DNA of 36,878 nucleotides from the NCBI GenBank assembly GCA_902522015.1, contig CABYTX010000009.1, positions 1-36,878 on the forward strand, in the 5' to 3' direction. Origin of the DNA: an uncultured Alphaproteobacteria bacterium (GTDB lineage Bacteria > Pseudomonadota > Alphaproteobacteria > HIMB59 > GCA-002718135). The position numbers were made by a program, and so were the translations under genes. This document shows, in pieces, positions 1 through 36,878 of this stretch. Within the stretch, counting starts at the first letter, position 1. Every line of letters begins with the position of its first letter. The notes below the pieces were generated by a model. The model did no database searches and had not been told where the DNA came from. It was given only the letters and a program-made list of their open reading frames with translations.

Positions 1-333
1 AATACCACATTGTAAATTTTTTTTAGATTTATTTTTTTTTATTTCTTCTAATAAAAACATCCATGCAATTCCAGTGAATGATTTTGTACAAGACCATATA
101 TCAAAACGACTTTGCGGCAATGTCATGAAACTATGATTTTCATAAACTAAATAGCCATCTTTAATAATGACTGTACTTTGAGGATGGTTTCCAAAAAACA
201 ATTGTTGGCGTTTTATTTCTAGTTCAATTAAATTAAAATTAATATTTAGTAATTCTGATGCGTGATCAGCTGATATGAGTCTCCAGCCGCCCTCAATTTC
301 TCTATTAGGAAAGTATGGAATATCTTTACTCAT
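1..333 (-). CDS. Serine hydrolase of the beta-lactamase (class C/esterase) family, N-terminal part only
   Basis: A minus-strand reading frame opens with ATG at 333 and stays open for 111 codons to the window edge, so the C-terminal part is outside. It reads MSKDIPYFPNREIEGGW and contains a strand like VIIKDGYLVYE followed by SRFDIWSCTKSFTG. The S81-x-x-K84 pair (SCTK) is the nucleophile/base signature of beta-lactamase-fold serine hydrolases (Pfam Beta-lactamase). No signal peptide is visible, so a cytoplasmic esterase or amidase-like enzyme is possible. It follows dapB by 20 bases on the same strand and may be the last gene of that transcript. The substrate cannot be told from this fragment. 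Confidence 0.72.
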   Translation of the reverse strand, partial: MSKDIPYFPNREIEGGWRLISADHASELLNINFNLIELEIKRQQLFFGNHPQSTVIIKDGYLVYENHSFMTLPQSRFDIWSCTKSFTGIAWMFLLEEIKKNKSKKNLQCGI

Positions 334-353
334 ACATTAAAATTTCAAGATAT

Positions 354-1163
354 TTATTTTAAAGAAATCAAATCATTCATAGAAAAAAATCCCATTTTTT
401 TCTTTGATACAAATACTGCAGCATCAATAGCGCCTGTTACAAAAATTGATCTGTTATTAGCCTTATGCACCAAATCTATTCTGTCATTTGATCCTATAAA
501 ACTTACTGTGTGCTCACCTGCAATTTCACCGCCTCTTGTGACAGAAAAACCAATGTCGCCTTTTTTTCTAGATGTTAGTTTTTTTGTACGATCTAAAACT
601 TTTGATTTATTTAATTTAGTTTTTCTACCTTCAGCAGCATAATCACCCAAAGATAATGCAGTTCCAGAAGGGGCATCTTTTTTATGTTTATGGTGAGTCT
701 CAGCAATTTCAATATCATAATCAGTATCTTTTAGAGCTGATGCTGTTTGTTTTACTAAGTTAAATAGTAAGTTAACACCCAAACTCATGTTAGACGACAT
801 TAGTATAGGTATTTTTTTAGAATAACTTTTTACTTTCTTTTTTTGTGCATCCGTCATTCCGGTTGTACCAATAACAACTGCTGTATTATTTGCAGAAGCG
901 ATCTTAAGATTATCTAAAGTGGACTCAGGTGTTGTAAAATCAATTATGACATTTGCTTCTTTGATTAACTGAGCTGCATTAGCTGTAACTAATTTTGCAG
1001 AATGTATACTTGAAACTTTGTTTAAAGGTTTGTTTATATCTTTATGTTTTTTGTATTCAAAACCACCAACAAATTCTAAATTTTTATTTTGTAAAATTTG
1101 ATTCGATATTTCCTGACCCATTCTGCCAAGACAACCTGCAACTGCTATTTTAATTTTTGCCAT
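354..1163 (-). CDS. dapB: 4-hydroxy-tetrahydrodipicolinate reductase
   Basis: DapB reduces the cyclic intermediate made by DapA, in the lysine and meso-diaminopimelate pathway, using NAD(P)H in the cytoplasm. The 269-residue length is normal for the family. The N-terminal dinucleotide-binding motif GCLGRMG (10-16) and the family signature ETHHKHKKDAPSGTAL, with catalytic His and Lys and the substrate-binding SGT, are both intact. It begins 41 bases after the dnaJ stop on the same strand. A short AGAAG ahead of the ATG may be its ribosome site. No separate promoter is obvious, so it is probably read through from the heat-shock operon. Confidence 0.95.
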   Translation of the reverse strand: MAKIKIAVAGCLGRMGQEISNQILQNKNLEFVGGFEYKKHKDINKPLNKVSSIHSAKLVTANAAQLIKEANVIIDFTTPESTLDNLKIASANNTAVVIGTTGMTDAQKKKVKSYSKKIPILMSSNMSLGVNLLFNLVKQTASALKDTDYDIEIAETHHKHKKDAPSGTALSLGDYAAEGRKTKLNKSKVLDRTKKLTSRKKGDIGFSVTRGGEIAGEHTVSFIGSNDRIDLVHKANNRSIFVTGAIDAAVFVSKKKMGFFSMNDLISLK

Positions 1164-1204
1164 AATAACTTCTTATACTTTGGTGATTGTAAGTTGAAAA
1201 GAAA

Positions 1205-2338
1205 TTAAGTTAAATCTTCCCAGACTTCTTTTAATTTTGAGAAAAAACCTTGTGATTTTGGACTGTGTTTTTTTGAGGTTCCTCCTTCATTTTCGAACTC
1301 TCTCAAAATATCTTTTTGTTTGCTATTTAGGTTAACTGGTATTTCAACATTTGCCTGCACATACATATCACCCCTTCTACTTTGTCGAAGTATACTCATT
1401 CCTTTGCCGCGAAGTCTAAATTGTGTCTCAGATTGAGTTCCCGCTGGAATATTAAGTCTAGCTTTTTTTCCTTCAATGGTTGGAACCTCTATTTCGCCAC
1501 CTAAAATAGCAGTAGTGATTGAAATTGGTATTTCACAAAATAAATTTTCTTCTTCTCTTTCAAAGAGTTTGTCCTTTTGAACTTCAACAAAAATATATAG
1601 ATCCCCATTTCCAGCACCTCTTTCACCAGGCTCACCTTCACCGGCTATTCGAATTCTTGTGCCTGTATCAACACCAGCAGGAATAGTAACAGAAATTGTT
1701 TTTTGCTTTTTTATATTCCCTGTTCCTGAACATTTAAGACATGGATTTTTTATACTTGAACCTTCTCCACCACATGTAGGGCATGGTCTTTCTATTGAAA
1801 AGAATCCTTGTTGAGATCGAACTTTTCCTGCTCCACCACAAGTAGAACAAGTACTTGGTCCAGATTTATCTGCACTTCCAGTTGCTGCACAAGCATCACA
1901 GCCAACGTATGTAGGTATTCTTATTTGTGGTTTCTTTCCAGTGAAAGCTTCAAATAGTGAAACGGACATATTATAACGAAGATCACTTCCTCTTTGAGGT
2001 CCTCGTCTTCTTGACGATTGTCCTCCAAAACCCCCGCCAAAGAACTCTTCAAAGATATCAGAAAAGCCACCTGCAAAATCTCCAAAGCCTTGAGCTCCAC
2101 CCATTCCACCTTGTTTGAAAGCGTCATGTCCATATTGATCATAAGCTGATCTTTTTTCTGAATCTTTTAGAACTTCGTAAGCAGCAGCAGCTTCTTTGAA
2201 TTTTCTTTCAGCTGTTTTGTCATCCTTGTTTCGATCAGGATGATATTTCATGGCCTGTTTTCTATAAGCTTTTTTTATTTCATCTTCACTGGCATTTCGT
2301 TGAACACCTAGTATCTCATAGAAATCTTTATCAGCCAC
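1205..2338 (-). CDS. dnaJ: Chaperone protein DnaJ (Hsp40)
   Basis: Cochaperone that delivers substrates to DnaK and stimulates its ATPase. The J domain (about 1-70) has the HPD motif at 33-35. A Gly/Phe-rich linker spans about 76-115. Four zinc-binding repeats follow at C147-C150, C164-C167, C186-C189 and C200-C203, then the C-terminal substrate-binding domains. The 377-residue length is typical. The first zinc repeat reads CDACAATG rather than CxxCxGxG; its cysteines are kept, so zinc binding should survive. The gene lies 28 bases after dnaK, with AGGAG ahead of its ATG, in the order hrcA-grpE-dnaK-dnaJ. Confidence 0.97.
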
Positions 2339-2366
2339 ATCTCCTCCTTATAAAAATTATGGAGCG

Positions 2367-4289
2367 TTAATCTTTTTTATCTTCGTCTACTTCTTCAAAT
2401 TCAGCATCTACAACCTTTTCATCTTTTGTATTATCAGCTGATGGTTCAGCACCAGATGGATCAGGTTGAGGTCCAGCACCTTGAGGGTTTTGTTTATAAA
2501 TTGCTTCACCCATTTTAAGAGATGACTGAACAAGTGCTTCAGTTTTAGATTTTATAGCTTCTAAATCCTCACCGTCTTTTACTTTCTTAAGCTCTTCAAT
2601 ATCCTCTGTGATTTTATTTCTATCAGCTTCAGGAATTTTATCTCCGTGCTCTTTTAAATTCTTTTCAGTTTCATTAATTAAACTATCAGCATGGTTTCTA
2701 GTATCAACAGCTTCTCTTTTCTTTTTGTCAGCTTCAGCATTTTCTTCTGCCTCTTTGACCATTTTTTCAATCTCTTCATCTGATAATCCACCAGAAGCCT
2801 GGATCTTGATTTGTTGTTCTTTACCAGTTGATTTGTCTTTAGCCGAAACGTTTACAATACCATTTGCATCTATATCAAAAGTTACTTCAATTTGAGGCAT
2901 TCCTCTTGCGGCAGGTGGAATACCTACTAAATCAAACTGACCTAGTAATTTGTTGTCAGCAGCCATCTCTCTTTCACCTTGAAAAACTCTAATTGTTACT
3001 GCACTCTGATTATCTTCAGCTGTAGAAAATACCTGGCTCTTCTTTGTTGGGATAGTTGTGTTTTTATCAATTAGTTTTGTGAATACGCCGCCAAGTGTTT
3101 CAATACCAAGTGATAAAGGTGTAACATCAAGTAATAATACATCTTTGACATCACCTTGTAATACGCCTGCTTGAATAGCAGCACCAGATGCTACAACTTC
3201 ATCAGGGTTAACACCTTTATTAGGCTCTTTACCAAAGAAGTTTTTTACTATCTCTGTTACTTTAGGCATTCTTGTCATACCACCAACTAAAATAACATCA
3301 TCAATTTCTGCGGCTTGTAATCCAGCATCCTTAAGAGCCATTTCGCAAGGTTTTAAACTTTGGTTTAAAAGTTCCCCAACAATAGCTTCTAGTTTTGCTC
3401 TAGATAATTTAATCGTTAAATGTTTAGGACCAGATTGATCAGCAGTAATGAATGGCAAGTTTACTTCTGTTTCAGTTGAACTCGATAATTCAATTTTTGC
3501 TTTCTCAGCTGCCTCTTTCAAACGTTGAAGAGCAAGTTTATCTGAACGTAAATCAATACCATTATCTTTTTTGAATTCGTCAGCAAGGTAATCAATAATT
3601 TTAAGATCAAAATCTTCACCACCAAGATGCGTATCACCATTGGTTGATTTAACTTCAAAAACACCGTCACCAATTTCTAAGATAGAAATATCAAATGTAC
3701 CTCCACCAAGATCATAAACAGCAACAGTACCAGTTTTCTTTTTATCTAAACCATATGCTAACGCTGCAGCAGTAGGCTCGTTAATAATTCTTAAAACTTC
3801 TAGTCCAGCTATTTTTCCGGCATCTTTTGTTGCTTGTCTTTGAGCATCATTAAAATAAGCGGGAACTGTTATAACTGCTTGTGTAACAGTATCTCCTAAA
3901 TAAGACTCTGCTGTCTCTTTCATTTTTTGTAAAATAAATGCACTAATTTGACTTGGACTATATTTATCTCCACGTGCTTCTACCCAAGCATCACCGTTAT
4001 CACCTTTTACTATTTTATAAGGTACTAGTCCGCTGTCAGACTTAACAGCTTTATCCTCAAATGTTCTTCCGATTAATCTTTTTATGGCAAATAAAGTATT
4101 TTCAGAATTAGTTACTGCTTGTCTTTTAGCTGATTGTCCAACAAGTTTTTCTTTTGTGTCACTGAATGCTACCATTGAAGGAGTTGTTCTTCCTCCCTCA
4201 GCGTTTTCTATTACTTTTGCTTCCTTACCGTCCATTACTGCAACGCAGGAGTTTGTAGTACCTAAATCAATACCTATTACTTTTGCCAT
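2367..4289 (-). CDS. dnaK: Chaperone protein DnaK (Hsp70)
   Basis: ATP-driven foldase working with DnaJ and GrpE in the cytoplasm. The N-terminal ATPase domain starts [18 protein letters not shown] and includes the phosphate-binding GGGTFD. The interdomain linker region reads [19 protein letters not shown], and the C-terminal tail ends in [10 protein letters not shown] chose the ATG at 4289 (640 residues). An in-frame start 33 bases upstream is possible, but MAK is the universal Hsp70 start and a good AGAGGA ribosome site lies 8 bases before it. A sigma-32-like promoter precedes it in the 125-base gap after grpE, so dnaK and dnaJ can be induced separately from hrcA-grpE. Confidence 0.98.
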
Positions 4290-4340
4290 ATTTTTTGTCC
4301 TCTTTACTAAATTATTTACCAATCAACATTGGCTACATTA

Positions 4341-4369
4341 GATATGGGAAAAAAGTTTTAAAATACAAG
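4341..4369 (-). promoter_or_regulatory. Sigma-32 (RpoH)-like promoter for dnaK-dnaJ
   Basis: Read on the minus strand, CTTG (4366-4369) is followed after 16 bases by TCCCATAT. This matches the heat-shock layout CTTG-N16-CCCCATNT, with the same spacing I recall for E. coli dnaK P1. The predicted start lies near 4334, giving a leader of about 45 bases with an SD site before the dnaK ATG. The match is read from the sequence; use by RpoH is inferred. Confidence 0.7.
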
Positions 4370-4414
4370 GATGTTCCCTATTTATATTAAAAAAAACAAG
4401 TAATTTAAGGCTTT

Positions 4415-5086
4415 TTATGACTTTTCTTTACTCTCATTTTCAGGATTGTCTTCTTCTTTTTCTTCTTTAGGTTCTTCTGTTTTAGCGACTGGTTTTTTAG
4501 AGACTCCAACCATTGCTGCTCTGAGTAATCGGTCATGCATTGTATAGCCAGATTGGACTTCTTGTACTACTGTTCCCTCTTCAACTTCATTATTTTCAAC
4601 TTCCATCATTGCCTGATGAAAATTATGGTCAAATTTTTGATTTAAAGTTTCAATTTTTTTTACTCCGTGTTTTTCAAGAGTGCTTTTGTATTCTTTAAGC
4701 ACCATTTTTAAACCATCAATAAGATTTTTTATACTTTCTGGATGATTTTCATCTTCTGGTAAAGCATCTAGTGCTCTTTCTAAATTATCTCCAGGCGATA
4801 GAATGTCTCTGGCTAAATTTATGCTACCAAACTTTATCGTTTCAATTTTTTCTCGTTCAAATCTTTTTCTAAGATTTTCCATTTCAGCGAGTAATCGGAT
4901 TTTTTCTTCTTTAAGCGTTTCAATTTCCTTCTCTAAATTGTTTTCTTCTGAATTTTCTTCTTCGCTTGTCTCTTCTGAATCTGTGTTTTCATGACTATCA
5001 TTATTATCTTCATTGTTTTCAATATTCTCAGAATCAGGTTCTTTAATTTCTTCTTGTTGATTATCTTCTTCTTTTTTTTCAACCAT
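4415..5086 (-). CDS. grpE: Nucleotide exchange factor GrpE
   Basis: Releases ADP from DnaK. Residues 1 to about 55 are an extremely acidic, Glu/Asn/Asp-rich tail. A long coiled-coil helix follows (KEIETLKEEKIRLLAEMENLRKRFE split over about 53-80), then the four-helix and beta-wing region with the family signature KIETLNQKFDHNFHQAM and VVQEVQSGYTMHDRLLRAAMV. The C-terminus is again Glu/Lys-rich. At 223 residues it is slightly longer than E. coli GrpE because of the tails. Its ATG overlaps the hrcA stop by one base (TAATG), indicating translational coupling. Confidence 0.95.
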   Translation of the reverse strand: MVEKKEEDNQQEEIKEPDSENIENNEDNNDSHENTDSEETSEEENSEENNLEKEIETLKEEKIRLLAEMENLRKRFEREKIETIKFGSINLARDILSPGDNLERALDALPEDENHPESIKNLIDGLKMVLKEYKSTLEKHGVKKIETLNQKFDHNFHQAMMEVENNEVEEGTVVQEVQSGYTMHDRLLRAAMVGVSKKPVAKTEEPKEEKEEDNPENESKEKS

Positions 5087-6132
5087 TAATCAATCACCTT
5101 TCCAATAATTTTAGACGTATAGTCAACCAGTGGAACTATTTTAGAGTAGTTTAATCTTGTTGGTCCAACTACACCTATAGCGCCAATGATTTCTTGCTCA
5201 TTATTTTTATATGGGGCCATTACCATAGAAAGACCAGAGTGTTTAAACAAAAAATTTTTAGATCCAATAAAAATTTGAACTCCTTTTGCTTTTCCTGCTG
5301 TTTCTAATATATCTACAAAACTAGATTTTTTCTCAATTTCATCAAAAAGATTTCGTATTTGATCTAAGTCTTTAGAAACAATTTCATCTTTTAATAAATT
5401 TGATTGACCATGTAGAAAAATATAAGGATTTTTACTATTAGGCTGAGTTTCAATAATACCTTGTTGAATTAGTTTTGATGAAATTAATTCTAACTCATTT
5501 TGTGAATTTTTTATTTCTGATTGTATTAATCTTTTAATTTGAGAAATATTTTTATTAGTAAACTTTGACGTAAGGTAGTTTGAAGCCTGTATTAATAATG
5601 AACTATTATATTTACCATTATCTTCAATAATGCGGTTTTCTACTTCTCCATTTTCATAAGCTAGAATAAGCATTAATTGACTACTATTTAATCTTATAAA
5701 CTCAACGTGCTTTAAGTTTTTTTGAAATTTTGGTGCAATAACTATACCAGCATAACTTGATAATCCTGAAATAGCCTTAGAAGCTTCATCAAGAACCTCT
5801 TCATAGGATTTGCCCTTAGTTAAGCACTGCTGTTTAATATTTTCTTTATCTACTGTCGATATTCTTCCAAATTCTAACAGACCATCAACAAAAAATCTCA
5901 TTCCTTTTTCAGTAGGCATTCGCCCAGCTGATCTGTGTGGGGCATATAGAAGCCCTTCTTTTTGCAAATTAGACAGTATAGATCTAATTGATGCTGAGGA
6001 AAGATTTAAGCCTCCCATCTTCATAATTGTTTCTGATCCTGCTGGAGATCCAGTTTTAAGATATGACTCAACTAATTTTTTGAAAATTAATTTCGATCTA
6101 TCATTAATTTGTGCATATACATTATCAGACAT
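5086..6132 (-). CDS. hrcA: Heat-inducible transcription repressor HrcA
   Basis: HrcA represses chaperone operons by binding the CIRCE inverted repeat and needs GroEL for activity. The N-terminal winged helix (about 10-85) includes VESYLKTGSPAGSETI, LSSASIRSILSNLQKEGLL and HRSAGRMPTEKGMRFFVDGL, the diagnostic segment. A GAF-like dimerisation region follows to residue 348. It is the first gene of the minus-strand chaperone operon and diverges from rph across 47 bases. That gap contains no CIRCE repeat (TTAGCACTC-N9-GAGTGCTAA), and none was found in the rest of the window. Its targets, perhaps groESL, are therefore probably elsewhere. Confidence 0.95.
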   Translation of the reverse strand: MSDNVYAQINDRSKLIFKKLVESYLKTGSPAGSETIMKMGGLNLSSASIRSILSNLQKEGLLYAPHRSAGRMPTEKGMRFFVDGLLEFGRISTVDKENIKQQCLTKGKSYEEVLDEASKAISGLSSYAGIVIAPKFQKNLKHVEFIRLNSSQLMLILAYENGEVENRIIEDNGKYNSSLLIQASNYLTSKFTNKNISQIKRLIQSEIKNSQNELELISSKLIQQGIIETQPNSKNPYIFLHGQSNLLKDEIVSKDLDQIRNLFDEIEKKSSFVDILETAGKAKGVQIFIGSKNFLFKHSGLSMVMAPYKNNEQEIIGAIGVVGPTRLNYSKIVPLVDYTSKIIGKVID

Positions 6133-6179
6133 AAGAATTTTATTTAAAAATAATATTTATCTACTATTATTAAATTTAT

Positions 6180-6890
6180 ATGAGAAAAGATAGATCCTTC
6201 AATCAAATGCGTGAAATTTCATTTGAGAAAAACGTGAATATTCATGCCGATGGTTCATGCTTAGTAAAATTTGGAAATACACATGTCCTTTGTCTTGCAA
6301 CAATTGATGAAAAAGTTCCTCATTGGTTAAAGAATACTGGCAAGGGTTGGGTTACAGCAGAATATGGCATGCTGCCAAGGTCTACAAATACAAGAATGGA
6401 TAGAGAGGCAGCAAAAGGAAAACAGTCAGGTAGAACGCAAGAAATACAAAGGTTAATTGGGCGTAGCTTAAGATCAATTGTGGATCTTTCAAATCTTGGA
6501 GAGCGTCAAATAAAAATAGATTGTGATGTAATTCAAGCAGATGGTGGGACAAGAACTGCCTCTATCAGTGGTGGTTTTATTTCTTTATATCTGGCTATAG
6601 AAAAATTAAAGAATAATTATAATCTTCAAAAACCAATTATCAAAAACTTTATAGGAGCAGTATCAACGGGCATAGTCGAAAATAAAGCATTATTGGATCT
6701 AGATTACAGGGAAGACTCCGAAGCTCAAGTAGATGCAAATTTTGTAATTTGTGATTCAGATGAAATATCTGAAATTCAAGTAACTGGTGAAGAATTTTTT
6801 TTCAATGATGCTCAGTTTACTGAAATGTTTTCTCTAGCAAAAATTGGAGTTAAAGAGATAATTTCTAAACAAAAAGAGGCTTTGAAATAA
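6180..6890 (+). CDS. rph: Ribonuclease PH
   Basis: Phosphorolytic 3'-5' exoribonuclease that trims tRNA and rRNA 3' ends. The sequence carries the family segments VTAEYGMLPRSTNTRMDREA, GRTQEIQRLIGRSLR (phosphate and RNA binding), IDCDVIQADGGTRTASISG and LDYREDSEAQVDANFV. The 236-residue length is normal and the ATG start gives the usual Arg-rich opening MRKDRSFNQMR. It is divergent from hrcA and followed after one base by rdgB, the usual alphaproteobacterial arrangement. Confidence 0.97.
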   Translation: MRKDRSFNQMREISFEKNVNIHADGSCLVKFGNTHVLCLATIDEKVPHWLKNTGKGWVTAEYGMLPRSTNTRMDREAAKGKQSGRTQEIQRLIGRSLRSIVDLSNLGERQIKIDCDVIQADGGTRTASISGGFISLYLAIEKLKNNYNLQKPIIKNFIGAVSTGIVENKALLDLDYREDSEAQVDANFVICDSDEISEIQVTGEEFFFNDAQFTEMFSLAKIGVKEIISKQKEALK

Positions 6891-6891
6891 A

Positions 6892-7473
6892 TTGAAGCAA
6901 TTATTATTTTTTTCAAATAATAAAAATAAAATAATTGAAATTAAAAAAATATTTAACAAATTTAATCTAAAACTTCTTTCCTTAAATGATCTAAACATAA
7001 ATAAAGAGCCAGAAGAAAGTGGGCAAACTTTTGAAGAAAATGCAAAAATTAAATCAGACTATGGATTTAATAAAACTGGTATTCCTTGTTTTGCCGATGA
7101 CTCAGGAATATGCATTGAAAGCTTAAATTGGGAACCAGGTGTTCTTTCAAAAAGATTTTTAAACAATTTCAGAAGCAATGAAGCTTGTTTTGAAAGTATT
7201 ATTAAAAGTACTAAAAAAAATAGTAAACAAAATGCTTTCTTTAAAACTTCAATAAGCCTAACAGTTAAAGATAATCACAACTTAATATTTAATGGCAAAA
7301 TTGAAGGAAAAATTTCTGAAAAAGCTAAAGGCAGATTTGGTTTTGGTTATGATCCAGTTTTCATTCCTAAAAATTATAACAAAACATTAGCTGAATTAAC
7401 CACTAAAGAAAAAAATGAAATTAGCCATAGGTCCATAGCAGTAAGAAAATTGATTAATTTTTTAATTAATTAA
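6892..7473 (+). CDS. rdgB: Non-canonical purine NTP pyrophosphatase RdgB/HAM1
   Basis: Hydrolyses dITP, ITP and XTP to monophosphates and so cleans the nucleotide pool. Visible motifs are SNNKNKIIEIKKI at the N-terminus, FADDSGICIESLNWEPGVLSKRF (metal and substrate site) and GRFGFGYDPVFIP followed by SHRSIAVRKL. Length 193 is typical. The start must be TTG at 6892, one base after the rph stop (TAA-A-TTG), because this gives the family's N-terminus. Its 3' end overlaps the convergent LpoA-like gene by 8 bases. The hemW gene that often follows rdgB in Alphaproteobacteria is absent here. Confidence 0.95.
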   Translation: MKQLLFFSNNKNKIIEIKKIFNKFNLKLLSLNDLNINKEPEESGQTFEENAKIKSDYGFNKTGIPCFADDSGICIESLNWEPGVLSKRFLNNFRSNEACFESIIKSTKKNSKQNAFFKTSISLTVKDNHNLIFNGKIEGKISEKAKGRFGFGYDPVFIPKNYNKTLAELTTKEKNEISHRSIAVRKLINFLIN

Positions 7474-8794
7474 TTACAAAAGAATTTCCGTTATTTATTT
7501 CTAATATATTAAGATCTCTTTCAATCATATTATCTTTAAAATAAAAGTTTCCATCAATGCCATCAAATCTTTTGTTCGGATTGTTTAATAATTTGATTAC
7601 ATCACTAAGTTTATATTTCTTTGTGTAGATAAAATTAATTAAACCTATCAAGTCATAAGGTAATGTTGAGATTCTTAAAAACTCATCATCATATATATCC
7701 ATATAATTATTAATTATATTTATTCTTCTTGTTTCAGGAATTCCTGGAAATATTGCTCCCTGTAATGAAGGTTCATAGAAAAAAGTTTTATCATCCATTA
7801 CTCCAGTTCCCATAAACTTTACAATATTAGGGTCTATATCGTAGTATGGTAGAAGAGGTGCAACCTGTAATAAATTCAAACCATAATCTGCGATTAAAAT
7901 ATGTGTGAAATCGTAATCACTTGTTGTTTTAAATCTTTCTAGTTTTTTTAGTCTTTTTTTTGATTTTTCATCTTTTTTAGAAAATAGAATTTGTTTTTGT
8001 CTATTCAATTCATATTTTCTCAATTCATATTTTCCCAATTCTTTTATTGAATCTCTTACATTTGATAGGTCTTTTTTATATGAAGATCTGTTGACTAAAA
8101 TTGCTGGGCTTTGAAAAATTATATCATCTATAAAACTATTTATTAAATATCCATATTCATTCTCCGGGTAAAGAAGGGCTACTCTTGCATCATCGTTTAA
8201 ATATAACATTAGTTGTGAAAGTTCATTTTGTGGAAAAAAATTTATTAAATAAACACAATCTTTTGCTAAAGAAGATTTAGAAGAGTATGAAAAAAATATT
8301 ACATCATCAGCACAATAATTATCTAAAAACTTTGTATACTTAGATTGTATTGGGCCTAAAAAAATCTTACCAGATATTAGATTTTTTTCTATAATCTTTT
8401 TTAGGTCATTTTCATTTTCAAAAAATTCTATTTGTATAACAACATCACTTATACCAAGATTATAAATTCCCAACTCATAGGTATTCAAGAATTGTTTTGT
8501 AGTTTTTTCATCGTCATCTTTTGCAAATAAAGCAATAATTGTTTTATCTAAGACAATGTCGTCTAAAATCTTTTTCTGCTTATCTTGTTTGCTTTCTTTT
8601 TCTTCAATTACCTTTTTTTTGGTTTTATCTTCAATTGGTTTTTCAGAAATAGTTGTTTCTTGAGTATTTTTTGTATCTTGTTTAGATAAATTTACTGGAG
8701 TACATGAAATTATAAATATAAGTATATAGATGATGGATAATATTATTAATGGTCTCTCAATTGTGGCAACACCTATTGGCAATTTAGAAGACAT
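7466..8794 (-). CDS. Penicillin-binding protein activator, LpoA-like periplasmic lipoprotein
   Basis: The N-terminus has a basic stretch, a hydrophobic core LIILSIIYILIF and a lipobox ending in Cys31 (IISC), so the product should be a lipoprotein. Residues about 40-75 are a Lys/Glu-rich linker. The rest resembles a type-1 periplasmic-binding fold, with IIALFAKDDD, GKIFLGPIQSKYTKF, VALLYPENEYGYLI and ILIADYGLNLLQVAPLL. Adjacency to rsmI is the classical LpoA context (COG3107), where LpoA activates peptidoglycan synthases; the function here is inferred. A Lys-rich insert around residues 250-285 contains a short tandem repeat. Starts available are ATG 8794 or TTG 8782; both lie inside the divergent rsmI gene. 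Confidence 0.78.
   Translation of the reverse strand: MSSKLPIGVATIERPLIILSIIYILIFIISCTPVNLSKQDTKNTQETTISEKPIEDKTKKKVIEEKESKQDKQKKILDDIVLDKTIIALFAKDDDEKTTKQFLNTYELGIYNLGISDVVIQIEFFENENDLKKIIEKNLISGKIFLGPIQSKYTKFLDNYCADDVIFFSYSSKSSLAKDCVYLINFFPQNELSQLMLYLNDDARVALLYPENEYGYLINSFIDDIIFQSPAILVNRSSYKKDLSNVRDSIKELGKYELRKYELNRQKQILFSKKDEKSKKRLKKLERFKTTSDYDFTHILIADYGLNLLQVAPLLPYYDIDPNIVKFMGTGVMDDKTFFYEPSLQGAIFPGIPETRRINIINNYMDIYDDEFLRISTLPYDLIGLINFIYTKKYKLSDVIKLLNNPNKRFDGIDGNFYFKDNMIERDLNILEINNGNSFVIN
8006..8041. repeat. 15-bp tandem repeat inside the LpoA-like gene
   Basis: The unit CAATTCATATTTTCT occupies 8006-8020, is repeated with one change at 8021-8035, and a 6-base partial third copy follows. 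On the minus strand it encodes KYELR-KYELN in the Lys-rich insert, so copy-number change would stay in frame. Confidence 0.85.
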
Positions 8795-9575
8795 AACCTA
8801 CAGAGCTGTAAAAGTACTTGAAGAATGTGATATCATTATTTGTGAAAATCCTAAACATTCACTTAAACTACTAAATAAATTAGGCATTAAAAAGAAATTA
8901 ATAGCTTTACACGATTATAATGAGCATAAAATTATAAATCAGAATAAATTTTTATTAAAAAATAAAAATTGTGTTCTAATTTCTGATGCTGGCTCACCAC
9001 TTATTTCAGATCCTGGATATAATTTAGTACAATATTGTATTGCAAATAATATTAGAGTTACATCTGTGCCTGGTCCCTCATCAATTGTATCAAGTTTACA
9101 GTTATCCGGATTACCAATGTCAGAATTTGCTTTTTTTGGGTTTGTTCCAAAATCTAAAAAAAAGATTGAGGATCTTGTTAAGAATATTTCTCAAGAAAAA
9201 AGGGTTTGTGTATTTTTTGTTTCAAACCATAAATTAATTGTTTTTCTAGATTGCCTAGAAAATATTATAGGTGATAGATCAATATCAATATGTAAGGAAC
9301 TTACAAAGGTAAATGAGTTTGTCTTTAGAGGAAATCCAGGCAGTGTGAAAAATAAAATCCTAGAAGATAAAGAAAATATCAAAGGAGAGTTTGTTGCTGT
9401 CATTGATAGACAAGCATCAAAAAATCAAGATTTTGACAACATTGATTTGTATAGTAAAGAATTGAGAAAGATGGCTACAAAATTTTCTTTGACCGACATC
9501 GTGGAAATAGTACATAAATTTACAAAAATTAATAAAAACAAAATTTACAAATGGTTGTTAAAATTAAAAAAATAA
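8730..9575 (+). CDS. rsmI: 16S rRNA (cytidine-1402-2'-O) methyltransferase RsmI
   Basis: Tetrapyrrole-methylase-fold enzyme that methylates the ribose of C1402 in 16S rRNA using SAM. The opening LSIVATPIGNLEDITYRAV, the glycine-rich SDAGSPLISDPGYNLV, VPGPSSIVSSLQLSGLP and FFGFVPKSKKK are all family landmarks. Length 281 is normal. Two adjacent ATGs (8730, 8733) could start it. The 5' end overlaps the oppositely oriented LpoA-like gene by about 65 bases. The last codons overlap the BON lipoprotein gene by 25 bases, so the two plus-strand genes are probably coupled. Confidence 0.96.
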   Translation: MMDNIINGLSIVATPIGNLEDITYRAVKVLEECDIIICENPKHSLKLLNKLGIKKKLIALHDYNEHKIINQNKFLLKNKNCVLISDAGSPLISDPGYNLVQYCIANNIRVTSVPGPSSIVSSLQLSGLPMSEFAFFGFVPKSKKKIEDLVKNISQEKRVCVFFVSNHKLIVFLDCLENIIGDRSISICKELTKVNEFVFRGNPGSVKNKILEDKENIKGEFVAVIDRQASKNQDFDNIDLYSKELRKMATKFSLTDIVEIVHKFTKINKNKIYKWLLKLKK

Positions 9576-10159
9576 TTAAATTTTTATTTATTCCAATATT
9601 GTTTATCTTTGCATCTATTAATTATGGCTGCTCACCTGCTAGTGTACTTGCAACAGGTGGTGGTAGTGCAATGGTAGTTGCTGAGGGAGAAAGATCTCTT
9701 GGTGCGGTGGTAGACGACGCAACAATTAAAGTAAATATTGCAGCTAAGTTTTTAAATGCAGGAAACAACCTTTTTGTAAATATAAATACAAGTGTCTTAG
9801 AGGGTAGAATTTTATTAACTGGACTTGTTGATAATCAAGAAATTAGAATTGATGCAGTACGATTAGTTTGGGAAGTTGAAGGTGTTAAAGAAATTATAAA
9901 TGAAATAGAAATTGGAAACAGAACAACGCTTAAAGATTATGCTAGTGATTTATGGATTAATACGCAAGCAAGAGCTGTAGCCGCTAAAACAGTAGGTATT
10001 AAAGCAATTACATTTAATTTTGAAACAATCCAAGGAAAAGTTTATATTGCAGGTATCACAGCACGCCCAGATCTGTTAGATGAAATGATAATTGGTTTAA
10101 AAAGCATCAAGGGTGTTAATGAAATTGTTAATTATGTAATAGTAAGAGAAAAATTATAA
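9551..10159 (+). CDS. BON-domain outer-membrane lipoprotein, DolP/YraP-like
   Basis: The 202-residue product has a signal sequence (KIKKIIKFLFIPILFIFASI) with a lipobox Cys at 27 (NYGC). Two BON domains follow at about 55-120 and 125-200; each has the NVxVxxGxVxLxGxV-type strand, for example LEGRILLTGLVDNQ and IQGKVYIAGITARPD. Members of this family, such as E. coli DolP, support outer-membrane integrity. In E. coli, lpoA, rsmI (yraL) and yraP lie close together, which supports this assignment. The yraN gene usually found between them is missing. The stop lies one base from the convergent HIT gene. Confidence 0.85.
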   Translation: MVVKIKKIIKFLFIPILFIFASINYGCSPASVLATGGGSAMVVAEGERSLGAVVDDATIKVNIAAKFLNAGNNLFVNINTSVLEGRILLTGLVDNQEIRIDAVRLVWEVEGVKEIINEIEIGNRTTLKDYASDLWINTQARAVAAKTVGIKAITFNFETIQGKVYIAGITARPDLLDEMIIGLKSIKGVNEIVNYVIVREKL

Positions 10160-10160
10160 T

Positions 10161-10511
10161 TTACCTAAGACTTCCAATTTTCTCACCTGCTAAAATATGA
10201 ACATGAAAGTGTGGTACTTCTTGGCCACCATTCATTCCTGAGTTAGTGATCAATCTATAACCACTTTTTTCAATTTCAAGATTATTTATTACGATTTGAA
10301 TGCTTTTAAAAAATGATACGATATTCTCACTATCTGCTTCTTTTAAAAAAGTGGAAAAGGTTGTAGAGGGAAATTTTGGTATACCTAAAACATGTATTTT
10401 TGCTTGGGGATTAATATCATTAAAAAATAAACTAAACTCATCTTCATAAATTTTGTCACAGGGTACTTCTTTTCTTAATATTTTTGCGAAAATATTGTTT
10501 TCATCATACAT
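10161..10511 (-). CDS. HIT-family (histidine triad) nucleotide-binding protein
   Basis: A short (116-residue) HIT protein of the HINT type. It opens with IFAKILRKEVPCDKIYEDE, typical for purine nucleoside phosphoramidases, and carries the catalytic triad VPHFHVHILAG near the C-terminus. It is the last gene of the his operon on the minus strand, 5 bases after hisE, a common neighbour in Alphaproteobacteria. The cellular substrate is not clear; phosphoramidate or AMP-lysine hydrolysis is the family activity. Confidence 0.93.
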   Translation of the reverse strand: MYDENNIFAKILRKEVPCDKIYEDEFSLFFNDINPQAKIHVLGIPKFPSTTFSTFLKEADSENIVSFFKSIQIVINNLEIEKSGYRLITNSGMNGGQEVPHFHVHILAGEKIGSLR

Positions 10512-10516
10512 TTTTT

Positions 10517-10789
10517 TTACTTTCTTTTATCAAGCTCTTTATGAATTTCATTAATAGTAATTTTTTTTGACTTTAATAAAATAAGAAGGTGATAAATTAC
10601 ATCAACTGCCTCCTCTATTGTTCTTTTTTTTGACCCTTTTAAAAAATCTATTATTAACTCAGAAGATTCTTCTCCAAATTTTTGAGCTATTTTTTTTGGC
10701 CCTAACTTTAATAACTTATTGGTATACGAATTTTTTTTTCTTGTTTGTATTCTATTATTTATAATTTCATTAAGGTCCTCAATTTTCAT
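10517..10789 (-). CDS. hisE: Phosphoribosyl-ATP diphosphatase
   Basis: Second step of histidine biosynthesis: converts phosphoribosyl-ATP to phosphoribosyl-AMP. The 90-residue all-alpha MazG-like protein contains SYTNKLLKLGPKKIAQKFGEE, with the metal-binding EESSEL, and EEAVDVIYHLLILLKSK with the second acidic site. It is a stand-alone HisE, not fused to HisI; hisI is not in this window. It lies 5 bases after hisF. Confidence 0.93.
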   Translation of the reverse strand: MKIEDLNEIINNRIQTRKKNSYTNKLLKLGPKKIAQKFGEESSELIIDFLKGSKKRTIEEAVDVIYHLLILLKSKKITINEIHKELDKRK

Positions 10790-10794
10790 AAAAT

Positions 10795-11550
10795 TTAATC
10801 TCTAATGCTTATATTCTTACCTTTTAAGTATTCCTTTACTTCTTTAATGCTAATTTCATTAAAATGGAAGACTGAGGCTGCTAATAATGCGTCAGCCTTA
10901 CCTTTAGCTACACCATCATAAAAATGTTCTAGAGCTCCAACTCCTCCACTAGCTATAACAGGTATCTTTAAAAATTCTGAAACCTTGCTAAGTAGTTCAT
11001 TGTCAAAACCAGATTTTGTGCCATCCTTGTCCATTGATGTTAAGAGAATTTCACCTGCTCCTAATTTTTGAGCTTTTTCTATCCAGCTTAAAGCAAGTAA
11101 GTCAGTTTTCTTAGTGCCGCCATGTGAATAAACAAACCAATCATTATTATGTTTTTTTGCATCGACAGCTACAACGATGCATTGGTTTCCAAAATATTCA
11201 GAAGCTTCTTTAATAATATTGGGATTTTTAATTGCAGCAGAATTTATAGAAACTTTATCAGCACCAGCTTTAAGTAAAGCTTGTATGTTTTCTATTGATG
11301 AAATGCCGCCACCAACTGTAAGGGGAATAAAAACCTCATTTGCAGTCTTTTTAACAACATTTACCATAGTTTCTCTATTTTCTAATGATGCGCTAATATC
11401 TAGAAAACAGATTTCATCAGCTCCATTATCAGAATAATGTTTTGCTTGCTCAACAGGATCTCCTGCATCGATTAAATTTAAAAAATTTATTCCCTTTACA
11501 ACTCTTCCGTCTTTAACATCTAAGCATGGAATAATTCTTGTTTTTACCAT
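10795..11550 (-). CDS. hisF: Imidazole glycerol phosphate synthase, cyclase subunit HisF
   Basis: TIM-barrel subunit that, with ammonia from HisH, makes imidazole glycerol phosphate and AICAR. The catalytic aspartates sit at the classical positions D11 ([15 protein letters not shown]) and D130 (VVAVDAKK). Phosphate-binding loops LTVGGGISS and [13 protein letters not shown] are present. The 251-residue length is normal. It starts one base after the hisA stop. Confidence 0.97.
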
Positions 11551-11551
11551 T

Positions 11552-12292
11552 TTAGTTTAGAATTTTTTGTGCTTTTACAAGATCTATCTTTCCTTCATAA
11601 AAAGATTTACCTGAGATTATTCCTTCAATGTTTTTAAGATTAATTTTTTTTAAATTTATTAGATCAGAGTAATCTGTTAGCCCGCCTGCAATTATTATTT
11701 TTTTATTAAATTTTTTAATTAGGTTTATTTTTTTAAGAAAATTATTAACAAAATCTAAATTTAAACCTTTTAACATTCCGTCATTTTGAATATCCGTAAT
11801 TACATATCCTTTAATTTTTGACGTTGAATAAATATCGAGAATATCCTGTATTTTTTTTCCTGAATTTTCATCCCACCCTTTTATCATTATATTGTCTTCA
11901 AGAATATCTAATGATATGTATACTTTATCCGCATACTGATTTGATAAAATTATAACTTCATTTGGTTTTTCAACAGACATTGAGCCAATAATCAGATTAT
12001 TTATTCCAACCTCAAAGTATTTTTTTGCTAAATCTAAATTTCTAATCCCACCACCTAATTGAATTGGTATTGAAATAGATTTTCTAATTTTCTTTATTGT
12101 TTCAAAGTTAATATTTGATCTACCAAATGCGGCGTCTAAGTCAATTAAGTGTAATTTTTTACAACCAATTTCTTCAAAGTAGATAGCTTGTTTTTCTGGG
12201 TCTTCATTGTAAACAACGCTGGAAAGATCTTTGCCTTTAGAGAGTCTAACACATTTATTATCTTTTAAATCAATGGCTGGTATAATTTGCAC
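11552..12292 (-). CDS. hisA: Phosphoribosylformimino-5-aminoimidazole carboxamide ribotide isomerase
   Basis: TIM-barrel Amadori isomerase of histidine synthesis. The catalytic D8 ([15 protein letters not shown]) and D129 (SLDI) are in place, together with [25 protein letters not shown] and IIIAGGLTD. The start codon is GTG at 12292 and shares one base with the TAG stop of the upstream acetyltransferase gene (TAGTG), so translation is probably coupled. Length 246 is typical. Confidence 0.96.
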
Positions 12293-12834
12293 TATATGTT
12301 TTTATAATAATAATAACCCTTAATAAAGCTCCCGTTAATATAAGCATAATATGGGTTTTCACCCCACTTGGTATAATTTTTACCAGTAAAAAGTTTTATA
12401 GCGGCATCTTGTGTTTCTCTTACAGCTAATTGTAGTGATTTAATATTATCTTCTTTTGCAATTTGCTCGGTATAATCGATCATTGTTTTAGCTAAACCAT
12501 AACCTCTTGCCCATGGAGCAACAAACTGTCTTCTTATACGTGCAATATTTTTTCTAGACTCAATGTTAGGTGCCTCATACGCAAGTTGAAGGGTTCCGGC
12601 TATAACACCATTAAGCCTACCAACAATAAGTTTAATATATTTATCGTTAGTTCTTTTAGTCCAATAATCTATTAAAATATCTCTTGTAGGAACTCTTAAC
12701 CAACCAAAACCTCCTCCGGCTTTAATTGCTTGTTCTGTAATATTACAAAGGTCAGCTAAATCTACATCTGTAAGTGTTTCAATATTATCAACTGAAATAT
12801 TAATTTTTTCTTTTAGTTGTGTAGACATGTTCAT
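12292..12834 (-). CDS. GNAT-family N-acetyltransferase inserted in the his operon
   Basis: The 180-residue product has a GNAT layout: an N-terminal helical part, strands IKLIVGRLNGVIAGTLQLAYE, then the acetyl-CoA-binding RRQFVAPWARGYGLAKTMID (motif RGYGLA), and C-terminal LQLAVRETQDAAIKLFTGKNY with YYAYING. The ATG at 12834 overlaps the hisH stop by 4 bases (ATGA), and the stop overlaps the hisA GTG by one base, so it is a true operon member. No step of histidine synthesis needs an acetyltransferase. The substrate is unknown; small-molecule amine or protein N-acetylation are both possible. Confidence 0.8.
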   Translation of the reverse strand: MNMSTQLKEKINISVDNIETLTDVDLADLCNITEQAIKAGGGFGWLRVPTRDILIDYWTKRTNDKYIKLIVGRLNGVIAGTLQLAYEAPNIESRKNIARIRRQFVAPWARGYGLAKTMIDYTEQIAKEDNIKSLQLAVRETQDAAIKLFTGKNYTKWGENPYYAYINGSFIKGYYYYKNI

Positions 12835-13460
12835 ACTCCAATAAATTCTTTTAATAAGTCTAATCCTTGGGAGGAACTTTTTTCAGGATGAAACTGAACG
12901 CCATATATATTTTCTTTTCCAACTATTGAAGCAAAATTTGTTCCGTACTTAGTTTCTGCCAAAATATTGTCTTTATTAGCACAATCAAAATAATATGAGT
13001 GAACAAAGTAATAATCATTTTTGGTCATGATTAAGTTATTATATTTTGAATTTTTTGGATTTACTAAGTTCCAACCCATATGAGGAAGTTTTAAACTGTC
13101 TCCAGGCAATACTTTAATTTGACCGTCTATCCAGCCTAAACCTTTATGGGCTCCGTTTTCTTCACTCACTTTAGCTAGCATTTGCATACCAACACATATG
13201 CCTAAAAATGGTTTCTTTTTAATTAACGCAAACTCACTAAGTTCATCAATCAAACCATCAGTTTTTTTTAAACCGTTCATGCAGGTAGAAAAAGCCCCTT
13301 GACCTGGTAATACAATATGGGTTGAGTTTTTTACATCATCCAATTTGTTTGAAATTAAAACATCAACCTCAATATTGTTATCTTTTGCTATTTTAATAAA
13401 AGATTTTTGTGCGGACAAAACATTGCCTGAGCCATAATCGACAATTGTAATCTTTTTCAT
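12831..13460 (-). CDS. hisH: Imidazole glycerol phosphate synthase, glutamine amidotransferase subunit HisH
   Basis: Class-I glutaminase that feeds ammonia to HisF. The catalytic triad is visible: nucleophile C89 in FLGICVGMQML, and H191 with E193 in YGVQFHPEKS. The N-terminal VDYGSGNVLS and the oxyanion-strand segment LPGQGAFSTCM are also typical. Length 209 is normal. It follows hisB after 7 bases and overlaps the GNAT gene by 4. Confidence 0.96.
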   Translation of the reverse strand: MKKITIVDYGSGNVLSAQKSFIKIAKDNNIEVDVLISNKLDDVKNSTHIVLPGQGAFSTCMNGLKKTDGLIDELSEFALIKKKPFLGICVGMQMLAKVSEENGAHKGLGWIDGQIKVLPGDSLKLPHMGWNLVNPKNSKYNNLIMTKNDYYFVHSYYFDCANKDNILAETKYGTNFASIVGKENIYGVQFHPEKSSSQGLDLLKEFIGV

Positions 13461-13467
13461 TAAAAAA

Positions 13468-14055
13468 TCAAAGAGTACCTTTTGATGATGGTATGTTGTC
13501 TTTTCTTCTCTTATCTATTTCGACAGCAAATCTTATACTTTTTGCAAAAGCCTTAAAACATGATTCAATTATATGGTGGTTATTTTTTCCATAAAGGTTT
13601 TCAATATGTAAATTACATTTTGATTCATTAGAAAAAGCTTTAAAAAATTCATGGAATAGCTCTGTATCCATTTCACCAATTTTTTTTAAACCAAGATTAA
13701 CATTCCACACAAGCTCAGGCCTTCCACTTAAATCAATAACACATCTCGATAAGCATTCATCCATCGGAACATATGAAAAGCCATATCTATTAATTCCTTT
13801 TTTATCATCTAGTGCTTTGTTTATAGCTAAAGCAATTGCGTAAGCAGTATCTTCAACTGAATGATGAAGATCAACATTAGTGTCTCCTTCACATTTTAAA
13901 ACTATATCTATCAAGCTGTGATGAGATAATAATTCTAACATATGATCAAAAAAACCAATTTGTGTTGAAATTTTAGATTGGCCAACACCATCTAAGTTAA
14001 CTTCACAACTTATCTTGGTTTCTTTAGTGTTTCTCTCAACCTTACCTTTTCGCAT
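13468..14055 (-). CDS. hisB: Imidazoleglycerol-phosphate dehydratase
   Basis: Manganese enzyme of histidine synthesis. The metal-binding clusters are seen in [34 protein letters not shown] and [17 protein letters not shown]. The 195-residue length corresponds to the monofunctional dehydratase, with no phosphatase domain as in E. coli HisB. It is the first gene of the minus-strand his operon and is divergent from hslV across 81 bases. Confidence 0.96.
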
Positions 14056-14099
14056 TTTTGCCTAATATCAGTGAAATATGATTTATTCTAGGTAAATTA

Positions 14100-14127
14100 C
14101 TTGATAAAAATAATTAAATAGCCATCT
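14100..14127 (+). promoter_or_regulatory. Sigma-32 (RpoH)-like promoter for hslVU
   Basis: CTTG (14100-14103) is followed after exactly 16 bases by AGCCATCT. The last six bases fit CCATNT of the heat-shock -10 consensus, with the same spacing as the dnaK site in this window. hslVU is a classical RpoH target. The -10 ends only 9 bases before the hslV ATG, so the transcript would begin a few bases before the start codon and be nearly leaderless. Confidence 0.6.
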
Positions 14128-14136
14128 TATGAATTA

Positions 14137-14685
14137 ATGGAAAAAAACATTATTAAATCAACAACTATTGTAGGAATTAGAAAAGATAATCTCGTCGTTA
14201 TTGCGGGTGATGGTCAGGCTAGTCTTGGTAATACTGTAATGAAATCAAATGTTAAAAAAATTAGAAGGCTTGGTGCTGATGAAACTGTTATCTCTGGTTT
14301 TGCGGGATCTACTGCAGATGCATTCGCTTTGTTTGAAAGATTAGAAGGAAAATTAGATCAATATAAGAACCAACTTAAAAGGGCTTGTGTAGAATTAGCT
14401 AAAGATTGGAGAACGGATAGATATCTTAGAAGATTAGAAGCAATGATGATTGTAGCTGATAGGGATGTAAGTCTATTGTTATCTGGTACAGGTGATGTAA
14501 TTGAATCTGACGATGGAATACTTGCGATAGGTTCTGGGGGACCATACGCAAACAGTGCTGCTAAAGCATTAATGAAGAATACAAAAATGAATGCAAAAGA
14601 AATTGCTTTAGAATCACTTAGTATAGCTGCAGATATTTGTATTTATACAAACCATAATATTATTTCAGAAACTATTGAGCTGTAG
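14137..14685 (+). CDS. hslV: ATP-dependent protease subunit HslV (ClpQ)
   Basis: Threonine protease core of the HslUV (ClpYQ) proteasome-like complex. The family N-terminus [19 protein letters not shown] starts at residue 9, so an 8-residue leader (MEKNIIKS) must be removed to expose the catalytic Thr; similar short extensions occur in other alphaproteobacterial HslV proteins. Further signatures are [35 protein letters not shown] and [16 protein letters not shown]. Length 182 is typical. No SD is visible before the ATG, which fits a leaderless message from the nearby heat-shock promoter. Confidence 0.96.
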
Positions 14686-14686
14686 A

Positions 14687-16000
14687 ATGGAATCTAGTTT
14701 TAGCCCAAGAGAAATTGTTTCTGAGTTAGATAAGTTTATCATTGGTCAGAACAAAGCAAAAAGGGCTGTTGCGGTTGCCTTAAGAAATAGATGGAGAAGA
14801 AAACAACTTGATGATTCTTTAAAAGAGGAAATTGTACCAAAAAATATTTTAATGGTTGGTCCAACTGGTTGCGGTAAAACAGAAATATCTAGAAGGCTTG
14901 CTAAGTTAGCAAATGCACCTTTTGTAAAGGTTGAGGCGACTAAGTTTACAGAAGTTGGATATGTTGGAAGAGATGTTGAGCAAATAATAAGAGATCTAGT
15001 TGAAATAAGTATTACAAAAACAAAAATACAAATGGGTCAAGAGGTAAAGGCAAAAGCAGAAAAAAACGCAGAAGAAAGAATTTTAGATGTTTTGGTTTCT
15101 AAAAGCTCAACGCCAGCTACTCGAGATAATTTTAGGAAAAAACTAAGATCAGGTGAACTAAATGATAATGAAGTTGAAATTCCAGTTTCAGCTAATGCAA
15201 ATTTAAGTTTACCAACTATGGATATACCTGGAATGCCTGGTTCTCAAATGGGTATGATTAATTTAGGTGATGTATTTGGAAAGGGTTTTGGCAATCAAAA
15301 GAAAATGAAAAAAATGAGTGTCAAAGACTCTCATGCGTATTTATTAAACGAGGAAACCGATAAACTTTTAGATAAAGATAAAATAAACTCAAGGGCACTG
15401 GATGATGTAGAGCAAAATGGTATTGTTTTCATAGATGAAATAGATAAAATTACTTCTAGAGCTGATAGAAGTGGTGCAGATGTTTCAAGAGAAGGTGTTC
15501 AAAGAGATTTGTTACCCCTTATTGAGGGAACTGCAGTTACTACAAAATATGGTGTTGTAAAAACAGATTATATTTTATTCATTGCCTCTGGAGCATTTCA
15601 CTTATCAAAACCATCAGACATGTTACCTGAACTTCAAGGGAGATTGCCAATTAGGGTCGAGCTTGATAGTCTTAGTAAAAAAGATTTTAAACTCATTCTT
15701 ACTGAAACACAAAACAGTTTGATTAAGCAGTATCAAGGACTTCTTGGAACAGAGAAGGTTGATTTGAAATTTGAAGAAGATGGAATTGATACCATCGCTT
15801 CTTTATCTACAGAGATAAATCAGAACGTAGAAAATATAGGCGCCAGAAGACTCCATACTGTAATGGAAAAATTACTTGAAGAAGTTAGTTATACAGCTTC
15901 AGATATAGGCCCTACAGAAATAATAATTAATAAAAAATACGTTGAAAATAGCTTAGGAGAACTTATTAAAAGTCAGGACTTATCAAAGTTTATATTGTAA
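14687..16000 (+). CDS. hslU: ATP-dependent protease ATPase subunit HslU (ClpY)
   Basis: AAA+ unfoldase that feeds proteins into HslV. The order is [17 protein letters not shown], Walker [10 protein letters not shown], the intermediate (I) domain of about 100-235 with Gly/Met-rich [10 protein letters not shown], Walker [12 protein letters not shown], a sensor region, and the C-terminal tail LSKFIL that docks into HslV. The ATG at 14687, one base after the hslV stop, gives 437 residues and the expected N-terminus. An in-frame TTG 12 bases upstream inside hslV is less likely. Confidence 0.96.
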
Positions 16001-16029
16001 AGCTCATTTAATTTTTTAATAGTTGTAAA

Positions 16030-17364
16030 ATGAGTATTATTAAAAGCATCAAATTTGAATTGCTTATTTTAGCATTAATTACATTAAGTATTTTTACTTC
16101 TTTTAATTTAGATCTTTTTTTTTATAGTTATTTTATAAACTTAAATGAGTGGGTAAATGGAATTTTTCTAAAAGAATTTTTTTCAGAAATAACAAAACTT
16201 GGTAGTTCGTCTTGGTATTTTTCTATTACAATAATAGGTTTTGTAATTTTTTATATAAACAACAAACTTCAAATCATAAAAACTAAATCAGCAAAAAACA
16301 TTTATAATTTTTTTATTTCTTCTTTTGTTTATATTTTGACAGTTGGGATTATTACTCAAATTATAAAACATGTGGTAGGAAGGCCCAGACCAAATCACAC
16401 TGATTTTGAAAACGTTTTTAGTTTTAAATATTTTAGCCTGGAATCAAATTTTCATTCTTTCCCCTCTGGACACTCTTCTACAATATTTATAGTTTGCTTT
16501 ATTTTGGTTTCAGTTGCTCCAAAATTAAGATATTTTTTTTATTTTTTAGCTTCTGTTGTTGCTTTTAGTCGAGTTGTAGTAGGTGCGCATTTTTTTACAG
16601 ATATTGTTGCTGGGGCAATTTTAGCTTTAATATTGTTTAAGGTTTTAAATATATTAATAGAAAATAAATATAATAAATACAAATTTTCAAATTTAATTCC
16701 TGAAAAAAATTCTGAGATTTTTTATTACTTTCTAATTTTGCTTTTTAGTTGTGTATTTGTAACTGCCGCCCCATCCTTAGACTTATATGTATCATTTTTG
16801 TTTTATAAGGGGGCATCACAATTTGTATTACAAAGTTTAGATTTAACTTCAATATTGTTTCGAGATATTTTATTACCCCTAATACTTATTTATATTTTAA
16901 TTTTACCAATAGTTGGACGTTTCTTTAAAATTGATAGAATTTTTTATAACTATCAGTTTTCTATTAAGGAGATAGTTTTGTTGTGGATTTCTCAAATTAT
17001 CAGTGTTTTAATTTTTGTTAATCTTGTTCTAAAAAATTTTTGGGGTAGAGCAAGACCAAACGATGTAGTGGAGTTGGGTGGGAAAGAATCTTTTTCGCCG
17101 TGGTTTGAAATAAGCAATGCTTGTGAAACAAATTGCTCCTTTGTTTCGGGTGATGCCTCTGTTGGATTTTCAGTAATAATTCTATATTTAATTACAAAAA
17201 AAATAATTTTTCTCTATGCAAGCTTTGTTGCTGGTTTTATATTGGGGGTAATTAGAATAATGGCTGGCGGTCATTTTTTAAGTGACATTTTCTTTGCTGG
17301 TTTTTTTATTGTTATTTTAAATATAATTTTATTTGAATTGTATAAAAAATATTATGCTAAATAA
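16030..17364 (+). CDS. Membrane protein with two tandem PAP2 phosphatase domains
   Basis: A polytopic protein of 444 residues holding two PAP2 (phosphatidic-acid/lipid phosphatase) domains. Domain 1 is complete: K113-x6-R120P121, P145-S-G-H148 and S180-R181-x5-H187-x3-D191. Domain 2 has K335-x6-R342P343 and R409-x5-H415-x3-D419, but its middle motif reads VSGDAS (372-377), with Asp replacing the usual SGH histidine. About a dozen hydrophobic segments are visible. It probably removes phosphate from a lipid or polyprenyl carrier at the periplasmic face. The following GT39 gene overlaps it by 11 bases, so a joint role in lipid A or glycolipid modification is likely but unproven. Confidence 0.85.
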   Translation: MSIIKSIKFELLILALITLSIFTSFNLDLFFYSYFINLNEWVNGIFLKEFFSEITKLGSSSWYFSITIIGFVIFYINNKLQIIKTKSAKNIYNFFISSFVYILTVGIITQIIKHVVGRPRPNHTDFENVFSFKYFSLESNFHSFPSGHSSTIFIVCFILVSVAPKLRYFFYFLASVVAFSRVVVGAHFFTDIVAGAILALILFKVLNILIENKYNKYKFSNLIPEKNSEIFYYFLILLFSCVFVTAAPSLDLYVSFLFYKGASQFVLQSLDLTSILFRDILLPLILIYILILPIVGRFFKIDRIFYNYQFSIKEIVLLWISQIISVLIFVNLVLKNFWGRARPNDVVELGGKESFSPWFEISNACETNCSFVSGDASVGFSVIILYLITKKIIFLYASFVAGFILGVIRIMAGGHFLSDIFFAGFFIVILNIILFELYKKYYAK

Positions 17365-18739
17365 AATTCTATTTCCATCATTAATTGTTTTACTTCTATT
17401 AAAAATTGGTGCCTTAAATTTTACTACTTTTAATTTATTTGGTGATGAAGCACAGTATTGGCTATGGTCAAAAGATATTGACCTTGGTTATTTTTCGAAA
17501 CCCCCTTTTTTATCCTGGATAATAAGAGTTTATACAGAAATATTAGGTAGTAGTTTTGTTGTATTAAAACTTCTCCCATCGTTTGTTTATTTATTGATTG
17601 CTTGGAGTATTTATCATCTTTTAATTAACGCTGGATTAAATAAAAAAGATTCATTCGCAGGTTGTTTAATTTTTTTATTTATACCCGCTGTTTCTTTTTC
17701 ATCTTTTATAATTAGTACTGATCTTTTTTTATTATTATTTTGGACACTTTCACTCAATCAATTAATTAAAATTAACAGTGAACGAAGTTTAAAAAATTTT
17801 ATATTATTAGGTATTTTCCTTGGGCTGGGTTTTTTATCGAAATATGCAGCTATATATTTTGTAATTTGTTTATTTGTTTTAATTTTATTTGATAAAAGAT
17901 TTAGTAAAATTTTTTTGGATAATTTATTAGGTTTTAGTCTTACATTTTTGTCTGTATTTATTATTATTGTACCAAATATTATTTGGAACTTTAATAATGA
18001 CTGGGTAACACTTCAGCATACTTCGGATAATGCAAATTTTGGAAATATTGAAATAGATCTCATTAGGGGTTTAGAATTTTTGTTAATTCAAGTTTTAATG
18101 TTGGGTCCATTCATGGTTTTGGGTGGGTTATTTGGGTTTAATAAATGGAACTATATTCAAAAAATTTTTTTAATATTTTCAATACCTATAATTTTAATTG
18201 TTTTGGTAGAAGCCATTATTGTTAGAGCTAATGCAAATTGGGCTGCTCCAGCTTTAATTTCTTTGTTTGTTCTTTTGTATATTAGAATTAATAATTCTTT
18301 TTTAAAGATAGCTAATTACATGTTTAATTTTACTGTCTGCTTCATTCTTTTTGTAATGATTGGAATGAGCTATCCGTCTAAAATTTTTGACCGAATAAGT
18401 GGTATAAATGATTATGCTCTGAAAATTTACAGCAGTTCTTCAGATGGTGTCGTAAAAAATATAGTAGTTTCAGATCGGCTATTATTTTCAAGCCTTAATT
18501 TTGAATTAAGAGATAAGGATATTAATTTCTATATGCCACATAAAGAAGGCAGTGAAATAACAAACCATTTTAAAATAGTGTCTCCTCTTAATAAACATAT
18601 AAATGAAAACTTTACTTTAATTGGAAGCCCCTCAGATATAAATTATTTAGAGAATGAATATAAGGTGCTAAAAATAAATTCGCCTGATCAGAAATTTACA
18701 AAAAGAAAACTTGATGTTTACGAGGTTGTCTTTGAGTAA
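17354..18739 (+). CDS. GT39/ArnT-like polytopic glycosyltransferase
   Basis: 461 residues from the ATG at 17354, the start I prefer over an upstream TTG at 17333. The first periplasmic loop carries the catalytic acidic pair in FNLFGDEAQYWLWS (D31-E32), typical of PMT/ArnT-family enzymes that use polyprenyl-phosphate sugars, followed by DIDLGYFSKPPFLSWII. Around ten transmembrane segments lead to a periplasmic C-terminal domain of about 110 residues. It overlaps the PAP2 gene by 11 bases and the DUF3108 gene by 26. The family transfers sugars to lipid A or other envelope acceptors outside the cytoplasmic membrane; donor and acceptor cannot be read from the sequence. Confidence 0.83.
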   Translation: MLNKILFPSLIVLLLLKIGALNFTTFNLFGDEAQYWLWSKDIDLGYFSKPPFLSWIIRVYTEILGSSFVVLKLLPSFVYLLIAWSIYHLLINAGLNKKDSFAGCLIFLFIPAVSFSSFIISTDLFLLLFWTLSLNQLIKINSERSLKNFILLGIFLGLGFLSKYAAIYFVICLFVLILFDKRFSKIFLDNLLGFSLTFLSVFIIIVPNIIWNFNNDWVTLQHTSDNANFGNIEIDLIRGLEFLLIQVLMLGPFMVLGGLFGFNKWNYIQKIFLIFSIPIILIVLVEAIIVRANANWAAPALISLFVLLYIRINNSFLKIANYMFNFTVCFILFVMIGMSYPSKIFDRISGINDYALKIYSSSSDGVVKNIVVSDRLLFSSLNFELRDKDINFYMPHKEGSEITNHFKIVSPLNKHINENFTLIGSPSDINYLENEYKVLKINSPDQKFTKRKLDVYEVVFE

Positions 18740-19385
18740 ATTTCTAGTTTTTTTTATTATATTTGTAATTAATACATCGTATGCAAATAATTTTAGTGCA
18801 GAATATAAGGTCAGCACAACAGGGATAAAAATCGGTAATTTTAGTTGGTCATTAAGTATTAAAGATAATATCTATCAAACAGAAATTAATTTAAAAAATT
18901 CTGGCATTTTTTCACCCCTATATAAATTTGAAGGAAGCTATCTTTCAACTGGGGTTATTGAAAACAACATATTTAAAACTAAGAATTATAAACAGTTTTG
19001 GAAAACGAAAAAGAAAACAAAAATAGTTAAAATGTCTTTTGATGATTATTTAATTGAATTAAAACAAGAACCTATAGAAGAAGAAATAGCTAGAGTAAAC
19101 CTAGAAAATTTATATTTATATTTTGACCCAATCACCTCTTTTATAAATATTTTAAATGGAGAAGATGAAGCAAAAACTATTGATGGAAGAAGAATTTATA
19201 GACTTAAAAAAAATGAAGGGGAAGATGGAAATATAATTTTAAAAATTAAAGACTACACAAATATTTGGGCTGATCATAAAAGAAATGATTTGAAAAAAAT
19301 TGAATTTTTTATTGAAGATAAATTTCTTCCATATGAAATTCTTATTCATTTTAAAGAAAGAGTATTTAAGTTAGAAAGAATTTAA
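18714..19385 (+). CDS. DUF3108-family exported protein
   Basis: 223 residues with an N-terminal signal sequence (LSKFLVFFIIFVINTSYA). The mature part starts FSAEYKVSTTGIKIGNFSW and continues with repeated beta strands such as YQTEINLKNSGIFSPLYKFEGSY, LYLYFDPITSFINIL and LPYEILIHFKER. This fits the DUF3108 pattern of periplasmic, beta-rich proteins. The ATG at 18714 lies inside the end of the GT39 gene, so the gene belongs to the same transcript. Function unknown; context suggests envelope or lipid-linked sugar handling. The stop overlaps the convergent smr gene by 4 bases. Confidence 0.68.
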   Translation: MFTRLSLSKFLVFFIIFVINTSYANNFSAEYKVSTTGIKIGNFSWSLSIKDNIYQTEINLKNSGIFSPLYKFEGSYLSTGVIENNIFKTKNYKQFWKTKKKTKIVKMSFDDYLIELKQEPIEEEIARVNLENLYLYFDPITSFINILNGEDEAKTIDGRRIYRLKKNEGEDGNIILKIKDYTNIWADHKRNDLKKIEFFIEDKFLPYEILIHFKERVFKLERI

Positions 19386-19921
19386 AGCTTTTTTTTTCTT
19401 AAATAGACAAACAGAGCTCCGTCGCCCCCATGTTCAAAACCTGCGTCTTGATATGTTAAGATATATTTCTTTAGATTGTCTTCATTTATCCAGTTTATTA
19501 TTGAGTTTTTAATCTTTCCATAGAAAAGCTTGGGGGTTGTATCTTGATCATTTTCAATTTTTTTATGAACCCCTTTTCCAGTAATTATAAGCAAGCATCT
19601 TTTATTCTTGTTATAATTTTTTTTTACCTCACTTATAAATTTTTCATGTGCTTCGACTAAACCATACCCATGAAGATCAATTCTTCTATCTATATTAATT
19701 TTTCCCCGCTTAAGTTCTCTGTTAACCTCACCAAATGATAGTTTAAATTCTGAGCTACTACCCCTGTGTTCAGTTATTGTTTGTTTGTTGGTATTTGTAT
19801 TATTAGTTCTTTTATCTAATTTTACATTTTTTTTATTAGTTGTTTTCGTTTTAACTATTGAGGTATCTTTTTTAAAAGGTTTTACACCCTTCATGTTTTT
19901 TAAAAAAAAATCTTCTTCCAT
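19382..19921 (-). CDS. Smr-domain protein (Smr/MutS2 C-terminal family)
   Basis: The C-terminal Smr domain (about 78-178) shows the signature DLHGYGLVEAHEKF, the LLIITGKGVH strand and loop, and the closing HGGDGALFVYLRKK. The N-terminal 75 residues are a basic, Asn/Thr/Lys-rich low-complexity tail (for example KTKTTNKKNVKLDKRTNN). Smr domains are nucleases or nucleic-acid-binding modules. This small alphaproteobacterial form is usually beside mltA and tim44; its role is not established. Its ATG shares one base with the lysozyme stop in TAATG order. Confidence 0.9.
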   Translation of the reverse strand: MEEDFFLKNMKGVKPFKKDTSIVKTKTTNKKNVKLDKRTNNTNTNKQTITEHRGSSSEFKLSFGEVNRELKRGKINIDRRIDLHGYGLVEAHEKFISEVKKNYNKNKRCLLIITGKGVHKKIENDQDTTPKLFYGKIKNSIINWINEDNLKKYILTYQDAGFEHGGDGALFVYLRKKKL

Positions 19922-20349
19922 TATTTTTTTGTATAGTTTTTAATTAAATTCTTTACTCTTTCAGGTGTTTGTAAATACCACAAGCTGTCTAACATCTCTA
20001 GTGATGCCATGAATTTTTGTTTTTTGTTTAGAAAATAAAGCATTTTCTTAAATTTAGAGACGCCCTTTGCTCCAAGTTGAAAAATCATTTCTATTAATAA
20101 TTCCTTCTCTGAAGTTGTGTGATTTTTTTTAAAAAATATTTTTTTGTATTGTTCGTGTGCTTTTTTAAAGTCTATCTCAAACAATTCTTCAAAATATTTT
20201 TTTTTAAATTTTTTAATATAATATTTATTTCCTTTTTCTGTAATAAGATGACCATAACCAATAGTATAAAACCCTAATTGATCTTGATAAGGCTTATCAG
20301 AATAACCCTCATTTTTTTTAATTCGGTTTTTGAGTTCTTTAAAGGACAA
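19921..20349 (-). CDS. T4-type phage lysozyme (GH24 muramidase) without signal peptide
   Basis: 142 residues aligning along nearly its whole length with T4 lysozyme. The catalytic triad has exact T4 spacing: E14, D23 and T29 in NEGYSDKPYQDQLGFYTIGY, followed by H34 (GYGHLIT). The C-terminal FQLGAKGVSKF and SLWYLQTPERVKNLI match T4's FQMGETGVAGF and SRWYNQTPNRAKRVI. The last helix is shorter than in T4. The start is TTG at 20349; an in-frame TAG directly upstream excludes a longer N-terminus, so no export signal exists. It sits between tim44 and smr, the usual place of mltA. Activity should be muramidase; access to the periplasm is unexplained. Confidence 0.88.
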   Translation of the reverse strand: MSFKELKNRIKKNEGYSDKPYQDQLGFYTIGYGHLITEKGNKYYIKKFKKKYFEELFEIDFKKAHEQYKKIFFKKNHTTSEKELLIEMIFQLGAKGVSKFKKMLYFLNKKQKFMASLEMLDSLWYLQTPERVKNLIKNYTKK

Positions 20350-20352
20350 CTA

Positions 20353-20934
20353 TTAAGTTTGAGTTAATATCCATATAGGACTAGAAGAGTTTACTGGTTT
20401 TTCAAAAGTCCAGGTATCTTTATTTTTAACAATAGAACCCTCATCATTATTTAACATCTGTTCACTAATAAAATTAACCGATATTGATATTGTGTCATTT
20501 TCTACTTTTGCATCTGCAATGCCTTCTACAATAAGTGAATAAAATTGTGATTCTGGATTGTTTGTTTTTTCATCAATCGCTTTTTCAAAAGTAGAATAAA
20601 CATCTTTAGACACAAGGTTTTTCAGTGTTTTTTTATCTCCATTGTTGAAAGATGAAATTATAATTTCAAAAGCTTTCTTGGCACCATCAAGAAACTCTCT
20701 GTGATTAAAATTATTTACTTTTTTATATACTGCTTCAAGCTTTATCTCATTGTCCATTAGTGATGGTATTTTTTGAACATCTTCTTGTTTTTTGGTTTCT
20801 TGAGGTTTTGGCTCTGAGATATTTTTTTGAAATCCTGTTCTTTTCCCCAGAACACTCCTTAGCCTATAAATAATAAACCCAGCAATAGCTGCAAAAATTA
20901 GAATATCAAAAAATTGAAGGTCGCCGTAAATCAT
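20353..20934 (-). CDS. Tim44/TimA-like membrane-anchored protein
   Basis: 193 residues. A single N-terminal membrane segment (FFDILIFAAIAGFIIYRL) is followed by the typical LGKRTGF, a Lys/Gln/Pro-rich linker and a C-terminal Tim44-like domain (about 78-193) with FLDGAKKAFEIIISSFNNGDKKTL, the core helix pair, and FYSLIVEGIADAKVENDTISI. Related to mitochondrial Tim44 and alphaproteobacterial TimA. Its bacterial role is uncertain; an inner-membrane scaffold or import-like function has been proposed. Position between dnaQ and the lysozyme is conserved for the family. Confidence 0.88.
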   Translation of the reverse strand: MIYGDLQFFDILIFAAIAGFIIYRLRSVLGKRTGFQKNISEPKPQETKKQEDVQKIPSLMDNEIKLEAVYKKVNNFNHREFLDGAKKAFEIIISSFNNGDKKTLKNLVSKDVYSTFEKAIDEKTNNPESQFYSLIVEGIADAKVENDTISISVNFISEQMLNNDEGSIVKNKDTWTFEKPVNSSSPIWILTQT

Positions 20935-20964
20935 TTGATTTTAATATAATAACTTTTTTAAATA

Positions 20965-21639
20965 TTAATAGTTAAATTTTTTCCAAAGGGGGCTTTTTAG
21001 TTTTTTTAACATTTCTTTATGGGCAAGATAATCTTCTTTATTAACTTCTATTATTTTGGTTTTTGTTTCATTTTTGTTGTTAATTTGTGTGTTTTTTTCG
21101 GCAATGTTTGAATTCAGCTCCATAGAAAATTGCTTACCCCCTCTTAACTCTAAATAAACTGCGGCTAGAAGTTGGGAGTCAAGCAAGGCTCCGTGAAATG
21201 ATCTATCTGATAAATCAATGTTAAATCTTCTACACAAATAATCGAGGTTAGCTATTCTTGTATTTAGAACTTCTCTTGCAAGAGAAACTGTATCAACTAC
21301 AGGATTATCTAAATGAGGTAATCCTAAGATTGACAACTCATTATTTATAAAACCTAAATCAAATGATGCATTGTGAATTATCAATGTGTCGTTTTTCAAA
21401 AAATTTAATAGATCCATGTGGTTTTCTTCAAATGGTTTTTGTTGATTAAGAAAATCATCTGAAAGACCTACAATGTTTTTAGCCCCCTCGCTTATACTTC
21501 TGTCTGGTTTGCAATAAAATTGGAGTGTGTTTCCTGTAGGAACATAGTTTTTGAGTTCCACACAACCAACTTCTATTATTCTGTCACCGGTCTTATAATC
21601 AAGGCCTGTGGTTTCTGTATCAATTACTATTTCTCTCAT
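20965..21639 (-). CDS. dnaQ: DNA polymerase III epsilon subunit, 3'-5' proofreading exonuclease
   Basis: Proofreading subunit of the replicase. The DEDDh active site is complete: D7 and E9 (IDTETTGL), D94 (NASFDLGF), H149 and D154 (FHGALLDSQLLA). The 224-residue length includes a short C-terminal tail expected to bind the alpha subunit. It follows coaE on the same strand in the classical maf-aroE-coaE-dnaQ run; the secB gene that often comes next is not present. Confidence 0.95.
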   Translation of the reverse strand: MREIVIDTETTGLDYKTGDRIIEVGCVELKNYVPTGNTLQFYCKPDRSISEGAKNIVGLSDDFLNQQKPFEENHMDLLNFLKNDTLIIHNASFDLGFINNELSILGLPHLDNPVVDTVSLAREVLNTRIANLDYLCRRFNIDLSDRSFHGALLDSQLLAAVYLELRGGKQFSMELNSNIAEKNTQINNKNETKTKIIEVNKEDYLAHKEMLKKLKSPLWKKFNY

Positions 21640-21647
21640 TGTGTTAA

Positions 21648-22238
21648 CTAAAGTTTACTTATTAGCTTATTAATCTTAATTTTATAATCCTTTAATGTCG
21701 AGTTGTTATAAATAACATAATCAGATTTCTTTTTTCTTATAACATCTGATGTTTGAGATCGAGTTATATTCTTAAATTGATTTTCAGTCATTTTTCTCGT
21801 TTTTTTTAATCTTTTTAATCTCACTCGCTTGGAGGCTATTATCGATATTACTTTGTTGAATTGTTTCTCTAAATTGTTTTCAAACAATAATGGTATATCA
21901 ATAAATATTAATCTTGTTTTTTTTTGTTTTTCTTGTTTTATAAAATCAGACCTCTTTTTTCTTACTATTTTAAATATGTATAACTCGAGCTTTTTTCTTA
22001 TCTGTTTATTTTCAAAAATAATCTTTGATATAATTCTTTTATCTATTTTTTTTTTTGAAATGGACTTAGACAAACCTATGGTACGCAAATAAGTAACAAA
22101 TTTTTTATCAGGGTTTTTATATATTTTGGCCACCTGCTCATCTGAACTGTGAATTTTAAAGCCTTTTTCTTTTAGTTTAGTACAAAAGGTAGATTTACCA
22201 GACCCTATACCACCTGTTATTGCTATGGTTTTTGTCAT
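21648..22238 (-). CDS. coaE: Dephospho-CoA kinase
   Basis: Last enzyme of coenzyme A synthesis, phosphorylating dephospho-CoA with ATP. Walker A is ITGGIGSGKST (residues 7-17), followed by GFKIHSSDEQVAKIY and later FIDIPLLFENNLEKQFNKVI, the substrate-binding lid region. Length 196 is normal. The protein is unusually Lys-rich, in keeping with the AT-rich codon pool. Its ATG shares one base with the aroE stop (TAATG). Confidence 0.94.
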   Translation of the reverse strand: MTKTIAITGGIGSGKSTFCTKLKEKGFKIHSSDEQVAKIYKNPDKKFVTYLRTIGLSKSISKKKIDKRIISKIIFENKQIRKKLELYIFKIVRKKRSDFIKQEKQKKTRLIFIDIPLLFENNLEKQFNKVISIIASKRVRLKRLKKTRKMTENQFKNITRSQTSDVIRKKKSDYVIYNNSTLKDYKIKINKLISKL

Positions 22239-23020
22239 TAAATTTTTTTATAAATAGAGTTAAGCATTTTTTTATCTACAGATGGGTTTTTACCAAACCA
22301 CATTTTAAAACATGGTTTAGCCTGTTCGATCAACATTGATATTCCATAAATCTTTTTATTCTTTGGAAACTGTTTAAGAAATGAAGTGTTTTTGGGAATG
22401 TAAACAATGTCGCTTACTATTGTGGATTTGGTAATAAGTTTTAAGTGTTTTTTCAATATGGGATTTATTGGTGTGGTATTAATTATTAAAAAAACTCCTT
22501 CAAGGTGTGTTTCAAGATCGTTATATGTTTTTGTGTACTCAGTCTTGTTTGAGTACTTAATTTTTTTCTTAGATCTATTGAAAATTAAAATATCCTTAAA
22601 CCCCCTCTTCTTTAAAACATAGTGAATGGCGTGTGAAGCACCTCCATAACCCAGAATAACAACTTTTTTGTTTTTAGTTTTTTTAATATTTGGCAGACTT
22701 TTGTAATATCCTGTCCAATCAGTATTGGTCCCATTTATAGTTTTTTTATTTGTTACACAGTTTACCGCACCAATTTTTTTTGCATGGGTGTCTATTTTAC
22801 CAAGGTGTTTAATAATTTTGCTTTTAAATGGAATGGTCACATTTAAGCCAAGCGTATCTTTTTTTTCCAAAACCTCCTTTATTTTTTTATGAAAGTTTTT
22901 TTTTGTAAGCTCTAAATATCCATAACTTGCTTTAATATTATATTTTTTAAACCAATAGTTAAATATTGTTGGTGAAAGACTTTTAGATGCCCTGTTCCCA
23001 ACTACGTAAAGTTTTTTCAT
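22238..23020 (-). CDS. aroE: Shikimate dehydrogenase
   Basis: NADPH-dependent reduction of 3-dehydroshikimate in aromatic amino acid synthesis. The shikimate-binding SKSLSP, the catalytic K66 (NVTIPFKS) and D101 (GTNTDWTGY), and the NADP-binding glycine motif LGYGGASHAIHYVL are intact. Length 260 is typical. It overlaps maf by 4 bases and is translationally coupled to coaE downstream. Confidence 0.95.
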   Translation of the reverse strand: MKKLYVVGNRASKSLSPTIFNYWFKKYNIKASYGYLELTKKNFHKKIKEVLEKKDTLGLNVTIPFKSKIIKHLGKIDTHAKKIGAVNCVTNKKTINGTNTDWTGYYKSLPNIKKTKNKKVVILGYGGASHAIHYVLKKRGFKDILIFNRSKKKIKYSNKTEYTKTYNDLETHLEGVFLIINTTPINPILKKHLKLITKSTIVSDIVYIPKNTSFLKQFPKNKKIYGISMLIEQAKPCFKMWFGKNPSVDKKMLNSIYKKI

Positions 23021-23607
23021 TTTTTTGAATATAAATAATCTAGCAAATTAAATAAAGGCAATCCCATAACATTAAAATAATCTCCTTTTATGCTCTCAAT
23101 AATATTGGGTCCCAAGCTTTCTATTTGATAACATCCTACTGAGCTTAGTATTTGTTTACCTGTTCTTTTTAAGTATATTTTTATTTCACTGTTATTAAGC
23201 TTTCTTATTTTAACATGAGTTTTTTCGTAATTTTCCCAAATCTTAGAGCCATTTAAACATATAGTTAGTCCCGATACTATTAGGTGTGTCTTTCCTGATA
23301 GAGATATGATTTTTTTTTGGGCTTTCTCAATAGAGTTTACTTTATCTAAAATTTTTCCATTGTGATAAATGACGGTATCACATCCTAAAACAATTTTGTT
23401 GGCATACGGTTTTTGTTTACTTACACTTCTTGCTTTTTCATAAGAAAGTTTTTTTGCAAAAATCTCGGGCCTTGTTTTTCTGTTAAGGTTTTTTTTAATA
23501 TCTTCTTCGTTGCAGTTTGGTTTTTTTTGTATGAAATTTAATCCTGCATTTTTCAAAATTTTATATCTAGATTTACTTGAGCTAGCTAATATAAATTGTT
23601 GGTGCAT
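23017..23607 (-). CDS. maf: Maf-family nucleotide pyrophosphatase
   Basis: Maf proteins hydrolyse nucleoside triphosphates (dTTP, UTP or modified bases) and are linked to septum control. The N-terminal FILASSSKSRYKILKNAG, the central VLGCDTVIYHNGKILDK and the C-terminal KGDYFNVMGLPLFNLLDYL are diagnostic. I place the start at ATG 23607 (MHQQFILASSS, 196 residues) rather than 33 bases upstream, because the family begins just before ILASxSxxR. It is the first gene of the minus-strand run away from the putative replication origin. Confidence 0.92.
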   Translation of the reverse strand: MHQQFILASSSKSRYKILKNAGLNFIQKKPNCNEEDIKKNLNRKTRPEIFAKKLSYEKARSVSKQKPYANKIVLGCDTVIYHNGKILDKVNSIEKAQKKIISLSGKTHLIVSGLTICLNGSKIWENYEKTHVKIRKLNNSEIKIYLKRTGKQILSSVGCYQIESLGPNIIESIKGDYFNVMGLPLFNLLDYLYSKK

Positions 23608-23690
23608 AAGTGTGTTAATAAAAATTATAGTTATAAACACTATTAAATATAATTTGAATTTAAGAAATAGTTCTTTTGTTTTAAAAATGT

Positions 23691-23774
23691 GTTGTTAACA
23701 ACTTAATAACTTGTCTGAATATTATAGGGTGGGTGTTAATATATTTATTATACAAAATTAATAACAAGTTATTA
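23691..23774. repeat. Palindrome and inverted repeat in the maf-rho gap
   Basis: GTTGTTAACAAC at 23691-23702 is a perfect 12-base palindrome. Immediately after it TAATAACTTGT (23704-23714) is repeated in inverse orientation as ACAAGTTATTA (23764-23774), 11 of 11 bases, 49 bases apart. The spacing is too wide for a simple terminator. Protein binding in an origin, or regulation of maf or rho, is possible. Confidence 0.8.
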
Positions 23775-23965
23775 GAAATTTATTAGATTGCAAATTATTT
23801 AAAAATAATAACTTTTTTTCAATATTCTTTAAATTAACATATTTGTTGGGTTTGATATTCATATGTTAGTAAATAAAGAATGATACAATAACAAAGGTAT
23901 AATTAAGCTTTTTAACCTTACAACTAATACTACTATTAAATATAAATTATATATTTATTATTATT

Positions 23966-23997
23966 TTGACATTAACTTCAATTTTGATTAATAAAAT
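23966..23997 (+). promoter_or_regulatory. Probable sigma-70-type promoter for rho
   Basis: A perfect -35 box TTGACA lies at 23966-23971. A -10 candidate follows as TAATAA at 17-base spacing (23989) or as TAAAAT at 20-base spacing (23992-23997). The transcript would start near 24004 and have a leader of about 25 bases before the rho ATG, leaving little room for leader-based autoregulation. Confidence 0.5.
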
Positions 23998-24027
23998 ATT
24001 TCATTTCTAAACTACCCCAACAACATT

Positions 24028-25284
24028 ATGAATTTACAGGAATTAAAAGGAAAAGAACCCCAAGAGCTTTTAAAACAGGCTGACAAACTTGGTATAGAAA
24101 ACCCTTCGTCTCTTAGAAAGCAAGATTTGATGTTTGCCATACTAAAAACAATTGCTGAGGAGGGTGAAATTATCACTGGTTTAGGGGTTATTGAAATTAT
24201 GCAAGATGGTTTTGGTTTTTTAAGGTCTTCAGAGTCAAATTATCTTCCGGGACCAGATGATATCTATATTTCTCCATCTCAAATTAAAAAATTTAGCTTA
24301 AGAACAGGTGATAGTGTTGAGGGTGAAATTAGATCTCCAAAACAAGGAGAAAGATATTTTGCTATAACTAAAATTAACAAAATAAACGGTCAAGAAACTG
24401 ATTTAGTTAAAAACAGGGTTAACTTTGAAGATTTAACACCATTGTATCCAGAAGCAAGGTTCAAACTTGAACAAGAAAAACCAATGCCGGATAACACAGA
24501 AAGAATAATTGATATTATTGCTCCTCTTGGAAAAGGACAAAGACAATTAATTGTTGCACAACCTTTCACTGGTAAAACAATAATTATGCAAAAAATTGCA
24601 AATGCTATAACTGCTAATAGTCCAGACGCTAAACTGATTGTTCTGTTAATTGATGAAAGACCAGAAGAAGTAACTGATATGCAAAGATCGGTTAAAGGTG
24701 AGGTTATTAGTTCAACCTTTGACGAACCAGCTTCACGCCACGTTCAGGTTGCTGAAATGGTAATTGAAAAAGCTAAAAGATTGGTTGAATATAAACATGA
24801 TGTTGTAATCCTTCTTGATTCAATCACCAGGCTTGGAAGAGCTTATAATACCGTTGTTCCATCTAGTGGAAAAGTCCTAACAGGTGGTGTCGATGCCAAT
24901 GCCTTACAAAGACCAAAAAGATTTTTCGGTGCGGCAAGGAACGTAGAAAAGGGCGGATCACTTACAATTATTGCTACTGCTTTAATTGATACAGGAAGCA
25001 GAATGGATGAAGTTATTTTTGAAGAATTTAAAGGTACTGGTAATAGTGAAATGGTTCTAGATAGAAAACTTAGTCAAAAAAGAACCTATCCAGCTTTTGA
25101 TATTGGTAAGTCAGGAACACGAAAAGAAGAATTGTTGCTTGATAAAGATGAGCTTGGAAAAATCTTTATTTTGAGAAAAATACTAGCCCCAATGGGAAGC
25201 TCAGAAGCCATGGAGTTCTTATTAGATAAAATGAAAAATACAAAAACTAACAACGAATTCTTCCAAAGCATGGGAACTAAATAA
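24028..25284 (+). CDS. rho: Transcription termination factor Rho
   Basis: Hexameric RNA helicase that ends transcription. The N-terminal Rho-N part (about 1-45), the cold-shock-like RNA-binding domain ([34 protein letters not shown]) and the ATPase core with [24 protein letters not shown] and [22 protein letters not shown] are complete at 418 residues. The P-loop reads [11 protein letters not shown] is kept, but F180 stands where E. coli has K181. Rho may matter more than usual here because intrinsic terminators are rare in the window. Confidence 0.97.
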
Positions 25285-25347
25285 ATATAAATTTTTTTAT
25301 AATCTTTCTTATTTACTTAATATCATCTTGGGTTTAATTCCCAAAAA

Positions 25348-26634
25348 ATGAAAGCTTCCAAAGAGACAATTTTCGCTCTTGCTACGCAAAGAGGTAAATC
25401 AGGTATAGCTGTTTTTAGGGTTTCGGGAAAAGGCTCCCATACAATTATTAAATCAATATCTTCTAAAAAAAAATTTAAAACAAACTTTGCTACATTAAAC
25501 GATTTATTGGACGGAAAGAGCGTCGTAGACCAGACGCTAACAACTTTTTTTAAGTCACCAAAAAGCTATACAGGGGAGGATATGGTGGAAATATCATGTC
25601 ATGGGAGTATTTCTGTAATTAACAAAATAACTAAAATCCTATTAAAAAAACAGATCAGACTTGCTGAGCCTGGAGAGTTTACCAAAAGAGCTCTAATCAA
25701 TGATAAGCTTAGTGTTTTAGAAGCTGAAACGATTAATGATTTAGTTAATGCAGAAACTGAAAATCAAAGAAAGATAGCCATTGGTAATTTAAGTGGAAAT
25801 TTAGATAAATTGGTTAATGAATTATCAAATAAACAAAAAAAACTTCTAGCAGATATAGAAGCCATAATTGATTTTGTTGACGAAGACCTTCCTAAAGAAA
25901 TATATAAAAACATAAGAGAACAAAGTAAGAACATATATAAACAAATTGAAAATATTATCGAAAGATCAGTTTTATCTAGACAAATTCATGACGGTTTTAA
26001 AATAACTATTATAGGAAAACCAAACACAGGAAAATCTTCATTTATAAATTATATAAATAACAAGGAGGTTTCTATAGTTACTAATATACCAGGAACTACA
26101 ACAGATTTAGTAAGCTCCACCTTAGAGATACAAGGAGATAAATACACATTTATTGATACAGCTGGAATAAGAAAATATAAGAATTTAATTGAAAAAATAG
26201 GTATTGAAAGATCTTTAGAGAGTGCTGAAAAGTCTGATTTAAATATAGTTTTTCTCAAAAACAATGAAAAGAGAAACTACAGTAAAATCAAATCAAAAAT
26301 ATTTGTTAAATCAAAATTTGATACTAATAAAAAGAAAGTTAGTGGGGTTCATAGCATTTCATCCGTATCTGGTTATGGAATTGAGCCTCTTATTAAAACC
26401 ATATCTTCTAAATTAAAGAAAATACCAATTTCTGGACCAGTTTTTTCACGTGAAAGACACATGGAAAGCCTAAAGAAATCCCTTGTACTACTTAAAAGCT
26501 TAGATTTAAAAGAAATAGATATTGCTGCTGAAAATGTTAGAAGATCAATTATGTATATTGATGGAATTAATCAAAAGTTTGATATTGAGAAAATTTTAGA
26601 TATAATATTTAGTGATTTTTGTATAGGCAAGTAA
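25348..26634 (+). CDS. mnmE: tRNA modification GTPase MnmE
   Basis: With MnmG it installs the (carboxymethyl)aminomethyl group on wobble U34. The N-terminal formyl-THF-binding domain has TIFALATQRGKSGIAVFRVSG, YTGEDMVEISCHG and AEPGEFTKRALINDKLSVLEAE. The G domain has G1 GKPNTGKS (223-230), G2 GTTTD and G3 DTAGIR (270-275). The C-terminal FCIGK (Cys425) is intact. The guanine-specificity motif G4 is degenerate: SKFD (322-325) instead of NKxD. The gene carries a parS core at 26444-26455 near its 3' end. A 5-bp stem (TTGGG/CCCAA) lies just before the ATG, and no SD is obvious. Confidence 0.96.
   Translation: MKASKETIFALATQRGKSGIAVFRVSGKGSHTIIKSISSKKKFKTNFATLNDLLDGKSVVDQTLTTFFKSPKSYTGEDMVEISCHGSISVINKITKILLKKQIRLAEPGEFTKRALINDKLSVLEAETINDLVNAETENQRKIAIGNLSGNLDKLVNELSNKQKKLLADIEAIIDFVDEDLPKEIYKNIREQSKNIYKQIENIIERSVLSRQIHDGFKITIIGKPNTGKSSFINYINNKEVSIVTNIPGTTTDLVSSTLEIQGDKYTFIDTAGIRKYKNLIEKIGIERSLESAEKSDLNIVFLKNNEKRNYSKIKSKIFVKSKFDTNKKKVSGVHSISSVSGYGIEPLIKTISSKLKKIPISGPVFSRERHMESLKKSLVLLKSLDLKEIDIAAENVRRSIMYIDGINQKFDIEKILDIIFSDFCIGK
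26444..26455. promoter_or_regulatory. parS centromere site 1 (inside mnmE)
   Basis: TTTCACGTGAAA is the full 12-base palindromic core of the chromosomal parS consensus TGTTTCACGTGAAACA. The outer two bases on each side (TT and GA) deviate. It lies in the mnmE coding region about 3.4 kb from parB and 190 bases from a second site. Confidence 0.85.
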
Positions 26635-26646
26635 TTTCACGTGAAA
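26635..26646. promoter_or_regulatory. parS centromere site 2 (mnmE-mnmG junction)
   Basis: A second exact TTTCACGTGAAA begins on the base after the mnmE stop and ends 6 bases before the preferred mnmG ATG. Outer flanks (AA, AG) deviate from TGTTTCACGTGAAACA. Together with site 1 it should form the ParB loading zone next to parAB. Confidence 0.88.
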
Positions 26647-26652
26647 AGAGAC

Positions 26653-28518
26653 ATGGATAATAAATTTGATGTAATTGTAATTGGTGGGGGGCATGCAGGC
26701 GTAGAAGCAGCATGCGCATCCGCAAGAACTGGATCAAAAACAGCCTTGATTACACATAAAATTGAAAAAATTGGAGAAATGTCTTGTAATCCTGCAATTG
26801 GCGGTCTTGGAAAAGGGCATCTTGTAAAAGAAATAGATGCTTTAGACGGAATAATGGCTAAAGCTACAGATAGATCTTGTATACAATTTAGAATGTTAAA
26901 CTCAAGTAGAGGTGCTGCTGTAAGGGGCCCAAGAGCTCAAACAGACAGAATTTTATATAAAAATGCTATAAATAAGCTCGTATCTGACCAAAAAAACCTT
27001 CAAATTATTGAAGGATCAGTTGATGACTTAATTATTTTAAATAATAAGGTAATGGGTGTTGTTTTAGGTAATAACAAAAAGATATCCTCCAAATCTGTGG
27101 TTTTAACAACGGGCACCTTCTTACAAGGGCTAATAAGAATTGGTTCGGAAAAACAAGAGGCCGGAAGAGTTGGCGATAAACCCTCAATAAAGCTTGCAAA
27201 AAGGCTCAAAGAACTAAAGTTTTCAATAGGCAGATTAAAGACAGGAACGCCCCCAAGATTACTTAAAAAAACTATAAATTTCAATAACTTAAATGAACAA
27301 CACCCAGATAAAAAGCTTATTCCATTTTCTTTTATCAACAGAGATATCCACATTCCTCAAATATCTTGTTTTATTACCCATACTAATAAAAACACTCACG
27401 AAATAATTGCTCAGAATCTTAACCTATCACCTATGTACTCAGGTGAGATACAATCAATGGGAGCTAGGTATTGCCCATCTATTGAAGATAAAATTCATAA
27501 ATTCAAAAATAAACCATCACATCAGATATTTCTTGAGCCAGAAGGATTAGATAGTGATCTAATATATCCAAACGGAATATCCTCTTCACTCCCAACGGAA
27601 ATTCAAGAGCAATTTGTAAAAACGATTAAAGGTTTAGAGAATGTTACAATTACACAACCTGCTTATGCAATTGAATATGATTTTGTTGACCCACAAGAAC
27701 TAACACACACACTTGAAACAAAAAAAATTAAAAATTTATTTTTTGCAGGACAGATAAATGGAACAACCGGATATGAAGAGGCGGCTGCACAAGGTATAGT
27801 GGCTGGTATAAACGCATCACTTAAAATAACATCTAGTAAAGAATTTATAATACCTAGGTCCTCTGGATATATAGGTGTTTTGATAGACGATTTGGTTACC
27901 AAAGGAACTAAAGAGCCATATAGAATGTTCACTTCAAGGTCCGAATATAGACTTTTACTTCGGGCTGATAATGCAGATTTAAGACTTACACCCCTTGGAA
28001 TTGATATAGGTTGTGTTGATATAGATAGGCAAAGAGAATTTGAAAAGAAATCCAGAAGAATAAAAGAAGGGTTTAAGTTTGTAAAAAATCACAAATTCTC
28101 ACCAGACGCACTTTTGAAAAAGGGTATAAAAATAAACAAAGATGGAAAGAAAAGAAATATCATAGACCTTTTGTCGTTTTCTAATATTACAACCACCAAG
28201 CTCAAAAAAATACTTCCTGAATTAAGTGATTTAGAAGATGATGTAATAGAACAAATAGAAATTGAAGCTAAGTACTCAGGTTATCTTGATAGGCAAAGAA
28301 TGGATATTAAAGATTTTGAAAAAGAAGAAAGTTTAACAATTCCAAAATCAACCAATTATAAACTAGTTGGCAGCTTATCTAATGAGATAGTAGAAAAATT
28401 ATCGAAAATCAAACCACCAACTCTTGGAGCAGCCTCAAGAATATCGGGCGTAACACCAGCAGCTACCATAGCACTTCTTAGATATATTAAAAAAAATAAA
28501 AATAAAAAAGCAGCATAA
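26653..28518 (+). CDS. mnmG: tRNA uridine-5-carboxymethylaminomethyl modification enzyme MnmG (GidA)
   Basis: FAD-dependent partner of MnmE. The Rossmann motif [21 protein letters not shown], the signatures [20 protein letters not shown] and [11 protein letters not shown], the FAD segment [20 protein letters not shown], and C-terminal [15 protein letters not shown] with [14 protein letters not shown] are all present. The ATG at 26653 gives 621 residues ([13 protein letters not shown]). A GTG at 26641 in the same frame falls inside the parS palindrome and is a second possibility. Confidence 0.96.
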
Positions 28519-28519
28519 T

Positions 28520-29125
28520 TTGGACAAAACCTCTGTAATAAAAAAATACAATCTTACCAGAAAGCAAATTGATTTAATCGATAACTACATACTAAAGTTA
28601 ACAAAAAGTAACCAAATACACAATTTAGTAGGGCCCTCCACACTAGATGTTGCTTGGGATAGACATATTAATGATTCATTACAGTTGTCTGAATTTATTT
28701 TGAAAAAAAATGCATCAATAATAGACTTTGGTACCGGTGCTGGGTTACCAGGGGTGATCTTACATATTTTTGGGCATTCAAATATATTATTGATTGATTC
28801 AAAGATAAAAAAAATAAACTTTATCAAAGAATTTGCACACGAGCAGAATTTAGAAATCAAAACTATTTGTACAAGGGTTGAAAAAATAAAAAATCAAAAA
28901 TTTGACTTTATTATCTGTCGAGCTTTTGCTCCATTAGTAAAATTATTAGATTATTCACGTTTTTTTAATAAAAAAAATACATCACTTCTTTTTCTAAAAG
29001 GAAGAAGTGTTAAGAAAGAAATACATGATGCAAAAAAATCCTTTAGCTTCGAATACGATCTTTATCCAAGTCAAAGTGAGGGTGATGGATATGTTTTAAA
29101 AATAAACAAATATAAAAAACTGTGA
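28520..29125 (+). CDS. rsmG: 16S rRNA (guanine-527-N7) methyltransferase RsmG (GidB)
   Basis: SAM-dependent methylation of G527 in 16S rRNA. The N-terminal VGPSTLDVAWDRHINDSLQL, the SAM-binding IDFGTGAGLPGVILHI and the later FDFIICRAFAPLVKLLDY are typical of the family. Length 201 is normal. The start is TTG at 28520, one base after the mnmG stop, the same TAA-N-TTG arrangement as rph-rdgB. Its stop overlaps the parA GTG by 4 bases (GTGA). Confidence 0.95.
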   Translation: MDKTSVIKKYNLTRKQIDLIDNYILKLTKSNQIHNLVGPSTLDVAWDRHINDSLQLSEFILKKNASIIDFGTGAGLPGVILHIFGHSNILLIDSKIKKINFIKEFAHEQNLEIKTICTRVEKIKNQKFDFIICRAFAPLVKLLDYSRFFNKKNTSLLFLKGRSVKKEIHDAKKSFSFEYDLYPSQSEGDGYVLKINKYKKL

Positions 29126-29895
29126 AAAAAATTATCTCTATATCAAACCAAAAAGGTGGTGTTGGAAAAACAACAACCACAATAAACCTAGCTACTTCAT
29201 TGGCTGCAGTGAAAAAAAATATTTTAATTGTCGATGCTGACCCACAGGGTAATGCAAGTACAGGATTGGGGCTCGCTTATGATGAAAGAAAACCATCAAT
29301 TTATGAAATGATTCATGAAAAGAAACTTTTAGAAGAAGGTATAAAAGAAACCTTAATTCCTGGTCTCAAAATAATTGGAGCAAACACAGATTTAGCTGCT
29401 GCAGAAGTAGAGCTTACAAACTTTGAAAACAGAGAGTACGTATTTAAATCAATATTTGCAGAGATTAATAATTTTGATTTTATCTTCATAGATTGTCCAC
29501 CAGCACTTGGTTTACTTACAATCAATTCACTAGTAGCTTCAGATACCACTCTAATTCCTCTTCAGTCTGAGTTTTTTGCTCTTGAGGGACTTTCAGCATT
29601 AATGCAAACAATCAAACTAATTCAACAAAACTTCAATAATGATCTAAAGATTGAAGGAATACTATTAACAATGTTAGACAAAAGAAATTCACTAAGTTCT
29701 TTAGTTGAGAAAGATGTAAGGCAGCATTTTGGAAACCAAGTATACAAAACAACTATTCCAAGAAATGTTAAAATATCTGAGGCTCCAAGCCATGGTAAAC
29801 CAGCACTGGTATACGATACACAAGCCGCAGGCTCTTTGGCATATATTGAGCTTGCAAAAGAAGTAATTTTAAATCAAAATAAAAATCATGAATAA
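29122..29895 (+). CDS. parA: Chromosome partitioning ATPase ParA (Soj)
   Basis: Deviant Walker-A ATPase that moves ParB-parS complexes and so segregates origins. The P-loop is QKGGVGKTTTTINLA (K11 and K16), Walker A' is IVDADPQGNASTGLG, and Walker B is FDFIFIDCPPALGLL. Length 257 matches chromosomal Soj-type ParA without an N-terminal HTH. The start is GTG, overlapping rsmG. The two parS sites lie about 2.5 kb upstream. Confidence 0.96.
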   Translation: MKKIISISNQKGGVGKTTTTINLATSLAAVKKNILIVDADPQGNASTGLGLAYDERKPSIYEMIHEKKLLEEGIKETLIPGLKIIGANTDLAAAEVELTNFENREYVFKSIFAEINNFDFIFIDCPPALGLLTINSLVASDTTLIPLQSEFFALEGLSALMQTIKLIQQNFNNDLKIEGILLTMLDKRNSLSSLVEKDVRQHFGNQVYKTTIPRNVKISEAPSHGKPALVYDTQAAGSLAYIELAKEVILNQNKNHE

Positions 29896-30727
29896 AGAAA
29901 ATAAACTAGGCATGGGTCTGGGAGCCCTTCTATCAAAAACTAGTAATAAAAATGAAGCAAATAATAGTTTCCAAAAAATTAATATTTCCCAAATAGTTCC
30001 CAACCCTTCTCAACCAAGAAAAAACTTCAAAGATGAAGAACTCAAAGAACTTTCATCTTCTATTAAAAATCAAGGATTAATCCAACCTATTATTGTCAAA
30101 CCAACAGACGATAATCAATTTCAAATTATTGCCGGAGAAAGAAGATGGAGAGCTTGCCAACTAAATGGAATGCACGAAGTTGATTGTGTAATTAAAGATA
30201 TTGATGAAACAAGCATTTTAGAAGCGGCTTTAATTGAAAATATTCAAAGAGAAGACTTAAATGTTATTGAAGAAGCAAATGCTTACAAAGGATTGATTGA
30301 TATCAAAGGCATTAATAAAGAAAACCTAGCAAAATTAATTGGAAAAAGCTCTAGTCACGTTTCAAATATTTTACGCCTTTTAGAGCTTGATAAAAAAATA
30401 CAAGAAATGGTAATTCAGGGAGATTTGACAATGGGTCATGCAAGAGCTCTTATTGGTGTCCCTGATGCTATTAATAAAGCAAACGAAATTATTGAAAAAA
30501 AACTTAGTGTAAGACAGATAGAAAAAATAACATCTGAATTCAAAAAGAATAAAATAAAAAAAATATTAAAAGACCCTAACATTGTTGATTTAGAAAAAGA
30601 ACTATCTGATAAAATAGGTCTTAAGACATCAATCCAATTTAATGAAAATGGCTCTTCTGGATCCCTCACCCTTTATTATTCAGATTTAAACCAACTAGAT
30701 GATTTAATGAAAAGGCTTAAGAAATAG
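29888..30727 (+). CDS. parB: Chromosome partitioning protein ParB (Spo0J)
   Basis: CTP-dependent DNA clamp that loads at parS. The N-terminal ParA-activating stretch GMGLGALLSK, the parS/CTP-binding domain with NPSQPRKNF, IIAGERRWRA (GERRWRA 83-89) and LIENIQREDLN, and the HTH (about 141-165, KLIGKSSSHVSNILRLL) are intact. A C-terminal dimerisation domain follows; total 279. It overlaps parA by 8 bases and convergent holA by 11 bases, leaving no space for a terminator. Confidence 0.96.
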   Translation: MNKENKLGMGLGALLSKTSNKNEANNSFQKINISQIVPNPSQPRKNFKDEELKELSSSIKNQGLIQPIIVKPTDDNQFQIIAGERRWRACQLNGMHEVDCVIKDIDETSILEAALIENIQREDLNVIEEANAYKGLIDIKGINKENLAKLIGKSSSHVSNILRLLELDKKIQEMVIQGDLTMGHARALIGVPDAINKANEIIEKKLSVRQIEKITSEFKKNKIKKILKDPNIVDLEKELSDKIGLKTSIQFNENGSSGSLTLYYSDLNQLDDLMKRLKK

Positions 30728-31655
30728 TAATTCTTTTGATGCCCAAAAGGAACCTAAGACCTGATGCAAGTGATAAATTACTTTCTGTTCTTAAGGTTTT
30801 TTCAGTACTTGATAACAATTTTAAAAGCAACTTTTTCTTCTTATAGTTATACTGCTTATACATATTAATTAAAAAAACTTTTTCTTTAAACAAATAAATT
30901 GGAATTTTTTTTCTAAACTCTTCAAGATTATTACAGTCAATTATTAATTGGCAAAAAAACTTACAATAATAATAAAATTCATTAACATCAGATAACGTGG
31001 TTATTTTTTCCCTGTAAATTTCAACTATTATTTTATTTTTTTTTAACAAATTAAAAAAAACTTTTTCTTTACCAGAATCATTAGATACTAAGATTTTTTT
31101 AATGTTTATTAAAGAAATATCTTTCTGATCTATTTCTGAAATTTTATTTAAACTATTTTCCAGAAACATATATCTATTATCTAACCTTTCGATTAAGAAC
31201 CAATAGACGTCTTGTTCAATTTTAATTTTAGATTTCTCTATAAAATTGTTTAAAATTTTTATTTTTGAATTTTTATCCAACTCATAACAATCAATCAAAT
31301 ATGAGTCATTATCATTTATAAAAAAACTCTTAATTTTTTTTATCTTTTGCGAATTTTCACCTACAAATACAAAAACATTTTTTGTTTCTTTAGTCTTATT
31401 TATGGCATCTTCATCTAAATCTTTACAATTGTTAGTTAAGACAATTTTTTTAGTCTCAAACAAACTTTTTTCATCCACAAAATTTTTTATAGAATCTATA
31501 CGTGTTAGATCATAGCCGCCATTTTTTTGATATTTTAAAATAATTGTTTTTGTAATTTTTTCTATCAAGGTTTTTTCATTACCTGATATAAAATAGTAAT
31601 TTTTATTAAGTTCTACATCTTTGTTTAATAATATATTAAGTGGATCAATTTTCAT
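30717..31655 (-). CDS. holA: DNA polymerase III delta subunit
   Basis: Clamp-loader subunit that opens the beta clamp. The sequence is diverged but keeps the family shape: PLNILLNKDVELNKNYYFISGNEKTLIEK at the N-terminus split into the delta AAA+ fold, KIVLTNNCKD, and a helical C-terminal collar ending LSLASGLRFLLGIKR. Length 312 is close to normal. Its position after lptE and leuS is the common alphaproteobacterial arrangement and strengthens the call. Few catalytic motifs exist for this subunit, so the assignment relies partly on context. Confidence 0.85.
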   Translation of the reverse strand: MKIDPLNILLNKDVELNKNYYFISGNEKTLIEKITKTIILKYQKNGGYDLTRIDSIKNFVDEKSLFETKKIVLTNNCKDLDEDAINKTKETKNVFVFVGENSQKIKKIKSFFINDNDSYLIDCYELDKNSKIKILNNFIEKSKIKIEQDVYWFLIERLDNRYMFLENSLNKISEIDQKDISLINIKKILVSNDSGKEKVFFNLLKKNKIIVEIYREKITTLSDVNEFYYYCKFFCQLIIDCNNLEEFRKKIPIYLFKEKVFLINMYKQYNYKKKKLLLKLLSSTEKTLRTESNLSLASGLRFLLGIKRITIS

Positions 31656-32140
31656 TTACACCTATTTGTATCAATACCTGATACAAAAGATAGAAATTGA
31701 TTAAGATTTTCCTGAACAGCTAATTCATATTTTTGTTCCAAAGATGCTTCACTTCCATAATCATAACCCGAGGATTTTGGAATAACTGAAAACCTGGACA
31801 ATATTTCTTTTTCATAAACAAGACACTCTCTTTTGTTTGATATTAGAGAATAAGCAAATCTCAATTCATACCTAATATTTGACGCAGCTTGATTTTTTTT
31901 AACCGATACGTTTGTTTTTTTCTCGCTAATATTTATTTCAAGGTTAAAATTGTTTTCAACAGTATTTCCAAAAAAAACGGGAATATATGAACCAATGTAA
32001 ACAAAATCTATACCAGTTACATAAACACTAGTTTTGTTATAAAGTGGGTTTATAAGATTTTCCTTATCACTATATACAAACTGAATATTGCTACATGATG
32101 TAAGAAAAATAAAGAAAAAGAGAAGAAGTGGTTTTTTCAT
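31652..32140 (-). CDS. lptE: LPS-assembly lipoprotein LptE-like
   Basis: 162 residues beginning with a lipoprotein signal ([16 protein letters not shown], Cys16). LptE plugs the LptD barrel that inserts lipopolysaccharide into the outer membrane. The fold markers are weak, but [14 protein letters not shown], the mid-protein beta strands and the C-terminal segment [20 protein letters not shown] resemble the family. The location between leuS and holA, overlapping each by 4 bases, is the standard lptE position. This supports retention of LPS in the organism. Confidence 0.8.
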
Positions 32141-34650
32141 TGGATCACTAAATTCACAATTTTACCAGGAACATATATTTCTCTAAGAATCTTTCTACCA
32201 TTTATATTTTTTTTAATTTTGTCATTTTTTTTAATTAATTCCATAACTTCTTCTTTTGAAATCGTGTTATTAATTTCAATAACATCCCTTGTTTTACCAT
32301 TAACTTGAACTGCAATTTTTAGCTTAATTTTTTTATTAACATCTTCACTTTCCCAAATTTGATTAACACATAAAGAAGTGAAGCCTAAGCTTGACCAAAT
32401 TTCTTCACTTATATGTGGCACAAAAGGATGTAAAATGATTGATAATTTTTTTAATGACCATTTAAAATCACTTTTCGATAATTTTTTATTTAAAAATGCA
32501 TCATTTAGTATGTTAACAAATTCATAAATTTTTGCTACCGATTTATTAAATTGAAATGCTTCAATATTTTCAGAAACCTGGTTAGTTATCTCTTTTAACT
32601 TTTCTATAATTTCAGTTTTAGTGTTGTTATTAGTTTCATATTTTTTGTATTTATCAACAAATTCGAATAACTTATTAATAAATTTAAATGAAGCTGCTAT
32701 ACCAGTATCTGTCCACTGTAAATCTCTTTCCGGAGGACTATCAGACAACATAAACCATCTAGCCGTATCTGCACCATATAAATTTATTATATCATTTGGA
32801 TCAACAACATTTTTTTTTGATTTACTCATCTTTTCAATTTTCCCAGTTTCAACAACCATGTTATTTTGATCTTTTAATATTTTACCGTCATGTTTTAAAT
32901 CCTTTGGTTCAACCCACTCACCATTTTCATTTTTAAAAGTTAAATGAGTAACCATGCCTTGTGTAAATAATCCTTTAAATGGTTCATCTAGATTAAAGTA
33001 ACCTAGATCTCTTAAAACTTTTGTGAAAAATCTTGAATACAAAAGATGTAATATGGCATGCTCAATTCCACCTATGTACTGATCAACCGGCAGCCAATAT
33101 TTTATATCTTTTTTATCAAAAGGTTTTTCTAGTCTTGCGTTACAATATCTGAAGAAATACCAAGAAGACTCAAAAAAAGTATCAAACGTATCTGTTTCTC
33201 TGATAGCTTTCATACCTGTTTTAGGACATATTGTTTCTTTCCACTCAGGAATATTTTTCAAATTACTCGATTCATGATTAAATTTTTCTACATTTGGCAG
33301 CTCAATAGGAAGTTGAGATTCATCAACTGCTAAAACCTCTCCATCTTCTCTATAAATAATAGGTATCGGGCAACCCCAATATCTTTGCCTTGAAATACCC
33401 CAATCTCTTAATTTAAAGTTTATTTTTTTTCTTCCAATTTTATTTTTTTCTATTTTGCTAATTATTTTTTTCTTTGCTTCTTCAACGCTTAGCCCATTCA
33501 AAAAATCTGAATTAATAATTATTCCATCTTCAACAAATGCTTGATTGTAAACTTTAAAGTTATCTTCTTTTACATTAGCTGGTTTGACAACTGGTATTAC
33601 TTCCAATTTATATTCATTTGCAAAATCTAAGTCTCGCTGATCATGAGCCGGGCAGCCAAAGATTGCACCAAGGCCGTACTCCTTTAATACAAAATTTGAA
33701 GCAAAAATAGGTATTTTTTTTCCTCTAATAAATGGATGGTCTGCTAATAAACCTGTATCAAAACCCTTTTTTGTTTTTTCAGGGTTTAGATTCTCACAGT
33801 CCTTAATAAATCTTTGCATACTTTTATTTTTTTTGGAAATGTTAACTATTAACTCATGCTCAGTTGATAGCGCTAAAAATGTAGCACCAAATATTGTATC
33901 GGGTCTAGTTGTGAATACTGTTATGTCTAATTTCTCATTTGCAACTTTAAAATTAATTTCTGCACCAATTGATTTACCTATCCAATTAGATTGCATTATT
34001 TTAACTTTTTTTGGCCAGTTGTTTAAACTTTCTAAATCCTCTAACAATTCATCCGAATATTTACTGATTTTTAAGAACCACTGAGATAGTTTTTTCTTCT
34101 CAACAATCGCACCTGACCTCCAACCCCTTCCATCAATAACTTGTTCATTTGCTAATACTGTTTTGTCAACTGGATCCCAATTGACTTCAGCCTCTTTTTT
34201 ATAAGCTAACCCTCTATTAAACATATCAATAAAAAATTTTTGCTCGTGTTTGTAATATTCAGGATGGCAAGTTGCAATTTCTCTATCCCAATCTAAAGAC
34301 AAGCCCATTTGAAGCAATTGTTTCTTCATGGTCTTAATATTTTGATAAGTCCATTCTTCTGGATGCTTTTTTTCTGTTAAAGCAGCATTCTCGGCAGGCA
34401 AACCAAATGCATCCCATCCCATTGGGTGTAGTACATTATATCCTTTCATTCTTTTATATCTTGCAACAACATCACCCAAAGCATAATTTCTTACATGCCC
34501 CATATGTATTCTTCCAGAAGGATAAGGAAACATTTCTAAAACATAATATTTTTTTTTATTTAAATTTTTAGATGTTTGAAAAATATTTTTTTTTGACCAA
34601 ACTGTCTGCCATTTTTTTTCAACTACTTTGTGATTGTATCTTGATGACAC
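32137..34650 (-). CDS. leuS: Leucyl-tRNA synthetase
   Basis: Class-I synthetase of 837 residues. The first catalytic signature is HMGH (49-52) in [14 protein letters not shown]. The second is KMSKSKKN at about 606. The CP1 editing domain is present, with [17 protein letters not shown] and the acidic [19 protein letters not shown] and [17 protein letters not shown] belong to the catalytic core, and an anticodon-binding and C-terminal region follows. No truncation is seen. It follows the DUF3576 gene by 3 bases. Confidence 0.98.
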
Positions 34651-34653
34651 TTT

Positions 34654-35256
34654 TTAACTTGATTGGAGTCTTAATTTTTTTGCTTTATTTAGAATGGCGT
34701 TTTCAATTTTGATATTATTTTCTTTATCAATATTTTTGTTAACCCATATCTGATTTTTTAATTCTTGGCAAAATGAGGTCACTTTTAAATTTTCTGTTTT
34801 AAGACTTTTGCCCGTGATAAAAACATTAAGTTTACATCTTTCATTCTGATTATCTGTGGTGGAATACCAGTCAGTAATTATGGTTCCGCCAATTGGATCA
34901 GCAGAATTAAGTGGCATAAAATCAATAGTTTCTAGCGAGCCCCTCCATAGAAAAACGTTTACAGACATATTGTTAACCGAGTTAGAGGCATTACCATTGT
35001 CATCATTTAAAATTCCACCAAGAGATATACCACCTTTGCCTAACAAACCCCCACCACTTTGTAGTCTAGTTTCGGCATCTCTCATTGCAAGATCCATGTC
35101 TGTAGCTGTATTAAATTTAGTTCCTGATCTTCTAACTATAAATTCTCTTGTCTGCGCTTTAGACCATAACTCTTCCATTTCTTCTTCGGTCTTATTACTA
35201 TTGCAAGATATGATAAATAATAACGAAAGAATCAACAATAATCTAACTAAAAACAT
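34654..35256 (-). CDS. DUF3576-family lipoprotein
   Basis: 200 residues with a lipoprotein signal (FLVRLLLILSLLFIISC, Cys18). The diagnostic DUF3576 block is SVNVFLWRGSLETIDFMPL followed by NSADPIGGTIITDWY. A glycine-rich stretch (SGGGLLGKGGISLGG) precedes it. The function of the family is unknown; it is characteristically encoded just upstream of leuS in Alphaproteobacteria, as here. Position before leuS-lptE-holA suggests an outer-membrane-related role, but only by association. Confidence 0.87.
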   Translation of the reverse strand: MFLVRLLLILSLLFIISCNSNKTEEEMEELWSKAQTREFIVRRSGTKFNTATDMDLAMRDAETRLQSGGGLLGKGGISLGGILNDDNGNASNSVNNMSVNVFLWRGSLETIDFMPLNSADPIGGTIITDWYSTTDNQNERCKLNVFITGKSLKTENLKVTSFCQELKNQIWVNKNIDKENNIKIENAILNKAKKLRLQSS

Positions 35257-35296
35257 GTAATTCTAATTATTGTATTGAGAGCTAAATGTAAAACAT

Positions 35297-35329
35297 AAAA
35301 AAAACGGCACTAGTTAAAGTGCCGTTTTT
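35297..35329 (-). terminator. Intrinsic terminator of the porin gene
   Basis: An 11-bp perfect stem (AAAAACGGCAC / GTGCCGTTTTT, 35300-35310 with 35319-35329) and an 8-base loop are followed on the minus strand by a run of eight T. It ends the porin transcript 20 bases after its stop codon. On the plus strand the T run is five, so a weak bidirectional effect is possible. This is the only clear intrinsic terminator in the window. Confidence 0.93.
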
Positions 35330-35349
35330 CAAAGATAATATATCTTTAA

Positions 35350-36390
35350 TTAAAATGCCATGTTGGCACCAATGTACCATGCATTACCGTCATCAGTTGG
35401 CGAACCTTCGTTACTTGCTTCCATTGAAGTGTAACCAAGAAGTGCAGTTACACCAGACGCAACAGCATAAGAAATACTTGCTGAAGTAACTTCTTTTGAG
35501 TCGTTTGCTCCACCAGTTGATCCAATGGTGTTATCAGTTGAATCACCAGAAGCGAAACCAACATTAAATGTAATGTCACCTGAAACATATTTAACTCCAA
35601 GTTTTGTTACATCAGCTGTGTACTCATCTGTAGATGATTTGTTAACACCAGCAACATCACCATCAGCAAAACCTACAGCAACTGTTAAATCACCAGTTAC
35701 AGCACTTAAACCGATATGGAAACCACCTGTGTCATTAGTTACAGCAGTAGCAGTTTTTGAACCTTCAGCTTGTGAAATACCACCACCAATTGTAACAGAA
35801 GAGTCACCTAAGTCAGTTACATAAGTAGCACCAATTGCAACGTGACTGTCTACTCTGTAAGTAGCAGTAGCAGCGTTACCATCGTCAGTTGAAGCTGAGA
35901 AAGACATTGATAAACCATCTGCTAAGAAGTCAGCAGCAGTGTGGTATTCAACACCTAGGTTAGTTGCAGCAGTAGCAAAATCTAAACCAGTTTGAGCTGT
36001 GTTTACAGATGTAGTAGCTACACCTTCAGCACCAGCTGAGCTTGGAATAGAAACAGCGTGTGAACCTGAAGCGTTACCAGCATTTAAAAGATCAAGCTTA
36101 GAGCCATCAGTAAACGCTAAAGTAAAACCAGCATCACCGTCGTACTTTGAAGTTTCATCCATTACTTTAAAGCTAGATGAAATAGTCATACCGCCGTCAG
36201 TAGTTTCTGATAATGATACAGTAAAGTTGTTATCATTAGTTAAGGCATTAGTGTCTGTACCGTTTGCAGGTGAATCAAACTCCATACCAACTTTGTGGTT
36301 ACCACTCATAGTAGCTGTTACAGCTTCAGCCACAGTTGCAGCTCCAAGTGTAGATACTAGGGCAGTTCCCATTAATAGTTCTTTTTTCAT
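35350..36390 (-). CDS. Outer-membrane porin, 16-strand-type beta barrel
   Basis: 346 residues with a cleavable signal peptide (about 1-23, ending VAEA). The mature protein is a series of short alternating beta strands rich in Gly, Ala, Ser, Thr and Asp, and ends in the barrel signature WYIGANMAF with terminal Phe. It resembles the small porins of marine Alphaproteobacteria. The coding sequence is visibly less AT-rich than its neighbours and favours a few codons, consistent with very high expression. A strong AGGAG ribosome site lies 6 bases before the ATG, a structured leader precedes it and a strong terminator follows. Strand number was not counted rigorously. Confidence 0.85.
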   Translation of the reverse strand: MKKELLMGTALVSTLGAATVAEAVTATMSGNHKVGMEFDSPANGTDTNALTNDNNFTVSLSETTDGGMTISSSFKVMDETSKYDGDAGFTLAFTDGSKLDLLNAGNASGSHAVSIPSSAGAEGVATTSVNTAQTGLDFATAATNLGVEYHTAADFLADGLSMSFSASTDDGNAATATYRVDSHVAIGATYVTDLGDSSVTIGGGISQAEGSKTATAVTNDTGGFHIGLSAVTGDLTVAVGFADGDVAGVNKSSTDEYTADVTKLGVKYVSGDITFNVGFASGDSTDNTIGSTGGANDSKEVTSASISYAVASGVTALLGYTSMEASNEGSPTDDGNAWYIGANMAF

Positions 36391-36406
36391 AATTACTCCT
36401 TTTGAG

Positions 36407-36445
36407 TTAATGAATATTCATTAAATACAAGCAACAAACTTGTAT
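36407..36445. repeat. 18-bp palindrome and adjacent inverted repeat in the porin leader
   Basis: TTAATGAATATTCATTAA (36407-36424) is a perfect 18-base palindrome ending about 10 bases before the porin SD. It abuts ATACAAG-N7-CTTGTAT (36425-36445), a perfect 7-bp stem. In the porin mRNA both could fold as consecutive hairpins at the 5' end. As DNA, either could be a dimeric repressor site. Confidence 0.85.
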
Positions 36446-36452
36446 TGAGAGT

Positions 36453-36481
36453 GTATTATTTAAAAATTGAATATATTTCAA
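36453..36481 (-). promoter_or_regulatory. Candidate porin promoter
   Basis: On the minus strand TTGAAA (36476-36481) is followed after 17 bases by TAATAC (36453-36458). The predicted start near 36446 would put the first leader hairpin at the very 5' end of the mRNA. The -10 box is a weak match, so this is tentative. The -35 overlaps a TTGAAT on the plus strand that could serve yggS. Confidence 0.42.
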
Positions 36482-36516
36482 AAAAAGCATAATGATTTAT
36501 TATATTTTTTTAAGCT

Positions 36517-36536
36517 ATGTTGTTTTTTTACAACAT
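36517..36536. repeat. Inverted repeat upstream of yggS
   Basis: ATGTTGT and ACAACAT form a perfect 7-bp inverted repeat around six T, ending 10 bases before the yggS ATG. It could be an operator or a leader hairpin. The T run is in the loop and not behind the stem, so it is not an intrinsic terminator. Confidence 0.75.
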
Positions 36537-36546
36537 TATTTGTAAT

Positions 36547-36878
36547 ATGTTCGATATTGATAAATACAATGAAATTAAGGGTTTTTTAAAAAAAACAAGT
36601 GAAAACACCAAAATTGTTGCAATATCAAAAAATCAAACAATAGAAAGTATACTTCAGGCTATTAATTTAGGCGTTCACACATTTGGTGAAAACAGGGTGC
36701 AGGAGGCACAAAACAAGTTTTCTGAAATAAAGTCTAAAAATCCTAATATAAAACTGCACTTAACTGGACCATTGCAATCCAATAAAGTAAAAATAGCTAT
36801 TAACTTCTTTGATGTTTTCCACACATTAGATAGGGAGAAGATAGCAAGGGAATTTTCAAAATATAATGACCAACTTAT
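36547..36878 (+). CDS. yggS: YggS/PROSC-family PLP homeostasis protein, N-terminal part
   Basis: The frame opens with ATG at 36547 and runs off the window after 110 codons. It reads MFDIDKYNEIKGFLKK and then VAISKNQTIESILQAINLG, with the PLP-binding Lys in AISK. GVHTFGENRVQEAQNK and LHLTGPLQSNKVKIAI are the other family signatures. These fold-type-III proteins bind pyridoxal phosphate and buffer its supply. The gene is divergent from the porin across 156 bases holding three inverted repeats. Confidence 0.93.
   Translation, partial: MFDIDKYNEIKGFLKKTSENTKIVAISKNQTIESILQAINLGVHTFGENRVQEAQNKFSEIKSKNPNIKLHLTGPLQSNKVKIAINFFDVFHTLDREKIAREFSKYNDQL

Follow-up and report, generated by a model that had tools for sequence, protein, structure and literature searches.

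The gene at positions 19921 to 20349 of the window, the 36,878-nucleotide stretch of DNA analysed here, raises the question of what a phage-type lysozyme is doing in a run of cellular housekeeping genes, and why it lies at the very site that mltA occupies elsewhere in the class. The combined data favor, with moderate confidence, a model in which a domesticated muramidase, translated weakly and deprived of its holin-like partner, took over the MltA slot as a wall enzyme. The window belongs to the AEGEAN-169 clade (family GCA-002718135, order HIMB59). According to a published study, pure cultures of AEGEAN-169 then numbered two, both in the HIMB59 family, so that the lysozyme-carrying family GCA-002718135 had none at that time. 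The locus comprises the following features:

19921 to 20349, reverse strand: gene for a GH24 (T4-type) lysozyme of 142 amino acids, apparently a domesticated phage endolysin (PF00959, matches to T4 lysozyme in the PDB, tim44 and smr flanks)
20347 to 20349, reverse strand: TTG start codon of the lysozyme gene, conserved and never ATG across loci
20308 to 20310, reverse strand: codon of the catalytic Glu14, found in 86/86 loci and aligning to T4 lysozyme
20281 to 20283, reverse strand: codon of the catalytic Asp23, found in 86/86 loci
20263 to 20265, reverse strand: codon of the catalytic Thr29, found in 86/86 loci
20350 to 20355, reverse strand: tandem stop codons, TAA (of tim44) and TAG, immediately 5' of the lysozyme start, read directly from the sequence
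20353 to 20934, reverse strand: gene for a TimA/Tim44-like membrane protein, directly upstream (PF04280, E 2.9e-20; NCBIfam NF033779, 152 bits against a cut-off of 80)
19382 to 19921, reverse strand: smr, the downstream neighbor (PF01713), whose start codon shares one base with the stop codon of the lysozyme gene (TAATG)
20965 to 21639, reverse strand: gene for a DnaQ-type exonuclease (PF00929), part of the same gene run and present in 85/86 loci

The initial annotation had called the product a GH24 lysozyme, and the profile search bears this out. Specifically, the protein matches PF00959 with an E-value of 2.1e-9 (38.2 bits against the Pfam cut-off of 22.3), its sole Pfam match at E of 0.01 or below, and among the 60 matches listed in a sequence search of the PDB the best, at roughly 1e-12 to 1e-14, are variants of T4 lysozyme together with a single artificial lysozyme. 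Glu14, Asp23 and Thr29 are spaced as in T4 lysozyme (E-x8-D-x5-T), with which the protein aligns together with its C-terminal FQxG and QTPxR block, and the triad is intact in all 86 chromosomal loci. A structure predicted from 16 aligned members has a mean pLDDT of 90.3 and a pTM of 0.85. From the triad and the purifying selection on the protein core, the enzyme is predicted to be an active muramidase. The resemblance to the product of T4 gene e thus covers both the Glu-Asp-Thr spacing and the C-terminal block, whereas the protein is shorter (142 as against 164 residues) and its gene lies in a cellular housekeeping run.

The further claims that the protein lacks a signal peptide, starts at TTG and is preceded by an in-frame stop agree with the coordinates, the TAG and TAA codons and the hydropathy profile. 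The window's lysozyme has no membrane-like stretch, its highest 19-residue hydropathy mean being 0.54. Across the 86 loci, no lysozyme exceeds a mean of 1.6 (maximum 1.59, at residue 82), as opposed to 86/86 of the Tim44 neighbors, and hydropathy reveals no N-terminal signal or membrane segment of the kind found in SAR or signal-peptide endolysins. An in-frame stop lies within six codons upstream of the start in 72 loci; in the other 14, an open frame of more than six codons runs back over the end of tim44, which we take to be chance.

The gene is a stable part of its lineage. The chromosomal loci number 86 (one in the window, 80 on genome contigs and five in other genera; the scan of species genomes retained the best 80 of 87 relatives) and are all flanked by tim44 upstream and smr downstream, in keeping with the neighbors proposed from the sequence and confirmed by Pfam. 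A family-model search of order HIMB59 returned a lysozyme in 85 of 162 genomes, of which 78 belong to the window's genus (G081 among them, with its match on a phage-like contig) and seven to five other genera, so that the matches span six genera of family GCA-002718135; the sister family (sister genus g2) gave no match in the same search. Roughly 25 of the 102 genomes in the window's genus yielded no chromosomal lysozyme. In 12 of these, as well as in G081 and in G164 from another genus, tim44 was searched for and was absent from all 14, so that these 14 partial assemblies probably lack the whole stretch. The totals of 102 genus genomes and 143 order genomes (G000 to G142) are taken from the genome numbering. 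Two matches (G070 and G062) contain a stop inside the matched region, which we read as the gene end, their open frames being 142 and 140 amino acids long.

Selection and descent agree with this distribution. The median dN/dS of the lysozyme is 0.087 over 1386 non-independent pairs with dS between 0.2 and 1.2, alongside medians of 0.045 for tim44, 0.051 for dnaQ, 0.104 for coaE and 0.122 for smr, and its pairwise identity tracks that of the four neighbors with Spearman coefficients of 0.90 to 0.93, likewise over non-independent pairs. The lysozyme is inherited vertically and under purifying selection across the family.

The start codon of the gene is conserved across the loci. In 85 of the 86 loci, an in-frame TTG lies 13 or 14 codons ahead of the catalytic glutamate (76 and 9 loci, respectively), and ATG occupies this site in none of the 86, while no other leucine codon of the window's lysozyme is exactly kept in more than 73. 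The nearest start is ATG for dnaQ in 81/85, for tim44 in 82/86, for smr in 85/86 and for coaE in 80/85 loci. The 86th locus, L101, also has a TTG, 3 nt past the end of tim44, but the codon is shifted by one base relative to the lysozyme frame, either through an assembly error or by a real change; a run of T follows it (near 2986 to 3035 of that locus). The distance from the tim44 stop to the lysozyme start is 1 to 6 nt, and 3 nt in 62 loci. UUG is a weaker start than AUG, and position and conservation together suggest that ribosomes terminating on timA probably re-initiate at a UUG that is kept weak, giving a low, timA-linked output. A Tim44-lysozyme fusion produced by stop-codon readthrough or frameshifting was considered and rejected because the spacing conserves no frame relation: it is 3 or 6 nt, and thus in the same frame, in 67 loci, and 1, 2, 4 or 5 nt in the remaining 19 (L101 being counted by its in-frame codon).

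Viral relatives of the gene mostly have company. A small protein with two predicted transmembrane segments (phrog_2524 and relatives), whose position and hydropathy make it a holin candidate, is encoded in 60 of 80 viral lysozyme loci, no more than 100 nt away in 43 of them, and near the lysozyme gene of four of eight named phages; it was not found near the gene in the other 20 viral loci and four phages. The 80 viral loci are numbered L119 to L198, and further examples of the partner gene lie at L018:1893-2279(-), L283:1978-2367(+) and L284:2929-3282(+). L018 is the phage-like contig of G081 (C11), which carries a lysozyme, a holin-like gene and a Cpn10 gene and possibly derives from an infected cell. 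The viral partner family has no match in 80 chromosomal lysozyme loci, nor in 54 genomes of the order. That search was also silent in 14 control genomes and was hence backed by a positive control, which it recovered in 5/5 cases, the G081 contig included; the local partner model was seeded from three of the loci it then searched. The chromosomal lysozyme stands outside an ordinary holin-endolysin lysis cassette because the phage partner family, the one holin-like family searched for, gave no match.

The chromosomal protein also differs in charge. Its net charge per 100 residues averages +11.3 (lowest +6.2), compared with -4.6 (highest +6.1) for 81 viral proteins, and a 12-residue basic N-terminal helix carries a net +3.9 over the 86 loci compared with -0.4 over 71 phage rows. 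Basic charge is common to the neighbors coaE, aroE, maf and smr, and since some neighbors are equally basic, the shift may in part reflect background and is only suggestive of a lysozyme that became cationic.

These features can be ordered into a sequence of events. By the time of the last common ancestor of family GCA-002718135, if not earlier, the endolysin of a pelagiphage-like phage would have inserted into the chromosome between timA/tim44 and smr, at the position held by mltA in the rest of the class. It would since have been inherited vertically, presumably as an active muramidase, while the holin-like phage partner was not retained. Ribosomes ending timA would re-start a few bases on at the fixed weak UUG and thereby hold output low and linked to timA, and the protein would have turned cationic. 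The enzyme would most likely trim the glycan strands of peptidoglycan in the stead of MltA, reaching them across the inner membrane by a route that involves neither a Sec signal nor a known holin.

The main rival grants the enzyme its activity and denies it the crossing. Here, the lysozyme would be a latent autolysin, confined to the cytosol until the inner membrane gives way, for example upon cell death or through the holin of an infecting phage, and only then able to cut the wall; it would serve as a lysis helper or a device for altruistic self-lysis. The protein has neither a signal peptide nor a membrane-like stretch, the start codon is weak and the phage partner family is unmatched in the 54 genomes, all of which would suit such an enzyme, as would the holin-like gene beside a related lysozyme on the phage contig from the same genus (L018). 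Purifying selection of the observed strength would be hard to maintain on a gene that acts only at death, however, and the position of the lysozyme gene in the mltA slot would have to be a coincidence. We therefore consider a dormant cytosolic enzyme unlikely, while regarding it as the foremost competitor of a working wall enzyme.

How much the slot itself can tell depends on the fate of MltA. MltA is a lytic transglycosylase and an exported lipoprotein, in contrast to the signal-less hydrolase found here. The two enzymes share the slot beside tim44, and both would cut glycan strands, yet they belong to unrelated families, the window's lysozyme having no PF03562 match. Of 151 relatives searched, six carry PF03562, all from other families of the class, and no match was found in any of the 143 genomes of order HIMB59 among them; in a sample of 240 genomes from the class, 177 carry it. 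Among 16 alphaproteobacterial MltA loci, a non-random set made up of the six relatives and of those 10 among the 177 class genomes that scored highest, tim44 lies inside the flank of mltA in 15, while smr was detected in five, with flanks of 1.5 kb and an smr model built from the lysozyme-carrying family. The gene order tim44-mltA-smr that the initial annotation gave for relatives is thus borne out for tim44 in nearly all of these loci and, with such short flanks, for smr in some of them. One small-genome relative, G150 (L037), displays the full run tim44-mltA-smr-hslU, with hslU assigned by eye. Eight of 10 genomes tried from the sister family contain tim44, which is directly followed by smr in seven of the eight, the short locus L262 showing no smr after tim44, and neither MltA nor a lysozyme lies between the two. 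Across the class, one slot therefore exists in three states: mltA, nothing or the lysozyme.

This arrangement makes a replacement of MltA likely. The related genomes carry the lysozyme between tim44 and smr and lack mltA, as had been expected, and neither the want of a GH24 match, nor loss of the triad, nor an mltA gene elsewhere combined with a single-genome prophage remnant was encountered. The proposal of non-orthologous displacement is thereby upheld as regards a domesticated phage-type gene in the slot and the absence of MltA from the order, whereas the sister family, which lost MltA and put nothing in its place, weakens the link between the two events. Because this family has neither gene, the loss of MltA can be separated from the gain of the lysozyme; and because it manages without MltA, and SLT-type and MltB-type lytic transglycosylases remain in 54/54 and 47/54 order genomes, respectively, that the lysozyme functionally displaces MltA is something we infer. 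The same observations would fit a sequence in which MltA was lost earlier, in the ancestor of the order, and the lysozyme merely filled an empty site and took an unrelated job, for instance in the cytosol or in defense against competitors or phages. Against this, the incoming gene hit the very junction of mltA among some 1,500 in the genome (a rough guess from genome size), and its triad is intact throughout, which renders a chance occupation of the slot rather improbable. A replacement wall enzyme remains the preferred reading.

A bolder version of that reading assigns the export step to the upstream neighbor. The annotation had suggested the Tim44-like protein as a partner, and NF033779 does denote a Tim44/TimA family putative adaptor; gene order and the near-abutting reading frames are what speaks for this putative pairing. 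If it held, the phage endolysin would have become a housekeeping wall hydrolase that crosses the inner membrane through TimA, or with its help, and needs neither a holin nor a Sec or Tat signal. TimA, a bacterial relative of the anchor of the mitochondrial import motor, would gain an export role, the fixed UUG would couple the amount of lysozyme to that of TimA, and targeting would fall to the basic helix at the N-terminus. As a complete scheme, we consider this doubtful.

The domestication of a phage gene, also part of the original proposal, is consistent with the relatives and with the tree. Among phage records, the closest matches come from Pelagibacter phages and show 41-42% identity, and the best match on an IMG/VR contig reaches 47% (the best 80 of 174 relatives were kept). 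Bit scores against the family model are 157-241 for the chromosomal copies and 72-132 for genes from viral contigs and named phages, and stay below 50 for other alphaproteobacterial GH24 genes. The latter amount to 19 loci, two of which represent one place, and their 1.5-kb flanks contain neither a tim44 match nor a holin-like partner. In a tree of 63 rows, drawn with a midpoint root, the 28 chromosomal rows form one clade (support 100/100) set among phage rows, and the node uniting this clade with the nearest phages has support of 81/74. Rows were thinned at about 85% similarity (chromosomal from 86 to 28, viral from 81 to 15), and the fragment L193, L237, L239 and alphaproteobacterial rows of 33 bits or less were left out. 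Approximately unbiased (AU) tests do not reject joining the chromosomal clade with other alphaproteobacterial GH24 genes (p = 0.078 with 12 rows and 0.067 with eight).

From these sequence relationships, the lysozyme was apparently captured from a virus. The opposite direction, in which phages took the gene from the bacterial lineage, draws on a root that the data do not fix and on AU tests that are not decisive. It is nevertheless very improbable, given that the chromosomal genes are a single tight clade encircled by diverse phage genes, that the sister family has no lysozyme match and that viral copies mostly lie beside a holin-like partner. A prophage remnant or contamination in a single genome, which the phage-type enzyme and the phage-like contig in G081 might bring to mind, is practically out of the question and was ruled out by the tim44 and smr flanks of all loci, purifying selection and vertical descent.

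Pelagiphage endolysins (Baldr EXVC032P, HTVC119P, HTVC111P and HTVC200P) are among the nearest known counterparts. They are likewise GH24 enzymes of about 142-150 amino acids with no long N-terminal extension, and the best three show the 41-42% identity given above, HTVC200P 35%. In contrast to the chromosomal gene with its TTG, the phage rows read have methionine at this site, and their proteins are neutral or acidic, whereas the chromosomal lysozyme is cationic and has no two-transmembrane partner. The endolysin of gene transfer agents, BgtA (NCBIfam NF058676), is weakly similar, its 24.7 bits being far below the cut-off of 315. A role in gene transfer agent release was set aside: PF13547, the one marker used, occurs in 0/54 order genomes and was found in Caulobacter among the 14 controls.

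Signal-less phage-type muramidases kept by bacteria are already known, as PMC9527704 documents for TtsA, an enzyme of type 10 secretion described as depending on a holin and as linked to holin genes in related loci. The likeness to TtsA ends there: the window gene has no viral-type holin partner nearby, the viral partner family giving no match near the lysozyme, and it is family-wide rather than part of a secretion locus. No precedent for a partner-less, family-wide lysozyme that occupies the place of mltA in a free-living lineage was found among the open-licence papers searched, and none of the papers listed deals with this gene. A term search of PMC10308909 and PMC10734472 gave zero occurrences of lysozyme, peptidoglycan and transglycosylase.

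The best-known phage lysins reused by bacteria lie together with holins in loci for secretion or lysis. By contrast, the lysozyme described here is inherited vertically in a whole ocean lineage, without its phage partner and at the position of a standard wall enzyme. As such, the locus presents a natural experiment in the taming of a dangerous enzyme, through a weak fixed start, closeness to timA and a change of charge, and it opens to experiment the questions of how a muramidase without a signal gets to the wall or is kept away from it, and of what TimA does.

Two further observations concern the surroundings of the locus. Between hslU and smr, the window encodes at 16030-19385(+) a double-PAP2 protein with a weak resemblance to LpxF, an ArnT-like glycosyltransferase and a DUF3108 protein, possibly an envelope island. 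In the sister family and in G150, hslU adjoins smr without these genes between them; within the lysozyme-carrying family, DUF3108 is present in 86/86 loci and the ArnT-like gene in 79/86, as far as the available flanks reach. Additionally, a GNAT acetyltransferase gene lies at 12292-12834(-) inside the run of histidine genes, flanked by a hisA-like and a hisH-like gene, the his genes being assigned by eye.
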